This document shows, in pieces, positions 1 to 64,000 of a stretch of DNA of 64,000 nucleotides (its first letter is position 1; every line of letters starts with the position of its first letter). Both the position numbers and the translations under genes were made by a program. Origin of the DNA: Deltaproteobacteria bacterium HGW-Deltaproteobacteria-6 (GTDB lineage Bacteria; Desulfobacterota; Syntrophia; Syntrophales; Smithellaceae); the NCBI GenBank assembly GCA_002840435.1, contig PHAT01000006.1, positions 62,001 through 126,000 on the forward strand, given 5' to 3'. The notes under the pieces are model-generated. The model did no database searches. It worked only from the letters and a program-made list of their open reading frames with translations, and was not told where the DNA came from.

Positions 1-1
1 T

Positions 2-337
2 GAGCCTTTCCCCAGCGGAATAAAAGGGCGGCAAAAGACGGTCTGTATTGAGAGAGAAATCGGGATAGACTTTAATGCCCTTCAAAACAACAATAAGGAC
101 TCATACCCGTTGTTTTTCTCCGGCGTTCCGACAGGTGAACCGACGTGCGTTCCCTCCAGACCGAACGAATACACAGGCAAAAAAACGCCCGCCGACTGGG
201 ACGGTGACGGAATTCCAAACGAAAAGGACAACTGTCCGTATATTTTTAATCCAATCCGGCCAATGGACAACGGTGCACAGGCGGACTGCAACAAAGACGG
301 TATTGGCGATGCTTGTGATCCAAAGCCGTGCAGTTGA
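2..337 (+). CDS. C-terminal end of a thrombospondin type 3 repeat protein (partial)
   Basis: The frame is open from the first bases of the window to the stop at 335-337, so the start lies upstream. The visible 111 residues contain [14 protein letters not shown] and a second [11 protein letters not shown], the Asp/Asn-rich calcium-binding loops of thrombospondin type 3 repeats with their cysteine pairs. Such repeats occur in secreted or surface proteins of Bacteria, often as stalks before an anchor; here the protein simply ends after the last repeat. Whether it is cargo of the element to its right or resident sequence cannot be decided. The repeat call is firm; the function of the whole protein is unknown. 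Confidence 0.7.
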
Positions 338-401
338 TTGCAATGGCATTTCATCCGCTTATTGCAAATATATCATTATGGAATATATTGATAAAATTTA
401 A

Positions 402-1268
402 TCACGCAGCTGATGCTCTGGAGCTGCGCGTATATGGTACCGAAGGTAGTACAAGGTTGTTATAGAACATCACTTCGCTGCCACGAATACGGCTAATGTG
501 AGCAGAGTAAGAAATATCGTATTTTGCATAGGGCTCACCCTTATAAAGTTTTCTTATTTCTGGAACGTTATCATATGTAACGATCCATGGGTATTTTAGT
601 ACACGTATAAGAGCTGCAATATGTGCATGGTCACCGAGGGAGTAGTAATTTTTATATAGAGACTTACCTTTATTGAAATAGGGTGGATCAAAATATATTA
701 AGGATTTTGAGGGCAATCCTGGGATAATGGTCTTGATAATCTCACTAGCATCCCAATTAAATAATTTAATGCGGTTTTTATATTTCGCTATCAGACTTAT
801 TCGGTCGAGCATATCCTTTTTGTTGAATCTTGCATCGATCTTAAAAGGTCCATTTTGGTTTTTCCCGCCAATGACTCCAGCTTGGAGGATGCCTGAACGA
901 TTCGTTCTATTGAGGAAAAAAGTGGCAAAGCCAACATCGGTTGTCGTGAATTGTTCTGGGTGAAGATGGACTTGTTTTTGTTTATACCACACTTTCATAT
1001 TTACTGGAGTATCATGGATTTTTCTAGAAATTGTTTCCGTGTCATCGAGCACTGACTTCCAAAAAGCATAAATAAGAGCATCAATATCATTAATGACTAC
1101 TTCCCAGGCATAACCCTCAAGTAGAAGAGTTAGCGCTACAGATGAGCCTCCGGCATAAGGTTCCACATAAGTACCATCACATAAATTGTTGTGCTGAAAG
1201 AGATGTTTTATGAAAGGCGCGAGTTTTCCTTTGCCTCCAGGATACCGCAGTGGTGAATATGAATGCAT
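402..1268 (-). CDS. D12-class adenine-N6 DNA methyltransferase
   Basis: This 288-residue protein matches the Dam/D12 family, which transfers methyl from SAM to adenine N6 in a short DNA site. Visible motifs are YPGGKGK (residues 9-14 region), the SAM-binding VEPYAGG (35-41), NDIDALIYAFW (60-70), FFLNRTNRSGI (117-127) and the catalytic DPPY (194-197). The frame stays open upstream to 1418, but I chose ATG 1268 because GGAGG lies about 8 bases before it and because homology begins there with the YPGGK motif. It follows the ParB-like gene by 52 bases on the same strand. No restriction endonuclease gene is adjacent, so it may be an orphan or the modification arm of a defence system with the ParB-like protein. 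Confidence 0.85.
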   Translation of the reverse strand: MHSYSPLRYPGGKGKLAPFIKHLFQHNNLCDGTYVEPYAGGSSVALTLLLEGYAWEVVINDIDALIYAFWKSVLDDTETISRKIHDTPVNMKVWYKQKQVHLHPEQFTTTDVGFATFFLNRTNRSGILQAGVIGGKNQNGPFKIDARFNKKDMLDRISLIAKYKNRIKLFNWDASEIIKTIIPGLPSKSLIYFDPPYFNKGKSLYKNYYSLGDHAHIAALIRVLKYPWIVTYDNVPEIRKLYKGEPYAKYDISYSAHISRIRGSEVMFYNNLVLPSVPYTRSSRASAA

Positions 1269-1320
1269 TTCGCTGGCCTCCAAACCTGATATATCAAAAC
1301 AATATGATTCTGGCCAGCGT

Positions 1321-2652
1321 TTATTTCCAGCACGCGCATAAAAAGAAATAAATATTATCCCAAAGTGTACATACATGACGTGGTTCAGGTGTGTATGTAG
1401 AATGGTGTACCCAGGCATTAAGTGTATGTACAGAGATCAGTTCTTCGCTATTTCTCATTTTATTGAGTAGTTCAAATTGCTTCTTGTTTATTTTCCCTAA
1501 TGCCTTCATTTTGCCTGCAACCTTTGTAATGCAGACATGCAATTTATCATTTGAGATATCGACTTCGTTATTATTTGCATAATGTTCAACACTTTGTTCA
1601 AGAACCAAACGAACAAGTATACCCGCAGCAATCGGTGCCTCTCTTACATCAATTTTTGATGTCAATTCCACAAGAATGTTATTGAGCTTAGTCTCTGTAG
1701 TTGGTGTAGGCAATCCAGCTTTGGGCTGTATAACTCGCTTCCGATCCCAAGAGGCTTTTGCTCTCGCAGTATACTTTGGCGCACCGGTTGTTGATGTGCC
1801 TGCGGCTTGCACTCCAGTTTTCGGTTTAATAGGATTGTTTATGGGTGTTGGTTCTTTAAATCCTCTACTCTCAAAAAAATCATTAATATATTTTGCCCGG
1901 TCTTCAGGATGATAAATATCTTTTACCATTAGTTTGTTTTCTTTCCGAGTGAAGTCAGTCACGATTTCCCTTAAAAGATTGAAAATTTCATTCTCTTTGG
2001 CAACAAACTGGAGTTCCTGTCCATTCCAATCAATCCCCAATCGCTTACTGACCTCTGTATCCTGAAAAAGGCGTTGCATATTACTTATGGATACGCTTCG
2101 CGCCTCGACGATTCCTTTCTTTTCAAGATATTCGCAAATTGCTCTAGCAAGCGGATATGTAGTTATACCGTCTACATCGGCTTGCATGTTACCCTTTTCT
2201 CTGGGGCCCCAGTCGACTTGTCCAATGCCATCTTGTGGGCCCATGTGTTCCAACTTTCTATATTCTATAATTGTGGCCTCGTCTGCTGTTAGACATTCGA
2301 CTTTTTCTGGAATCATTCTTTTTGCGGCATTGCTTTTTAAATTTCGAAAAGTTTTTTGATATTGTTCTGGTGCTTCTGCAGGATTGTTGAGAAGTTTAAT
2401 TGCAGTTATTCTTCTGTTACCATCTCTCACAACCCAGCGTTTTTGCCCATCCTTTGATATCACGATAGGTTTAGGAGAGAGGCCATTTTGCGCAATATGC
2501 CCAGCAATCTTAATCATTTTTGAACCAAATTCTTCAAACATTATGTTAATGCAGTCAATTTGACTATCAAGAGGTCCCAGTCGGTAGTTATTTTGATCAA
2601 GCATAATATCAGAAACATCGATGAGGCCAGTGCTAGTGAACTTTGAGCGCAT
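1321..2652 (-). CDS. ParB/Srx-like N-terminal domain protein with HEPN-like tail
   Basis: The protein has 443 residues. The N-terminal 90 residues resemble the ParB/sulfiredoxin nuclease-like fold, with NGLSPKPIVIS followed by DGNRRITAIKLL (77-88), the equivalent of the ParB GERR box. The middle is a low-complexity Thr/Pro/Lys linker (about 265-325). The last 110 residues are helical and end with LNAWVHHSTYTPEP, reminiscent of helical HEPN-like tails of defence proteins; this last assignment is weak. A good ribosome site (AAGGAG) precedes ATG 2652. It lacks the DNA-binding HTH of chromosome-partition ParB, has no parA neighbour, and is paired with a D12 methylase, so a modification or defence role is more likely than segregation. 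Confidence 0.6.
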   Translation of the reverse strand: MRSKFTSTGLIDVSDIMLDQNNYRLGPLDSQIDCINIMFEEFGSKMIKIAGHIAQNGLSPKPIVISKDGQKRWVVRDGNRRITAIKLLNNPAEAPEQYQKTFRNLKSNAAKRMIPEKVECLTADEATIIEYRKLEHMGPQDGIGQVDWGPREKGNMQADVDGITTYPLARAICEYLEKKGIVEARSVSISNMQRLFQDTEVSKRLGIDWNGQELQFVAKENEIFNLLREIVTDFTRKENKLMVKDIYHPEDRAKYINDFFESRGFKEPTPINNPIKPKTGVQAAGTSTTGAPKYTARAKASWDRKRVIQPKAGLPTPTTETKLNNILVELTSKIDVREAPIAAGILVRLVLEQSVEHYANNNEVDISNDKLHVCITKVAGKMKALGKINKKQFELLNKMRNSEELISVHTLNAWVHHSTYTPEPRHVCTLWDNIYFFLCACWK

Positions 2653-2993
2653 TGATTATCTCCTTTGATATGATTTGGTAATGAATGCATTTTTTAAGGC
2701 TTATTTTAAGTTATGAGAATATAAGGAAATATTGTTTTTAAGTCAATATCATTCTTTCGGAATCTTAAATATCAATCTGAATACCATGGGAATTTTCATC
2801 CAAGTATTAATTGAATATTTTAAGATAGAAAATTATAAGAGGCACCGATTTATTATTTAACCTTATTGCGATTTAGCCGGCAACCAACTGGCCATATAGT
2901 AGATTCTATTTTTCGAATATCTAAATAAATTAATTTGAAGTAATCTCATTTTTCGCTATAATACAGGCGATTAATGCACCAAAGGAATTCAAC
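2653..2993. other. AT-rich divergent intergenic region
   Basis: These 341 bases separate the ParB-like gene (leftward) and the first DUF2384 gene (rightward). The stretch is very AT-rich and I see no coding frame. It contains the leftward ribosome site of the ParB-like gene and a strong rightward promoter at 2935-2962. I found no convincing long repeat. Confidence 0.5.
2935..2962 (+). promoter_or_regulatory. Sigma-70-type promoter of the DUF2384 gene
   Basis: TTGAAG at 2935-2940 and a perfect TATAAT at 2957-2962 are 16 bases apart. The gene starts 31 bases after the -10 box, with AAGGA as its ribosome site. Confidence 0.65.
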
Positions 2994-3182
2994 ATGGATA
3001 TTACTCATGTGATGAAAAGATGCGAGGAAGTTTTTGGAGATCCCAATGCCTGCACAGAATGGCTTAGATCGGAAGTCATAGCCCTGGGCGGCAAGACACC
3101 CATGGAAATGATGAAAACCGACACCGGTATTGATTTGGTGTTGACGGAACTTGGACGAATCGAGCACGGTATCGTATCTTAA
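2994..3182 (+). CDS. Short DUF2384 (ParS/MbcA/Xre toxin-binding domain) protein
   Basis: This 62-residue protein consists only of the C-terminal domain found in Xre/ParS/MbcA antitoxins of RES-toxin systems. The pattern VFGDPNACTEWLRS, then ALGGKTPMEMM, then LGRIEHGI is the classic DUF2384 signature. Known antitoxins of this type are about 130-150 residues because an HTH domain precedes it; here that domain is absent and the start is well supported by a TATAAT promoter and ribosome site. No RES toxin gene is adjacent. It has a paralogue at 4560-4772. It could be a stand-alone antitoxin or a regulator of a distant toxin. Confidence 0.7.
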   Translation: MDITHVMKRCEEVFGDPNACTEWLRSEVIALGGKTPMEMMKTDTGIDLVLTELGRIEHGIVS

Positions 3183-3193
3183 TTGTTTATAGC

Positions 3194-3253
3194 GCCCCTG
3201 GCAGTACGCTTACCCAACTTATTCAGGGTATGTCCGAGCCTAGGGGCTTTTTT
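3194..3253 (+). terminator. Terminator after the DUF2384 gene
   Basis: GCCCCT at 3194-3199 pairs with AGGGGC at 3242-3247 and is followed by six T. The loop holds a second small stem, TACCC (3211-3215) with GGGTA (3226-3230), so the structure is a two-stem hairpin rather than a simple one. Confidence 0.55.
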
Positions 3254-3422
3254 CAAGGTGCGGATTAATCAGGTCCATTATCCACCCCAAAAGTCGGCGT
3301 TTTTAACGATTTCAAACGTAGTATGCTTGTAAGTATTCAATATTATATGTGATCATGTAGTTTTAGGCGATCTGCAAGTTCAAATTTCAAACTGCCTAAA
3401 AAGCGAAATGAAGGAGAAATAA

Positions 3423-3635
3423 ATGGGGAAAAAAGGAAATGTTTCACAAGATGAACCATTGCTTGAAGCCATCGAAGGTCTAGTGAAGGCAGCCAAACAA
3501 GCGAATAAGGCTCTGGAAAAAGGTATAAAGGATGCGGAAGCTGTGGTGAAAGAAATCCGGAAAAAGAAGAAGAAATATGACCTGAAGAAAATGCTGGCCG
3601 GGTATAAGGGGGAGATGCCGAAGCTGCTATGGTAG
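3423..3635 (+). CDS. Small lysine-rich helical protein, unknown
   Basis: I do not recognise this 70-residue protein. It is very rich in Lys, Glu and Ala and should form one long amphipathic helix, probably a coiled coil, from about residue 10 to 50 (EAIEGLVKAAKQANKALEKG, then a run of Lys). A clear AAGGAG lies before the ATG. It has its own leader of about 170 bases after the preceding terminator. No toxin or antitoxin family fits clearly. As accessory DNA with a good start site I think it is real, but its role is unknown. Confidence 0.5.
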   Translation: MGKKGNVSQDEPLLEAIEGLVKAAKQANKALEKGIKDAEAVVKEIRKKKKKYDLKKMLAGYKGEMPKLLW

Positions 3636-3722
3636 CTTTTTTGACATTTAAAAAGCCAATATGTATAAAAAACTGATTTCCTCGATATAATCCTAACCGA
3701 TAAAATACTGTCCGAATAATTC

Positions 3723-3809
3723 ATGAAACCATTTGATTTAAGCATTAATCAATTGGTGAAGGATATTGATGTCCCACACTGCAGGATCAACGAGATCATT
3801 TCCAGTTAA
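3723..3809 (+). pseudogene. HigA-type antitoxin stub
   Basis: Translation from ATG 3723 gives 28 residues, MKPFDLSINQLVKDIDVPHC followed by RINEIISS and a stop. This matches the HTH core of HigA antitoxins (typically ...LSQNQLARDLGVP..RINEIV). Intact HigA proteins are about 95-100 residues, so both the upstream part and the C-terminal half are missing. No higB is visible. I read it as a remnant of a HigBA module. Confidence 0.45.
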
Positions 3810-3860
3810 CAGTAATCATTCACTAAAGACTTTCCTGAATCGTGAATAATGTTTTATCCA

Positions 3861-3926
3861 ATTCCTTATCGGGAATATTCAGACAAAATGAAGGATATTT
3901 GCCATAAGTTATTCCCCATCAGGAAT
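3861..3926. repeat. Two copies of an ATTCC-N6-GGAAT palindrome
   Basis: ATTCCTTATCGGGAAT at 3861-3876 and ATTCCCCATCAGGAAT at 3911-3926 are the same 16-bp inverted repeat, 50 bp apart centre to centre (about five helical turns). They lie just before the hipA remnant. HipB operators in E. coli are of the form TATCC-N8-GGATA, so a derelict operator pair is a reasonable guess. Confidence 0.45.
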
Positions 3927-3937
3927 ATAGTGCTTGA

Positions 3938-4433
3938 CTTCATCTGTCCGATCAGAAATACGAAAGCGAAGGCGGCCCTTCTCTGAAACATTATTTTACT
4001 CTGTTACAGCAAAAAGCATACGCCCCGCCGCCAACCGTGTGGCCCTGTTGCGATGGGCGATTTTCAACTTCCTGATTGGCAACGCCGATGCACACGCCAA
4101 GAATCTGGCCATGATATTTACTGACCGAGGCCCGCGCCTGGCGCCCTTTTACGATCTGATCTGCACGCAGGTCTATCCGGATTTGCTGAGAAGTCGGCTA
4201 TGAGGATAGGCGGTGAGAACAGGCCATCCTGGATACGGCAGAAACACTGGGAGAAACTGGGCAAAGCCGTTGCCATCAAATCAGGTCTTATTTTAAAAAC
4301 ATTGAAGGAAATGTCCGGCGACATCATTCCGGCTGCGCAAGTTCTGATGAACGATTTCCAAAAAACACACGGAAGCTCCGGAATAATTGAAAAGATTATG
4401 GCCGTTATTGAAAAACGTGCAGGTGGAGTCTAA
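3938..4433 (+). pseudogene. hipA serine/threonine kinase remnant, two frameshifts
   Basis: Three frames must be joined to read a HipA C-terminal half. The first (from 3938) gives DQKYESEGGPSLKHYFTLL. The second (about 4018-4190) gives LLRWAIFNFLIGNADAHAKN with the catalytic Asn-x-x-x-x-His-x-Lys-Asn region and APFYDL. The third (from about 4185) gives AEKSAMRIGGE and the C-terminal helices to the stop at 4431-4433. The second shift fits loss of one G near 4187, restoring Asp-Leu-Ala-Glu-Lys. The N-terminal half and hipB are absent. HipA phosphorylates glutamyl-tRNA synthetase and causes dormancy; this copy cannot be functional. Confidence 0.8.
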
Positions 4434-4493
4434 AAATTTCCCCGCCCGCAAACGCGGTTATAAAAATGGCAGAGTGTTTAACTTTCTAAGGGA

Positions 4494-4520
4494 GAACTGG
4501 TCGATATTTTCGACCAGTTC
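4494..4520. repeat. Perfect 11-bp inverted repeat with 5-base loop
   Basis: GAACTGGTCGA (4494-4504) and TCGACCAGTTC (4510-4520) are perfectly complementary around TATTT. No run of T follows on either strand, so it is not a normal terminator. It lies between the hipA remnant and the second DUF2384 gene; it may be an operator or a remnant recombination site. Confidence 0.5.
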
Positions 4521-4559
4521 ATAAGCAACATTCCCCGATTTCGGTGCGCCGAAAATTGA

Positions 4560-4772
4560 TCATGAATACACTCCCCATTCTATACGGCCTAGAAGATCTT
4601 CGACCTCCTGCGCGTTAACGTCACTTTCTGAATATTCAAGGGGCGTTTTTCCGCCAAGTGTTTTTTGGGGAGAAGAAAGCCACCGCTTTGCTTTTTCTTC
4701 GTCTCCCAAAACCTCGACGGCTCTCTGTAACAGCCTTTCATAATTAAGATAGTTTTTATTCATGGTAATCAT
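4560..4772 (-). CDS. Second short DUF2384 (ParS/MbcA-like) protein
   Basis: This protein of 70 residues (67 if the second ATG at 4763 is used) is a paralogue of the product of 2994-3182: it shares the pattern VLGDEEKAKRWL, then LGGKTPLEY and a final LLGRIEWGV. As in that gene, the N-terminal HTH domain of ParS/MbcA antitoxins is missing, and no RES-type toxin gene is next to it. The two copies face each other around the hipA and higA remnants. A stand-alone antitoxin or a regulator are both possible. Confidence 0.7.
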   Translation of the reverse strand: MITMNKNYLNYERLLQRAVEVLGDEEKAKRWLSSPQKTLGGKTPLEYSESDVNAQEVEDLLGRIEWGVYS

Positions 4773-4859
4773 ATAGCATAATCCTGCCAGATCCGCACCA
4801 ATAACTAATTAAAGATTGCTTGGTGGGCCCCAATCTATAATATACAGCCTAAGCACTTT

Positions 4860-5075
4860 CTATGATTTAAACCAAAAATAGCAAACAAAGGTTCCGCAGT
4901 ATTTGCATACGACAGTGTCGGCCATAATTGTCTTCGCGCAACTTGGACATTCCTTTACTGAGACAATATTAGCGTCAATACCTGCAATCGTTTCCTTCCT
5001 CTTACTACTGGCCAGCCCTGCAATCAAGGCTACCAACAATAATATTGCAAAAGCAATTAAGAATTCCATTTTCAC
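4860..5075 (-). CDS. Small membrane protein with zinc ribbon
   Basis: This 71-residue protein starts with one hydrophobic helix (residues 3-24) and continues with a zinc ribbon of the form CPSC...CKYC near residues 43-62. It ends abruptly with an aromatic tail. It lies 31 bases downstream of the TnsE-like gene on the same strand and could be co-transcribed. Zinc-ribbon membrane microproteins are common and not well understood; the substrate or partner is unknown. ATG 5069 is an alternative start. Confidence 0.55.
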   Translation of the reverse strand: MKMEFLIAFAILLLVALIAGLASSKRKETIAGIDANIVSVKECPSCAKTIMADTVVCKYCGTFVCYFWFKS

Positions 5076-5106
5076 TCCGCGTTAGACTTGCTTCATAGGT
5101 GAAACA

Positions 5107-6873
5107 TCAGAAAGTAACCCCCATTTTTCTAAAGGCATTTTTAACCGCTGCCTCACAGGGAATTCTTTCATAAGCAGCCGGAACATGCTTAAACACATCA
5201 GCCTTACCCGGGCATCCACCAATTAGCCGCTCAACAATACCTACCTCACGCCTGACATCAGAAAGTAGGGAACGAAGATATGGCACAAATTGCTGTTGAG
5301 AATCCAAAGTGAACACAAAGCCTCTGAGAGGTTCCTCTTTCTTTTTCACTATACGGCGCTGAATTTCCACTATATAGATATCATTATCGCTCATTACTAT
5401 TCTAACAACAAGTATGCCTCTTGGAACTTTTCCTGGTACATCAAAGAAAAGCCAGTTTCGCATTTCAGTTGTGACATTATCGTCATCGTCATCGCTAAAA
5501 GGGGTCAAGGCAATCAACTGAGGTTCTGTGTTTTCACAAAACCCGTCTTCAAAGGTAAACCAATTTATGGATTCAACAATGTCAGGATGTTTTTGTTTCA
5601 AATGGAGTATCGCATTCCACATATCCCGGAGCACACCATGTGATTCCATAATAATGCGTGAGCGAATCAAGGCAGTACCAATACCCTTTCCGGAACCATA
5701 TCGCTCGCCGGTAGCAAATGTATCCACATTAGAATCTTTAATCCAGTTTTTATAAAAAGTCTGCGATTGCAAATCTTTTTCCTTAACATCAATCACAGTC
5801 CTTGGCTTACCCAAAACAACGAAACGACGATCTTCAACCTCAACAGAAGGCTCACCATGATCCGGCTCGTCGTCACCCGTCAGATTTATAATATCAGGTA
5901 ATTTGTTTAGGACACCTATCGGTCTTCCTGGAACTATTTCTAAATTTTTCCCATCCACATTACTTAATTTATTTTGACGATCACGGCTCCGAAGAATCGG
6001 TACTCCGGCAGGATCACTGCTGCCTAAAACTTGAAGTCCTAAAAATGTCCGGCCATCATTGATCCAAAGCCCCGTGAGTCTCATTCGCGCCGGTCCCTGA
6101 AACCATGGTTTAATTTTGATAAACGCAACATTATCACTTTCGATAAAAGAAGCTTCAAGTTGAGAATATATATCCCTTGCCGTCTGTCTTGCATAATCAT
6201 CGTAAAGGATGTGCGCCAGCAGTTTAACGTCGTCATTAATCATTCTGCTTGTGAGCTTCACAAACCACTTGTCCGGCATGACAGGCATATTCAAAGGCGC
6301 GTAAAAACGTCTTTGGACTTCATTCCATGGATATGTGGTCAGTACCCTTCTGACTTCATCAGAATGGGCATAGCAGCTGGAAAAATATTCGAGGCAAGGA
6401 ACCAGCAAATTTCTGCCATCTTTTAATGTGAAATCAATTAGCCAATTCCGATCTCTGGTGTCATAGCTTAAAGGGTAGTCTTTTTGACTGATTGGACTTT
6501 GTTCGCCGTTCTGCATGGATTGTCTCGGTGAAACGATTTTCCAACCGATATTTTCGGAAAAACTTAAATCAAAGGTTTCTATTGGATAGATTACTTCCGA
6601 CTTGCTTACACCTCTTGACCATACAGATCCGATACGTAGCAACCCAAGAAGAGTGAGCGGAACATTTTGCATTTCAGTAAAACCGCCGTAGGGACCATTC
6701 CGATTTATTCTCCTAAAAAATACAACAACATTCGGAACTGACTCGGCTTTTGGATTCTTTTTTATTCCACCATACCACCATACGATATAATCATCTTTAT
6801 CTCGGAGGGTCTTTAGACTGCAAATCCGAGTTCTTGTTTTACCTAAAACGTATGCTGCCATTGCAAAAAACAT
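5107..6873 (-). CDS. Unknown 588-residue protein, possibly TnsE-like transposition protein
   Basis: I do not recognise this with certainty. Its layout recalls Tn7 TnsE (about 540 residues), which targets transposition to replicating DNA: an N-terminal beta-rich part, a central helix after a basic strand (NLLVPCLEYFSSCYAHSDEV, about residues 155-174), a middle RMRLTGLWINDG segment, an acidic linker, and a C-terminal domain with FDVP, VRIV..DIYIVEIQRR and a Gly-Gly-Cys tail. The resemblance is structural and from memory, not from an alignment. Support comes from position: it is the first gene inside the inferred transposon end in comM and is transcribed inward, as tns genes are. ATG 6861 is an alternative start. 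No tnsABCD genes accompany it. Confidence 0.4.
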   Translation of the reverse strand: MFFAMAAYVLGKTRTRICSLKTLRDKDDYIVWWYGGIKKNPKAESVPNVVVFFRRINRNGPYGGFTEMQNVPLTLLGLLRIGSVWSRGVSKSEVIYPIETFDLSFSENIGWKIVSPRQSMQNGEQSPISQKDYPLSYDTRDRNWLIDFTLKDGRNLLVPCLEYFSSCYAHSDEVRRVLTTYPWNEVQRRFYAPLNMPVMPDKWFVKLTSRMINDDVKLLAHILYDDYARQTARDIYSQLEASFIESDNVAFIKIKPWFQGPARMRLTGLWINDGRTFLGLQVLGSSDPAGVPILRSRDRQNKLSNVDGKNLEIVPGRPIGVLNKLPDIINLTGDDEPDHGEPSVEVEDRRFVVLGKPRTVIDVKEKDLQSQTFYKNWIKDSNVDTFATGERYGSGKGIGTALIRSRIIMESHGVLRDMWNAILHLKQKHPDIVESINWFTFEDGFCENTEPQLIALTPFSDDDDDNVTTEMRNWLFFDVPGKVPRGILVVRIVMSDNDIYIVEIQRRIVKKKEEPLRGFVFTLDSQQQFVPYLRSLLSDVRREVGIVERLIGGCPGKADVFKHVPAAYERIPCEAAVKNAFRKMGVTF

Positions 6874-6947
6874 CCCGATGGAAATACATTAATGAAGATT
6901 ATGAGCAATTGTGATGTAAGAGTATAACAGATTATTAATTAGTTTGG

Positions 6948-6988
6948 TACATAATTCGATAATTTCTTATTTATATCGATAAATGACA
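6948..6988 (-). repeat. Inferred transposon end with two TnsB-site-like repeats
   Basis: Read leftward from 6988 the end begins TGTCATTTATCG. Two 17-bp repeats match at 12 of 17 positions with a shared TTATCGA core: 6968-6984 and 6948-6964, 20 bp apart. Arrays of about 20-bp transposase sites near a TGT terminus are the hallmark of Tn7-type ends. Weaker AATC-containing copies may continue to about 6890. Confidence 0.5.
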
Positions 6989-7849
6989 ACCTCCGCCGAC
7001 CAGGCCGACATCGGAGATGGTGTGATGCGGTGAGCGAAAGGGTCTTACGGCAATCAGTGTTTCTCCCGAATTCAAGAGACCGGCCACCGAAAACACCTTG
7101 GTCACTTCGATGGATTCTTCAAAGGAAAGATCCGGCAATATCGTGGGCAGCCTTTTAGCCAGCATGCTTTTACCGGAACCGGGCGGACCGATCATCAACA
7201 CATTATGACCGCCGGCTGCTGCGACCTCCAGCGCCCGGAGTGCCTGCTTCTGGCCTTTGATCTCAGAAAAGTCGATATCATAAAGACGGTTTTGCTGAAA
7301 AAGATCAGCGGTGTTCAGACAAAGAGGCAAGATGGAATGCCTGCCTGACAAAAACTCGACAACATCAGGAAGCGTCTTGACGCCGTAAATATTAATACCT
7401 TCCACCATAGCCGCTTCCGCGGCGTTTTCTTCGGGCACGAAAACCGACCCGATGCCCGATTCCCTGGCTTTGAAGACGGCGGACAATACACCCCGCACCC
7501 CTTTAATGCTGCCGTCCAGAGACAATTCGCCGATAAAAAAACAACCCTGAAGAGCGGATTCTTCAATTAACTCCTCCGCCGCCAGAATGCCGACCGCAAT
7601 CGGCAGATCAAATCCTGTTCCCTCTTTGCGAATATCCGCCGGCGCCAGATTAACCGTCACGTGATTGCGAGGAAATGAGTAGCCGGAATTCTTGATAGCG
7701 GCTTTAATCCGATCCCGGCTTTCCTTCACGGACGCGTCAGGCAGGCCGACGGTGGCAAATTGCGGCAAGCCCTGGGAAACATCCACTTCCACCGATACGG
7801 GGTATGATTCCATCCCGATCACGCTCATGCTGAGCACTTTGATGAACAC
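6989..7849 (-). pseudogene. comM: comM (yifB) Mg-chelatase-like ATPase, 5' half only
   Basis: Residues 1-287 match ComM/YifB, an AAA+ helicase of natural transformation and branch migration: the N-terminal ChlI-like fold, then Walker A GPPGSGKS (221-228) and RPFRSPHHTISD before VGGG (284-287). Intact ComM has about 500 residues and continues with a proline-rich PGE segment and the Walker B FLDELPEF; both are missing. The frame runs on for five foreign residues to a stop at 6971. Without Walker B it cannot hydrolyse ATP normally. The break coincides with a TGT terminus, so insertion of a mobile element is the likely cause. No clear ribosome site stands out at 7849. Confidence 0.85.
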
Positions 7850-7924
7850 TTTTTTTCTCCGGATAATAATTTCAGATAAGAAACACTAGCTAATTACCTC
7901 ATTTATATCAAGTTTTTAATTTAA

Positions 7925-7959
7925 GAAAAAAACCCCGACTTTCTTGACTCATCCGGGGT
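7925..7959 (-). terminator. Possible leftward terminator upstream of comM
   Basis: ACCCCG (7932-7937) pairs with CGGGGT (7954-7959); on the minus strand the stem is followed by a run of T. No leftward gene lies to its right, so it may be a relic or act on read-through. Confidence 0.35.
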
Positions 7960-8027
7960 GCTGTGCTAGGTTCTGGCAAAATTAAAATTGCTTAGTACAA
8001 ACATAATTTCAAACATATTATGCCGCT

Positions 8028-8513
8028 ATGAAAAAGCTATCACACATTAACGACACAGGCCAGGTGCAGATGGTGGATGTGACGGGCAAGGATAAGACTG
8101 TCCGCGTGGCCAAGGCGCGTGGTGTCGTGAAAATGAAAAGCGGCACGCTTCAACTTCTGGAAGAAGGCCTTCTGGCTAAAGGTAACGTGTTGACGACCGC
8201 CAAAATTGCCGGCATCATGGCGGCTAAAAAAACCGGCGAATTCATTCCGCTGTGTCATCCGCTGGGCGTGACGGGCATCGATGTCGAATTCACAATTGAC
8301 AGAAAAAACTCGCAGGTAATCATTGAAACACAGGTCCGGACGGTCGGACAAACCGGTGTGGAAATGGAAGCGCTCACAGCGGCCAGCGTCGCGGCGCTGA
8401 CCATCTATGACATGTGCAAAGCCGTGGATAAGGAAATGATCATCAGTGATATTCTGCTGCTGAAAAAAAGCGGCGGGAAAAGCGGAACGTTCATCAGAAA
8501 AACGGCAAAATAA
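8028..8513 (+). CDS. moaC: Cyclic pyranopterin monophosphate synthase MoaC
   Basis: This 161-residue protein has the usual MoaC length. MoaC converts the cyclic GTP intermediate made by MoaA into cyclic pyranopterin monophosphate in molybdenum/tungsten cofactor synthesis, in the cytoplasm as a hexamer. The family motifs are present: MVDVTGK near residue 15, the IPLCHPL segment (about 73-79), GVEMEALTAASVAALTIYDM (about 112-131) and the catalytic lysines after it. No other moa gene lies in the window. The gene stands alone apart from a membrane protein gene 14 bases downstream. Confidence 0.95.
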   Translation: MKKLSHINDTGQVQMVDVTGKDKTVRVAKARGVVKMKSGTLQLLEEGLLAKGNVLTTAKIAGIMAAKKTGEFIPLCHPLGVTGIDVEFTIDRKNSQVIIETQVRTVGQTGVEMEALTAASVAALTIYDMCKAVDKEMIISDILLLKKSGGKSGTFIRKTAK

Positions 8514-8527
8514 TTCGGAGATAAATT

Positions 8528-9040
8528 GTGAATCAAGTTTATAAAATCAAGAAAGCCTTCCGGGTTCCTTTTTTGATCGCGGTTGCACTTTTATTTGTGC
8601 TTCTGACGCTCAGCTTTTTCATCGGTCAACCCTGGGAGAAAATGCTTCTCGCCGTTTTATCCGTCATCACGCTGGTGATCGCCGTCGAAGCCTCCGAGAG
8701 GGAGTTTGCCATTTCCGAAAATGGATTGCGCATCCGAAAATTCTTCCGCACAAAGAATTTTACATGGTCGGAAATCACGCATCTGGGGATTGTCGTCATA
8801 CGAAACAAAGCTTATTTTCTTCTGACCACAACCAAAGGATTTTATTTGTTCTCCAATCTTCTGCAGGATCACACGCTTCTGATCCGCAGCCTTGCGGACA
8901 AGCTGGGAGACGAGAAAGTGGAGACGGAAGTCAGAAGCTATCTGGAAACACCCATCGAACGGACGTCGATGATTATTTTGACCTGGATTGCCCTGGGCAT
9001 TATTGTCGCGATTATCCTGACCAAACTGATAAAATTTTAA
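8528..9040 (+). CDS. Membrane protein with PH-like middle domain
   Basis: The 170-residue product starts at GTG and follows moaC by 14 bases, so the two are probably co-transcribed. Two hydrophobic helices (about 14-33 and 37-53) precede a soluble beta-rich stretch with ISENGLRIRKFFRTKNFTWSEI, which resembles bacterial PH domains of the YdbS/YcxB kind. One more helix (about 148-166) ends the protein. No function can be given; any link with molybdopterin is only by position. Confidence 0.6.
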   Translation: MNQVYKIKKAFRVPFLIAVALLFVLLTLSFFIGQPWEKMLLAVLSVITLVIAVEASEREFAISENGLRIRKFFRTKNFTWSEITHLGIVVIRNKAYFLLTTTKGFYLFSNLLQDHTLLIRSLADKLGDEKVETEVRSYLETPIERTSMIILTWIALGIIVAIILTKLIKF

Positions 9041-9127
9041 CACCCGTTTTATTCTTGAGAGTATTGAAAATATTTGAGTGAATGGCTTCATTAAACAATT
9101 GAATTTGAATGCAGGAGTTTCATTGCC

Positions 9128-9433
9128 ATGAAAGCAAAAAAGCAGAGTAAGCCGGCAGCGGTAATGAGTGTTCAGGAAACATGTCATTCGGCCGTCGAAG
9201 AAATAATTGAAAAAAAACTAGACGATCTGGCAACGGTCTTATCGGTTTCCGACAACGGCAAAAGCAAGCTGCATGAGGAAGTGATGGCTATGGTGGAAAA
9301 AGGCCTGTTCAAAATCGCCCTGAGACGTTCCAGCTATGTCAAAAGCACGGCAGCGGCCTACCTGGGCATCAACCGCAACACATTTACCGATAAGATGGCC
9401 AAATTGGGCATCGACTGTGAAAAAATCAAATAG
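9128..9433 (+). CDS. Small Fis-type HTH DNA-binding protein
   Basis: The 101-residue product ends with a Fis-type helix-turn-helix (residues about 70-98: SYVKSTAAAYLGINRNTFTD, then a short third helix with LGID). The N-terminal half is helical and lacks receiver or AAA+ domains. The length matches stand-alone Fis proteins (about 98 residues), which bend DNA and act as global regulators. AGGAG lies a few bases before the start. The neighbours suggest no special target. Confidence 0.75.
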   Translation: MKAKKQSKPAAVMSVQETCHSAVEEIIEKKLDDLATVLSVSDNGKSKLHEEVMAMVEKGLFKIALRRSSYVKSTAAAYLGINRNTFTDKMAKLGIDCEKIK

Positions 9434-9879
9434 GTCTCCAGAAAATATTTTGGCGCGTAATCACTTAAAAAATCAGATACGATTACCGGAAAATTATCCA
9501 TCCAATTGAGGAACGGTTATTGCTTACCCCCATCGTAAATAACCGGGGAAACGCGAACGGCATGGACCAGAGCCATCATGGCGAACAGCATCAAATAATC
9601 GGCCAACGCCATATTGAATAAGGGTTTTCACACTTGAAGGCTGCCTGCCCACGAAGGCCCCGCCGGTTGACGACGGCAACACCAGGTTGAACAAAATTGT
9701 TGAAAAAACTACCGCAGGGTGTGTTTAAAACCCGCAGGGCAACAGGATAAAAGGCAATAATGCTTCGTATAAAAATGTCCGATATTTTGAAGAAAATTCT
9801 TTTTTTTGTCACCCATTGCCGGATTTTTATCGGCTGTCGGCCGGACGCAGTTGATGCCCCCGCACTCATTTTCTTTCCA
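9434..9879. other. Intergenic region upstream of the GlmS-like gene
   Basis: These 446 bases precede the start I chose for the GlmS-like gene. The frame of that gene stays open back to ATG 9760, which has AAGG before it, but the 40 extra residues resemble nothing. On the minus strand a short frame near 9535-9613 encodes about 32 residues and looks like a fragment. ACCGCAGGGTGTGTT and ACCCGCAGGGC near 9710-9740 are near repeats. No RNA gene was recognised. Confidence 0.4.
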
Positions 9880-12800
9880 ATGCTTCCGGCTCAGTTCAAT
9901 TGCGGCTTTGCCGGATTGATGACGTGCCGCCTGCAAAAAAAGACGACGGATATCACGGCCGATCGCACCATAGCCATCCGGTGGAAAAAAATTCAAAGCG
10001 CCGGTTTACGGGCCGTCTGTGCCGAAGAAGATATCGCAGCAAAATATTTAAACGGTGTGAAAACCATCGATGATCTGGACTGCGCTGTCACGGAGCTCAA
10101 ACAGGAAGGCGCTCAGGAATTTCTTTTTTTCCAGGGCGGGCGGGCGGCGGATTTATTCCGTATCGTTCAGGAAATGAAAACTTTCCTGACGGATGAAGAG
10201 AAACGGCTGGAAGATCAGGACACCATCATCAACTCCGTCAATCTGGAAATAATCAATAGCCGGATCGTTCAGCTTAAAGACATTTGCTGGATTCTGGAAA
10301 AAGATATCCTGTCTAATCTGCAAAAGATTCTTACGCTGACGGGCGCCAGAAATATCCCGGCGGTCACACCGGCCGCCTTCCGAAAATATCGGAAGCTGAA
10401 TCTGCTTCTAAACGCGCTGGATCGTCTGGAAGTCAGGGGACGGGACTCGGCGGGCATCCAACTGAACTTCATCCTTAAAGATAATAACGAAATGCAGGGC
10501 ATCTTCGAGCAAATCCGGGAAAACGGACTGGCTGAAGATTATCGGGAACGGACAAAAAAAGGCGATCTGCTCAACCAGACCATTTTTATCGCAGCCGGAC
10601 GGAAAGATGATGCCGGGAGCACCAGTGTTACATTTACCTATAAAACCTTCTCCATCGTCGGCGAACTGGGACGCAATGTGGCCGACTTGAGAAACACCAT
10701 TCAACGCGACCGGATCCTGCAATGTTTTGCGGGAAGCGAAGCAATTTGTGAAACGGCATTGACGCATACCCGCTGGGCGTCCGTGGGCTCCATCACCGAG
10801 GAGAATTGTCATCCGGTGAATAATTACACCACCGGTCAAGCCATTCCCGTCTATCCCCGCTATCCCGGCGCCGAGGCGCAGATCAACGTGGTTTTAAACG
10901 GGGACATTGACAACTATCCCGCGCTCAGACAAACACTCGAGGAAGGCGGCGATTTGATCGCCCCTGCCGTCACAACGGATACTAAAATCATTCCACTTCA
11001 AATCGAAAAATATCTCAAGGCGGGTGAAAAGCTGTCTGACGCATTCCGTCTGGCCGTCAATGATTTCGAAGGATCGCACGCCATCGCCATGCAGAGCAGT
11101 CTGGAACCCGGCAAAATGTTTCTGGCCCTGAAAGGAAGCGGCCAGGCCATTTTTGTGGGAATCAATGCCGACCAGTACATGTTTTCGTCAGAGCTCTACG
11201 GACTGGTGGAAGTCATGCCGCGTTTTATCAAGATGAACGGTGAAACAGGCAACGGCGCAGCGGGTGGACAAATCTTTATTCTGGATCAAAACCAAGGCGG
11301 CGGCCTGGCCGGCATCACCGCCTGCTTTTATGACGGCAAACCCATTGCATTGGCAGACGGCCTTCTTCAGACGGCGGAGATTACCACAAGGGACATCGAC
11401 CGCAGCAGCTACCCGCATTATTTCCTCAAAGAAATTTCCGAATCCGCTCTGTCCATTAAAAGAACCCTGCGAGGCAAATACCGCATCGCCGCCAGTCAAT
11501 CTGCCGCGCATGTCACATTTAACCTGGGGCCGGATATCGTTCCTGCCGCCGTGCAAAAAGGGCTTCAAACCGGTTTGATTAAAAACATCATCGTCATTGG
11601 TCATGGAACGGCGGCAGTAGCGGGACAGGTCGTGGCCGATGCCTTATCCCATTATCTCAAAGACAGCGGCCTCAATATCCTGGCACGGGTCGCATCGGAA
11701 TTAAGCGGCTTCGGTTTGAAAGACGATTTGTCCGACACGCTCGTCATCCCGATCACCCAGTCCGGCACGACCACTGATACGAACCGTGCCGTAGCCATGG
11801 CGAACGAGCGAGGCGCGTATATTATCTCCATCGTCAACCGCCGCCAGTCGGATATCACCGCAAAGTCGCACGGCGTATTTTACACCAGCGACGGACGCGA
11901 CATTGAAATGTCGGTCGCCTCCACCAAAGCTTTCTACGGCCAGATTGTCGCCGGGCAGGTGCTGGCTTTGTTTTTTGCTCAGCTTCTGGGGAAGCACACC
12001 GACAAGGACATCGCCGCGGCACTCAAGCAGCTACAATCGGCGCCGCGCCTGATGAATCGACTCTTCGAACGCCGCGACGAGATTGCCGCCTCTGTTAAAA
12101 CAGCCGCCGGTAAAAGATTCTGGGCGATTGTGGGCAGCGGCCCCAATAAAGCGGCGGCCGATGAGATACGCATCAAGCTTTCCGAGCTTTGCTATAAAAC
12201 GATTTCTTCCGATATCGTGGAAAATAAAAAACATATCGACCTGTCCGCAGAACCGCTTATTCTGGTGTGCGCGTCCGGTAATCCTCAAACCGTCGCGGAG
12301 GATGTCGTCAAAGACGTGGCCATCTTTAAAGCGCATAAAGCAGCGGTCATCGTCTTTGCCGATGAAGGCGATCACCGGTTTGACCAAATTGCCGACGCGG
12401 TCATTGCCATCCCCGTCGCGTCCGGACCGCTGCCGGTGATTCTCAATACCATGGCCGGCCATTTGTGGGGCTATTATGCGGCCCGCGCCATCGATGACGA
12501 AGCGCAAATTTTCCGTGAATTTCGAGGCCGCCTGATGACGGAACTGGCGCAAAGGACTCAAAAAAAACTGTCCATTTTTGATATGATCGCCGACCTTTCC
12601 TTCCGCAGGATGATTAATGAATTTTACGCCCTCTTTAACTTTCACCGCCATGGTGGAGCTTTTGGCATGATGGGAGGCAAAACCATTGCGGACCTGCTGC
12701 TTTTGTTGAAATATGCGGCAGGCAAACTGCCGCTGCAGGATATCCGTCAGGAATTCAAATGCGAAGCGGATCTGGTTTCACCATTTGATCTTCTGGACGT

Positions 12801-13479
12801 AACACTGGGAATGGCCATCGATGAACTTACCCGTCCGATTGACGCCATCCGGCATCAGGCTAAAACCGTCACGGTGGGCACCAGCCGGAAGGAAAAAGAA
12901 CTCAAAGGCATTGTTTTCGATCTACTGGAAGCCCTCAAGTTTTCCGCGAGAAATATGACCTATCGGAACATTCTGACCATCAGCCGCATTCAGCCGGCCA
13001 TTGCCGCACTGCGGGGCTATACCGTCTATGACATCAGCCATCTCGACGAGCTGGGCAATCCGGCCCAGGACACAACGATTGTCATACGGAAAAAGGAAGG
13101 CGTGGCGGTTAAAATGAAATCGCGCGCCGATCAGCCCACAGAGTTGATGGGAACCAAAAGAACGATCGTCAGCACGGGTCATGTCTATATCGGCAAGGGC
13201 AAGTCTGACGGAGCGCCGATTGTGGTTTTACCGCTTCTGGGAGATAATAATTTCGTGAACCATCTTTTTTTAATTCATATCGAATATAATGAAACCTTGC
13301 CGCCGGACAAAAAGAAAGACGTGCTGGGCTATCGTTATAATGATATCTGCAACCTCATTAATGAATACAATCTCGTCTGGCAGGATGAGTATCTTGACTC
13401 TTTCTCTCTGGAATCGCTCTTCAGCGAACCGGTTGAAGTGATTGCCGGACAAATCAAATCAAAATTCAACAAACAATAG
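9880..13479 (+). CDS. Giant GlmS-like glutamine amidotransferase/SIS protein
   Basis: From ATG 9880 the protein has 1199 residues, about twice GlmS, which makes glucosamine-6-phosphate from fructose-6-phosphate and glutamine. The N-terminal nucleophile motif is CGFAGLM at residue 8, not residue 2, so a seven-residue propeptide would have to be removed as in Bacillus PurF. A helical insert of about 150 residues separates it from RLEVRGRDSAG (183-192). The usual HTRWASVG, VVLNGDIDNY and TTDTKII follow. Two SIS domains come next: GHGTAAVAG and ITQSGTTTDTN in the first, and a second with VGSGPNKAA. The conserved VASTKAF is kept. About 300 extra residues end the protein. glmU-like and glmM genes downstream support an amino-sugar role. 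Confidence 0.8.
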   Translation: MLPAQFNCGFAGLMTCRLQKKTTDITADRTIAIRWKKIQSAGLRAVCAEEDIAAKYLNGVKTIDDLDCAVTELKQEGAQEFLFFQGGRAADLFRIVQEMKTFLTDEEKRLEDQDTIINSVNLEIINSRIVQLKDICWILEKDILSNLQKILTLTGARNIPAVTPAAFRKYRKLNLLLNALDRLEVRGRDSAGIQLNFILKDNNEMQGIFEQIRENGLAEDYRERTKKGDLLNQTIFIAAGRKDDAGSTSVTFTYKTFSIVGELGRNVADLRNTIQRDRILQCFAGSEAICETALTHTRWASVGSITEENCHPVNNYTTGQAIPVYPRYPGAEAQINVVLNGDIDNYPALRQTLEEGGDLIAPAVTTDTKIIPLQIEKYLKAGEKLSDAFRLAVNDFEGSHAIAMQSSLEPGKMFLALKGSGQAIFVGINADQYMFSSELYGLVEVMPRFIKMNGETGNGAAGGQIFILDQNQGGGLAGITACFYDGKPIALADGLLQTAEITTRDIDRSSYPHYFLKEISESALSIKRTLRGKYRIAASQSAAHVTFNLGPDIVPAAVQKGLQTGLIKNIIVIGHGTAAVAGQVVADALSHYLKDSGLNILARVASELSGFGLKDDLSDTLVIPITQSGTTTDTNRAVAMANERGAYIISIVNRRQSDITAKSHGVFYTSDGRDIEMSVASTKAFYGQIVAGQVLALFFAQLLGKHTDKDIAAALKQLQSAPRLMNRLFERRDEIAASVKTAAGKRFWAIVGSGPNKAAADEIRIKLSELCYKTISSDIVENKKHIDLSAEPLILVCASGNPQTVAEDVVKDVAIFKAHKAAVIVFADEGDHRFDQIADAVIAIPVASGPLPVILNTMAGHLWGYYAARAIDDEAQIFREFRGRLMTELAQRTQKKLSIFDMIADLSFRRMINEFYALFNFHRHGGAFGMMGGKTIADLLLLLKYAAGKLPLQDIRQEFKCEADLVSPFDLLDVTLGMAIDELTRPIDAIRHQAKTVTVGTSRKEKELKGIVFDLLEALKFSARNMTYRNILTISRIQPAIAALRGYTVYDISHLDELGNPAQDTTIVIRKKEGVAVKMKSRADQPTELMGTKRTIVSTGHVYIGKGKSDGAPIVVLPLLGDNNFVNHLFLIHIEYNETLPPDKKKDVLGYRYNDICNLINEYNLVWQDEYLDSFSLESLFSEPVEVIAGQIKSKFNKQ

Positions 13480-13690
13480 ACGATCATCCCGACCCATCCC
13501 ACGCGGATGATAGATAACGAATACTTATGGGGTATTTCCAGGAAAACCTTATCGGCTCGGGCCGCCTCTTGCCGCAAAATGTACAATTTTGAATCAATTA
13601 AATTAAGATAAAACAAATTTGTGTTTGACAAAATTGTTATTTGAAAGTAGGGATACGGCAAGCGATTGCCGTATCCCGAATGGAAGGCCC

Positions 13691-14692
13691 ATGAAAGAGC
13701 TTTTTAAGCCTGAAGACATTGAAAGAAAAGTCATCCTGATTCTGAAGATTCTGCATGAGAGTCCGGAGCCGCTGGGCGCGCGCGTCATTGCCCGCCGGAT
13801 GTCGGAGCGCAACGTGGAGCTCAGCGAACGGACGGTCCGCTATCATCTCAAAATGATGGACGAGCGGGGGCTCACCCGGCTGGTGGGACGGCGGGACGGT
13901 AGAATTATCACCGAGCAGGGACTCAACGAAATTACCGATGCACGGGTGCAGGATAAAATAGGTCTTTCCATTTCACGGATCGACATTCTTTCGTTTAAGA
14001 CTACCTTTGACGTCAAAAAGAAGCGCGGCCTCGTGCCGGTCAATATCTCTTTCTTTCCACAAAAACAATTCGCCGACGCCCTGCAGGTCATGAAGCCGGT
14101 CTTTCAGAAAAAACTGGCCGTCAGCTCCCACGTCGCCGTTGCCACAGCAGGGAAAAAATTGGGCGACATTGTGGTGCCTCAGGGAAAAGTAGGCTTTGCA
14201 ACGGTTTGCAGCATTGTGATCAACGGCGTACTTTTAAAACATGGCATTCCTATTGATTCCAAGTTTGGCGGCATTCTCCAAATGAGAAAAGGGAAATTAT
14301 TGAGATTTGTGGAACTGATTCATTATGCCGGTTCTTCGCTCGATCCGTCGGAAATTTTTATTCGCGGCAAGATGACGTCCGTCCGGGACGTGGTCAAGAA
14401 CGGCGAAGGAAAGATCCTGGCCAATTTCCGCGAAATCCCCGCCCTGAGCCGCAATCTGGTTGAAGGCGTGGTCGATGATTTTGCCCGGACCGACATTCAT
14501 GGCGTCTTATCCATCGGCAATATCGGTCATCCGGTCTGCCAGACCCATGTAGACATGAATAAAATCGGAATGATTCTGGTCGGCGGACTCAATCCGGTTA
14601 CCGCAGCCTATGAAGAAGGTTTTGACGTGGACAATAAAGCCATGTCCACGGTGATGGAATTTGAAAAGCTAAAGAAGGTTGAGACGCTTTAA
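13691..14692 (+). CDS. nrpR: NrpR-type 2-oxoglutarate-responsive regulator
   Basis: The 333-residue protein has an N-terminal winged helix (residues 10-75, RTVRYHLKMMDERGLTRLVG) and one DUF128/NRD domain with VVPQGKVGFATVCSIVING and a final GMILVGGLNPVTAAYEEG. In methanogens NrpR represses nitrogen-assimilation genes and is released by 2-oxoglutarate; bacterial copies are known. I chose ATG 13691 because GGAAGG lies before it, although the frame is open from 13619. It stands 72 bases before gdhA, whose enzyme uses 2-oxoglutarate, so direct control of gdhA is a natural inference. TTGACA at 13624 could be its -35 box. Confidence 0.85.
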   Translation: MKELFKPEDIERKVILILKILHESPEPLGARVIARRMSERNVELSERTVRYHLKMMDERGLTRLVGRRDGRIITEQGLNEITDARVQDKIGLSISRIDILSFKTTFDVKKKRGLVPVNISFFPQKQFADALQVMKPVFQKKLAVSSHVAVATAGKKLGDIVVPQGKVGFATVCSIVINGVLLKHGIPIDSKFGGILQMRKGKLLRFVELIHYAGSSLDPSEIFIRGKMTSVRDVVKNGEGKILANFREIPALSRNLVEGVVDDFARTDIHGVLSIGNIGHPVCQTHVDMNKIGMILVGGLNPVTAAYEEGFDVDNKAMSTVMEFEKLKKVETL

Positions 14693-14706
14693 AGATATTG
14701 AGAGAT

Positions 14707-14730
14707 GTCATGTAAGAATTGATACATGAG
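14707..14730. promoter_or_regulatory. Palindrome between nrpR and gdhA, possible operator
   Basis: TCATGTA (14708-14714) and TACATGA (14723-14729) form a perfect 7-bp inverted repeat with an 8-base spacer, 36 bases before the gdhA start. It differs from the archaeal NrpR site (GGAA-N6-TTCC). It could bind NrpR or another dimeric regulator. Confidence 0.4.
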
Positions 14731-14761
14731 TAAAATAATTAATTTTAAGAAAGGGGATTAA

Positions 14762-16123
<1,362 letters not shown>

Positions 16124-16131
16124 ATAACTGC

Positions 16132-16185
16132 CTCGCAGGGAACGGTTTGAACCTCCCCACGGGCGGCAAAACCGTTTCCTGCGAG
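16132..16185 (+). terminator. Long hairpin after gdhA
   Basis: A 17-bp stem (16132-16148 with 16169-16185, one G-U pair) encloses a 20-base loop. No T run follows, so it is either a rho-assisted terminator or an mRNA-stabilising hairpin. Confidence 0.5.
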
Positions 16186-16265
16186 TCATGGGCTCATCGA
16201 ATAAGTCAGATCTGCGGGGACAAAAATATTCGCCCGAATATCACCCTGACAGACAGGGAGCCTGA

Positions 16266-17516
16266 ATGGATTTTCAACCAAAATCCTGCAAAAAAATTCG
16301 CCAACTGATCGACAAAGGCGTGGATATTCCCAATCCCGGAACACTCGATATTGGAGAGGACGTCAATATTGACCGGATCTCGCAAGAAGGTGTTACGATT
16401 TATCCGGGTTGCCGGATCTATGGCGGCAAAACGGTCATCTCCTCCGGCTGCCAGCTGGGTTACGAGGCGCCGGCAACGATTGAAGATTGCCAACTGGGAT
16501 CAAAGGTTGCATTGAAAGGCGGCTTCTTCAGCAAATCCGTCTTTCTGGAGAAGGCGAGCATGGGCATGGGCGCACACGTTCGCGAAGGATGCATTCTGGA
16601 GGAAGAAGCCTCCGGCGCTCATTGTGTAGGATTAAAGCAGACCATTCTTTTCCCTTTCGTGACACTGGGCAGCCTGATTAATTTTTGTGATTGCCTGATG
16701 GCCGGCGGGACCAGCCGCAGCAATCACAGTGAAGTAGGAAGCTCGTATATCCATTTCAATTATACGCCGGATGCCGATAAAACAACGCCCTCTCTGCTGG
16801 GCGATGTCCCCCGGGGGGTTATGCTCAACCAACCCCCCATTTTTCTGGGCGGACAGGGCGGCATGGTCGGTCCGTTGCGTCTGGGATACGGCAATGTTGC
16901 AGCGGCCGGCTCCATATTAAGGCACGACTATCCGCAGGATAACCAGCTGATAGTCGACACGCCCCCTTCCAGCGGAGTCCGGGATTTTGTTCCTGCCGCT
17001 TACCCTCATCTCCATCATCTTCTCGAAAACAATATTTTTTACTTGGCAAACCTTCGGGCGCTGGAAGCATGGTACAAGAATGTACGGAAAACTTTTTTTG
17101 AAACACAGGAATTCGGCACATTTTTGTATGACGGCGCCATGGACGTTCTTTCACTTGCCCGCAATGAACGCCTTAAAAGACTGCGGATCATGGCCGAAAA
17201 AACGGCTTCTCCGTCTCTGAATTTAAAACCGGAATCGAGCGCGATAAGACAAGCCTTCCATGAACATATTGAAAAAATTGAAATTGTATTGAATGAAACC
17301 ATGCAGGACGATGCAAGGGAACGGGACCGTGAGGCCTTTCTTGGCAGCCTTGCGCAATCCGGATGCAATGGCCGGAAGCCGTATATCGAAACCATCCAGA
17401 ATCTTTCCCCGGACCTCTCAGCAAAAGGTGAGAAATGGCTCCAGGGGATCGTCGATTATTATTGTCAAAGAATCGCAACAGTGATATCGTCCATCCCATT
17501 ATTCAGAACCAGTTAG
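16266..17516 (+). CDS. Left-handed beta-helix protein, GlmU C-terminal-like
   Basis: The 416-residue protein has hexapeptide repeats in residues 25-230 (GVTIYPGCRIYGGKTVISSG, later HVREGCILEEEASG), including RSNHSEVGSSYIHFNYTPDADKT and a GVMLNQPPIFLGGQGG stretch. These resemble sugar-nucleotide acyltransferase/pyrophosphorylase families, often annotated as UDP-N-acetylglucosamine pyrophosphorylase. The nucleotidyltransferase domain of GlmU is not present. A helical domain of about 180 residues follows. glmM begins 23 bases downstream and the GlmS-like gene is upstream, so a role in UDP-GlcNAc synthesis is likely but unproven. Confidence 0.65.
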   Translation: MDFQPKSCKKIRQLIDKGVDIPNPGTLDIGEDVNIDRISQEGVTIYPGCRIYGGKTVISSGCQLGYEAPATIEDCQLGSKVALKGGFFSKSVFLEKASMGMGAHVREGCILEEEASGAHCVGLKQTILFPFVTLGSLINFCDCLMAGGTSRSNHSEVGSSYIHFNYTPDADKTTPSLLGDVPRGVMLNQPPIFLGGQGGMVGPLRLGYGNVAAAGSILRHDYPQDNQLIVDTPPSSGVRDFVPAAYPHLHHLLENNIFYLANLRALEAWYKNVRKTFFETQEFGTFLYDGAMDVLSLARNERLKRLRIMAEKTASPSLNLKPESSAIRQAFHEHIEKIEIVLNETMQDDARERDREAFLGSLAQSGCNGRKPYIETIQNLSPDLSAKGEKWLQGIVDYYCQRIATVISSIPLFRTS

Positions 17517-17539
17517 TTCAATAACGATGGAAGTCACTC

Positions 17540-18889
17540 ATGGGTAAATTATTCGGAACCGACGGGATCAGAGGAGAGGCCAATCACTATCCGATGAACG
17601 CGGAAACCGCCTTTAAAGTCGGTCAGACTGTTGCACACCTCTTCAAAAGAAACAGCCATCGCGCCAAAGTCATCATCGGGAAAGACACCCGGATTTCGGG
17701 ATACATGTTGGAGAGTTCTCTGGAAGCCGGCATAACTTCGATGGGCGGCGACTCCTATCTGGTCGGCGTCTTACCCACGCCGGGAATCGCCTTCGCCACT
17801 CAGAGCATGCGCGCCGACGCGGGCATCGTCATTTCCGCATCTCACAACCCCTATCAGGATAACGGGCTGAAGATCTTCGACGCGGACGGCCTCAAACTGA
17901 CCGACGCGCAGGAAAACGCCATTGAGGATTTGATTTTCAGCGACGGGCTCAGCGCGCTGCTGCCGGAAGCAAAAGACATGGGGAAAGCCATCCGCATCGA
18001 CGACATTCACGGCCGGTACATCGTTTTTCTGAAAAATTCTTTTCCTCGCAATCTATCGATGGAAGGAATAAAAATCGTGATGGATACCGCAAACGGCGCC
18101 ACTTACCGCATCGCGCCTGATGTGTTTGGCGAACTGGGCGCCGATATCACCGTGATTCACAACGCGCCGAACGGCATTAACATCAATGACCGCTGCGGCT
18201 CGCAGCATACGCAGGACCTGAGAAAAGCCGTGGTTGATAACGGGGCGTCTCTCGGGCTGGCCTTTGACGGAGATGGCGACCGGCTGATTGCCATTGATGA
18301 AAAGGGCAACGAACTGACCGGCGATCAGTTGCTCATTATCTGCGCCTGTGTCATGAAGAAAGAAGGACGGCTGAAGAACAATCTTCTGGTCAGCACGGTC
18401 ATGAGCAATCTGGGATTGAGGGTTGCCTGTAAGAAATATGGCTTTCAAAACCACACGTCCAATGTCGGAGATCGCTATGTCCTGGCGGACATGCTGCGGC
18501 TGGATGCCGTAATCGGTGGCGAAGACGCAGGACATATGATTTTTCTCGATCACCATAAAACAGGCGACGGCATCATCGCCGCCATGCAACTCATTGCCGC
18601 GATGATGAAAGAAGGCAAGCCGCTGTCCGAACTGGCACAGCTCATGGATGTATTCCCGCAAAAGCTCATCAATATTGATGTAAAAAGCAAGCCGGATATC
18701 ACCACCCTTCCCAAACTCATGAAAATCATCCATCAGGTGGAACAGGCCCTGGGTGAAGAAGGACGGGTGCTGGTCAGATACTCGGGGACACAAAACATGT
18801 GCCGCGTGATGGTGGAAGGACCATCCCGTGATGCAACTGAAAAGTATTGTCAGCAGATTGCTGATGTTGTAAAAAGCGAAATCAAGTAA
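17540..18889 (+). CDS. glmM: Phosphoglucosamine mutase
   Basis: The 449-residue enzyme interconverts glucosamine-6-phosphate and glucosamine-1-phosphate, a step of UDP-GlcNAc synthesis. It begins GKLFGTDGIRGEAN, has the phosphoserine loop ISASHNPYQDNG with Ser101, the metal-binding DGDGDRL near residue 244 and the C-terminal phosphate loop RYSGTQNMCRVMVEG. Length is normal. The gene follows the beta-helix protein gene by 23 bases and probably shares its transcript. Confidence 0.93.
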   Translation: MGKLFGTDGIRGEANHYPMNAETAFKVGQTVAHLFKRNSHRAKVIIGKDTRISGYMLESSLEAGITSMGGDSYLVGVLPTPGIAFATQSMRADAGIVISASHNPYQDNGLKIFDADGLKLTDAQENAIEDLIFSDGLSALLPEAKDMGKAIRIDDIHGRYIVFLKNSFPRNLSMEGIKIVMDTANGATYRIAPDVFGELGADITVIHNAPNGININDRCGSQHTQDLRKAVVDNGASLGLAFDGDGDRLIAIDEKGNELTGDQLLIICACVMKKEGRLKNNLLVSTVMSNLGLRVACKKYGFQNHTSNVGDRYVLADMLRLDAVIGGEDAGHMIFLDHHKTGDGIIAAMQLIAAMMKEGKPLSELAQLMDVFPQKLINIDVKSKPDITTLPKLMKIIHQVEQALGEEGRVLVRYSGTQNMCRVMVEGPSRDATEKYCQQIADVVKSEIK

Positions 18890-18989
18890 TCCGTATCAAT
18901 GCCTGACACGGACCATGTCTTTTAGTAACCCATAATTACCGGCGCCGGGAAAATATTCCGTCTCACGGCGCATTGAAAGGTTTGATTGA

Positions 18990-20603
<1,614 letters not shown>

Positions 20604-20653
20604 CATTCTCTTCACTGGATTTCCTGAAGCTGAAAATCATCAGAGCCTCTGCT

Positions 20654-22678
20654 TTACGGCGTATTGAAAGGAATGGTTATCTTATACACACCGCCGGAAA
20701 GCACGGTCTGCACGGGAAACGGCGCTTTTTCGTAAACTTTCAACATGGACCGGTTGTTTTCCAGAACATCGGCCTTCAGCCCGGCCATACCTTCTTCACG
20801 GGCTGCGCGGATTAAAAGGTTGAAAAGATAACTGGCGATGCCCATGCCCTGATAGTTTTCATCCACAATAAAGGCGGTGTCGGCAAAAGACTCTCCCTGC
20901 GACCGCGCATACCGCGCCTCGCCAATCAGTTTTTCAACGCCGGATTCATCAATCAGGGCCACAATGGACATGGTATAACGGTAATCCACATTAACGTATT
21001 CCTGCATTTTTCTGTGAGGCATGGTTTTGATCGGGGTAAAGTAACGATAATAAACCGACTGATCGGAAAACCGGTAAAACAGACGGCGCATTTCTTCTTC
21101 ATCGGACGGTTTGATCGCCCGGAAGCGGACGATCAGATTCTCTTTAAACTTATGCGAACAGGCGATTTTGTCCGGATAGAGATGGCCCGACTCGGCAAAG
21201 TATATTTGATCGGCGTAAATCATTTTAGCTTCTTTGGCCTGTCTGACCAGTTCTGCGCGGTCATCGGGATGTGCAATTTCAATGAGTGCCTGAGCCCTCT
21301 CGCGAAGCGTCTTGCCCATCAGGAAAGCCACGCCGTATTCCGTAATAACAACATCCATGGATTCACGATTGGTAAACTGAAAAGGATATTTATCCAGCGA
21401 AAGAAGAATATTGGGTTTCCCCTTGCGGTTGCGGCTGGGCAGGGCAAAAATGGTCCGTCCGTTTTTGGAAAGCGAAGCGCCCCAGAAGAGTTCCTGAACG
21501 TTGCCGGGGCCGGCGGTCACATTGCCTTTGCCGGTATGCAAGGCGATATCGCCGGTCAGGTCCACTTTACGCGCCGGGAAAATAGCCACCATGTTGTCGT
21601 TGAGGCCGATGGTTCGGGGATCCATTACAATATCCTGCGGCTGAAATTCCACCAGCGAATTTACATCCAGCCATGACATCAGTTCCTTGGAACCGATGAC
21701 ATAGGAAGCGCAGGATTTGCCGCGAAAAACACCTTTATAGCGGTTGGAAACAGCGCCGCTTTTGACAAGATCCATCAGAGCGTCCGTGAAGAAAGGTGAG
21801 TGGACACCCAGATTCTTTTTCGTGGACAGAGTCTTGGCCAGCGCTTCAAAAAGCGGCCCGATGCCGTAGGAAATGCAATTGCCATTCTGGATAATCGAAG
21901 CGACATTGGCCGCAATTTTCAGATAAACTTCCTGAAGCGGCCAGCGGCCGACATAGTACGGTGGTTCGGTCGCCACGACCAGATAGTGAAAATCATTCAT
22001 ATTCACCAGCGTGTCGCCCATGGTCCGGGGGATCTGGGAATTGATCTCACCGACAACCATTTTTGCCATTTCCATGGCCTGCCGCTCCACCGACGCGCCC
22101 ACCAGGTAAGCATAACCGTTTTCATCGGGGGGCGTCACCTGAATAAAAGCCACGTCAATATTGATCGCCCCGGTTTTAAAAAGCCAGGGAACACGCGAAA
22201 AGCGGCTGGGAATCAAATCCACCCTGCCCTGACTGATAGCATCGGAGGCAATCCATCCGGAAAAAAATGTTTTTAAACGAAATTTCCGCGCATAGCGTTC
22301 ATCAATGGCCACGGCGTCGCCCAAGCTGACCAGCTGAATCAATTCCAGATCCTGCAGGTTAAACTGATCGGATTCCATCAGGTGCTTGACCAGCGTGCGG
22401 GGTTCGGCCATGCCCGTCCCCAGAAAAATGCTCATGCCCGGATCAATTTTCGCCAGCATCTCCTCGGGGGAGACTATTTTCTGCTTCCACATAATTTCCC
22501 GTCCATCGATCGTCGGATCATTTTGAACACATACCGCGGCCGATTTTTTATTTTTTTTGTGACCGTGCAGTTTTCTATTCAACTGACGGCATAAGGTTTT
22601 CACTTTGCTCTGGGACATGATATCAAGCCTTTTGTAAATACCGGCAGGGATACTTGAAATTTTGAACTTGCTCTGCAT
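20654..22678 (-). CDS. Acetyl-CoA hydrolase/CoA-transferase fused to GNAT domain
   Basis: The 674-residue protein has a charged N-terminal leader of about 60 residues, an acetyl-CoA hydrolase/CoA-transferase body (about 65-500; FLGTGMAEPRTLV, PPDENGYAYLVGASV, the ITEYGVAFLMGKTLRERA segment near 465), and a C-terminal GNAT acetyltransferase (about 515-674; IVALIDESG, DENYQGMGIASYLFNLLI). The first part moves CoA between acids such as acetate and acyl-CoA; the GNAT part may acetylate a protein, perhaps itself or a partner. Similar fusions are known in Deltaproteobacteria. The start could also be ATG 22618. It stands alone on the minus strand. Confidence 0.82.
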   Translation of the reverse strand: MQSKFKISSIPAGIYKRLDIMSQSKVKTLCRQLNRKLHGHKKNKKSAAVCVQNDPTIDGREIMWKQKIVSPEEMLAKIDPGMSIFLGTGMAEPRTLVKHLMESDQFNLQDLELIQLVSLGDAVAIDERYARKFRLKTFFSGWIASDAISQGRVDLIPSRFSRVPWLFKTGAINIDVAFIQVTPPDENGYAYLVGASVERQAMEMAKMVVGEINSQIPRTMGDTLVNMNDFHYLVVATEPPYYVGRWPLQEVYLKIAANVASIIQNGNCISYGIGPLFEALAKTLSTKKNLGVHSPFFTDALMDLVKSGAVSNRYKGVFRGKSCASYVIGSKELMSWLDVNSLVEFQPQDIVMDPRTIGLNDNMVAIFPARKVDLTGDIALHTGKGNVTAGPGNVQELFWGASLSKNGRTIFALPSRNRKGKPNILLSLDKYPFQFTNRESMDVVITEYGVAFLMGKTLRERAQALIEIAHPDDRAELVRQAKEAKMIYADQIYFAESGHLYPDKIACSHKFKENLIVRFRAIKPSDEEEMRRLFYRFSDQSVYYRYFTPIKTMPHRKMQEYVNVDYRYTMSIVALIDESGVEKLIGEARYARSQGESFADTAFIVDENYQGMGIASYLFNLLIRAAREEGMAGLKADVLENNRSMLKVYEKAPFPVQTVLSGGVYKITIPFNTP

Positions 22679-22868
22679 CGAACATTTTTTGGATTTACAA
22701 AGGCGCCCGATTCATCAAAAATATCGAACCATCACCTATGAGCGCCAAGGCAGTATGTATTAGAAATTCGATCACCTCTGAAATAATTTCACGCGTTTTC
22801 AGTATAGGGAGATGACCTGTTCGTGTCAAGAAAATTAACATGTGCGTTACGATGCACGGCGGGAAGAA

Positions 22869-24062
22869 TCAATCGAATATTTCCTTATTCCGCCTGTACC
22901 AGTAATCAGGAAAAATCCGATACATCAGTCTGGAAAACGGCCCGATATATTCATTTCTTCTTTTATCAAACTGGCAGGCATGAATAATCATATCCTTGAT
23001 CGCATCTTTATTGCCGCCCTTGTTAAAGATATTATAGGCGCAGGAAAAAAGCGGACTGTACATGTTTTTCTTTTCCAGATATTTATAAACATTGCGAATC
23101 GTATTGGGTCCTTCCGGTGTGCCGTCAATTTTATCAAGCACCCGTAGATTGGTTTCAATGGGATTGCCGGTGTAAAGCTCGTAGAAATATTTCCCGTAGC
23201 GGTAATTTTTACTGGCCAGGGAAGAAACGGTGACATACATATCGCCTACGCCGGCCTGAGAGTGAAACGCCTGGAAACTACCGCCCAGTACTCTCGTCAG
23301 TGAACGGATTTCCACACCGGAACGGGCGAAAATCGTACCGGGCATCGAATCACCTAAATCCAGCGAATCGGCCAGACCTTTGATATTGGCCACGATATTT
23401 TTTAAGGCGCCGCAGGCCTCCACACCGATCTTGTCAAAATTATAATAGGCATTGAGTTCCTTGCGATTAAACATCAGCAGGTGGTCACGGATGATGTTGG
23501 CGGTGCGATGATTCCCCGCAATGGTCAAACACACCGGTTTGCCCAGCGCGATGTCGATATCAAAAAAAGGCCCGCCTACGCATGCTACCTGATACTTATG
23601 CTCCAGGTTTCGCAAATGATTACGGATTAACTGCGACGGCGTGATCAATTCAGTCGATATTGCGTCGGAGATCAACCCTTTGATGGGTGAAATCAGGCAG
23701 GTATCGCCGGCTTTTTTATCGATCATCGGTTTGAGATAATTGAGCAATTCCGGCAGACGATTCATCGTGACACATAGAAGAATGAAATCGTTATTCTCGA
23801 CAATATGCTCCAGGTCGTTGGTCGCATAAACCTTCGGCGAGAAGCGCGGAACCTGATCCATGCCGCCCGCATGCCGGGCCAGATCATCGGTTAAATGAAT
23901 AGGATTTAAATGGTCCCGGTTAATGGCCTTGCAGACATCAGAGTTATGGTAGTATATGGCAACGCGTTTGTTATCGCGTCCGAACTTATAGGCAAATGAA
24001 GTGCCCAGACGTCCCGGTCCGATAATAGCAACCCTTGTTGTATCTAAATTGGAAACAATCAT
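22869..24062 (-). CDS. NAD(P)-dependent glycerol-3-phosphate dehydrogenase-like protein
   Basis: The 397-residue protein has the GpsA layout: Rossmann nucleotide site VAIIGPGRLGTSFAYKFG (residues 11-28), LCVTMNRLPELL, SPIKGLI, the GGPFFDIDIALGKP region, and the catalytic domain with VEACGALKNIVANIKGLADSL. The C-terminal domain keeps RSGVEIRSLTRVLGG and GVGDMYVTVSS. GpsA makes glycerol-3-phosphate for phospholipids. At 397 residues it is about 60 longer than GpsA and the nucleotide loop is GPGRLG instead of GxGxWG, so it may use another substrate. I leave the symbol blank. Confidence 0.78.
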   Translation of the reverse strand: MIVSNLDTTRVAIIGPGRLGTSFAYKFGRDNKRVAIYYHNSDVCKAINRDHLNPIHLTDDLARHAGGMDQVPRFSPKVYATNDLEHIVENNDFILLCVTMNRLPELLNYLKPMIDKKAGDTCLISPIKGLISDAISTELITPSQLIRNHLRNLEHKYQVACVGGPFFDIDIALGKPVCLTIAGNHRTANIIRDHLLMFNRKELNAYYNFDKIGVEACGALKNIVANIKGLADSLDLGDSMPGTIFARSGVEIRSLTRVLGGSFQAFHSQAGVGDMYVTVSSLASKNYRYGKYFYELYTGNPIETNLRVLDKIDGTPEGPNTIRNVYKYLEKKNMYSPLFSCAYNIFNKGGNKDAIKDMIIHACQFDKRRNEYIGPFSRLMYRIFPDYWYRRNKEIFD

Positions 24063-24264
24063 TCTTATCCGCTCTTTATCAGAATTATGAACTTATTATA
24101 TTGAACTAATCGTTCGGATGTCAAACCCTAATTGCCTTTTGAAAAAAAGTAAAACAAAATTTGCAGAATTTTAGCTGTTTTCGGTTGCATTATCCCGGAG
24201 GATTGTTTAGAAATCCTAATAACCGGAAGAAAATAACACCATACGTGAGGCGAGCAATAATTTT

Positions 24265-24918
24265 ATGGCCCAAGAAGAAATTATTCATTATCCCAACGGA
24301 GCGGTGAAGGAAAAGAAACATCTGCTGGAAGGCAAGATGGACGGTGAATATACGGCGTTCTTTCCCAGCGGCCAGATCATGGCACAGCTCCATTTCAGCC
24401 GCGGCAAGAGGAATGGACCAGCCATCAGTTATTTTTCCAACGGGCAAGTTCGGGAAAAAGTAAACTTTATCAACAATAAGATGAACGGGCTCTATATTTC
24501 CTATTATGAAAATGGGCATGTGCGGGAAGAAGAGACTTATAAAGACGGGAAACTGCATGGTTCCTATCGTCGCTATTATAAAACAGGCGAATTAAGAGAA
24601 GAAGAGAATTTCGAAAACGGAAAGTTTGCGGGAGAGTACGTCTGCTATTATAAAAACGGACAGATTAAGGAAAAAGGACTATTTCAAAACGATAAACGCG
24701 AAGGCGACTATATCGCCTACTTTAAAAACGGGCAGATTAAAGAACAGGCAACTTATAAAAACGGCAATCTGGCGGGTAAATTCCTGACCTTTAACGAAGA
24801 CGGTGTCCATATCGACATGGACGCAAGCGAAGAGGACGGACAGGCGCGCACTTGGAATGAAAAGGATGTAGCCAATTTACTGCATGACTTGACGCATTTT
24901 GATAAAAAGCAAAAATAA
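24265..24918 (+). CDS. MORN-type repeat protein (YwqK-like)
   Basis: The 217-residue protein has about eight tandem repeats of 23 residues (YYKNGQIKEKG-type, each followed by G.Y..YY), covering residues 8-190. This is the MORN_2 variant, called YwqK-type antitoxin in some annotations. There is no signal peptide. GAGG lies before ATG 24265. The acidic tail ends in a helix. Such repeats bind phospholipid or protein, but the role here is unknown. The following Usp gene starts 30 bases after its stop and probably shares the transcript. Confidence 0.8.
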   Translation: MAQEEIIHYPNGAVKEKKHLLEGKMDGEYTAFFPSGQIMAQLHFSRGKRNGPAISYFSNGQVREKVNFINNKMNGLYISYYENGHVREEETYKDGKLHGSYRRYYKTGELREEENFENGKFAGEYVCYYKNGQIKEKGLFQNDKREGDYIAYFKNGQIKEQATYKNGNLAGKFLTFNEDGVHIDMDASEEDGQARTWNEKDVANLLHDLTHFDKKQK

Positions 24919-24948
24919 TTGCTGTCTGCGTGCAAGGAGGTAGCCATC

Positions 24949-25791
24949 ATGATCAAAACCATATTGATTCCGCTTGACGGCTCAACCAACAGCGGCATCG
25001 CTCTCGATTACGGAATCTATATTGCGCCGAAGCTTGAGGCAAGCCTTGCGGGACTGCATGTTATCGACGTATACCTTATTCAGGGACCGATGATGACTGA
25101 AATTTCATCAACCGTCGGCATGCCGCCGTCCTGTGACGGTTGTTTTGAGGCCGTCGAAACTTCTCTGAAAGAAAAAGCTGATCGATTATTGAAGGATTTC
25201 GAGAACCGCTGCAAAACGGCGGGCATCGCCTGTGAAACGAAAAAAAATATCGGCAAAATAAGCGATACCATCATCGAAGAAGCAAAAAACGCCGATTTAA
25301 TTTTGATGGCTAAAAAGGGGGAACACTTCCATCCGAAGGAAGGCGGGTTGATCGGATCGGTTGCTGAAACCGTTATTCGCCGTTCAGGAAAACCCGTTAT
25401 GGTCATTCCGAAGTCATTTCGTGAGATCGAAAGCATGGGACTCGCTTACGACGGCAGCGCTCCGGCCAGAAAGGCGCTGGAGTTGTCTCTGAACCTTTCT
25501 GAGAAAGCCAAATGGCCGATCACCGTCCTCATTATCAGCACCGATGCACAAAAAGCGGCCGATTTATCCGCGCAGGTTGACGATATGGCTCAACAAGGCC
25601 TGGCAGACTGTGAAGTGATTATTTTCTCAGGCCGTGAATCAGACGAAATCCTCAAATTTATCAGGGAAGGATCGGTGGAGTTGATGGTCATGGGCGCCTA
25701 CGGCCATAACCGTCTGCGTGAATGGCTATTGGGCAGTACGACGTCTCACATCATCCAGAAAAGTCCCATACCGGTGCTGCTGATACGCTGA
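24949..25791 (+). CDS. Tandem universal stress protein
   Basis: The 280-residue product has two Usp domains (residues about 1-152 and 160-280). The first begins KTILIPLDGSTNS and ends GSVAETVIRRSGKPVMVIP. The second keeps the ATP-binding GAYGHNRLREWLLGSTTSHI, the G-x2-G-x9-G-S form. Usp proteins help survive growth arrest and stress. A perfect AAGGAGG lies before ATG 24949, which decides the start although the frame is open from TTG 24919. Confidence 0.88.
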   Translation: MIKTILIPLDGSTNSGIALDYGIYIAPKLEASLAGLHVIDVYLIQGPMMTEISSTVGMPPSCDGCFEAVETSLKEKADRLLKDFENRCKTAGIACETKKNIGKISDTIIEEAKNADLILMAKKGEHFHPKEGGLIGSVAETVIRRSGKPVMVIPKSFREIESMGLAYDGSAPARKALELSLNLSEKAKWPITVLIISTDAQKAADLSAQVDDMAQQGLADCEVIIFSGRESDEILKFIREGSVELMVMGAYGHNRLREWLLGSTTSHIIQKSPIPVLLIR

Positions 25792-25802
25792 TGGCATGAA
25801 AT

Positions 25803-26567
25803 TTAGAAGTCACTGCCGCCAATCAGATTCTGAAGCCCGTTGATCAGCTCATACCGAGTCAGATCATATTGAATCGGTGTAATGGTCACATAGCCCTGCG
25901 CCAGAGCGCCGATATCAGTCTGTAAATCTTTATCGGCGGTTATCTTTTCACCGGAGATCCAGTAATAAACATTATCCCGCGGATCGATGCGTTTTTCAAA
26001 CGTCTCGATAACGTTGCCCTTGCCCTGCCTCACCACGACAACTCCCTTTATTTTTTCTTCAGGCAGGCAGGGAATATTTACATTGAACGCGCTGCCCTGT
26101 AACAATTTATTGGACTTAATCAACCGCACCATACGGCGGGCAAACCGGGCGGCAAAAGTAAAATCCGCCTCCCGGTGGGTATCGAGAGACACCGCCACGG
26201 ATGTTACGCCCATCATTGCCGCTTCCGTGGCAGCCGAAACGGTTCCGGAGTAAATCAAATTGTTTCCGCAGTTGGAGCCCCGGTTAATCCCGGAAACCAC
26301 CAGATCCGGCATTTGCGAGGCCAGTTCCTTGATGCCGATTTTCACGCAATCCGCCGGCGTCCCGTAAACGGCATACCCCAGAAAGTTGCCGCCTTTAGTT
26401 GCGCTTCGAACCATGAGGGGTCTGAATAAAGTGATGGCATGACCGACTGCGCTCTGCTCGATCTCCGGCGCAACAATCAAACAATCCGCCTCCTTCGACA
26501 GTTCCTCGTACAAAGCGCTTAAACCGCGCGCATAAATCCCATCATCGTTTGTCAAAAGAATTCTCAT
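25803..26567 (-). CDS. surE: 5'/3'-nucleotidase SurE
   Basis: The 254-residue enzyme dephosphorylates nucleoside monophosphates. It has the metal-binding N-terminal RILLTNDDGIYARG, the SGINRGSNCGNNLIYSGTVSAA loop from residue 92 onward and a typical C-terminal beta arm with ITPIQYDLT. Length is normal for the family. The stop of the substrate-binding protein gene lies 9 bases further in the opposite reading direction order, i.e. surE follows it on the same strand and is probably co-transcribed. Confidence 0.93.
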   Translation of the reverse strand: MRILLTNDDGIYARGLSALYEELSKEADCLIVAPEIEQSAVGHAITLFRPLMVRSATKGGNFLGYAVYGTPADCVKIGIKELASQMPDLVVSGINRGSNCGNNLIYSGTVSAATEAAMMGVTSVAVSLDTHREADFTFAARFARRMVRLIKSNKLLQGSAFNVNIPCLPEEKIKGVVVVRQGKGNVIETFEKRIDPRDNVYYWISGEKITADKDLQTDIGALAQGYVTITPIQYDLTRYELINGLQNLIGGSDF

Positions 26568-26576
26568 CCTATTTTC

Positions 26577-27899
26577 CTATTTTACCTGTTCAATTTTCCC
26601 GTTTTGAACTTTCAGAATAAATGCATCTTTTTGAGCAACGCGGCTGCCATGAAAAGAAATGGTCCCGGTCACCCCGCGAAAACCCTGAACCGCCGAGAGG
26701 GCCTTTATAAATTCAGCGCGAGTTTTAATTTCCCCGTTTTCCAGAACACCTAAGACCAATCCCATCGTATCGTAAGACAGAGCGTCAATCGTGCCAGGAT
26801 CACGACTGTACGCTGAATAATAAATATCCACAAAATCGTTGGTTTCCGGCAGGATCCCGTTCACCAGAAAGCTGTCCGCAAAAACAGCTCCCTCCAGATA
26901 CTCGGCACCTTTCTTCAGTAAATCAGATGAATGCCATAAACTGGTTCCTAGTAATCTCACAGCTTTGACATCATAAAATGCAAGCTGAGATGCAATCATC
27001 TTCACCCGCAGCGGTGAATCCGGAATAAACAGTGCTTCAAAGCCCACAGATAATTTGCCTTGAGATTCCTCCGTCGCGGTATGAACTTTCTCTGAAACTC
27101 CGAATTTGTTTCCTGTAAGCTTTTTAATTTGTTCTGTAAAATCAGTTTGTCTTTTACCGTAAGGAATGGCTTGATCTATCTTGCCGCCTGCTTTTTTGAT
27201 TTCATTGCGGAAGAGACGAACCATTTCCTCTCCGTAATCATCCTGAGGGTAAAGAACGGAAAAAATCGCTATGTTGAAGGTGTCGAAGGCATATTTCGTT
27301 AAGGCCTGAATCTGCTGGGTTGGCGTCAGAAAATGCTGGAATACATACTCGCCAATTTCCGTGACACCCTCTTTGGAGGCAATCAAAATCAGCGGCACCT
27401 GCCGCCTCTGGGCCTCAATGGCGGCAACGTTTGCTTCCGCTGTGCCGGCAATGACTATAATCGCGATCACTTTTGCATCTGCCAAACAGGCAACCGCTTC
27501 TTTTATTCCCTCCGGAGTTTCACCGGAATCAGCCACAACGATTTTCCACGGCGAGACAGAACGTTGATTGAATATTTTTGCCGACAATAAAACGGCGTCG
27601 AGCGCCTTGTTTCCCGCATCAGCAAAACGGCCAGTCAAAGGGAAAATACATCCGACAGCATTACGATTGACCGGATCAGCAAGCGGGGCAAGCACCGGCG
27701 GCTTGATTTCCTGTTGTTTAACAGCGGGAGGCTTAATGCCAGATGACTTGTTTTCAAACGCAGACAAAGGTTTTTTAATGGTTTTCACTTCAGCCGCTGC
27801 TACGCTTTTAATGGCAATTCCATACCCTTCCACCCGATTCATAAAAAAAACGGTCAGGAACAAGATGGGTATTAAAGCCAACAGGCGAGCATTCTTCAT
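26577..27899 (-). CDS. Periplasmic binding protein of the Leu/Ile/Val or LppC type
   Basis: The 440-residue protein has an uncleaved-or-cleaved signal segment (residues 5-37), a Pro/Lys-rich spacer (40-78), and a type I periplasmic binding fold from about residue 80 (VGCIFPLTGRFADAGNKALDAV) to the end. No ABC permease or ATPase genes are adjacent. This resembles the branched-chain amino-acid binding proteins and also the LpoA/LppC lipoprotein activator of PBP1A, which keeps the fold without a transporter; I cannot choose between them. It precedes surE. Confidence 0.78.
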   Translation of the reverse strand: MKNARLLALIPILFLTVFFMNRVEGYGIAIKSVAAAEVKTIKKPLSAFENKSSGIKPPAVKQQEIKPPVLAPLADPVNRNAVGCIFPLTGRFADAGNKALDAVLLSAKIFNQRSVSPWKIVVADSGETPEGIKEAVACLADAKVIAIIVIAGTAEANVAAIEAQRRQVPLILIASKEGVTEIGEYVFQHFLTPTQQIQALTKYAFDTFNIAIFSVLYPQDDYGEEMVRLFRNEIKKAGGKIDQAIPYGKRQTDFTEQIKKLTGNKFGVSEKVHTATEESQGKLSVGFEALFIPDSPLRVKMIASQLAFYDVKAVRLLGTSLWHSSDLLKKGAEYLEGAVFADSFLVNGILPETNDFVDIYYSAYSRDPGTIDALSYDTMGLVLGVLENGEIKTRAEFIKALSAVQGFRGVTGTISFHGSRVAQKDAFILKVQNGKIEQVK

Positions 27900-27956
27900 C
27901 GTGCCTCCTCGATAATCTTGAGGAATTGTATAATATTTTTCAGGACAGGTCGATGT

Positions 27957-27995
27957 AAAAAAGCCCGAAACCGCGTAATACGATTTCGGGCTTTT
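27957..27995 (-). terminator. Bidirectional terminator after dnaK
   Basis: AAGCCCGAAACCG (27961-27973) and CGATTTCGGGCTT (27981-27993) form a 13-bp stem with T runs on both strands. It ends the gmhA-grpE-dnaK transcript. Confidence 0.8.
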
Positions 27996-28007
27996 GATAT
28001 GAATAAT

Positions 28008-29921
28008 TTACTTTTTTACTTCTTCAAAATCCGCATCAACGACGTCGTCGTCTTTTTTGCCGGAAGACTGATCAGCGCCTGCGGCTCCCGCGCCGCCTCC
28101 CGTACCCGGTCCGCCGCCCGTTTTGGCATACATGGCTTCCGCCAGTTTGTGAGATACATTCATCAATTCATCCTGAGATTTTTTAATTGCTTCCAGATCG
28201 TCGCCTTCCAGCGCTTTTTTCACCTTGGCGATAGCTTCTTCGATCTTGGCTTTCTCCGCTGCATCCACTTTATCGCCAAATTCCTTAACATTCTTTTCAA
28301 CCGAATACACCAGCGAATCAGCGTGGTTTCTGGCTTCAATCAGCTCCTTGCGACGTTTGTCTTCTTCAGCATGCGCCTCTGCATCGCGAACCAGTTTTTC
28401 AATTTCCGCTTCAGAAAGCCCGCTGGACGCTGTAATCTTGATGCTCTGCTCCTTGCCCGTGCCCAGGTCTTTGGCGTTGACATGTACAATGCCGTTGGCA
28501 TCGATATCAAACGTCACTTCAACCTGAGGCACACCGCGCGGTGCGGGGGGAATGCCCACCAACTCAAAGCGTCCCAGCGTCCGGTTGTCTGCAGCCATCT
28601 GTCGTTCACCCTGCAGAACATGGATACTAACGGCAGGCTGATTATCTGCGGCTGTCGAGAAAATCTGACTTTTCTTGCTGGGAATTGTCGTATTCTTCTC
28701 AATGAGCCGGGTCATGACGCCACCCAGAGTTTCAATGCCCAGTGAAAGCGGTGTCACGTCCAAAAGCAGGACATCTTTGACGTCGCCCGCCAGCACACCG
28801 CCTTGAATTGACGCACCAACGGCCACCACTTCATCCGGGTTGACGCCCCGGTGCGGTTCCTTACCGAAAAGCTCCTTCACTTTTTGCTGAACGCGCGGCA
28901 TGCGGGTCATCCCGCCAACCAGAATCACTTCGTCAATATCTTTAAGCGAAAGATTGGCATCTTTCAAAGCGGTCTGACAGGGACCAACGACTTTATCAAT
29001 TAAATCCTCTACCAGCGATTCGAGTTTCGCGCGGGTAAGCTTGATATTCATATGTTTGGGCCCTGAGGCGTCCGCTGTAATAAACGGCAGGTTGATGTCC
29101 GTTTCCATCGTTGTGGAAAGCTCCATCTTCGCCTTTTCCGCCGCTTCCTTCAGACGCTGCAACGCCATTTTATCGGTGCGCAGGTCAATGCCCTGATCCT
29201 TCTTGAATTCGGCGACCAGATAATCCATGACACGCTGGTCGAAGTCTTCACCGCCCAGATGCGTATCGCCATTGGTTGATTTCACTTCGAAAACGCCCTC
29301 GCCCAACTCGAGAATTGAAATATCAAAAGTACCGCCGCCCAAATCGAACACGGCGATTTTCTCGTCTTTCTTTTTGTCCAAACCATAAGCCAGCGCCGCA
29401 GCAGTCGGTTCATTAATGATACGCAACACATTCAGACCGGCAATCTTGCCCGCGTCTTTGGTCGCCTGACGCTGAGAGTCGTTAAAGTATGCCGGAACTG
29501 TGATGACGGCATCCGTTACTTTTTCACCCAGATAGTCTTCTGCGGTCTGCTTCATCTTCGTCAGAATCATCGCCGAAATTTCGGCCGGCGAATAATTTTT
29601 GCCACGCACAGTCACCTGAGCGTCGCCATTCGCCGCTTCGGTGATTTTGTATGCGGATATCTTCACGTCGTACTGAATTTCCTTAGAATTGTATTTTCTG
29701 CCGATCATTCTTTTGACGGCGTAGACCGTATTTTCCGAATTGGTGATCGCCTGTCTTTTGGCCACCTGACCGACCAGACGTTCACCGCTTTCCGTAATGG
29801 CAACAACAGACGGTGTGGTGCGGTTGCCTTCCTGATTAGCAATAACAACAGGGTCGCCGCCTTCCATAATCGCCACGCATGAGTTCGTCGTTCCTAAATC
29901 TATTCCGATAATTTTTCCCAT
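28008..29921 (-). CDS. dnaK: Hsp70 chaperone DnaK
   Basis: The 637-residue chaperone refolds proteins with DnaJ and GrpE. It begins [20 protein letters not shown], has [21 protein letters not shown] and [15 protein letters not shown], and the substrate-binding domain up to a Gly-rich linker and the DADFEEVKK tail. Length is normal. grpE is 12 bases upstream, and gmhA comes before that. No dnaJ or hrcA lies in the window, and I see no CIRCE element. Confidence 0.97.
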
Positions 29922-29933
29922 TTTTATTCCTCC

Positions 29934-30554
29934 TTATTCTCCATTGGCATCATTTATTTCACATCCATTATTTTCTTTGGTCTTTTTGCATACACAAACT
30001 CTCGACGGCCGAATCAACCTGCCGTTGAGCAAATAACCTTTTTCAATTTCACTGACAACCTGATTATCCCGATGATCCGAACTATCCATTTGCATCAGAG
30101 CCTCGTGGAAGTTGGGATCAAAATCCGCGCCGGCGCTTTCGATTCTCTCCACGCCATGTTTTTTTAAACAGCAAAGCAACTGATCCTGAATCAGTGCAAT
30201 GCCGGACTTGAACGCCTGTGCGTCGTTGCTGTCAGCATGCTCCAACGCCCGATCAAGGCTGTCCAGAAAAGGCAGAATATCCTTAATCACATCCTCTTTG
30301 CCGTATTTAATAATATCGGCTTTATCCCGCGCCGCCCGCTTCTTGAAGTTATCAAGTTCGGCGACAGCCCTGAGATAACGTTCATAATTATCCTTGGACT
30401 CTTTTTCCTTCGTTGCGAGCGCTTCTTTTAATTCACTTAATTCACCATGCTCCAAGGTAACTGTTTCCTCTGCGGTCTCGGCCGCTTCAGAAGCATCCAC
30501 CTTTATTTTTTTGTCATAATGATCTTTTTTCGTTTTCACTCCCACTCCTGCCAC
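29934..30554 (-). CDS. grpE: Nucleotide exchange factor GrpE
   Basis: The 206-residue protein releases ADP from DnaK. A charged N-terminal region with a long coiled coil (about 35-90; YLRAVAELDNFKKRAARDK) leads to the beta domain with VERIESAGADFDPNFHEAL and EIEKGYLLNGRLIRPSRVCV. The tail has extra Cys and acidic residues. It starts 4 bases after gmhA ends, so translation of the three genes is probably linked. Confidence 0.95.
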   Translation of the reverse strand: MAGVGVKTKKDHYDKKIKVDASEAAETAEETVTLEHGELSELKEALATKEKESKDNYERYLRAVAELDNFKKRAARDKADIIKYGKEDVIKDILPFLDSLDRALEHADSNDAQAFKSGIALIQDQLLCCLKKHGVERIESAGADFDPNFHEALMQMDSSDHRDNQVVSEIEKGYLLNGRLIRPSRVCVCKKTKENNGCEINDANGE

Positions 30555-30558
30555 TCTT

Positions 30559-31143
30559 TTATTTTAAATCCGGTTTCTGGAATAATTTAATATCCACTAA
30601 TTCGCAAACTGCATGCCCGGCCGTGATATGTGCTTCCTGAATGCGCGCCGTGCTGTTTGATGACACGTTCAACGAATAATCAGCCGTTTGTGCTATAGAG
30701 CCGCCATCCTTGCCGGTAAAAGCCAGTGTGACCAGCCCCATCTTCTTAGCCTGTTCGAGGCCTTTCAGCACATTGGGTGAATTTCCGCTGGTGCTGATAC
30801 CCCACGCCACGTCGCCTTGCTGACCCAGCGCACGGATTTGCTTGGCAAATATTTCCGAGAAATCATAATCGTTACCTATAGAGGTAATAACGGAAGTATC
30901 CGTTGTCAATGCAATAGCGGGCAACGGTGGCCTTTCGATGATAAAGCGGTTGACAAATTCCGCAGCCAAGTGTTGCGCGTCTGCTGCAGAACCTCCATTG
31001 CCGAAAATCATGATTTTATTTCCGGCCTTAAGAGCCGCTGTTAAAACCTCAATAACACTGACCAGCTTGCCGAGATTATCATTGATAAAAGCTTCTTTGA
31101 CTCTGCAGCTTTCCTTGAACAATTTGACAATATGATCTTTCAT
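30559..31143 (-). CDS. gmhA: Sedoheptulose-7-phosphate isomerase GmhA
   Basis: The 194-residue SIS enzyme makes D-glycero-manno-heptose-7-phosphate for lipopolysaccharide core. It has IFGNGGSAADAQHLAAEFVNRF (about 47-68), ISTSGNSPNVLKGLEQAK and the C-terminal EAHITAGHAVCELVD with catalytic Glu/His. It heads the gmhA-grpE-dnaK cluster. The family also includes DiaA-type regulators, but the heptose motifs are complete. Confidence 0.88.
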   Translation of the reverse strand: MKDHIVKLFKESCRVKEAFINDNLGKLVSVIEVLTAALKAGNKIMIFGNGGSAADAQHLAAEFVNRFIIERPPLPAIALTTDTSVITSIGNDYDFSEIFAKQIRALGQQGDVAWGISTSGNSPNVLKGLEQAKKMGLVTLAFTGKDGGSIAQTADYSLNVSSNSTARIQEAHITAGHAVCELVDIKLFQKPDLK

Positions 31144-31303
31144 AATAGCTTTTCCTTGTTCCTTTAAAAACCATTGCTTAAAGCGCGCATAATATAAGAA
31201 CGCGGGTATGGTGTGTCAAGGGCATCAGGCTGTTTTTTCTCCCTCTTTTCCCTTTAATCACCATCTGCTGCAAGCAGAGATATGGACATGGCTGCCGTTT
31301 CTC

Positions 31304-31331
31304 TTGACAAGATAATTTTCATTCATATATT
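31304..31331 (+). promoter_or_regulatory. Promoter of the small heat-shock gene cluster
   Basis: TTGACA (31304-31309) and TATATT (31326-31331) are 16 bases apart, 72 bases before the first Hsp20 start. A short inverted repeat around 31261-31285 lies just upstream. Confidence 0.6.
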
Positions 31332-31402
31332 TAGCTCGAAACAGTAAAATAAGCAATAAGAGCAGTAGCTTACAATAATTTTTCATGAAAGGAGGAAAGT
31401 TT

Positions 31403-31840
31403 ATGTTCAATCCAAGTTTATGGAGAATCAGAAGATTTTCCGACGCTATGCCGGAAATGCTGAACCTGCAGAGGGAAGTGAACCGGCTTTTTTCCAATGT
31501 CGGGCAAAAGTCACCTCAGGATTATCCCGCAGTCAACATCTGGGAAAAAGACGGAATTGCAGTGGTCACAGCGGAACTGCCCGGAATAGATCCTGAAAAA
31601 ATGGATATTTCCGTCCTCGGTGATGTTGTAACCTTGTCAGGCACAGCTTTGCAGGAGACTTTCACTCAGGGCGAAACTTATCTTCGCCAGGAAAGAGGCA
31701 TCGGGAGCTTCAAACGTAATATCCAACTCCCGTTTCAGGTTAACGCGCAAGCGGTGGAAGCCAGGTATGAAAAGGGAATTTTAACGGTTATGTTGCCCAG
31801 AATCAAAGAAGATTTACCCAAGAAGATTAAGATTCAATAG
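31403..31840 (+). CDS. Small heat-shock protein, first of three
   Basis: The 145-residue Hsp20/alpha-crystallin chaperone holds unfolded proteins. The alpha-crystallin domain runs from about residue 38 (PAVNIWEKDGIAVVTAELPG) to 145, ending with YEKGILTVMLPRI and an IKIQ tail that carries the IxI-type motif. ATG 31403 is preceded by AAAGGAGG; the longer frame from 31385 would swallow this ribosome site. The next Hsp20 gene begins 21 bases after the stop, so both are in one transcript. Confidence 0.9.
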   Translation: MFNPSLWRIRRFSDAMPEMLNLQREVNRLFSNVGQKSPQDYPAVNIWEKDGIAVVTAELPGIDPEKMDISVLGDVVTLSGTALQETFTQGETYLRQERGIGSFKRNIQLPFQVNAQAVEARYEKGILTVMLPRIKEDLPKKIKIQ

Positions 31841-31861
31841 ATGGAAAGGAGGTGTGATTCC

Positions 31862-32254
31862 ATGGTGGAAAAAGATATGCAGAAAACAGAAAACGTGTCG
31901 GCCACAGAACGTATCCGCAACGTCAAGACTTTTGTGCCGCGCGTGGACATTTATGAAAATAAAGATTCTCTCTTTTTGTTAGCTGATATGCCGGGCGTTG
32001 ATGACAAGACGGTTGATATTGAACTGGAAAAAAATATTTTGACTATCACCGGACGGGTTGAAAACGGCCGGATCAAGGATGCAACAATGATGTATTCAGA
32101 ATATGAAATCGGAGATTATGAAAGGGTGTTTACGCTATCGGAAGAAATTGACCACGATAAGATTGTTGCAACCGTAAAGAACGGCGTCTTGCGACTGGAA
32201 CTTCCGAAAGCAGAAAAAGTGAAACCGAAAAAAATCGCCATCAAGGCGGCGTAG
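31862..32254 (+). CDS. Small heat-shock protein, second of three
   Basis: The 130-residue Hsp20 is shorter and more divergent than its neighbours. The alpha-crystallin domain spans about residues 24-125 (FVPRVDIYENKDSLFLLADMPG ... VKNGVLRLELPKAE), after an N-terminal arm rich in polar residues. AAAGGAGG precedes ATG 31862, so the frame start at 31841 is too long. It probably forms mixed oligomers with the protein of 31403-31840. Confidence 0.9.
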   Translation: MVEKDMQKTENVSATERIRNVKTFVPRVDIYENKDSLFLLADMPGVDDKTVDIELEKNILTITGRVENGRIKDATMMYSEYEIGDYERVFTLSEEIDHDKIVATVKNGVLRLELPKAEKVKPKKIAIKAA

Positions 32255-32445
32255 AAAGATTCAGAGTTCACGGTTTACGAGATACAAACGACGAAATACG
32301 AACGACGAAATTTGAGATACCACCCTGAGGGTGGCAAGCGAACAACGATTAAATCTTGAATGTACAAGCCCCGCCTCCGGCGGGATAATCCAACCAGCAA
32401 GCTTCAGCGCACTTCGTTGCTGAAGCTTGGGTTTCATAGGAGGAT
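32255..32445. repeat. Hairpin-rich spacer between Hsp20 genes
   Basis: Three hairpins lie here: CCACCC/GGGTGG near 32321-32336, CCCGCC/GGCGGG near 32370-32385, and an 11-bp perfect stem (32398-32408 with 32419-32429) that ends about ten bases before the Shine-Dalgarno AGGAGG of the third Hsp20. Direct repeats of the type ACGAAATACGAACGACGAAA occur at 32285-32315. This looks like a REP-like insertion or an RNA structure controlling translation. Confidence 0.45.
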
Positions 32446-32451
32446 ATGATT

Positions 32452-32946
32452 ATGAGAATAAAAAATCTATTGCCGGCAGTGCAAAGACCTGCGGGAAGAG
32501 ATGACGATCATCCCTTCTATTCTTTGCAGCGCCAGATGAATAGTTTGTTTGATGATTTCTTCACCGGATTTGATGTTGCGCCACGCGGACTTGCGTCGGG
32601 GAAATTCGGTTCTTTCATGCCGTCCCTTGACGTCAAGGAAAGTGATAAAGAGTTTACCATTCGTGCGGAACTTCCCGGCGTCGAGGAAAAGGACATTGAG
32701 GTCACCGTAACCAGCGAAGCGGTAACGATCAAAGGTGAAAAGAAGGAGGAAAAAGAAGACAAGGGGAAAAACTATTATTACATGGAACGATCCTATGGTT
32801 CTTTTAACCGCGTGATTCCGCTCTCCACTGAAACGGAAGCCAATAAAGCGGAAGCCAGCTTTAAAAACGGCGTCTTGAATGTCACAATTCCAAAAAGCCC
32901 GTCAGCAAAAAACAAAGGGACTAAAGTCCCGATTAAAGCGGCCTAA
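32452..32946 (+). CDS. Small heat-shock protein, third of three
   Basis: The 164-residue class-A-like Hsp20 has an N-terminal arm with FYSLQRQMNSLFDDFFTGFD, the alpha-crystallin domain from about residue 58 (PSLDVKESDKEFTIRAELPG) and an FKNGVLNVTIPKS close. ATG 32452 is best placed, eight bases after AGGAGG; ATG 32446 is too close to it. It is separated from the first two by a hairpin-rich spacer and followed by a strong terminator. Confidence 0.9.
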   Translation: MRIKNLLPAVQRPAGRDDDHPFYSLQRQMNSLFDDFFTGFDVAPRGLASGKFGSFMPSLDVKESDKEFTIRAELPGVEEKDIEVTVTSEAVTIKGEKKEEKEDKGKNYYYMERSYGSFNRVIPLSTETEANKAEASFKNGVLNVTIPKSPSAKNKGTKVPIKAA

Positions 32947-32957
32947 CCCGAAACCAA

Positions 32958-32993
32958 ACCGCCGTCCTTCTTTGGAAGGGCGGCGGTTTTTTT
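32958..32993 (+). terminator. Terminator after the Hsp20 cluster
   Basis: ACCGCCGTCCTTC (32958-32970) pairs with GAAGGGCGGCGGT (32975-32987; one G-U pair) and is followed by seven T. Confidence 0.9.
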
Positions 32994-33075
32994 GTCATGA
33001 ACTTTTTTGATTTGAACGCTTTATTGCCAATGACTCGCCAATAGCCTGCTGCACTCTTCATCATTAGATTTTGAC

Positions 33076-34443
33076 TCACGGAAAAAATTTCCCGGGATTA
33101 AACAGATTCTCCGGATCCAGCAATGCCTTAAGGCGCTTCATGAAAAGAAGGCTTTCACCATGCTCTGTTTTCATAAAACAGCTTTTGCCGATGCCGATGC
33201 CGTGCTCACCGGTGCAGGTGCCTTCAAATTCCAGCGCCTTCATCACAATGTTCCTGCTTGCTTCCTCCACCCGGTTCCAGCGTTTTTTATCCTGCGGATC
33301 ATCCATGACATGGACATGAATATTGCCGTCGCCTGCGTGTCCGAAAAGATACGCGGTCAGATCCTGAACTTCCTTTTTGCTGAAATCCACCATCTCGCTG
33401 TAGCGGGACAGCGGCACCGCCACATCCATAATTAACGGGGAAAGACCGATGTGAAAACGTTTGATGGACTCATAGGTTTGATGCCGGATTTCCCAAAGAC
33501 GCGCCCGTTCCTCAGAGCCGATTCCCTTGTCAATGGAAAGAGCGCCGCTTTGCTGACAAATCTCTTCCACAAAATTCATTTCTTCGGCAAGTCCCTGTTT
33601 ACTGTATCCGGAAAATTCCATGAGCAGCGTGGGATTTTCTTCAAGCGTCAGCCCGCGGTCGCAATTAAGCACATGGACGACATTGGCATCCAGAAATTCC
33701 ATGGCGGCAGGCGCAAGGCCCGCACGCATAATCTGATACACCGTCGTCGTGGCGTCAAGAACCGTGGGAAAGGTTGCCCGCACAGCCATAAAGTTCGCCG
33801 GCAGGCCGACCAGTTTTAATGTGGCTTCGGTGACAATGCCCAGCGTTCCTTCCGATCCGGTAAAGAGAGCCGGAAGATTGTAACCGGACGAACTTTTTCG
33901 CGCGCGGTTGCCCACGCGGATGACGTCGCCATTGGGCAGGACAACCACCAGCCGCATAATGTAATCCTTGGTTGCGCCGTATCTGACTGAACGGATGCCG
34001 CTGGCGTTGTTGCCGATCATGCCGCCTATGGTGGCCGCGGCTCCGGGGTCCGGAGGGAAAAAAAGACCCTCATGGACCAGCGCCAGGTTGAGTTCCTTAT
34101 AAATCACGCCGGCCTGAACATCCGCCTGAAAATCTTCCGGACGGACGGCGATGATTTGGTTCATTTCATTAAAATCGATAACCATACCGCCTTGCACCGG
34201 AATGGGGTTTCCTTCCAGGCTGGTTCCGGCGCCCCAAGCGACAACCGGCACTTTGTTTTGATAAGCCCAGGCGACAAGGCGGCTGACTTCCTCGGTCGTG
34301 TGGGGCCACACGACGACATCGGGAAGAGACGGGGCATGAAACGATTCATCATGGGAATGCAGGTTGAGGACTGATTCGCCGGCTGAAACCCGGCGGTCAT
34401 CCAAAATGGTTTTCAATGCAGTTAGATCAATTGTTCTTGTCAA
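33076..34443 (-). CDS. FAD-linked oxidase, GlcD / D-lactate dehydrogenase type
   Basis: The 455-residue flavoenzyme oxidises a 2-hydroxy acid such as D-lactate or glycolate. The PCMH-type FAD domain has VPVVAWGAGTSLEGNPIPV (about 65-83) and DPGAAATIGGMIGNNASGIRS. The C-terminal cap keeps YLFGHAGDGNIHVHV and a final GEHGIGIGK...LFNPGKFF. No GlcE/GlcF-type iron-sulfur partner lies adjacent, so the electron acceptor is not shown. The exact substrate cannot be read from the sequence. Confidence 0.85.
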   Translation of the reverse strand: MTRTIDLTALKTILDDRRVSAGESVLNLHSHDESFHAPSLPDVVVWPHTTEEVSRLVAWAYQNKVPVVAWGAGTSLEGNPIPVQGGMVIDFNEMNQIIAVRPEDFQADVQAGVIYKELNLALVHEGLFFPPDPGAAATIGGMIGNNASGIRSVRYGATKDYIMRLVVVLPNGDVIRVGNRARKSSSGYNLPALFTGSEGTLGIVTEATLKLVGLPANFMAVRATFPTVLDATTTVYQIMRAGLAPAAMEFLDANVVHVLNCDRGLTLEENPTLLMEFSGYSKQGLAEEMNFVEEICQQSGALSIDKGIGSEERARLWEIRHQTYESIKRFHIGLSPLIMDVAVPLSRYSEMVDFSKKEVQDLTAYLFGHAGDGNIHVHVMDDPQDKKRWNRVEEASRNIVMKALEFEGTCTGEHGIGIGKSCFMKTEHGESLLFMKRLKALLDPENLFNPGKFFP

Positions 34444-34461
34444 CGTGGCTCCTTAGTTTAA

Positions 34462-36021
34462 TCACTTCCCGAGCTGACGCACCAGGCGCAAGCCGATGCT
34501 CTTGAAACCATTGGCCGGGTTGAAGTTAAAGCGTATGGTTGTCCGGCAATCCCTGGCGCGGTCAAGCCAGCATCCCCCGCGCAGCACCCGGTCAGTCCCA
34601 TCATTGGGGCCGCGGGGATTATCTCTCGCACTCTTCTGGTAATAGGCCTCCGCGTACCAATCGCCGGTCCATTCCCAGACATTGCCCGACATATCGTAGA
34701 ATCCCAGGGCATTAGGCTTCTTCAGCCCCGCCGGATGCGTCTTGTCCCCTGAGTTGTCATCGTACCAGGCAAAGTCGCCTAGTTTGCCTTCACTGCTGGT
34801 CCCCGCCCATTTCACCATTTTTCCCCCGTCGCGGGCGGCATATTCCCATTCCGCCTCCGTGGGCAGGCGGTAAGTCTGACCGGTCAATCCGTTCAGTTCC
34901 GCGATAAAGGACTGAACGTCCGTCCATTTCACGTTCTCCACAGGACATTGGTCCCCACAGGCTTTGAAGTGGGAAGGGTTTGCTCCCATTACTTTCTTCC
35001 ACTGCCCCTGAGTAACTTCGTATTTGCCAAGATAGAAGCTGTCCAGACAAACCTCATGAACGGGCTTTTCGGAAGGCAATCCGTCGCCCAGACCGTCACC
35101 CATCTGGAAACAACCTCCATTAACCAGGATAAAATCCATTCCGGTAACCGCATCCCTGAAGGCGGCCTGCTCGGAAGACGACCGATCCTGGGCTGGCCTG
35201 GCTTCTGTAGCACCTTTGTACCCGCTGTCGGCCATATCCCTTGACGTGCCTGTCTTTGTAGAACTACCATGCAGGAAGAAAAAATCCCCTTCCAGGGATG
35301 ACAATTCCCAGGGCACCTGTTTACCGGCCGTTTCCTGGCCCAGCTTGTGACGGACGTTTTTAAAAACCTGCTCGATCGTCAGGCCCGGTTCTTTCATGAA
35401 TTGCATCAGAGCGGCGGCAAAGGGGCTGTTGCGTCCGTCTCCGTCCAGCGCTACCTGCCCCGGTCCTGTGGAATAAGAAATATAGGTCCCCGTGGGGGCG
35501 CTGCCGACAATAGCCAGGCCACGGGAAGCAGAACGAAACTGCCTGGAGAAGGGATTGTCCCGGCAGGCGTCAAGAATCACGATATTCATGCCGTTGGCGG
35601 CATTGGCCATCTCATCGAGAATTCTCCCCGCATCCACAGCCTCGTATTTGATATCCGACTCCTTGTCTATTTTGGCTCCGATGGGAACAAGGTAGTTGAC
35701 GCCGCCCGCCTGAAGTCCATGTCCGGCAAAATAGAAAAGACCCACTCCGCCTTTTTTCAGACGACCGCCGAAATCCTGGATGCTTTCTTCCATCTCTTTG
35801 AGATTAACGTTCTTCTTGAGAATGACCGTGAAGCCGAGTTTCTGGAGGGAAACGGCCATGTCGGAGGCGTCGTTGGCAGGATTTTTCAAGGGTGAAAACC
35901 CGTAAACGGCATTGCCGATGACCAGAGCCAGACGTTGCTCGGCGGCGGCATCCCCATGAGGGACCATGAGACAGATCAAAATGAAAAGGAACAGGGTGTA
36001 CGACTTCAAAAAAGCATGCAT
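34462..36021 (-). CDS. Secreted caspase-like protein with C-terminal FGE-sulfatase domain
   Basis: Starting at ATG 36021 (GGAG eight bases upstream) the 519-residue product has a signal peptide (1-27), a caspase-like C14 domain (about 30-240) with catalytic His101 in FYFAGHGLQAGG and Cys153 in VILDACRDNPFS, a low-complexity linker (250-285), and a formylglycine-generating-enzyme/sulfatase-modifying domain (about 290-519) with TYRLPTEAEWEYAARDG, MSGNVWEWTGDWYAEA and RVLRGGCWLDRA. The latter fold often binds ligand rather than acting as an enzyme. A second caspase-like gene (43687-45441) shares the catalytic half closely. Confidence 0.85.
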   Translation of the reverse strand: MHAFLKSYTLFLFILICLMVPHGDAAAEQRLALVIGNAVYGFSPLKNPANDASDMAVSLQKLGFTVILKKNVNLKEMEESIQDFGGRLKKGGVGLFYFAGHGLQAGGVNYLVPIGAKIDKESDIKYEAVDAGRILDEMANAANGMNIVILDACRDNPFSRQFRSASRGLAIVGSAPTGTYISYSTGPGQVALDGDGRNSPFAAALMQFMKEPGLTIEQVFKNVRHKLGQETAGKQVPWELSSLEGDFFFLHGSSTKTGTSRDMADSGYKGATEARPAQDRSSSEQAAFRDAVTGMDFILVNGGCFQMGDGLGDGLPSEKPVHEVCLDSFYLGKYEVTQGQWKKVMGANPSHFKACGDQCPVENVKWTDVQSFIAELNGLTGQTYRLPTEAEWEYAARDGGKMVKWAGTSSEGKLGDFAWYDDNSGDKTHPAGLKKPNALGFYDMSGNVWEWTGDWYAEAYYQKSARDNPRGPNDGTDRVLRGGCWLDRARDCRTTIRFNFNPANGFKSIGLRLVRQLGK

Positions 36022-36180
36022 AGATTGTCTCCATTCCAAGCGTCCGGCATGGATGTTTCTATACTCCAAAATGAAATGAAATCCCATCAGAAATGTGTTA
36101 GTAATCAAGCGGTACCTCATACCGGTCCGGATTGTCCGCGTGAGATGATTTCCGTTTTAATCAATGCAAGGGAGCCCTCG

Positions 36181-37473
36181 ATGGATGTAATCTTTAAACC
36201 CGATAGAACAAAAATAAAGGCAGACGAAACTTGGAAGCCTTCTGCAATGACTCTGGTCAGCATTTTCCTTCTGCTGCTCCTCAGCTTGATCCCGGGCTGT
36301 ACGACCAGGATCGTCTCCCGGCCGGCCGACAACAGCATTCCCGCCACGGGCATCGCCTATTATCTTCCCGCCACGGAACTTTCCTACGTCATGACGTTTC
36401 GCCTGGTAAACTGCCGGGGTGCCGTTGAGATTATAGATACCGCCATTGAACAGCGGGTGGTCCCCGACAGGGGTACAGGGGCCTATCTGATCGATTCATC
36501 CCATTTCAGCAATCTCTCCAAGACCATCCCTCTGGCCAGGATTTCCATCTCCAACGGTCTCCTGACCAGCATCAGCTACGACGCAAAAGACAACACGGCG
36601 GAAATCATCAAGGGTGGCGCCACCCTCGTGAGCGACGTGATAACAGGCGTTTCTTCGCTGAATGTGTCCTCTCTTCTGGGAGGGGCGATGACCATGCTGG
36701 CGAGCAGCCGTTCCCTCAAACAGGATCAGCTGGTGCGTTCCTTTCAATTAAACCAGTCAGCGCAAAAGGGAGAAGCACCGGACCAGGGCATCTGCAATCA
36801 GGCCACCGAAGATGTCATAAGCGAATACGGCGTTCTCCAGCAGCATCTGAAAACCGTCAAAAACAAATTATATAAAGCGGAAGGCCAACTGGCTGAAACG
36901 GGAAACAACGCGGCAGACAGGATTTCGGCCATGGAAGATATCATCAGGAAAACGAAGGAGCGTATCGCCGAACTGGACCGGCACCTTACCCTGCAATACC
37001 GCAAACCGCTGATCGTCGAATCGGGAAAATGCGACAGCTTCGGGGATATCACGCTCGATGGCGCTCCTTTTACAAAATGGTTCGGAGACAAGGGCAACAA
37101 TGACCGATTCCGGAAACAGTTTCAGGCGTGGATCGAAGATAACAAACTGTCCTATACCATCAGTAAATGCAATGTTCCGGTAAAGGGACCGGAAAAAACG
37201 GAAAAGGCCGAAGGGCTGTATTACAGGATACCGGCCGAGTGCAGACTGGAAATCACCCGGGATACCCTTGTTTCGGCAAACCCGGTGGAGTTGATGCAGT
37301 GCGGCAGACTGGCCGCCGTAGAAATCACCAACGGTGCTTTCCAGAACAACTCGCACCGGCTGGAATTCGATCCCGTTTCGGGAGAAATCAAATCATTTGA
37401 GTTCAGGGACAACGCGGCCCGCGCATCAGAAGCGATAAGCGGCGCGTCTGATGCAGTCAAGGCGGCAAAATAG
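36181..37473 (+). CDS. Predicted lipoprotein, unknown
   Basis: I do not recognise this 430-residue protein. From ATG 36181 (AGGGAG before it) there is a hydrophobic segment at about 24-38 ending LIPGC, a plausible lipobox with the lipid cysteine near 39. A central region of about 230-290 is coiled coil (QQHLKTVKNKLYKAEGQLAE) and the rest is beta-rich with two similar CRLEITRDTL/GVAVEITNG-like segments. It is 57 bases before the G8 protein gene and is likely in the same unit. It probably sits on the outer or inner membrane facing the periplasm. Confidence 0.6.
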   Translation: MDVIFKPDRTKIKADETWKPSAMTLVSIFLLLLLSLIPGCTTRIVSRPADNSIPATGIAYYLPATELSYVMTFRLVNCRGAVEIIDTAIEQRVVPDRGTGAYLIDSSHFSNLSKTIPLARISISNGLLTSISYDAKDNTAEIIKGGATLVSDVITGVSSLNVSSLLGGAMTMLASSRSLKQDQLVRSFQLNQSAQKGEAPDQGICNQATEDVISEYGVLQQHLKTVKNKLYKAEGQLAETGNNAADRISAMEDIIRKTKERIAELDRHLTLQYRKPLIVESGKCDSFGDITLDGAPFTKWFGDKGNNDRFRKQFQAWIEDNKLSYTISKCNVPVKGPEKTEKAEGLYYRIPAECRLEITRDTLVSANPVELMQCGRLAAVEITNGAFQNNSHRLEFDPVSGEIKSFEFRDNAARASEAISGASDAVKAAK

Positions 37474-37529
37474 CAACAGCCAACCCGGAAGGAACCATCA
37501 AACCCAAGCATCTTCTCAGGAGGCATCCC

Positions 37530-40500
37530 GTGATCGTTTCGCAGAAGTACCGGCATTTTATTTTACAGTCCATTTTTATTATGGCGCTGATCATTTTTTT
37601 GTCCATCCCTATCCCCGGTTACGGTGCGCCCTATGCTAGCGAATGCACGGAGGCCAATACTCTCAAGCCGGACGTCAGCGGCAATGATCTGGAAATCAAG
37701 GGGGGAGAGGTCAAATGCGTCGGAACCGGAATTTACAACTACGGATTTGTCAATATTCACGGCACCATTGGCAATGATGGAAAACCGACGGCGGAAGGGA
37801 AGCTGATCTTCAAGGATGAAAAAAATATTCATTTCTGGACCAGATCAATCCTGGTGGAAAACGGCGGAAGCCTGATTGTCGGATCGGAGGATAAACCGAT
37901 CAGCAACAATACCGTGACAATCCATCTCTACGGCAAGGATGCCGACAACGGCATCACCTGCAAGACAACGAGCAGCGGGAACGATCCTGACCTGATCTGC
38001 GGCGTCCCGCGAACGCAATGGTCAAAGGGTGACCAAAGCCCGTATAAGTTGCCTGCGGGTATTGAAGACTATTTTTACCCATACAAGAAGCTTCCCACCG
38101 ACGACAATTTAGCGGAGCGGGCCTACTTCGGCCGCAAGGTAATCGCTCTTTCCTACGGCGGAACGATCCAGATGTTCGGAAAAAAAGGGGCCACCTACGA
38201 GAGCGATTTAAGTTCGTTGAATCCGATGGACGTCGATGCCTCCCGCGTATTTCTTTACAACAAACCCCTGACCAGAGGTGCTTCCCATTTTGACATTGAC
38301 CGGGTCATCGATTGGGAAAAAGGACATCCTGTACTTTTCATGGATAAGGGCTCCGGAAAATACGAGGTTCGGAAGCTAAAAGAAATCACTGTTTCCAAGG
38401 GCGCAAATGACTTTCACACCAGTATCATGATCGAAGAGGGATTGACCGAAAACATCAGTACAGAAGGAGGCTATATTATCCTTCTCCACAACTCCGGCAC
38501 AAGCTGGGCCAGGCTTGCGGACAACCTCCCCGCTCAAACCGCGCCGCAGACGCTTACCCTGGACAGGGATGTTGACTGGCAGAAAAATGATCAGATCGTG
38601 GTGACGACAACCGACTACCTGCCCGGCCACTCCGAAGAGCTCACCATTAGCGATAAAACCGATGGAAGAAAAATCACCATCAATAATGAGATTAAATATC
38701 CGCATAACGGCAAAAAGTATTCCCTGGCCGGGCATAATATCCCCGATCGCCTGAAGAATGCCGGATTCAGGATTGAAGAAGTGGAAACAAGGGCGGCCGT
38801 TGCTCTGCTCACAAGGAATATCCGGATTATTTCTGAAGGCGATAATTATCAGACACAACTTCCGAATGACAGTTACTTCGGCGGCCACACGATTATCCGC
38901 CAGGGATTTGCCAAATTTCAGATGCAGGGGGTGGAATTCCAGAAGCTTGGTCAGGGCGGCCGCATGGCCCACGCGCCCGTCAATTTCCATTTAACGCGGG
39001 AAGTTCCGGATGGAACCTTTGTCAAAGACTGTTCGATCAACGAGTCGATGACCCACTGGATCGAACTGAGGGGAACACAAAAGGTGCGCCTGGAGAGGAA
39101 TGTCGGCTGGAAATCAATTGGCCACGGATACTATCTTGCAGACGGCACCGAGGCGGATAATGTCTTCATGGCCAATATCGGCATCCATGCCCGGGCCGCC
39201 GTGGACAGCGATCAGAATCCCCGCAAAGTCCCGGGTGTCATGGCCATGACATCGAATGAAACCCCGCCGCCCGGAGCGCAATTGCAGCAGTACGCAAGCG
39301 ATATCATGCACCCTTCCGTGTTTCAGATCACGAACGCCTGGAATACGTTCGATCACAACATGGCGGCGGGCGCCGGAACTTGCGGAGCGTGTTACTGGAT
39401 CGTGCCTTCCCGGATCAGCGGTCTTTCTTCTGACATGACCTGGTCGGGTTACGCCGGCATTCAAAATCCCGGAGTAAAGCGCGATCAGCCCTATGGCAAG
39501 GCGCCGCTCAAATCTTTCCGCGGAAACTTCTGCTCCACCGCCCAGTATTCACTGATCACCGTCGGCGACACCGCCACATGCAACGGCGTCGTCATGGATT
39601 TTAAAGATGGCAACAAAAGTTATAAATTGCAGCCGATTCTCAACCCGTTCGCTCAGAGCTATTATGACCAGAAACCCACACTGTATCCGGATACCAGCAA
39701 TTTCGCCAATTACACACCGGCGCTGTGCGACGGGAAAGTTTGTGATCAATCCGTCTGCCTTCAGGGAAATACCGACAAATGCCCGGTCAGCGTCATCGAT
39801 TCCTACACATCGTCTTTCCACTGGGCACAGCAGAATTTTGCGGCGATCTGGCTTCGAGCCAACTGGTTTTTAGTGACCGACAGCGCACTCACCGATGTGT
39901 TGAACGGCGGATTGACCATGGTGTCGGGCGGCAGCTACGATCAGGTCATCAACGGCTACTGGGCCCTGACGCGCAACAGCGTCTTTATCGGAAACACACA
40001 GCCATGGGATCCTGCCAAAAAAGAAAATCCCGGCAACGCTTATGCGTCACCGGCCGGTCCCTTCAATAAGTACCCCAAAGGGCTGGAATGCGCCTATTCA
40101 CCGGACAGAGGTTACTGCCTGTCCAAGGCGGAGGGAATTTCCATGCCCATCGATACATTCGGCGTTTATCAGCGTCTCTATAATATTTACGATGGTCCCG
40201 TTTACCAGGAAAACAACGCCTATCTGCAGATCAGGAAGCTCCCCGTGGACAAATGCGGCAAGGGCCAATGCGACAGCCAGTATATGTACGGCTCGGGGTA
40301 CCGGGCGATGAGCATTCCCAGGGCCCAGGAGGACCCGTATAAAGGCCAGTGCATTCTGCCCAACGCGGCCATCGGCTGGAAACAGCCCAACGGATTTTAC
40401 TATCCCCCCGCTTTCCACTCACGGAATCTTTTTTTCGACAAGGTGGACCTGCGCCACTATATCATTGTGCCGCTCTTTAAACCGGGCACAGCCGAAGTCA

Positions 40501-41783
40501 ATGAAAGCTGGGTCGAACGCGACTACTGCTATTATCCGGGGATAAAATCCGAACTCTTTGCCAAAGACTTTACCGATGTCGATCGTCAGACGGAACTCAA
40601 CGACAACGACGGTTCACTGGCCGGGCTTGCCGGCGCGCAGAGCCTTCCCTATGCGGATTTCGAAGGCACGATCTCAGTGAACAAAGATAAATTCTTTCTG
40701 GCGCCCACCCTGACTATGGAATGCGGCTCCGATCAGACCTGTTTTCAGGCGCCTTTCGACTATGTAACGGCCGTCGTTTATCCGAACCAGTTTCAGGAGG
40801 GTTCCGGGGATGACTATTGCAAGGACAACACCTGGTGCAACTCGTGCGATCAGCGCAACTGCTACGGTGTACCGATTTACCGGCAGTATTACACCGCCGA
40901 AGAAGAAAAGGATGGAAAGAAGAAAGATCCCGGACAAAGCATCCGCATGATGGGAGCAGGTATCTGGCAGCGCAGCACCCTGATTGCCAACCTGGGAAAA
41001 TACTATATCGATACCGCCGTCAGCCGGGACACCCAGGTCAAAGGCACGCCTCGCTATGGGGATCCAACCAAGATCTTTCACAACCTCAGCGTCTTCGAAA
41101 AAAATAAGAGCTACAACTTTTTCCTGCTGTACGCCAAACCGTCCACACGCGTGACCTTCCAGATCTACGTCGGGAGTGATCCGAATTTTTCCGGCGCCGC
41201 CAATGTCCGGATGGTAAGGGTAGGCACAAAAGTTAAGGATGGTGAGGATGAAGTCGTCGTTCTGCGGGGCAATAAGCTCAATTTCACACCCGTGGATTTC
41301 TGGCCGACCAACTGGAGCAGATCATACAATAGCGACAAGGGCATTCTGGAAGTCACCATGGATATGGGATTTGGTCAGGGTCAGGACGACAAAACCAAGC
41401 AGCTTGCCGATGCCTTTGGCAACCAGGCGAAAAAGGAAACCTGCAAACCCAAGTCCTTTTGCAGGTGGGATGCCAATCTGAATAAGTGCTGCGCGGCGGC
41501 CAACAAAAATGATTGTGACGACTCTGTATGCAGCTGGGCAAATAAAGCCCTCGACTGCCCGAGCGGCGGCTGCCTGGGATTCCAGGTGACCTTTCCGGAC
41601 AAATTTGAAGCCAGTGATATAACGGGCGGGGCAAACCGGCCCGATCCCGAGCCTTATCCCGCCAAAGACTGGAGCGTCGGCTGGAAATACGCCGATAAAA
41701 TATATGACGGAGACCTCAAGTCCTGCACCTATTCCGACATGAACAAACCGGAACAGGTGACACCTGATTTATGGAAAGAGTGA
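37530..41783 (+). CDS. Giant secreted G8/parallel beta-helix protein, CEMIP-like
   Basis: The 1417-residue product starts at GTG 37530, with AGGAGG six bases before, and has a signal peptide (1-32). Residues about 50-330 resemble a G8 domain (SGNDLEIKGGEVKCV, GGTIQMFGKKG). The following DVDWQKNDQIVVTTTDYLPG, GGRMAHAPVNFHL and CSINESMTHWIELRGTQ recall the beta-helix of animal CEMIP/TMEM2 hyaluronidases, which keep the HFH motif; here it is NFH. Cys-rich clusters occur in 730-760 and 1080-1110 and near 1300-1330. Its function in a bacterium is unknown. The next gene overlaps its last 13 bases, so translation is coupled. Confidence 0.7.
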   Translation: MIVSQKYRHFILQSIFIMALIIFLSIPIPGYGAPYASECTEANTLKPDVSGNDLEIKGGEVKCVGTGIYNYGFVNIHGTIGNDGKPTAEGKLIFKDEKNIHFWTRSILVENGGSLIVGSEDKPISNNTVTIHLYGKDADNGITCKTTSSGNDPDLICGVPRTQWSKGDQSPYKLPAGIEDYFYPYKKLPTDDNLAERAYFGRKVIALSYGGTIQMFGKKGATYESDLSSLNPMDVDASRVFLYNKPLTRGASHFDIDRVIDWEKGHPVLFMDKGSGKYEVRKLKEITVSKGANDFHTSIMIEEGLTENISTEGGYIILLHNSGTSWARLADNLPAQTAPQTLTLDRDVDWQKNDQIVVTTTDYLPGHSEELTISDKTDGRKITINNEIKYPHNGKKYSLAGHNIPDRLKNAGFRIEEVETRAAVALLTRNIRIISEGDNYQTQLPNDSYFGGHTIIRQGFAKFQMQGVEFQKLGQGGRMAHAPVNFHLTREVPDGTFVKDCSINESMTHWIELRGTQKVRLERNVGWKSIGHGYYLADGTEADNVFMANIGIHARAAVDSDQNPRKVPGVMAMTSNETPPPGAQLQQYASDIMHPSVFQITNAWNTFDHNMAAGAGTCGACYWIVPSRISGLSSDMTWSGYAGIQNPGVKRDQPYGKAPLKSFRGNFCSTAQYSLITVGDTATCNGVVMDFKDGNKSYKLQPILNPFAQSYYDQKPTLYPDTSNFANYTPALCDGKVCDQSVCLQGNTDKCPVSVIDSYTSSFHWAQQNFAAIWLRANWFLVTDSALTDVLNGGLTMVSGGSYDQVINGYWALTRNSVFIGNTQPWDPAKKENPGNAYASPAGPFNKYPKGLECAYSPDRGYCLSKAEGISMPIDTFGVYQRLYNIYDGPVYQENNAYLQIRKLPVDKCGKGQCDSQYMYGSGYRAMSIPRAQEDPYKGQCILPNAAIGWKQPNGFYYPPAFHSRNLFFDKVDLRHYIIVPLFKPGTAEVNESWVERDYCYYPGIKSELFAKDFTDVDRQTELNDNDGSLAGLAGAQSLPYADFEGTISVNKDKFFLAPTLTMECGSDQTCFQAPFDYVTAVVYPNQFQEGSGDDYCKDNTWCNSCDQRNCYGVPIYRQYYTAEEEKDGKKKDPGQSIRMMGAGIWQRSTLIANLGKYYIDTAVSRDTQVKGTPRYGDPTKIFHNLSVFEKNKSYNFFLLYAKPSTRVTFQIYVGSDPNFSGAANVRMVRVGTKVKDGEDEVVVLRGNKLNFTPVDFWPTNWSRSYNSDKGILEVTMDMGFGQGQDDKTKQLADAFGNQAKKETCKPKSFCRWDANLNKCCAAANKNDCDDSVCSWANKALDCPSGGCLGFQVTFPDKFEASDITGGANRPDPEPYPAKDWSVGWKYADKIYDGDLKSCTYSDMNKPEQVTPDLWKE

Positions 41784-43525
41784 AGAACTGCCGCCGCAAC
41801 GCGATGAAGAAACGATGTTTCAGGAAAACAAAGAAAGCCCGCCACTGTGCCGGCGTGATGCTCATTGCTTTTTGCATGGGGCTGGTGGTAGCGGCTATTC
41901 TTTCAGCACCCCTGCTCGAAGCACGGGGAACCGCTACCATCTCTGGTGTGGCGGAAGACGAGAGGGGGCCGGTAGCCGGGGCGCGGGTTCGCGTGCAGGG
42001 AACACAGAATGTGGCCGTGACCGACGGAGCCGGCTGTTTTATCCTATCCGGCATTCCGGCGGAAAAAGCTTTCAACGTCACCGCCTGGAAGGAAGGATAC
42101 TACAGCGCGCTTCTTAAGGATGTGAAAGCCCCGAAAGATGGGATTCGCCTGATGCTGGTTCGTTATCAGATCAATGACAACCCCCACTATGAGTGGATTC
42201 CTCCAGAAGGCCCCAAAGGAAGCTGTGCGGAATGCCACCCTGCCATAACCAAAATGAGCCTCAACGACCCGCATCTGAAAGCGGCGGTCAATCCCCGCTT
42301 TCTCACCATGTATTACGGAACGGATGTGGAGGGGAATCAAAGTCCGCTCACCCGCTATGAAAAGGGAACGGCCTTCAGCCTCTGGGGCAATGCCACCGTC
42401 CCGCGCCGTCCCGATACTTCCAGACCTTATTACGGCCCCGGGTTTCAGCTTGATTTCCCGGGCGTCGCCGGGGATTGCAGTTCGTGTCACATTCCCGGTG
42501 CATCCATCGGCAAAAACGTGGACCCGCAATCGGTAAAGGGACCCGACCGGCATGGCGTGCATTGCGATTTCTGCCACAAGGTGGGCCATGTCCGGCTTGA
42601 TCCTCAATCCCTGCTGCCTTTCGCCAATATGCATGGCGTCCACAGCATGAAGGTCAAGCGTCCCTTCCCGAATGACCCGAAAAGACCCCAACTCTTCTTT
42701 GGCACCTTCGAAGATGTCAACGCGTCCGAAGGGGATACCAACCTTCCTGGGCTCAGGGAAAGCAAATACTGCGCTGCCTGCCACTATGGAGGTTTCTGGG
42801 ATACGCTTATTTACAACTCTTACGGAGAGTGGCTCATGAGCCCCTATGCCGATCTGAAATCGGGAAAGGCCAGAACCTGTCAGGAATGCCACATGCCTTC
42901 GCCCACCCTTTACCAGGGCAAACCGCTGACCAATATTGCACCGGGCAAAGGAGGGATCGAACGCGACCCTGCCGCGATCCACAACCACAACATGACCGTG
43001 GACGCCGAGCTCCTGCGGAATGCTCTGACGATGAAAGCATGGGCAAAGATGCAGGACGGCAAAGCGGCCGTTACGGTAACCTTGACCAATGACAAAACGG
43101 GTCATCATGTCCCCACGGATTCCCCGCTCCGCCATCTGATCCTGCTTATCGAGGCAAAAGATTCACGGGGAAAGCTGCTGAAACTACAGGCGGGCCCTGT
43201 ACTGCCCGAATGGTGCGGTACCGGGAAAGGAAAGCAGAACCACTACAGCGGACTTCCCGGTAAAGCTTACGCCAAAGTCCTCAAGGAAAAATGGACGGAT
43301 GTTTTCCCGACGGGCGCCTACTGGAATCATACGGAGTTGGTCAGTGACAACCGTCTGGCAGCCTTTTCCAGCGACACCGGCACCTACGCCTTTGATCCGC
43401 CGAAAAACGGCAAAGTTCAAATCACCGTGACACTCCTCTACCGCCGCGCTTTCATCCAGTTGATGGAGCAGAAAAAATGGGATGTTCCGGATATCATCAT
43501 GGCCCGGCAGAAGCTGACGATCTAG
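41771..43525 (+). CDS. Multiheme c-type cytochrome with N-terminal Ig-like domain
   Basis: The 584-residue protein has a basic N terminus with a signal or anchor helix (26-50), a carboxypeptidase-regulatory-like beta domain (53-130; ISGVAEDERGPVAGARVRVQ), and five CxxCH haem sites (CAECH, CSSCH, CDFCH, CAACH, CQECH) between about residues 150 and 380. A C-terminal beta domain follows (about 415-584), beginning with NDKTGHHVPTD. The ATG overlaps the end of the giant G8 gene by 13 bases. It should carry electrons in the periplasm or at the surface; five haems and the adjacent polysaccharide-like binding protein suggest an extracellular role. Confidence 0.88.
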   Translation: MERVKNCRRNAMKKRCFRKTKKARHCAGVMLIAFCMGLVVAAILSAPLLEARGTATISGVAEDERGPVAGARVRVQGTQNVAVTDGAGCFILSGIPAEKAFNVTAWKEGYYSALLKDVKAPKDGIRLMLVRYQINDNPHYEWIPPEGPKGSCAECHPAITKMSLNDPHLKAAVNPRFLTMYYGTDVEGNQSPLTRYEKGTAFSLWGNATVPRRPDTSRPYYGPGFQLDFPGVAGDCSSCHIPGASIGKNVDPQSVKGPDRHGVHCDFCHKVGHVRLDPQSLLPFANMHGVHSMKVKRPFPNDPKRPQLFFGTFEDVNASEGDTNLPGLRESKYCAACHYGGFWDTLIYNSYGEWLMSPYADLKSGKARTCQECHMPSPTLYQGKPLTNIAPGKGGIERDPAAIHNHNMTVDAELLRNALTMKAWAKMQDGKAAVTVTLTNDKTGHHVPTDSPLRHLILLIEAKDSRGKLLKLQAGPVLPEWCGTGKGKQNHYSGLPGKAYAKVLKEKWTDVFPTGAYWNHTELVSDNRLAAFSSDTGTYAFDPPKNGKVQITVTLLYRRAFIQLMEQKKWDVPDIIMARQKLTI

Positions 43526-43686
43526 GGTCTGCTGTTAAGGAAAAGAGGTTCATCCGGTTGATGCGACCTTTTATCTCTTTCAGCTACCAACAAACACTGA
43601 ACTCTTGTTTATGGAATTGCAGATTAACAAAAGAAAGGTGCGGGTCAATCCAGCACCGATAAAATATCACCAAATGATCGAATAAT

Positions 43687-45441
43687 CTATCTTATGGAAC
43701 GCACCGGAAGGACCGGGGCGACAAAGTGATCTCTGCCGAGCCAGCCCTGTTTTCCATCGATAAAATTGAAGTAAGCGGCTTCGGAACCGCGTGTGTCCGA
43801 CGTCCAGACACTACCGGACGATAACCCAATCAATTCAGTTAAGTTCAAAGAAAATCCCCCTGGGGATTTATATCTTTTGCTTTCGTCGTAGAGGCTCTTC
43901 AGTTCGTCCGTCGCCGGCAACCGCCAGTCTTTGTAACTGCCCCCAGGGAAAGTCTCGCAATAACGCTTGGCGTCCTTCCAGTAGATGGGATTAGAATTAT
44001 CGTGCGCTCTCCACATTAGCCCCGTTTTTGTGTCCGTAATGGTCCCATTTCCATTATCAATGAAACGGATTTCCTGCTTGTCTTGCACCGAACGCACCGG
44101 CAGTGCCCGACCGTTTAAAGAGTGGAAATACCAGGCTCGTGAGCCACGATGGAAATTGAAATAGGCAGCATCAGAACCGCGTGTTTCTGATGCCCAAGTC
44201 GCTGTACATGTAAGACGAATCAATTCCGTCAAATGAACATCAAAACCGCAGTCAGACATATAAGATTTAGACAAGTCATACAACCCCGCCAGTTCATCTT
44301 GCGTCGGCATTCGCCAGTTCCTATAACCACCACCACGGTAGTTCTCGCAGTAAATTTTAGCGGGCTGCCGGTTAATATTTGATCCATTATCGTTCATTGC
44401 CCACATCAGATTCGTTTTCGTATCCAGAACCGTCCCATCGTCGTAAGCAATGAATCTGCTGTCCCTGCTGATCTCTTTAGGTCCTGTCGCAGTCAGTGAC
44501 TGGATTGCAGTAATCTGTTTTCTCTCCGCTTCGATCTTCCGCTTTTCATCGTTCAGAGCTTTCTTTTGTTCAAGCAGTTCCTTTTCTTGCCGTAGTTTCT
44601 CCTTCTCCGATTCAAGCTTTGTCTGTTTGACTCGCAACTCATCGACGGGGCTGGCTTTTACTCCAGCAATACCAGTGGACTGGCTGCTCTGCCCCGGAAC
44701 GAAGAAAAACTTCCCTTCGAGTGATGACAACTCCCATGGGACCTGCCCGGTCTCCTTGCGCAGTTTTCGCCGTACACCCTTAAAAACATCCTCAATGGCC
44801 AAACCCGGTTCCTGCACATATTGAAGCAGAGCTTTTGTGTATGGGCTGTTTCTCCCTTCTCCGTCACTCGCGACCTGACCGGGGCCGGTGGAATAGGAAA
44901 TGAATGTACCAGCCGGCGCAGAGCTCACAATAGCAAGACCACGGGTAGCGCTGCGAAAACTCTTTCCGAAGGGATTGTCACGGCAGGCATCCAGCAGCAC
45001 GATGTTCAGGCCATTGTTGGCGTTCTCCATCTCGGCGAGGACACGTCCGGCATCAAAGGCTTTGAACCGGACATCCGATTCCTTGTTGATTTTAGCCCCT
45101 ATGGGAATTAGGTAGTTGACGCCATTCACTTGAACTCCATGTCCGGCATAGTAGAAAAGGCCCACGCCACCTCTCTTCAACCGGTTCCCGAAGTCCTCGA
45201 TGGCGTCCTCCATTAACTCAAGATTGGCGTTCTTCTTCAGGATGACCTTGAAACCGAGTTTCTGGAGTGCTGCAGCCATATCCGTAGCATCGTTAACTGG
45301 GTTTTTTAGGGGGCCGGAACTGTAAGTGCTGTTGCCGATGACCAGAGCGGTACGCTGTTCAGCCACTGCCAGCAAGCAATTTGGACTTAATAGGGTTAGT
45401 ATGAATAGGATAAGGAAGATTCTTATCGACATGGCCTGCAT
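43687..45441 (-). CDS. Secreted caspase-like protein with two DUF1566 domains
   Basis: The 584-residue protein has a signal peptide (1-27), a caspase-like C14 domain with His101 (FYYAGHGVQVNG) and Cys153 (VLLDACRDNPFG), a coiled-coil linker (about 265-325; LESEKEKLRQEKELLEQKKA), and two DUF1566/Lcl domains (about 335-455 and 460-584) with the typical TVLDTKTNLMW, NWRMPTQDELAGLYD and TITDTKTGLMW, DWRLPATDELKSLYD. DUF1566 has a C-type-lectin-like fold and is often a binding module. AGGAGG precedes ATG 45441. It is a paralogue of 34462-36021 in the catalytic half only. Confidence 0.87.
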   Translation of the reverse strand: MQAMSIRIFLILFILTLLSPNCLLAVAEQRTALVIGNSTYSSGPLKNPVNDATDMAAALQKLGFKVILKKNANLELMEDAIEDFGNRLKRGGVGLFYYAGHGVQVNGVNYLIPIGAKINKESDVRFKAFDAGRVLAEMENANNGLNIVLLDACRDNPFGKSFRSATRGLAIVSSAPAGTFISYSTGPGQVASDGEGRNSPYTKALLQYVQEPGLAIEDVFKGVRRKLRKETGQVPWELSSLEGKFFFVPGQSSQSTGIAGVKASPVDELRVKQTKLESEKEKLRQEKELLEQKKALNDEKRKIEAERKQITAIQSLTATGPKEISRDSRFIAYDDGTVLDTKTNLMWAMNDNGSNINRQPAKIYCENYRGGGYRNWRMPTQDELAGLYDLSKSYMSDCGFDVHLTELIRLTCTATWASETRGSDAAYFNFHRGSRAWYFHSLNGRALPVRSVQDKQEIRFIDNGNGTITDTKTGLMWRAHDNSNPIYWKDAKRYCETFPGGSYKDWRLPATDELKSLYDESKRYKSPGGFSLNLTELIGLSSGSVWTSDTRGSEAAYFNFIDGKQGWLGRDHFVAPVLPVRSIR

Positions 45442-45680
45442 ATAACTATCCTCCTGCTTAACAAAGGGATACTTCTTAATACTTCAACCGTTGTAAAATG
45501 GCAATTAGATGTTAAATATTTCCGATCGAAGTCATTTGTTTCCATTTAATCTTACATTTTACTCGCTTTCAGGAAGTACGCAAGAACCGGATGAACCGGG
45601 CAAGATATCAAAAATGAGGGCATGCGATCCGGCCTGATAATTTTCTCAACACATCAGATACGATTTCAATCAGACTAAAT

Positions 45681-45711
45681 AAAAAAACGGGCCTTTCGGG
45701 CCCGTTTTTTT
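45681..45711 (-). terminator. Bidirectional terminator after the deoxyhypusine synthase-like gene
   Basis: ACGGGCC (45687-45693) pairs with GGCCCGT (45699-45705), flanked by A and T runs on both sides so that it serves either strand. Confidence 0.75.
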
Positions 45712-45719
45712 CTTCGCTA

Positions 45720-46772
45720 CTATTTTTTGGTTTTCTTCTGGACGGTTTTTTGATCCCCGTCAAACATTTTGGATAATTCCCACTTTTTGCGTCCCTTCCA
45801 GCTTCCCTTATGGTAGGCGTAGCTTGCCAGAAGCGGCAGGACTGTTGTGGCTTCGGCGTACACCATCTGTTCGCAGCTGGAATCCACCTTGCCCCAGGAA
45901 TTCGCCTCTTTGAGCGTCGAACTGGAGCAGGCGCCGTCACGCACGTCCGCCACGGTGATCTGTATCGCGTATTTATGCATCGGCACGTCGTGGCCCATAA
46001 TCTCGGCGCAAACAACGGTATCCTGTGCAAAATTTTTCGGCACGCCGCCGCCGATCATCAAAAGTCCGGTGGTGCCCGCTTTGATCTTCACGTTGGTCAA
46101 TTCCAGAAAATCCTTGACGGAATCAATGGACATGTGGCTCTCGGGACGCTCCACCTGATGCAGGACCAGACCGAAGCCTGCGGAGCTGTCTGAAAAGGCG
46201 GGGCAGAAAATCGGCACATTGTTTTCGTAGGCCGCCTGCACCAGAGAATTTTTCTTTTTGGAATTTGTGACCAGATACTTGCCCATTTCGGCAATGAATT
46301 CCCGTGACGAATAAGGACGCGCCTCCAGCGTGTCCGCAATCTTTTTGATGGTTTTGTCACAATGCTGCAAATCGTCTTCGCTGATGTACGTGTCGTAAAT
46401 ACGGTCAATGTAAAGACTGCGCAATAATTTGTCGTCAACAAACGGCGTGCCCTGATAATGCTTGAAACCCAGCGCTTCAAAAAAGTCCATATCAACAATC
46501 GATGCACCGGTCGCGACAATCGCATCCACCATATTGTTTTTCACCAGATCGACATACACCTGCATGCACCCGGCGGCGCTGGTGGACCCGGCCAGGGTCA
46601 GAATGACCGCGCATTTTTTTTCTTTGAGCATCCGGTCGTAAATTTCGGCAGCAGCCGCCAGATCGCGTGCGGAAAAGGACATTTTCTTCATGGCTTCAAT
46701 GATTTCCACAGCGTTGATGGCCTTAATGTCGATATGCTCGACTGTTTTTTTCAATAAATCTTTTTTCTTCAT
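45720..46772 (-). CDS. Deoxyhypusine synthase-like protein
   Basis: The 350-residue protein belongs to the deoxyhypusine synthase family, which moves an aminobutyl group from spermidine to a lysine of eIF5A in Archaea and eukaryotes. The NAD fold has AVILTLAGSTSAAGC and DAIVATGASIVD, and the lysine region GGGVPKNFAQD (about 244-254) keeps the catalytic lysine. Bacteria have no eIF5A; related enzymes make homospermidine or have unknown substrates. Tail residues are Lys-rich. It is alone between two divergent or convergent neighbours. Confidence 0.82.
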   Translation of the reverse strand: MKKKDLLKKTVEHIDIKAINAVEIIEAMKKMSFSARDLAAAAEIYDRMLKEKKCAVILTLAGSTSAAGCMQVYVDLVKNNMVDAIVATGASIVDMDFFEALGFKHYQGTPFVDDKLLRSLYIDRIYDTYISEDDLQHCDKTIKKIADTLEARPYSSREFIAEMGKYLVTNSKKKNSLVQAAYENNVPIFCPAFSDSSAGFGLVLHQVERPESHMSIDSVKDFLELTNVKIKAGTTGLLMIGGGVPKNFAQDTVVCAEIMGHDVPMHKYAIQITVADVRDGACSSSTLKEANSWGKVDSSCEQMVYAEATTVLPLLASYAYHKGSWKGRKKWELSKMFDGDQKTVQKKTKK

Positions 46773-46976
46773 GAATGCACCAATCCCCCAATTTTATCTT
46801 TATTCATTTTGGCTATTAAATCATGGAGTGTAAAAAGTCAATCTTTTGTGGCATAAAACGCGTCAGGCCATTTAGAAAATACACACAGGCCTGCGGGAAA
46901 TTTTCCCCTTAGCTTTTTCCTCTTTCTGCGCTATAAGTAAACACATTAAATATACAAAAACGAACATGGGATCATC

Positions 46977-48503
46977 ATGGATACTTTTACGCTGGCCGCA
47001 ACCAGTTTTACCATCGCCCTGTCGCTGTTCATCATGGGAAAAAAAGACAAGCTGCAGATATCTTTTGCGGTCTTCTGCCTGGCCATTTCCATTTCACAGG
47101 CGGCGCTTTTTTTTCAGGGACTGTTCACGCCGCGATTCTGGATATACGTTGAATATATCGGGATTCTGGCCCTTGCCCCCCTGTCGGTCTGGTTTTTCCG
47201 CCACCTGACCCGCAATAATTCTTATCTGTCGCAGGGCTCCGTGGCGCTGACGTCCCTGATCAGCCTGGCAGGCGCCGGCATGCAATTCACCCCCCTTACC
47301 GCCTGGCCCTATTTTCGCTATGCACTGATTACTTACGCCTGCATCGTGCTGGTTATCTGCTACATTGCTTTGTTTCGCCATGTGAGCAAACTGGCGCCCA
47401 GCACGGAAAAAAGACGGCTGCGTTATCTGCTGATCACCTGCCCGACCGCCGCCTTCATCTGTTCGGCCGATATTTTCGGTTATCTGGGTTACAATTTTCC
47501 GCCGGTTGCCGGCCTGGTTTTATCCGCCCTGCTTTATTTAACCCTGCTGATTATCGCTTATCCCCAGCTTTCGGAGCTGCATGATTTTTTCGCCCGCGCC
47601 CTGGTTATTTTCATCAGCACCATCATCGGCGCTTTCATCTTTTATTTTGTGGCTTTCTTTTTCAGTTCCAGTCTGCCTTCATTTACCAGTGTTGTGATGG
47701 CGTCATTTTTAATCGTCATCTCCGTCACGCCGGTTAAAATGATCCTGAAGAAAATTTTCAGTTTTCTCTATCCCGACAGCAAAGATGTTTTCACATCCCT
47801 TTATGAATTTGATGAAAAATTGGAAAGGGAGAAGGCCCTGCTGCTCTCGGAAATGGCGCCGGTCTTCGCTCACGAAATCCGCAATCCGCTGGGTTCCATC
47901 AAGGGAGCGGCGCAATATCTGCAGTCCGAGGCAACGACGGAAGAACACAGCCAGCTTCTGAATGTGATTATCGAAGAAGTCAACCGGCTCAATGCTGTCG
48001 TCAGCCAGTTTCTGGATTATGCCCGTCCCGGGAACGGTAAGATCCAGGCGCAGGATATCAACGCCATTATCCTCCGGGTGATTTCGATCATCGCCGCCAA
48101 CCGGCTAACCGATAAAATCACGATTGTCCGGGAACTGCAGGAAGGCTTGCCGCCGGTCAGCGTCGATGAACAGCAAATGATTCAGGTCATGATCAATATA
48201 TCGCTCAATGCCATTGAAGCCATGCCCCAGGGCGGCAGCCTGACCTTCCGGACATCAAAAATTGAAACCAGTGCCGGCGTCGCCGTAGGCATTACCATCC
48301 GGGACACGGGCAGCGGCATCAGTCCGGACGATCTAAAAAACATTTTCAAACCTTTTTACACAACCAAAGAAAGAGGTGTGGGGCTGGGGTTGGCGATCTG
48401 CCAGAGAATCATCCGGGAACACGGCGGTTCCATTCGGGTTAAATCCATTCCCGGCCAGGGCAGCGTCTTTTTTATCCGCCTGAACGCGAACGGCAAAATG
48501 TAA
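46977..48503 (+). CDS. Membrane histidine kinase, 7TM-type sensor
   Basis: The 508-residue kinase has about eight hydrophobic helices (residues 5-265), no periplasmic PAS domain, then HisKA with FAHEIRNPLGSIKGAAQYL (His near 299) and an HATPase domain with NISLNAIEAMPQGGSL, IRDTGSGISPDD and GVGLGLAICQ. It starts a two-gene unit with the sigma-54 response regulator 57 bases downstream. What it senses is unknown. Confidence 0.9.
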   Translation: MDTFTLAATSFTIALSLFIMGKKDKLQISFAVFCLAISISQAALFFQGLFTPRFWIYVEYIGILALAPLSVWFFRHLTRNNSYLSQGSVALTSLISLAGAGMQFTPLTAWPYFRYALITYACIVLVICYIALFRHVSKLAPSTEKRRLRYLLITCPTAAFICSADIFGYLGYNFPPVAGLVLSALLYLTLLIIAYPQLSELHDFFARALVIFISTIIGAFIFYFVAFFFSSSLPSFTSVVMASFLIVISVTPVKMILKKIFSFLYPDSKDVFTSLYEFDEKLEREKALLLSEMAPVFAHEIRNPLGSIKGAAQYLQSEATTEEHSQLLNVIIEEVNRLNAVVSQFLDYARPGNGKIQAQDINAIILRVISIIAANRLTDKITIVRELQEGLPPVSVDEQQMIQVMINISLNAIEAMPQGGSLTFRTSKIETSAGVAVGITIRDTGSGISPDDLKNIFKPFYTTKERGVGLGLAICQRIIREHGGSIRVKSIPGQGSVFFIRLNANGKM

Positions 48504-48560
48504 AACGTGTAAAATACAATCCATCTTGATTTAATCGCCAAGTCATAATAGTTGTAGGTT

Positions 48561-49928
48561 ATGAATAAAATATTAATCGTCGATGATGAATTAAATATGC
48601 GCCTGGTTCTGGCCGCCATGCTGAAAAAAGAAGGCTACGAAGTCGCTTCCGCGGCCGACGGCGCAGAGGCGCTGCAAATTTTAAAATCCGGACCGATTGC
48701 CGCCGTGGTCACGGATTTGAAGATGCCGCGCGTCGGCGGCATGGAACTCCTGGACCGCGTCAGCTTGGAATACCCGGAAGTCCCCGTCATTATGATCACC
48801 GCTCACGGTACTGTGGCAACGGCCGTCGAAGCCCTGAAAAAAGGCGCCCTGGACTACATCACCAAGCCGTTCGAACTCGAAGAACTGAAAAATATCGTCT
48901 CCAAGGCCGTCAAAACACATAATCTGAAAGAAAATGAACTCTATCTGCCGCCGGATGAAATCGAACGCGCCGGCATCATCGGGGCAAGCCAGACGACCCT
49001 CGACCTGTTTGATGCCATCAGGAGGGTGGCGCCTACGACCACCACCATTCTGATCAACGGAGAAACCGGCACAGGCAAGGAACTGGTTGCCGAGGCCATT
49101 CACCGGAATTCTCCCAGGAAGAACAATCCGCTGATCAAAATCAATTGTGCGGCCATTGCCGAGACCCTGATGGAAAGTGAACTTTTCGGTTATGAAAAAG
49201 GAGCTTTTACGGGAGCAGCCGTTACCAAGCCCGGCAAGTTTGAACTGGCGCATAAGGGCACCTTATTTCTCGATGAGGTGGGTGAAATCCCCCGGGATAT
49301 GCAGGTCAAGCTGCTGCGCGTTCTGCAGGAGCAGGAATTTGAAAGAGTCGGCGGCCTCAAGACCATCAAAGTGGATGTCCGTTTTATCGCCGCCACCAAT
49401 CGAAACCTGCTGCAAATCGTAAAAGACGGAAGTTTCCGCGAAGACTTGTACTACCGCCTCAATGTTTTTCCCATCAACGTCCCTCCTTTGAGGGAAAGAA
49501 CGGAAGACATCATTGCGCTCGTGGATTTTTTTGTAGATAAATTCAATAAAAAACTCGATCTCGCCATCAGCGGGATGGACAATGCCGTAAAAGAAATGCT
49601 TTTGCGCTATCGCTGGCCCGGCAATATCCGGGAACTGGAAAACCTGATTGAAAGAATGATGCTGCTGGCCAAAAGTCCGATGATCACCACTGACGAAGTT
49701 CCACCGGAATTCAAGACCAGTCTGGAGCAGGATGTCGCAGCCGGCGTGGATGGCGATAAAAAGCCCTTTAAAGACTTCGTCCGCACGCACATGGAAGATG
49801 TGGAAAAGCAGATGATCATCAAATGTCTTGAAGAATCCGGGGGCAATGTCACCAAGGCCGCCAAGCTGCTGGGCTTGAGCCGCAAGGGTTTACAGCTCAA
49901 GATGATTAAATACAGTCTGCGCAAATAA
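48561..49928 (+). CDS. NtrC-family sigma-54 response regulator
   Basis: The 455-residue regulator has a receiver domain (3-116; Asp52 in VTDLKMPRVGG), an AAA+ sigma-54 activator domain (about 140-370; GETGTGKELVAEA, GAFTGA, LFLDEVGEIPRDMQ) and a C-terminal Fis-type HTH (about 415-453; GNVTKAAKLLGLSRKGLQ). It is the partner of the upstream kinase. Its targets are not visible; I saw no clear -24/-12 box nearby. Confidence 0.93.
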   Translation: MNKILIVDDELNMRLVLAAMLKKEGYEVASAADGAEALQILKSGPIAAVVTDLKMPRVGGMELLDRVSLEYPEVPVIMITAHGTVATAVEALKKGALDYITKPFELEELKNIVSKAVKTHNLKENELYLPPDEIERAGIIGASQTTLDLFDAIRRVAPTTTTILINGETGTGKELVAEAIHRNSPRKNNPLIKINCAAIAETLMESELFGYEKGAFTGAAVTKPGKFELAHKGTLFLDEVGEIPRDMQVKLLRVLQEQEFERVGGLKTIKVDVRFIAATNRNLLQIVKDGSFREDLYYRLNVFPINVPPLRERTEDIIALVDFFVDKFNKKLDLAISGMDNAVKEMLLRYRWPGNIRELENLIERMMLLAKSPMITTDEVPPEFKTSLEQDVAAGVDGDKKPFKDFVRTHMEDVEKQMIIKCLEESGGNVTKAAKLLGLSRKGLQLKMIKYSLRK

Positions 49929-49967
49929 CTGCTGACGATGGGTCATCGTCGTTTGCAATCCTGATGG

Positions 49968-50876
49968 TTACTGGGGAAGCCGGCCTTCCTGCCTTAGCCT
50001 GGCGAGGATTTGCAAAATGGCCGGCATGGCCAGTGTGGCCTCCTTTTCACCTTCGAAAATCGCCTGGTTGAACTTTTCCATTTCCGTCGAACCAATATCC
50101 TTTACATTCGGCCTGATGACAACATCGGCGTTTTTAAGCTGGGCATTGATGTTTCGCATGTACATGATGTTGACTGATTTTCCCATGGTGTCCATCATCC
50201 CGATCGGGGTATTTTTGTCCAGACCGCCGGAGATATCCACGGCAATAACTACATCCGCCCCATAGCGGCGCGCCACATCGACGGCCACCGCGCTGACCAA
50301 TCCGCCATCGACATAGGTATTGTTCCCGATCCTGACCGGCTGGAACACTCCCGGTACGCTGCAACTGGCATGCACGGCAACGCCGGTGTTCCCCCTGCCA
50401 AAAACCATTTCCTCGCCGGTGTTGGCGTTGGTTGCCACGGCAAAGTAAGGGATCTTCAATTTTTCAATGGGGGTATTGCGCACATTAGCATTAATGAAGT
50501 TTTCAAGCTTCTCGCCCTTGATGAGTCCACCTTTCCAGACCTTCCAGTCGTAGTCGAGAACATTGTCCCGCTCCATTTTCATGGCAATACCCTGCAATTC
50601 AAAAGCACTTTTTCCCGATGCATAGAGACTCCCCACCAGGCTGCCGGCGCTCGTTCCCACTATCATGTGGATGGGAACTCTCTGGGCTTCCAGCACCTTC
50701 AAGACGCCGATGTGCGCAAACCCCTTGGACGCGCCCGCGCCCAGCACGACGGCAATTTTAGCGGGTTTGGCCGGCGGCTGGACAGGTGGGGCTGCCGCGC
50801 AGGAAACAAACAGAAACAGACAGCCGAAAAAGACCGGGTACAGTGCCTGATATAAACGGGGAAAAATAATCGACAT
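49968..50876 (-). CDS. Patatin-like phospholipase lipoprotein
   Basis: The 302-residue protein has a lipoprotein signal with LFVSC (Cys26), a Pro-rich linker, and a patatin domain (40-230): oxyanion VLGAGASKGFAHIGVL, the serine motif GTSAGS (about 75-80) and the catalytic Asp in DGGLVSAVAVDVARR. It probably hydrolyses phospholipids from the periplasmic side of a membrane. Its gene overlaps no neighbour but follows the helicase gene by 2 bases on the same strand. Confidence 0.88.
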   Translation of the reverse strand: MSIIFPRLYQALYPVFFGCLFLFVSCAAAPPVQPPAKPAKIAVVLGAGASKGFAHIGVLKVLEAQRVPIHMIVGTSAGSLVGSLYASGKSAFELQGIAMKMERDNVLDYDWKVWKGGLIKGEKLENFINANVRNTPIEKLKIPYFAVATNANTGEEMVFGRGNTGVAVHASCSVPGVFQPVRIGNNTYVDGGLVSAVAVDVARRYGADVVIAVDISGGLDKNTPIGMMDTMGKSVNIMYMRNINAQLKNADVVIRPNVKDIGSTEMEKFNQAIFEGEKEATLAMPAILQILARLRQEGRLPQ

Positions 50877-50878
50877 GG

Positions 50879-52375
50879 CTATGCTGTCCTTGGTTTTCTG
50901 TTCCTTGGCCGCGGTCTTCCATTTTGGGGTTTGGGCCTGGGGCCCGGACCCGGTGTTGGTTTTGGTTTGAACTGGCTTCCCTCTTCCACAATGTCGGCCG
51001 GGAGCTGGACCGGCGGCGCGTGGAGAGTCTGTTGATAATAATCGTCGAGCAGCATGGTAATAATCGGCAGTTCATCTTCGGCCTGCGCCAGATTGCGGGC
51101 CAGCGGCGCAAAACGCTGCATGCGTTCAATCTGAATATTATCACGGCCGCGCAGACGTCCTTCCAGAAGCGCCGTAATGCGTTCCGCTACCACTCTTTCG
51201 AGTTCTTCATCGCCGGGAAGCTGACGTTCCTCCATGTGGATATTGTAAAAACGCGCAATACTCTGCATCTTGAACTTTTCCATTTCCGCCACCACGGAAA
51301 TGACGACGCCGCTGGATCCCATCCTTCCGGTGCGTCCGGCGCGGTGAATATAGGCTTCCGGATCTTCCGGCGGCTCATACTGAAATACATGCGAAAGGTC
51401 GGGGATATCAATGCCGCGCGCCGCCACGTCGGTGGCGACCAGAAAGCGCAGTGCGCCGCGGCGTACCCGCGCCATCACCTTTTCTCTTGCGCTCTGGGCC
51501 AGATCGGAACTCAGTTCATCGGCGTCATACCCGAATCGTTTCAGGACGACGGAAAGGTAGTGCACCGTGTCCTTGGTGTTGCAGAAAATAATGGCCGAAG
51601 CGGGATTTTCAATCTCGATAATGCGGACCAGTGAACGCTCCTTGCGCATGCCCGGCACAATGTAGTAAATATGTTCGCTTTCAGCGATATGCACCTCATT
51701 GCCGCTTAAACTCAGCAACTGGGGATCGTGTAAGAATTGACCGGCCAGACGAATGACCTGCGGCGGGAAGGTGGCGGAAAACATGCTGCTCGTAATCCTG
51801 CCTACCGGGATATACTTACGGATTTTGACCATATCGGGGTAAAATCCCATCGACAGCATCCGGTCCGCCTCGTCAAAAACAAGCATTTTCAGATGATCCA
51901 GCGAAAGCGTGTTTTTCAGCAGATGATCCAGAATGCGTCCCGGCGTACCGACTACCAGTTGAGCGCCGCCCCGGAAAGCTTCCAGTTGTGCGTTGTAGCC
52001 GACGCCGCCGTAAACAACGGCCGTCCTGAGCTCGGTCCCCTGAAAGAGCATCTCGGCTTCCTGGGACACCTGCAGGGCCAGTTCACGGGTGGGAACTAAA
52101 ACCAGCGCCTGCGCAACATTTTTTCGTAAATCGATTTTCTTCATGATCGGCAGCAGATAACCGCCGGTTTTGCCGCTGCCGGTTCGCGACTGAATCATCA
52201 CATCGCGGCCGGACAATAGATAAGGAATGGATTTGGCCTGCACGGGCGCCAGAGCCGTCCAGCCCGCGCGCTCACACGCCGCCTTCAGATCGTCAGTCAG
52301 TTCTTCCAGACAGATATCGCGAAGGCCGTCGGCCGCAGGAGTATCCATCCCTTCATTGGGATTTTCATCGCTCAT
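50879..52375 (-). CDS. DEAD-box RNA helicase
   Basis: The 498-residue helicase has Q-motif WTALAPVQAKSIP, Walker A SRTGSGKT (about 63-70), PTREL, the DEAD box in VFDEADRM, SAT in FSATFPP and motifs ATDVAARGIDIP and HRAGRTGRMG. After about 430 residues a Pro/Lys/Arg-rich tail (QFKPKPTPGPGPRPKPQNGR) replaces the usual extension and likely binds RNA. It is co-directional with the patatin gene. Confidence 0.93.
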   Translation of the reverse strand: MSDENPNEGMDTPAADGLRDICLEELTDDLKAACERAGWTALAPVQAKSIPYLLSGRDVMIQSRTGSGKTGGYLLPIMKKIDLRKNVAQALVLVPTRELALQVSQEAEMLFQGTELRTAVVYGGVGYNAQLEAFRGGAQLVVGTPGRILDHLLKNTLSLDHLKMLVFDEADRMLSMGFYPDMVKIRKYIPVGRITSSMFSATFPPQVIRLAGQFLHDPQLLSLSGNEVHIAESEHIYYIVPGMRKERSLVRIIEIENPASAIIFCNTKDTVHYLSVVLKRFGYDADELSSDLAQSAREKVMARVRRGALRFLVATDVAARGIDIPDLSHVFQYEPPEDPEAYIHRAGRTGRMGSSGVVISVVAEMEKFKMQSIARFYNIHMEERQLPGDEELERVVAERITALLEGRLRGRDNIQIERMQRFAPLARNLAQAEDELPIITMLLDDYYQQTLHAPPVQLPADIVEEGSQFKPKPTPGPGPRPKPQNGRPRPRNRKPRTA

Positions 52376-52765
52376 AGAAACATAAACCTCTCATCTCTAA
52401 AATATTAATAGATATCATTTAGTTTAGTGCGGCTCAGGAATCAAGGAAAATATTGCGGCTGATCTTTATTATGTTACGGCACATGTTCTTTAATGCAGGC
52501 AGGAAAAACTGCGCAAGAAAACACAAGAAAATACCTTGACAGTTCGAGATGATTCATATAGCCTGCTAGTCAATTCGTCAGAGGCAAATATTGCCCTGCC
52601 CTTTGGAGCGATTCAAGGATTCAAATAAACTAGCCGATATTAAATCCGTAGCTGCTTAAAAAATCGTGAATATCCTCGTGTATTTCTTGAAAATTAATGC
52701 AGTAAATACTATCTCATTTCACTTCAATATCGAGCCTGTTACTAATTCAAATTAAGGAAATATTT
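52376..52765. other. Intergenic region upstream of rho
   Basis: This 390-base divergent stretch lies between the helicase (leftward) and rho (rightward). I found no coding frame. Two weak sigma-70 candidates face rightward: TTGACA at 52536-52541 followed by poor -10 boxes, and TTGAAA at 52687 with TATCTC at 52710. Rho leaders often carry autoregulatory signals, but none is identified here. Confidence 0.4.
52687..52715 (+). promoter_or_regulatory. Weak promoter candidate for rho
   Basis: TTGAAA (52687-52692) and TATCTC (52710-52715) are 17 bases apart and 51 bases before the rho start. Confidence 0.3.
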
Positions 52766-54013
52766 ATGAACATCGAAGACATTAAGAGGCTGCCCATCAG
52801 CGAACTCAACAATTTGGCCAAAGAAATTGAAGTACCAGGGGCCAGCGGCATGCGCCGCCAGGATCTGATCTTCGCCATTTTGCAAACCCAGGCGGAGCAA
52901 AACGGTGTGATCTCCGGGTCCGGCGTTCTGGAAATCCTGCCGGACGGTTTCGGCTTCCTGCGTGCGGTCGATTATAACTATCTGCCCAGCCCCGATGATA
53001 TCTACATTTCGCCGTCACAGATCCGCCGCTTTAATTTAAGAACCGGCGATACCATCGCAGGCGAAGTCCGCCCTCCGAAAGAAGGTGAAAAATATTTCGC
53101 CCTCTTAAAAGTTGATGAAGTCAACTTTGAAAGCCCCGAGTCGGCCCGTGACAAAATCCTCTTTGACAACCTGACCCCCCTTTATCCCCAGGAAAAACTG
53201 AATCTGGAATTTGATCCCGAGAATTTCTCAACCCGGGTTCTGGATTTATTCGTCCCGATCGGCAAAGGACAGCGCGGCCTGATCGTTTCACCGCCGCGCG
53301 CCGGTAAAACCGTTTTATTGCAGGATATCGCCCACAGCATCACCGCCAATCACAAAGAAGTTGTTTTAATGGTGCTCCTGATCGACGAACGCCCCGAAGA
53401 AGTAACCGACATGCAGCGCAGCGTCAAGGGCGAGGTCATCTCATCAACCTTTGACGAACCGGCTTCACGCCACGTCCAAGTTGCCGAAATGGTTATTGAA
53501 AAGGCAAAGCGCCTGGTTGAACATAAAAAAGACGTCGTTATTTTGCTCGACTCGATCACCCGTCTGGCGCGCGCTTACAACACGGTCGTACCCCCATCCG
53601 GCAAGGTCCTTTCCGGCGGCGTGGATTCCAATGCTCTGCATAAACCCAAACGCTTCTTCGGCGCGGCCCGTAATATTGAAAACGGCGGAAGCTTAACGAT
53701 TATCTCCACGGCTCTGATCGACACCGGCAGCCGCATGGACGAAGTTATTTTTGAGGAATTCAAAGGCACCGGCAACATGGAACTGCATCTGGATCGCCGG
53801 ATCGCCGACCGCCGCATCTTCCCCGCGTTCGATCTGATCCGTTCAGGCACACGCAAGGAAGAACTGCTGATCCCCAAAGCCAATCTCAACCGCGTCTGGA
53901 TTTTACGCCGGTTGCTGCAGGAAATGAATCCGGTCGATGCAATGGAATTCATCATCGGCAAGATCAGAAAGACGGAAACCAACAAAGATTTCCTGGAATC
54001 CATGAATTCGTAG
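52766..54013 (+). CDS. rho: Transcription termination factor Rho
   Basis: The 415-residue ATPase ends transcripts at rut sites. It has the N-terminal Rho_N helical domain ([20 protein letters not shown]), the cold-shock RNA-binding fold with [14 protein letters not shown], Walker [13 protein letters not shown] (about 177-188), [12 protein letters not shown] and the Q-loop/R-loop region [20 protein letters not shown]. Length is normal. A terminator-less gap of 138 bases precedes rpmE. Confidence 0.97.
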
Positions 54014-54151
54014 TCATGGGGCGGCAGATTGAAACCCGTTAATAATTATCTTGAATTTTTGCCGCTTATAGGATAATGCACCGCATCTGCTTAACATTAT
54101 AGAGACCTTTATCAAATATTGCAGATAAAGAATCAGGAGGAAGAAGGAAAA

Positions 54152-54394
54152 ATGAAAGAAGGTATCCATCCGGACTATAAAGAAACGACCATCACTTGTG
54201 TTTGCGGCAATGTGATTGAAACACGATCCACTAAAAAGGACCTCAAAATAGACATTTGCTCCAATTGTCATCCTTACATAACCGGCAAGCAAAAGATTCT
54301 CGATACGGCGGGACGTGTGGAAAAGTTCAAGAAGAAATACGCGCCCAAGGCGGAAACCGCTCCGGCCGCAAAGAAAACTACAAAAAAAGCTTAG
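54152..54394 (+). CDS. rpmE: Ribosomal protein L31, zinc-binding type
   Basis: The 80-residue protein starts [19 protein letters not shown] and keeps [13 protein letters not shown], i.e. the four-cysteine zinc form. GAGGAAG lies before ATG 54152, so the longer frame start (54119) is wrong. The C-terminal tail is Lys/Ala-rich. The gene order rho-rpmE-prfA is common in Deltaproteobacteria and other Bacteria. Confidence 0.95.
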
Positions 54395-54467
54395 ACTTAA
54401 CGTGCTGCCCGCGGGCATGCAACCCCGGACTTTGTCCTCATGATAAACAAGTTACAACATTCCCGAC

Positions 54468-54517
54468 ATTTATAGCTGCGTCCTCCCGAAAAGAGGAGCG
54501 CTATAAATGCGTTTTTC
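54468..54517 (+). terminator. Terminator between rpmE and prfA
   Basis: ATTTATAGC (54468-54476) pairs with GCTATAAAT (54500-54508), with an inner CCTC/GAGG stem, followed by TTTTTC. Confidence 0.65.
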
Positions 54518-54560
54518 TCCCTTAACCAACATTTTAAAAAATATACCGACAAAGTAAACT

Positions 54561-55640
54561 ATGGATATTTTGCTCAATAAACTTCGCGATATCGAACTCC
54601 GTTACCAGGAACTGGAAGGGCTGCTGTCCGATGCCCAGGTGGCTTCCAAACAGGGTCTGTATCAGAAATACGCCAAAGAGCATTCGGACTTGACTGCACT
54701 TGTGGAGATCATCCGCCAGTACGAAAAAATCAAGCTGCGTCTGGCTGAAAATCAGGAACTCCTTGCGGAAAGCGATGAAGAATTGAGGGCGATGGCCAAG
54801 GAAGAAATTCCGCTCCTGCAGCAGGAGCTGTCTGATCTGGAAGGGAAAATAACGGTTTTACTCCTGCCCAAAGATCCCAATGACGACAAAAATGTCTTTC
54901 TGGAAATCCGCGCGGGCACCGGCGGAGATGAAGCAGGCCTTTTTGTCGGCGATTTATTCCGCATGTACGCGCGCTATGCCGAAGCGCAGGGCTGGCGCGT
55001 GGAAGTGGTCAGTTCATCGCCGGCGGGCGGCATGGGCGGCTTCAAGGAAATCATCGCCCAGATCGAAGGCCGCGGCGCATACAGCCGTCTCAAATATGAA
55101 AGCGGCACGCATCGTGTGCAGCGGGTTCCCGTTACCGAAGCGCAGGGAAGGATTCATACATCGGCGGTTACCGTCGCCATCATGCCGGAAGCGGAAGATG
55201 TGGAATTGACCATCGACCAGAACGATCTGCGCATTGATGTTTACCGGTCCACCGGCCACGGCGGCCAGAGCGTTAATACGACGGATTCCGCCGTACGCAT
55301 CACGCATTTGCCGACCGGACTGGTCGTCACCTGCCAGGACGAAAAATCCCAGCTCAAAAACAAGATCAAGGCCATGAAGGTCTTGAGATCAAGACTTCTG
55401 GACGCGATGGTGCAAAAGCAAAATGCCGAGCAGGCCCAGGCACGCAAAAGCCAGGTGGGCTCGGGCGACCGCTCCGAGCGCATCCGCACCTACAATTTTC
55501 CGCAGGGCCGCATCACCGATCACCGCATCAATATGACCCGCTATGACCTGGACAACTTCATCAACGGCAACATCGGCGCCATGATCGACGCGCTCGCCTC
55601 ACATTATCAGGCTGAACTGCTCAACCGCCAGGGACAATAA
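54561..55640 (+). CDS. prfA: Peptide chain release factor 1
   Basis: The 359-residue factor reads UAA and UAG. It has the GGQ loop in [19 protein letters not shown] (about 225-243), the anticodon-like region with [18 protein letters not shown] just before it, and a normal length. Only prmC, which usually follows and methylates the glutamine, is missing: the next gene is on the opposite strand. Confidence 0.96.
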
Positions 55641-55695
55641 CCCGGCATTTTGTTGCCGGACTTTTGTGAAGCAAGCCTGACGGACCGACAGATTA

Positions 55696-57570
55696 TCAGA
55701 TGGCGTAAAGGATCTGTTCTTCAACCGCAAACTCCAGAAATTCATCAATCCGCTTCCGGGATTTTATATTTTCCTTATCCAAGACCTGCCGGAGGGTTTC
55801 AACACCCGTCAAGGAGGAAAGCAGCCTGCTTAATGTGCGGTCGATAATCACTGTTTTAACAGCGCCGCCGCAATTATAAATAACCAGGTATGTTTTCCGC
55901 GTCTGATACGCATCAAGGAACTCTTCAAACGTCAGTTCGCCAACGGTCATGAGTTCATTGAAATCATATTTTAATGAAAGGGAGATCGTTCCGGGTGACA
56001 AACCAAACACGGTTTCATCATCAAACCCGCTTTTTCCCGCCGCAGCAAGCGCTCCCGCATAAAGCGAACGGTCCAGCGCGCCGTGAATAGTGATGATATC
56101 CGCCATGACCGGGAAGAGTTTTTTCTTGTTGTGCCTGATGAACTGCTTCTTTACAAAAGAGGATTGCAGAACCGTAATTTCTTCTCTGGTGAGCGCGGAC
56201 GGTTGTTCGCCTGATGATAAATACGCGGCAAAATCAGAAAGAAAATCGGCAGGCGTCATGCCAAGGGTCTCCAGAGCCATGAACATCCAGCCCGCGGCGC
56301 CGCCGCGGTTGTAAAAAATTTCACAGGCATTTTTCAGCCGTTCGGCCCGGGCCATGTCCGCTTCTGAAAAACCGGGCGAGGAGATCAGCGTGTAAGGCGC
56401 ATCCGCAAGACAGTTCAGGGAAAAGGATTCCGCCTGATCATAAAGGGCGGTCCCCGGTAAAACAGCCAGCGGGAAAATATCGAGATGATTCGGCTGCAGA
56501 CCCAGGGCATAATTAAGGCTTTCTTTGAACCCATCCGGTGTATCGCCCGGAAGCCCGTAGATCAGGTCAAGCCCGAAAATGGCGCCTGCCTGATTCAACA
56601 GCGATATTTTTTTTGCGAATTTTGCAGGATTAATGGTTCGGTTGACATGAGCCAGCACTTCGGGATGAGCGCTCTGCAATCCAACCTGAAGGCTGCAGTG
56701 AAGCCCGGCAAAGAGCCCGGCGATTTCACGGTCGATAAACTCCGTTCTTAATTCAAAAGTAAAATGAATCAGCGGAGCCGTTTTATAAATCATGCGCAGA
56801 ATTTTTTTGGCGCGCTTGATGTCACAGTTAAAAGTCGGGTCCAGCACAAAGATCTGCGTTACTTTTTTTTCTTCGAAAAGCTCCAGTTCCTTTTGGATGC
56901 GTTCCAGCGCGATTTGCCTGACACCGGCTACTCCCCGTGATTCGAAACAGAAACCGCATTTAAAAGGACAGCCTCGGGAAAGTTCCCACCAAAGGTCGGC
57001 CCGGTACCTGCCGGGGTCAATGGCGCCGGTCAGAAAAGGCGAGGGCAGGACGTTTAAATCCATGACGGGCTGCTGATCTTTCACCGGATGAAGCCTGGCG
57101 CCTTTCAGAAAGACACCGGGCATGCCGTCGAGCGGATCAGCGTTCAACAGCTTGTTCATGACTTCCGCAAGAACGATCTCACCTTCACCTTTAATGACAA
57201 AGTCCAGGGGCGCGCTATCCAGCAATGTTAAAGGAAGTGCCGTTGCCTCCGCGCCTCCGGCAAAGAGCACCGTATCCGGGAATTTCTTTTTGATGATGCG
57301 GCAGATTTCAATGACCAGGCGCCTGTTCCACAGGTACGTGGAGAAACCGATCATCTCCGGAATGCTCCGGCACAGGTCATCCGATATAAAACCGGCGGAA
57401 TGATCGATCGTGTATTCATGGATGGATACATCAAGCCGCCGGCTGACGGCGTCAACCGAATCGAGCTGCGCTTTCAGCGACGCCGCGGCCAGAGGGACAG
57501 TCCGGGGTGAATCCTTAATATGGATGGATACAAGTTTAAGTTTTATTTTTTTCAAAACAGCCCCTGACAT
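55696..57570 (-). CDS. B12-binding radical SAM protein (DUF4080 type)
   Basis: The 624-residue protein has an N-terminal cobalamin-binding-like domain (about 10-140; ILFAGGAEATALPLTLL), the radical SAM domain with the 4Fe-4S motif CPFKCGFC (about 204-211), a GLQSAHPEVL loop and a C-terminal helical DUF4080-like tail (about 440-624). Such proteins carry out radical chemistry, e.g. methylation or rearrangement, with SAM; the substrate is unknown. It converges with prfA and precedes the thioesterase in the opposite order. Another relative begins at 63203. Confidence 0.85.
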   Translation of the reverse strand: MSGAVLKKIKLKLVSIHIKDSPRTVPLAAASLKAQLDSVDAVSRRLDVSIHEYTIDHSAGFISDDLCRSIPEMIGFSTYLWNRRLVIEICRIIKKKFPDTVLFAGGAEATALPLTLLDSAPLDFVIKGEGEIVLAEVMNKLLNADPLDGMPGVFLKGARLHPVKDQQPVMDLNVLPSPFLTGAIDPGRYRADLWWELSRGCPFKCGFCFESRGVAGVRQIALERIQKELELFEEKKVTQIFVLDPTFNCDIKRAKKILRMIYKTAPLIHFTFELRTEFIDREIAGLFAGLHCSLQVGLQSAHPEVLAHVNRTINPAKFAKKISLLNQAGAIFGLDLIYGLPGDTPDGFKESLNYALGLQPNHLDIFPLAVLPGTALYDQAESFSLNCLADAPYTLISSPGFSEADMARAERLKNACEIFYNRGGAAGWMFMALETLGMTPADFLSDFAAYLSSGEQPSALTREEITVLQSSFVKKQFIRHNKKKLFPVMADIITIHGALDRSLYAGALAAAGKSGFDDETVFGLSPGTISLSLKYDFNELMTVGELTFEEFLDAYQTRKTYLVIYNCGGAVKTVIIDRTLSRLLSSLTGVETLRQVLDKENIKSRKRIDEFLEFAVEEQILYAI

Positions 57571-57596
57571 TTTCTTATTTTACGCGGCATGGAATC

Positions 57597-57624
57597 CGGT
57601 AACTGCCTGGCGGCAGTTGCCGGT
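57597..57624. repeat. Inverted repeat between radical SAM and thioesterase genes
   Basis: CCGGTAACTGCC and GGCAGTTGCCGG form an imperfect 12-bp stem around TGGC; no T run follows. Confidence 0.5.
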
Positions 57625-57677
57625 AAGGAAACCTTGCACCGGGCAGGTTCCGCCGACAACGATCTCATCCGCTCACG

Positions 57678-58106
57678 TCATTTCTTTTTTGAAGAGACAA
57701 CGAGGTGCGTTGTAGTTACGCGCACCAGCACGCAATTGTTGTCATCCCGGACAACGGTTTCCACAACCTTCATTTTGCGTCCGGAATGAACCACCACGGA
57801 TTCCGCCGTCGCGTTGCCCGTGTTGGTGTTCCGCAGCAGATTGGCATTGAGCTGCACGGAAAACGGAAATGTCCCGTCATCTTTCCGGCAGGCCGCGGTG
57901 GCAGTGATATCCGCAAGCGAAATCAACGACCCCGCGGCAAATACTCCCGTAAACTGACTCGTGTTAGGGCAAAAAGGCATGGTCATGACCGCACGACCTT
58001 CGCCGATTTCAACCGGTGTGATACCGAAAGCAATAAAGATATCTCCACCCTTCTCCTCAAACGGCCGCCGGAATTCTGCAACGGCTTTTTCATCAAGCAT
58101 TGGCAT
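57678..58106 (-). CDS. PaaI-type hotdog thioesterase
   Basis: The 142-residue protein starts at ATG 58106, which has AAGGAG seven bases before it; the longer frame to 58157 is not supported. It is a hotdog-fold thioesterase with the typical motif of PaaI proteins, including PNTSQFTGVFAAGSLISLADI and the ARVVVHSGRK-like segment near the end. These enzymes hydrolyse acyl-CoA esters. It is the last gene of the block before the integron-like array. Confidence 0.82.
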   Translation of the reverse strand: MPMLDEKAVAEFRRPFEEKGGDIFIAFGITPVEIGEGRAVMTMPFCPNTSQFTGVFAAGSLISLADITATAACRKDDGTFPFSVQLNANLLRNTNTGNATAESVVVHSGRKMKVVETVVRDDNNCVLVRVTTTHLVVSSKKK

Positions 58107-58163
58107 GGTAAAACTCCTTGTGAATCCTAAAGTAAAGTATTGTATCCATCGTCTCATCAGATA

Positions 58164-58217
58164 GTGCAGCGAAAAATAAGCGGGAGCGCAGGAATCGGCT
58201 GGATTGCTTTTGTAATG
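58164..58217 (-). repeat. attC-like element g (relic)
   Basis: On the minus strand the site reads ACAAAAGCAATCCAGCCG, then a loop TGCGCTC, then CGCTTATTTTTCG; it is close to site c. The core triplets at both ends are degenerate (CATTAC at 58217), so it is probably inactive. Confidence 0.4.
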
Positions 58218-58293
58218 ATGCCTTTTGCCGGACTTGCCGTACGAATCTCATTGTAATTTATTCAATGATCCTTTTTCAACCCTGTCTGCATTT

Positions 58294-58869
58294 TTATGCA
58301 CTTATTTTTTTCAATAACCAGGCCATGTTTTCGCCCAGAATTTTCATGGTGTCCAGGCCCTCTTCATCATTTTTTACATCTTTTTCTTCCAATCCCATCC
58401 CCAGATTCCAATAGACCGAACCCGGCACAATAAGCTGGTTGATAAAATAGAGCTTGTTGATGGCATCGAACGCAGCGGTTGCTCCGGCTCTGCGCACTGC
58501 GACAACAGCCGTGCCGACTTTTCGTTTCAGCATATAGTCGTTGGCAATAGCGACCATACCGGCGCGGTCGATCAGCGCTTTGACCTCCGAGGTGACATTG
58601 GCAAAGTAGGTGGGGGAGCCGATAATGATGCCGTCCGCCTCAACCATTTTGGTCACAATCACATTCAGGATGTCATTGTCAATTACGCAGCGTTTATTCT
58701 GATTTTCAAAACACTTCAGGCATGCCGTGCAGCCATGAATCTTTTTGCCGCCAAGCTGAATCTGCTCCGTCTCAATTCCTTCCTTTTGCAGTTCTGCAAA
58801 GACCGTATCGATGAGCATGGCGGTGTTCCCCTTTTTTCGCGGGCTTCCATTGATTGCAATGACTTTCAT
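58294..58869 (-). CDS. Flavodoxin-like NADPH-dependent FMN reductase
   Basis: From ATG 58869 (AAGGAGG before it) the protein has 191 residues. It has the FMN phosphate loop NGSPRKKGNTAML, a Cys-rich HGCTACLKCF segment (about 49-58) that in iron-sulfur flavoproteins binds a 4Fe-4S cluster, and GSPTYFANVTSEVKALIDR. The family (Isf-like) moves electrons in anaerobes. It lies in the same direction as the next flavoprotein gene. Confidence 0.82.
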   Translation of the reverse strand: MKVIAINGSPRKKGNTAMLIDTVFAELQKEGIETEQIQLGGKKIHGCTACLKCFENQNKRCVIDNDILNVIVTKMVEADGIIIGSPTYFANVTSEVKALIDRAGMVAIANDYMLKRKVGTAVVAVRRAGATAAFDAINKLYFINQLIVPGSVYWNLGMGLEEKDVKNDEEGLDTMKILGENMAWLLKKISA

Positions 58870-58879
58870 TTTTGTCCCT

Positions 58880-58940
58880 CCTTCATTATTGACGCATGAC
58901 ATAAAAATCGGCTGGATGGAACGGTTTTCCTCTTCACTGA
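58880..58940 (-). repeat. attC-like half site f (weak)
   Basis: ATCCAGCCGATTTTTATG on the minus strand resembles one arm of sites c and g, but no clear partner arm is present. Confidence 0.25.
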
Positions 58941-58994
58941 TCACGGCTCAAGCGGGGCAGCGGAACAGATGAACGGCCTGTTTCAGAGCATCCA

Positions 58995-60062
58995 TCAATT
59001 GCCGAAGAACTCTCCCATTCTCATGAGGATGGAAATGTCACCTTTGGTGGTATATTTCTTTTCCATGAACATTTTTTGCCCGTCCGCTTTTCTGGTCAAG
59101 ATGTCCATCCAGACTTCAAAAGGTGATTCAATGATCAGATCGGGATTGCTGCTCTTGCCTGATCCGGTTGTAAGGCTTCCATTTTCGATTGTGAAGTAGC
59201 ACTCCCCCGCCACCTGGCCTGAAAAATTGAACTGTATGGTAAACCTGACATCGCTGGCTTTATGGGCCTTAAATGAGAATTTCATCAGCATTAGGAAGGT
59301 TTCAATGGAATCCGGTCGCGGAATCAGGCGCTTCTTCTGGGCCTCTCCCATGGTGACGCCTTCGTTGATGCAGGTCTGCCACATCAGGTTCCCCAGGGGC
59401 GCCATCTCTTCAAAGTCGGTAATCGGCTTTTTTATTCTGTCCATGGTTTCCGGAGATATCTTCATGGACGAAACCAATTCCCGCCCGCCCTGAATCAGGG
59501 CCTCCCGGATGTCGGACATCTTTTTGCTGGAAGAGGATCGTGTAAACATTTCCGATGACGGCCGGTAGATCTCCGCCACCAGCCGCTGTTCCCGAAACAG
59601 GAAATTCACATAATATTTCAGCGCGTCGAAGACACTTTCTTCCGGAAATCCGGCTACGGAAAGAACCGCAACAGGCGGCGCTTTGTGCCGGTAAGGATGC
59701 CTTGTGACGCCGTCGCGTTTTTCGAAAAAAGGAAGCGCCATGGGAAGCGTTCGCTCGATAAAGGTTTTCATCATCGCATTGACGGTATAGTGGAAAAGCG
59801 GGGTGGCTAATATTACCAGATCGCTCTCCAGATATTTGGGGAGAATCTCCTGGGTCATATCGTCTTTGTGGATGCATACCCCGGGAGTTTTGGTCCAGCA
59901 GGTATAGCATCCGATGCAGTACCTGATTTTCTTCTTGCGAAGCTCGACAATCTCCACTTCGGCGCCCGCCTCGCGCATGCCCTGGAGCAGATAATCCAGT
60001 ATAATTTCCGTCTTACTGACATCCCCCGTCCGGGCGCTGGAATTAACAGCTAATACTTTCAT
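58995..60062 (-). CDS. Flavodoxin-like reductase fused to SCP2 sterol-carrier domain
   Basis: The 355-residue protein begins with a flavodoxin-like domain (1-200; NSSARTGDVSKTEII, CIGCYTCWTKTPGVC for a possible cluster, ATPLFHYTVNAMMKTFIER) and ends with an SCP2-like lipid-binding domain (about 250-355; FTIQFNFSGQVAGECYFTIENG). The combination suggests reduction of a lipid-like substrate. AGGAGG precedes ATG 60062. Whether it is a cassette gene of the array or resident is unclear. Confidence 0.78.
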   Translation of the reverse strand: MKVLAVNSSARTGDVSKTEIILDYLLQGMREAGAEVEIVELRKKKIRYCIGCYTCWTKTPGVCIHKDDMTQEILPKYLESDLVILATPLFHYTVNAMMKTFIERTLPMALPFFEKRDGVTRHPYRHKAPPVAVLSVAGFPEESVFDALKYYVNFLFREQRLVAEIYRPSSEMFTRSSSSKKMSDIREALIQGGRELVSSMKISPETMDRIKKPITDFEEMAPLGNLMWQTCINEGVTMGEAQKKRLIPRPDSIETFLMLMKFSFKAHKASDVRFTIQFNFSGQVAGECYFTIENGSLTTGSGKSSNPDLIIESPFEVWMDILTRKADGQKMFMEKKYTTKGDISILMRMGEFFGN

Positions 60063-60087
60063 GGATACCTCCTGTGGTCAGTTCATA

Positions 60088-60141
60088 GCATAGAAATCAG
60101 CCGGAGCCTAGTGATCGTCTGAATGATTCAGCGGCTGTTTC
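60088..60141 (-). repeat. attC-like element e (degenerate)
   Basis: On the minus strand it reads AAACAGCCG, then CTGAATCATTCAGACGATC, then GGCTCCGGCTGATTTCTATGC. The CCGGCTGATTT arm matches site c and the terminal CTATGC resembles a decayed GTTATGC. It follows the stop of the HXXEE gene within five bases. Confidence 0.45.
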
Positions 60142-60142
60142 T

Positions 60143-60616
60143 TTATTCTTTCATTATTTTTTTGCCAATGAAAAATAATGGTTTTAACAGGGAGACAATA
60201 ATTACCGTCGTCAGGATAAACGAAAACAACAATTTAATATTCGTAATATGCTCTTGATTCTTTATAAAAACGATGTACAACCCGATGGGCAGATTTAACA
60301 GACATCCGGTCATCGTGCCGGGAGCGTACCTTCTTAGAACGATCGATGCAATCAGATGAGGGAATATGGCATTTAAACTCATCATGAGCACGAATCCCAA
60401 ATAGATATATTTCACTATTTCTGATGTTTCACCCATAACAAGATAGGCAAAAGTTATCAAATAACCAATGATCGTAATCATCAGCACGGCAAAATGAAAT
60501 TCTGTTTTTTCAACTGCCGGATGAAACTTTTTCGCATATTTTGACCAATCCGGCAGCCAGAATGCTTCTTCAAGATTATGCAGAGTAAATGACAATAAAA
60601 ATAGCAATTCAAACAT
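60143..60616 (-). CDS. HXXEE-family membrane protein
   Basis: The 157-residue membrane protein has the His-x-x-Glu-Glu motif HNLEEAFW near residue 13 and about four to five transmembrane helices (2-15, 42-63, 69-88, 105-121, 128-150). The HXXEE family is of unknown function and typical of mobile integron cassettes. No promoter of its own is apparent; a weak GGAAAG precedes ATG 60616. It is flanked by attC-like sites d and e. Confidence 0.72.
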   Translation of the reverse strand: MFELLFLLSFTLHNLEEAFWLPDWSKYAKKFHPAVEKTEFHFAVLMITIIGYLITFAYLVMGETSEIVKYIYLGFVLMMSLNAIFPHLIASIVLRRYAPGTMTGCLLNLPIGLYIVFIKNQEHITNIKLLFSFILTTVIIVSLLKPLFFIGKKIMKE

Positions 60617-60655
60617 GTTTTTGCTCTTTCCTTAAACTATTGCACATCGCGTCCC

Positions 60656-60710
60656 GCATAACGGCAACTTCAAGCAGGAGCGTACCGATCGCTGGATGGC
60701 GTTGTTAAAA
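60656..60710 (-). repeat. attC site d
   Basis: On the minus strand it begins TTTTAAC, whose AA belongs to the stop codon of the gene before it, and ends GTTATGC (60656-60662). Between them are CCATCCAGCG and a small GCG/CGC hairpin with GATCGGTACGCT. The two arms CATCCAGC and GCTTGAAG match imperfectly. Length 55 bp. Confidence 0.65.
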
Positions 60711-61043
60711 GCGCACAAAGTATAATAAGTAACCAATTATAATCATTACAATAGGTCCCCCAACCGCCAAGGATTGCAGCGCGTTCATTTTTGTGTGTAC
60801 AATTCGAATACCTCTTGCGCCTGATTGATAATTTGTTCGCATCGTAACTATGACACTACATAGCCAGAGGATCAATAGAATAAAAATTGATTGGCCGCAC
60901 ATATTATGCCAGTAAGTCCACTGAGACAAATTGCCAATGCCTGCTTTATCCATTGCTGCATCGGCCCGATATCCGGCAAAGAAGAAAAGCAAGACAAGGA
61001 ATAATTCTGCTATTGCGATTATCTTTAAAAAGTTCTGTTTCAT
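60705..61043 (-). CDS. Small membrane protein, unknown cassette gene
   Basis: I do not recognise this 112-residue protein. It has three hydrophobic helices (about 6-26, 50-67, 90-110) and a conserved-looking QWTYWHNMCGQS between the first two. The start ATG is close to site c and the stop codon TAA overlaps the first core triplet of site d, a usual arrangement in integron cassettes. Confidence 0.55.
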   Translation of the reverse strand: MKQNFLKIIAIAELFLVLLFFFAGYRADAAMDKAGIGNLSQWTYWHNMCGQSIFILLILWLCSVIVTMRTNYQSGARGIRIVHTKMNALQSLAVGGPIVMIIIGYLLYFVRF

Positions 61044-61049
61044 TTTTGC

Positions 61050-61107
61050 AAGTTTTCGAAAAAATCAGCCGGAGCGCAGCGATCGGTCGTATTGGCTTTT
61101 GTTAAAC
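61050..61107 (-). repeat. attC site c
   Basis: It starts with a perfect GTTTAAC core (minus strand, 61101-61107) in which the stop codon TAA of the DUF3795 gene is embedded. The arms are ACCG and CGGCTGATT around ATCGC-TGC-GCTC. The 3' core is decayed (CGAAAAC). Confidence 0.6.
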
Positions 61108-61644
61108 ACCATTTTTTTTAGCCTTTCCTTTCCGGTACGCCATATTGAGCACGAAGCGGCATAGGACTTTCCTCCAGGCGGATAAAACGAACGTCTTAGA
61201 CAAAAGGCTGCGGTCGCAATTATGACACGCCGACGCGTACCAGGAAAAAGGTGTGCCGCAGTCAGGACACGCCCAGTGTTTTTTCTGCGCATTGAGCCAG
61301 TAGTCAACTCCGTCACGTTTAATAGTCTTTAGGTTTAATGGCGCTTCATGAGCGTGCGGAAGGAATCTTGCAACTGCTTGCCATGTGTTATAGCTTTTGC
61401 ATGGGTAATCGGCGCAGTCTACGCAATGCTCTATGTTTTTCTCCCTTGCGCAACGACGGAGACCACATGTGCTACAACCAGCATACACGGTGTCCGACTT
61501 GCAACCACTGCAGGCGAGTTCCTCTTTCGGCACACTTCTCAGACATGTGGCAAACTGATCAGCGAGACCGGTTTCACTGTGTTTAGCTATTGAGCATGCA
61601 CCACAGTAGATTCCGCAGTAGGTGTCAGGATTGAATTTACTCAT
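61102..61644 (-). CDS. DUF3795 Cys-rich protein, cassette gene
   Basis: The 180-residue protein has the DUF3795 pattern: YCGIYCGACSIAKHS near residue 9, CSGCKSD, then CGLRRCAREKNIEHCVDCADYPC, and a C-terminal CPDCGTPFSWYASACHNCD zinc ribbon (about 125-143). DUF3795 proteins may bind metal or Fe-S clusters; function unknown. It lies between sites b and c. Confidence 0.8.
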   Translation of the reverse strand: MSKFNPDTYCGIYCGACSIAKHSETGLADQFATCLRSVPKEELACSGCKSDTVYAGCSTCGLRRCAREKNIEHCVDCADYPCKSYNTWQAVARFLPHAHEAPLNLKTIKRDGVDYWLNAQKKHWACPDCGTPFSWYASACHNCDRSLLSKTFVLSAWRKVLCRFVLNMAYRKGKAKKNGV

Positions 61645-61694
61645 TCTATTTCACTTTATTGCATAGACCCATATTCAATCAAATTTGATCGATC

Positions 61695-61759
61695 GTTCAA
61701 CCTGTTTATCGTTTGGATCAGCCGCGACTGTAAAGAGTCGGCTGCATCCGGGGTTTATG
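61695..61759 (-). repeat. attC site b
   Basis: On the minus strand the arms are GGATGCAGCCG and CGGCTGATCC; they pair perfectly except for one extrahelical G, the diagnostic feature of attC. Between them is a GACT/AGTC hairpin. GTTGAAC (61695-61701) fits the GTTRRRY core; the other core is CATAAAC (61753-61759). Confidence 0.72.
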
Positions 61760-61766
61760 CCGTTTC

Positions 61767-62243
61767 TCAATGGCGTGAATGAAGCGCCGCATGCCCCATG
61801 CCTCGCTTTATCAGCCACCGATTAAGTGGTAACGCCGCAACCCAGGCAACCCCCAAGGACAATGCCATACTGTTCCAAAACAGAATTGTGTCTAAGCCGG
61901 CTTCCATTGCGCCGGGAACTAATAACATGATCAGGTTGTCGACAATCTCCATCAACGTTATCGACGCGGTATCAGCAACAAGTGCCAACCGTGCTGCCAT
62001 CCGAAAGGCCATCCCCGACCGCAATAGCGGGAGCATAGTAAGAGAATAACCAAAAACGAAGGCTAGCATGATCGCTATGAAAATCGACAGCGCATTCCCC
62101 CATCCAGCCGCGATGCCAACTGCGAGGCCAAGCACCTCTCCTATTGCACATCCAGTCATGCAGTGCGTCGTTGCACGGACAGCAAGACGGTTTAAGGACA
62201 GTTCGGGTTTAGGGTGCATTCCATGGTTGCTGTGCTGATCCAC
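61767..62243 (-). CDS. DUF4396 membrane protein, cassette gene
   Basis: The 158-residue protein has a histidine-rich N terminus (MDQHSNHGMHPKP) and four transmembrane helices, with TTHCMTGCAIGEVLGLAVG and MEIVDNLIMLLVPGAM typical of DUF4396. It starts at GTG 62243, seven bases after AGGAA; an ATG two bases upstream is in another frame. Metal-linked roles have been suggested for its His residues but nothing is known. It lies between sites a and b. Confidence 0.75.
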   Translation of the reverse strand: MDQHSNHGMHPKPELSLNRLAVRATTHCMTGCAIGEVLGLAVGIAAGWGNALSIFIAIMLAFVFGYSLTMLPLLRSGMAFRMAARLALVADTASITLMEIVDNLIMLLVPGAMEAGLDTILFWNSMALSLGVAWVAALPLNRWLIKRGMGHAALHSRH

Positions 62244-62268
62244 ATCACGTTCCTATATCTTGGGTCAG

Positions 62269-62336
62269 ATATAACGAAAAGCTAAGCCGGAGCCGCGCCC
62301 CTGGCGCGGCGATCGGCTTGAGCGACCTTGTTACAC
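62269..62336 (-). repeat. attC site a (best preserved)
   Basis: Minus-strand layout: GTGTAAC core, six bases, arm GCTCAAGCCG, unpaired ATC, an 8-bp variable hairpin (GCCGCGCC/GGCGCGGC, loop AGG), unpaired TC, arm CGGCTTAGC, five bases, GTTATAT core. The arms pair with one extrahelical C, as in the aadA attC. The first core starts three bases after the stop of the gene at 62340. Length 68 bp. Confidence 0.85.
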
Positions 62337-62339
62337 GAT

Positions 62340-62909
62340 TTATTTCTTATTACAGCCATAGAACCTTGCTATGTGTTTCTTAGAAGCCTCTAAATAACTC
62401 AGACATACATTTACTGAATTCTGTAAAGATTCATCTTTTAAAGAATATATCTTTTCAATGCGCAATTCAATGGCCCTTACTGCTAGCTCAAGTGAACTAT
62501 AGCGTTTATCATCTATGTCTGGACCACCACAGACAGCCTGAATACGGAAAGTTGGTACAGTAATGGTTAAAACCATTTTAGCGTCATGCTCAAGTGCCTC
62601 ACCCACTGCTAAAGTCAGCATTTCGCTTGTACCGGCGTCGGTACCGGGCTGAAGTGCTATTGCCACCTTAAGCCATGCTTCTTCACCTGATGCGATTCTT
62701 TGCAAGAGTGACTGCCACATAACATTATTTTTATATATTTCGTTTACGACAAATTGCGCCCCTTTATGATTTATGGAACCTAAAATGGATGTTGGATTAT
62801 TTGTTGAAATAAATTTATCAAATTCTTCAGCTCTACACATGCCTCCAGGCAATAAAGTTAGAATTATTAGCATTGTCAGAATAATAATCAATGAAATATT
62901 TTTATTCAT
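62340..62909 (-). CDS. Secreted hypothetical protein, cassette gene
   Basis: The 189-residue protein has a signal peptide (about 1-27, ending GMCRAEE) and then a helix-rich domain with no family I know; two Cys occur at about 130 and 165 and one more near the end. IASGEEAWLKVAIALQPGTD and GEALEHDAKMVL are its most distinctive segments. Its stop lies three bases before site a, so it is probably the first cassette of the array. Confidence 0.6.
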   Translation of the reverse strand: MNKNISLIIILTMLIILTLLPGGMCRAEEFDKFISTNNPTSILGSINHKGAQFVVNEIYKNNVMWQSLLQRIASGEEAWLKVAIALQPGTDAGTSEMLTLAVGEALEHDAKMVLTITVPTFRIQAVCGGPDIDDKRYSSLELAVRAIELRIEKIYSLKDESLQNSVNVCLSYLEASKKHIARFYGCNKK

Positions 62910-63202
62910 ATTATCTTTTTTGTGTAATAATTAATATACAGCACACGTAAAATCCGGCTTTTTGTGCAAAACTAATTTTTGGAATGATTTACCGTCTACA
63001 CAAATACTCATTGAAAATCAAATAAATATTCATTATTGTGCCCTGTAAAAGGTCCTTTTACAGAAAATACCTGGCGCGTTTTTAAGGGGTTTTTGACCCA
63101 TCGGATATTTCATTGTCGGACTGGACAGATGAATCCTGTGTGGCAGATGAGGACAGCCATAAAACTCCAAACTATTGCGACAGAAGCTGACATTCACCGC
63201 CT
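62910..63202. other. Intergenic region, possible old array edge
   Basis: This is 293 bases between the last cassette gene and the radical SAM gene. Near 62941-62965 there is a GCACA/TGTGC hairpin around AAAAGCCGGATTTTAC; its AAAGCC and CGGATTTT recall an attC arm, but no core triplets fit. No intI or attI was seen here. Confidence 0.35.
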
Positions 63203-64000
63203 ATGAAAATACTGCTCATCACACCACCCTTTACCCAGCTCAATACCCCATATCCGGCGACGCCTTATTTGACGGGGTTTTTGAAATTGCAAGGCTATGA
63301 CGTGGTTCAGGCCGACCTCGGAATTGATCTGATCAACGCCGTTTTTTCCCGGGAAGGTTTTCAGGGACTTTTCGACTCGATTAAACAGCCCGTCAAAAAG
63401 CTTTCCCCTAATTCCCGCCTCATCATCAGGAATCAGGCAAACTATGTGCAGACCATCGACCAGGTCATGAGTTTCCTGCAGTACCGGGATAACACACAGG
63501 CCGCGCTTCTTTGTACAGAAACATTTTTACCCAGAGCTTCCCGATTTGATCAGATGCCTGATCCGGGATGGGCCTTCGGAAGCATCGGAACGAACGACAA
63601 AGCCCGGTTTCTGGCAACGCTGTATATTGAGGATGTCGGCGATCTCATTAAAGACGCGGTAACACCTTATTTTGGTTTCAGCCGATACGCCGAATCGCTG
63701 GGACTGTCGGCACATTCTTTTTTGCCGATCAAGCAGGCCTTACAGCAGCCGGAGAATTTTCTTGAAACCCGGTTACTGGAATTGCTCAAGCGGCAGCTTG
63801 AGCGGGTTTGCCCCGATGTCGTCGGCATCACCCTGCCCTTTCCCGGAAATCTCTATGCGGGATTGAAATGCGCTCAATTCATCAAGAAGTATTTCCCCCA
63901 CATTAAAATTATTGCGGGCGGTGGCTTTGTTAATACGGAGCTTCGTGAACTGTCCGACCCGACGGTCTTTGACCATCTGGACTTTATTACCCTGGATGAC
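63203..64000 (+). CDS. B12-binding radical SAM protein, N-terminal part
   Basis: The frame opens at ATG 63203 and runs off the window, giving 266 residues. It begins KILLITPPFTQLNTPYPATP and continues to a B12-binding Rossmann-like stretch (VVGITLPFPGNLYAGLKCAQ, then IIAGGGFVN). This is the front of a cobalamin-binding radical SAM protein like that at 55696-57570; the CxxxCxxC site is not yet reached. The substrate is unknown. Confidence 0.75.
   Translation, partial: MKILLITPPFTQLNTPYPATPYLTGFLKLQGYDVVQADLGIDLINAVFSREGFQGLFDSIKQPVKKLSPNSRLIIRNQANYVQTIDQVMSFLQYRDNTQAALLCTETFLPRASRFDQMPDPGWAFGSIGTNDKARFLATLYIEDVGDLIKDAVTPYFGFSRYAESLGLSAHSFLPIKQALQQPENFLETRLLELLKRQLERVCPDVVGITLPFPGNLYAGLKCAQFIKKYFPHIKIIAGGGFVNTELRELSDPTVFDHLDFITLDD

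Follow-up and report, generated by a model that had tools for sequence, protein, structure and literature searches.

The Tn6022 family, which includes the AbaR-type islands and the class III transposons (TniCABDE plus orf4, or TnsABC-TniQ-TnsF-TnsE), was seen in the present analysis mostly in Acinetobacter, Pseudomonas, Halomonas and their relatives. As described in Faure et al. 2023 (PMC10293859), TnsF, formerly orf3/tniE, is a protein of 498 aa with zinc fingers in its first 199 aa, and is encoded in an operon with a 369-aa TniQ. It binds comM DNA via a region in the Walker B, and transposition in E. coli requires every one of the five proteins TnsA, TnsB, TnsC, TniQ and TnsF. A report on Tn6929, a Tn6022-related element of Acinetobacter (PMC12904642), describes 26-bp repeats and 5-bp duplications at the comM location discussed here, the duplication being GCCAC, and calls comM a hotspot. 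Prototypic Tn7 is directed to glmS by TnsD, according to a review (PMC11406308), where TnsE homologs are said to be almost universal in glmS- and comM-targeting elements.

We have analyzed a window of 64,000 nucleotides corresponding to C6:62001-126000 of a deltaproteobacterial genome (G000), a draft in 53 contigs with 4.16% estimated contamination. The initial annotation of this DNA had suggested that a Tn7-like element interrupts comM. We consider it about 95% probable that comM gives way at the break to the right end of a transposon of Tn6022 type and Tn7-like character, some 92.5 kb in length, that inserted once into comM. The element is new to the Tn6022 family; its mechanism and site are already known.

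The comM break and its two junctions

The features of the window that bear on the insertion are as follows.

1..6988, no strand: window part of the element (right-end 7 kb), continuing via C6:1-62000 and C12:7993-31464
1..337 (C6:59728-62337), plus: 3' end of the gene for an 869-aa cargo protein, uracil-DNA glycosylase (UDG) by phmmer and amidohydrolase by Pfam
402..1418, minus: cargo, PD-Lambda-5_B-like D12 adenine methyltransferase (E 1.6e-115)
1321..2652, minus: cargo, PD-Lambda-5_A-like defense protein (PADLOC, E 3.5e-83)
5107..6873, minus: tnsE of Tn6022 type, 588 aa, from the fold match of its predicted C-terminal domain to TnsE
6963..6988, minus: right terminal inverted repeat, TGTCATTTATCGATATAAATAAGAAA reading inward, 22/26 match with the C12 left end
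6989..6993, no strand: target-site duplication ACCTC, with its second copy at C12:7988-7992
6989..7849, minus: comM 5' part, codons 1-287; C12 has the 3' part, which ends there at 7319
8028..8513, plus: moaC-like gene of the chromosomal flank, named by eye, which adjoins comM in relatives too

The initial annotation placed the break in comM after the VGGG codons, passing into TGT, and this is exact to the base. The gene, on the minus strand, breaks at 6988/6989 directly after ...GLVGGG, then TGTCATTTATCGATATAAATAAGAA. From base 6988 downward the sequence is foreign, starting TGTCATTTATCG when read in the comM sense. Within the window, comM has a match to ChlI and another to the Mg_chelatase domain, of which it covers the first half, and the insertion point lies between the VGGG codons and the Walker B stretch LFLDELPEF. 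A TIGR00368 search of the host genome located positions 1-284 of the comM model on C6, the contig of the window, and 282-499 on a second contig, C12. Of the six matches in all, the other four reach no better than E 5e-10 and are weak; no intact comM was found by this search. Both an intact copy in the strain and the loss of the 3' half, either of which would speak against an insertion, are thereby ruled out.

On C12, an inverted copy of the element end and ACCTC stand ahead of the 3' half, just where the annotation had suggested looking for them. The C12 junction reads ...GGCATCTG-ACCTC-TGTCATTTATTGAAATAAG... and the window junction ...TTATATCGATAAATGACA-ACCTC-CGCCGACC..., so that the same five base pairs stand at both. 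When the flanks are joined in silico with a single ACCTC the empty site is one open comM frame. The terminal inverted repeats agree at 22 of their first 26 bases; compared with the left end, every 26-mer elsewhere in the element, whichever its strand, scores 19/26 or lower. The end motif TGTCATTTAT was found by motif search at the two ends of the element only. The TGT...ACA ends with their repeats and the 5-bp duplication bear out a Tn7-like element in comM. The ACCGC duplication that the initial annotation gives for the Acinetobacter islands was not traced in an open-access literature search for ACCGC with comM and Tn6022.

The genes flanking comM are informative. Among 15 intact loci of relatives, ilvE is beside comM in 14 and moaC in nine (by tblastn, the fetched stretches being short). 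In the host genome the half of comM on C6 is accompanied by moaC and the half on C12 by ilvE, and the ilvE-comM-moaC order of the relatives fits a simple insertion. A chromosomal rearrangement, or recombination between two elements such that the 92 kb is not one transposition unit, would also leave the comM halves on separate contigs, and might account for the biosynthetic genes among the cargo and for a G+C content that ranges from 0.385 to 0.539 along the stretch (3-kb steps). Against this stand the same 5-bp repeat at both halves, an empty site that reads through, the flanking gene order of a simple insertion and an end motif confined to the two ends of the element. Moreover, CysW (TIGR02140, E 1e-60 or better), encoded in the sulfate cluster of the cargo, was found in the host genome alone among 51 genomes of the bacterial family, a count that applies to the CysW transporter type alone. 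The sulfate cluster is thus no relocated part of the family's core genome. We regard rearrangement as very unlikely, and a single insertion as the better account.

Since this is a draft genome with some estimated contamination, C12 might derive from another organism and have been brought in by assembly or binning. Against this, the comM half on C12 restores the frame of the C6 half exactly and is followed by ilvE, as in relatives, and the G+C content of the C12 flank (0.501) is close to that of window 7001-64000 (0.499). An artefact of this kind can be given hardly any weight.

Transposition genes and comparison with described elements

Reading inward from the C12 end, tnsA, tnsB, tnsC and tniQ lie in that order at C12:8109-12700 (Pfam), followed by tnsF. 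TnsA is matched with E 2.8e-19 and 2.7e-9, TnsC (TniB) with E 4.6e-74 and TniQ, of 376 aa, with E 1.8e-20; in TnsB, Mu-transpos_C is above its cut-off and rve below its own. The tnsF ATG at 12697 overlaps the end of tniQ at 12700 by four bases. On sequence, the encoded protein matches TnsF, with probable zinc fingers followed by a putative recombinase-derived part. An alignment of five sequences has 12 invariant CxxC pairs within the first 185 residues. The protein is 49% identical to that of a Methylobacter plasmid, 46% to that of another genome of the same phylum (G040), and 39% to those of a Pseudomonas putida plasmid and an A. baumannii record.

The 588-aa protein at the window end has no match in Pfam or NCBIfam, and a sequence search of the PDB gave a match at chance level alone (E 0.43). 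Its relatives occur in 27 plasmid records (tblastn), and six of the 15 records listed for it are also among the 25 listed for TnsF. An AlphaFold2 model built from 14 sequences (mean pLDDT 71.8, pTM 0.56) matches the C-terminal domain of TnsE with Z = 12.4 (5d17), 12.2 (5d16) and 12.1 (9d5l), the next entry being at 3.5. Foldseek ranks 1-7 are all TnsE, with modest E-values of 0.006-0.05. Judged by its plasmid relatives and its predicted structure, the protein is TnsE. The N-terminal part of the model gives weak rows to RPA and similar proteins (Z 2.5-3.2), in keeping with possible domains of the PriB-like kind that PMC10293859 describes.

A mechanism can be proposed from homology to the Acinetobacter johnsonii element that has been studied experimentally. 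TnsF, presumably a catalytically dead zinc-finger protein that derives from a tyrosine recombinase, would bind comM at its conserved Walker B stretch and recruit TniQ. TniQ together with TnsC would summon the TnsA/TnsB transposase, which would excise the element at its TGT...ACA ends and insert it with a 5-bp stagger, from which the ACCTC repeat would result. A second route, into replicating plasmids, would depend on TnsE. The element is probably still active.

The element shares with the Tn6022 family its gene set and order, a tnsE on the opposite strand, TGT...ACA ends, a 5-bp duplication and the same base of comM. It differs in that its TnsF is just 39% identical to that of the A. baumannii record, in its length and its cargo of metal, defense and sulfate-assimilation genes, and in a host that belongs to another phylum than most of the members seen here. 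An open-access literature search gave nothing on Tn6022 with Deltaproteobacteria. With prototypic Tn7 it has in common the TnsA plus TnsB transposase, TnsC, a TniQ-domain protein and TnsE, but Tn7 is targeted by TnsD whereas this element carries a short TniQ and TnsF.

Other classes of element were considered and set aside. The insertion is inside comM, and not at the glmS attachment site of prototype Tn7. The Tn5053/Tn402 group is usually defined by the absence of TnsA, and its targets are resolution sites; our element has TnsA and its target is comM. Tsy elements have a tyrosine recombinase and an HTH gene, no Tn7 genes and no canonical repeats, while our element has Tn7 genes, ends in inverted repeats and is flanked by a 5-bp duplication. 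A serine-recombinase island would have a large serine recombinase beside the comM junction; in our element, tnsA and tnsE are the first genes of appreciable size at the two ends.

TnsF loci and interrupted comM genes in other genomes

We scanned named genomes by TnsF alignment, obtaining 52 loci from 77 pattern matches with patterns that favor close relatives. The 3' part of comM lies ~5 kb before tnsF in 41 of these. ACA is at exactly the expected base of comM in 37 of the 41; the other four have different ends, L046 being shifted by one base, L053 having AGA, and L080 and L094 TCA. The initial annotation had spoken of a site analogous to that of AbaR/Tn6022. Its choice of comM stands, but the word analogous is too weak, since the base is the Tn6022 family's own. 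Six loci without comM (L048, L051, L064, L084, L093 and L096) have less than 5 kb upstream. In five more (L057, L058, L061, L092 and L095) comM was not found despite ~10 kb upstream, and TnsF alone is therefore no proof of a comM site. The duplication of the window (GAGGT in the comM sense) was read in L087 too. A tnsE homolog is present in the fetched stretch of 15 of the 52 loci, in all 15 on the strand opposite tnsF. L048 is in a metagenome-assembled genome labeled Candidatus Riflebacteria, on an 8.8-kb contig, which means one more phylum or else a mistake in binning.

Among 395 sampled genomes of the host phylum, TnsF was convincing in the host and in G040 only, with weak matches in four others (E 2e-4 to 1e-3). 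That the host is a deltaproteobacterium, as the initial annotation had it, agrees with the phylum that it shares with G040, also a deltaproteobacterium. The G040 element lies at the same comM base, with the duplication GCGGG. Its proteins are 71% (TnsA), 62% (TnsB), 80% (TnsC), 41% (TniQ), 46% (TnsF) and 39% (TnsE) identical to those of our element, but it is ~21 kb long with different cargo. This includes a DNase II-like protein (L020:324-1841, G040:C11; Pfam E 4.9e-20), whose N-terminus looks signal-like when judged by eye.

We made a tree of 41 TnsF proteins comprising our own, that of one plasmid and 39 from the scan, for which 13 of the 52 loci were dropped by hand, some as partial or near-duplicate sequences, with no strict rule. 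Our TnsF is placed, with weak support (85/79), beside a branch that contains Pseudomonas and L053. That of G040 is found elsewhere in the tree, on a branch (100/100) that it shares with Gallionella, Rhodoferax and Methylobacter. From these different branches the two deltaproteobacterial elements look like separate arrivals. With our element, TnsF-guided, comM-seeking transposons, best known from Acinetobacter resistance islands, occur in an unrelated phylum as well, and the base of insertion is identical. The earlier proposal that the Walker B codons of comM serve different species as a conserved anchor gains support from this. The host, size and cargo of the element are of moderate interest.

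In the bacterial family of the host, 46 of the 51 genomes have matches to comM (E 1e-15). By our own sorting the gene is essentially full length in 33, interrupted by other DNA in six (G000, G311, G407, G400, G398 and G030), cut at contig ends in six (G411, G416, G428, G420, G435 and G418) and has an internal gap in one (G395). A break at the codon seen here with no element was found in none of the 46, the six cut at contig ends included in that number. Both halves are on one contig in G311 (C27:108554-126829), G407 (C207:17028-24846) and G030 (its own C6:500690-531414). They are on two contigs in G400 (C111/C139) and G398 (C94/C28), where an insertion is accordingly presumed. The breaks are at about codon 220, before Walker A, in G311, G407 and G400, at about 306 in Walker B in G398, and at about 353 in G030.

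A large serine recombinase (Pfam Resolvase plus Recombinase) adjoins the break in G311 (analyzed over 500 of 606 aa), G407, G398 and G030; none was seen in the fetched part of G400. These insertions share the target gene with our element but have unrelated machinery and other positions, and the insertion of G030, which is in another genus, is not related to our Tn7-like element. Their recombinases are in line with Durrant et al. An open-access literature search gave nothing on comM with serine integrase and integration site. The observations suggest that several unrelated integration systems use comM within one bacterial family, which agrees with earlier reports of comM or its homologs as a hotspot.

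With comM interrupted in five other genomes of the family, four of them having such a recombinase beside it, and with Tsy elements also targeting comM (PMC10293859), the gene in our host might have been broken by a large serine recombinase or by a Tsy-type tyrosine-recombinase element, carrying the Tn7-like genes as passengers. However, going inward from the ends, the first gene of appreciable size is tnsA on C12 and tnsE in the window, no recombinase is beside either junction in the ORF lists (by eye), and the TGT...ACA repeats and 5-bp duplication are at the exact Tn6022 position. The likelihood of this is minimal, and insertion by the Tn7-like machinery remains our reading.

Extent and cargo of the element

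The element of ~92.5 kb is made up of C12:7993-31464 (23,472 bases) and C6:1-68988 (68,988 bases). We infer one join between them, within the element, no single contig spanning the whole. The end of C12 and the start of C6 are both inside a gene for a heavy-metal P-type ATPase, the C6 start encoding the part up to QAPITGES and the C12 end the part from ETGSFEYRVTAE. A second ATPase copy at C6:5640-8239 aligns to both parts end to end, except for the first 41 bases of C6. The N-terminal part occurs just twice in the genome, both times on C6, and the second copy already has its own C-terminal part. Most likely, therefore, the orphan halves on C12 and C6 belong together. Presumably about 18 codons are missing at the join, as estimated by comparison with other ATPase sequences of the family. 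The second copy, which is near the one that spans the contig ends, is of zinc/cadmium type and is split into two frames.

The metal cargo comprises copper- and zinc/cadmium-type P-type ATPases, a CusA/CzcA-type RND efflux protein (NCBIfam) and ArsR (Pfam). A cluster of ~20 kb at C6:28000-48000 contains sulfate-uptake and sulfur-assimilation genes. CysP, CysW, CysA, CysN, CysD and CysH are above the family cut-offs and a sulfite-reductase-like protein is below them; the cluster also encodes a ThiF/MoeB protein, sulfhydrylase-family enzymes, a cysteine-synthase-type PALP protein and SOR/SNZ. The element brings a pathway of sulfate uptake and assimilation into a lineage in which CysW was found in no other of the 51 genomes. 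In the open-access literature, a search for Tn7-like elements with sulfate assimilation led to one paper, on Metallosphaera.

The 869-aa protein has a signal-like N-terminus by eye. Its uracil-DNA glycosylase domain was found by phmmer against PDB chains (E 6e-31 to 1flz) and is unreported by Pfam at E 0.001; in the counterpart from G030, Pfam reports UDG under the cut-off only. The N-terminal part is 70% identical over 337 aa to the G030 protein, alone among the 51 genomes of the family. The glycosylase domain itself is present in two of the 51 (E 1e-5), again G000 and G030, and is inside the comM insertion in both. A second match between these two insertions is an antitoxin/peptidase-like protein (27% identity, E 2e-29), and no further ORF is common to them at E 1e-6. 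Comparison with G407 gave one match, located in the G407 flank outside the insertion, and with G040 the transposition genes alone match. An open-access literature search found no paper on a secreted, extracellular or periplasmic uracil-DNA glycosylase.

It could be imagined that elements settling in comM block natural transformation, both by destroying comM and by the convergent carriage of enzymes against outside DNA. Such enzymes would be the exported-looking glycosylase protein of the G000 and G030 insertions and the DNase II-like protein in the comM element of G040. We think this block on transformation improbable. Two cases of a shared glycosylase are few, and may be due to chance or to a common donor.

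Apart from the PD-Lambda-5 pair, PADLOC matched individual genes in the right arm of the element as capP/RmrA-like, PD-Lambda-2_B and E1-E2-like. At C6:57893-59601 a ThiF-family protein with DUF6791 and its small neighbor resemble E1-E2 type defense genes in PADLOC.
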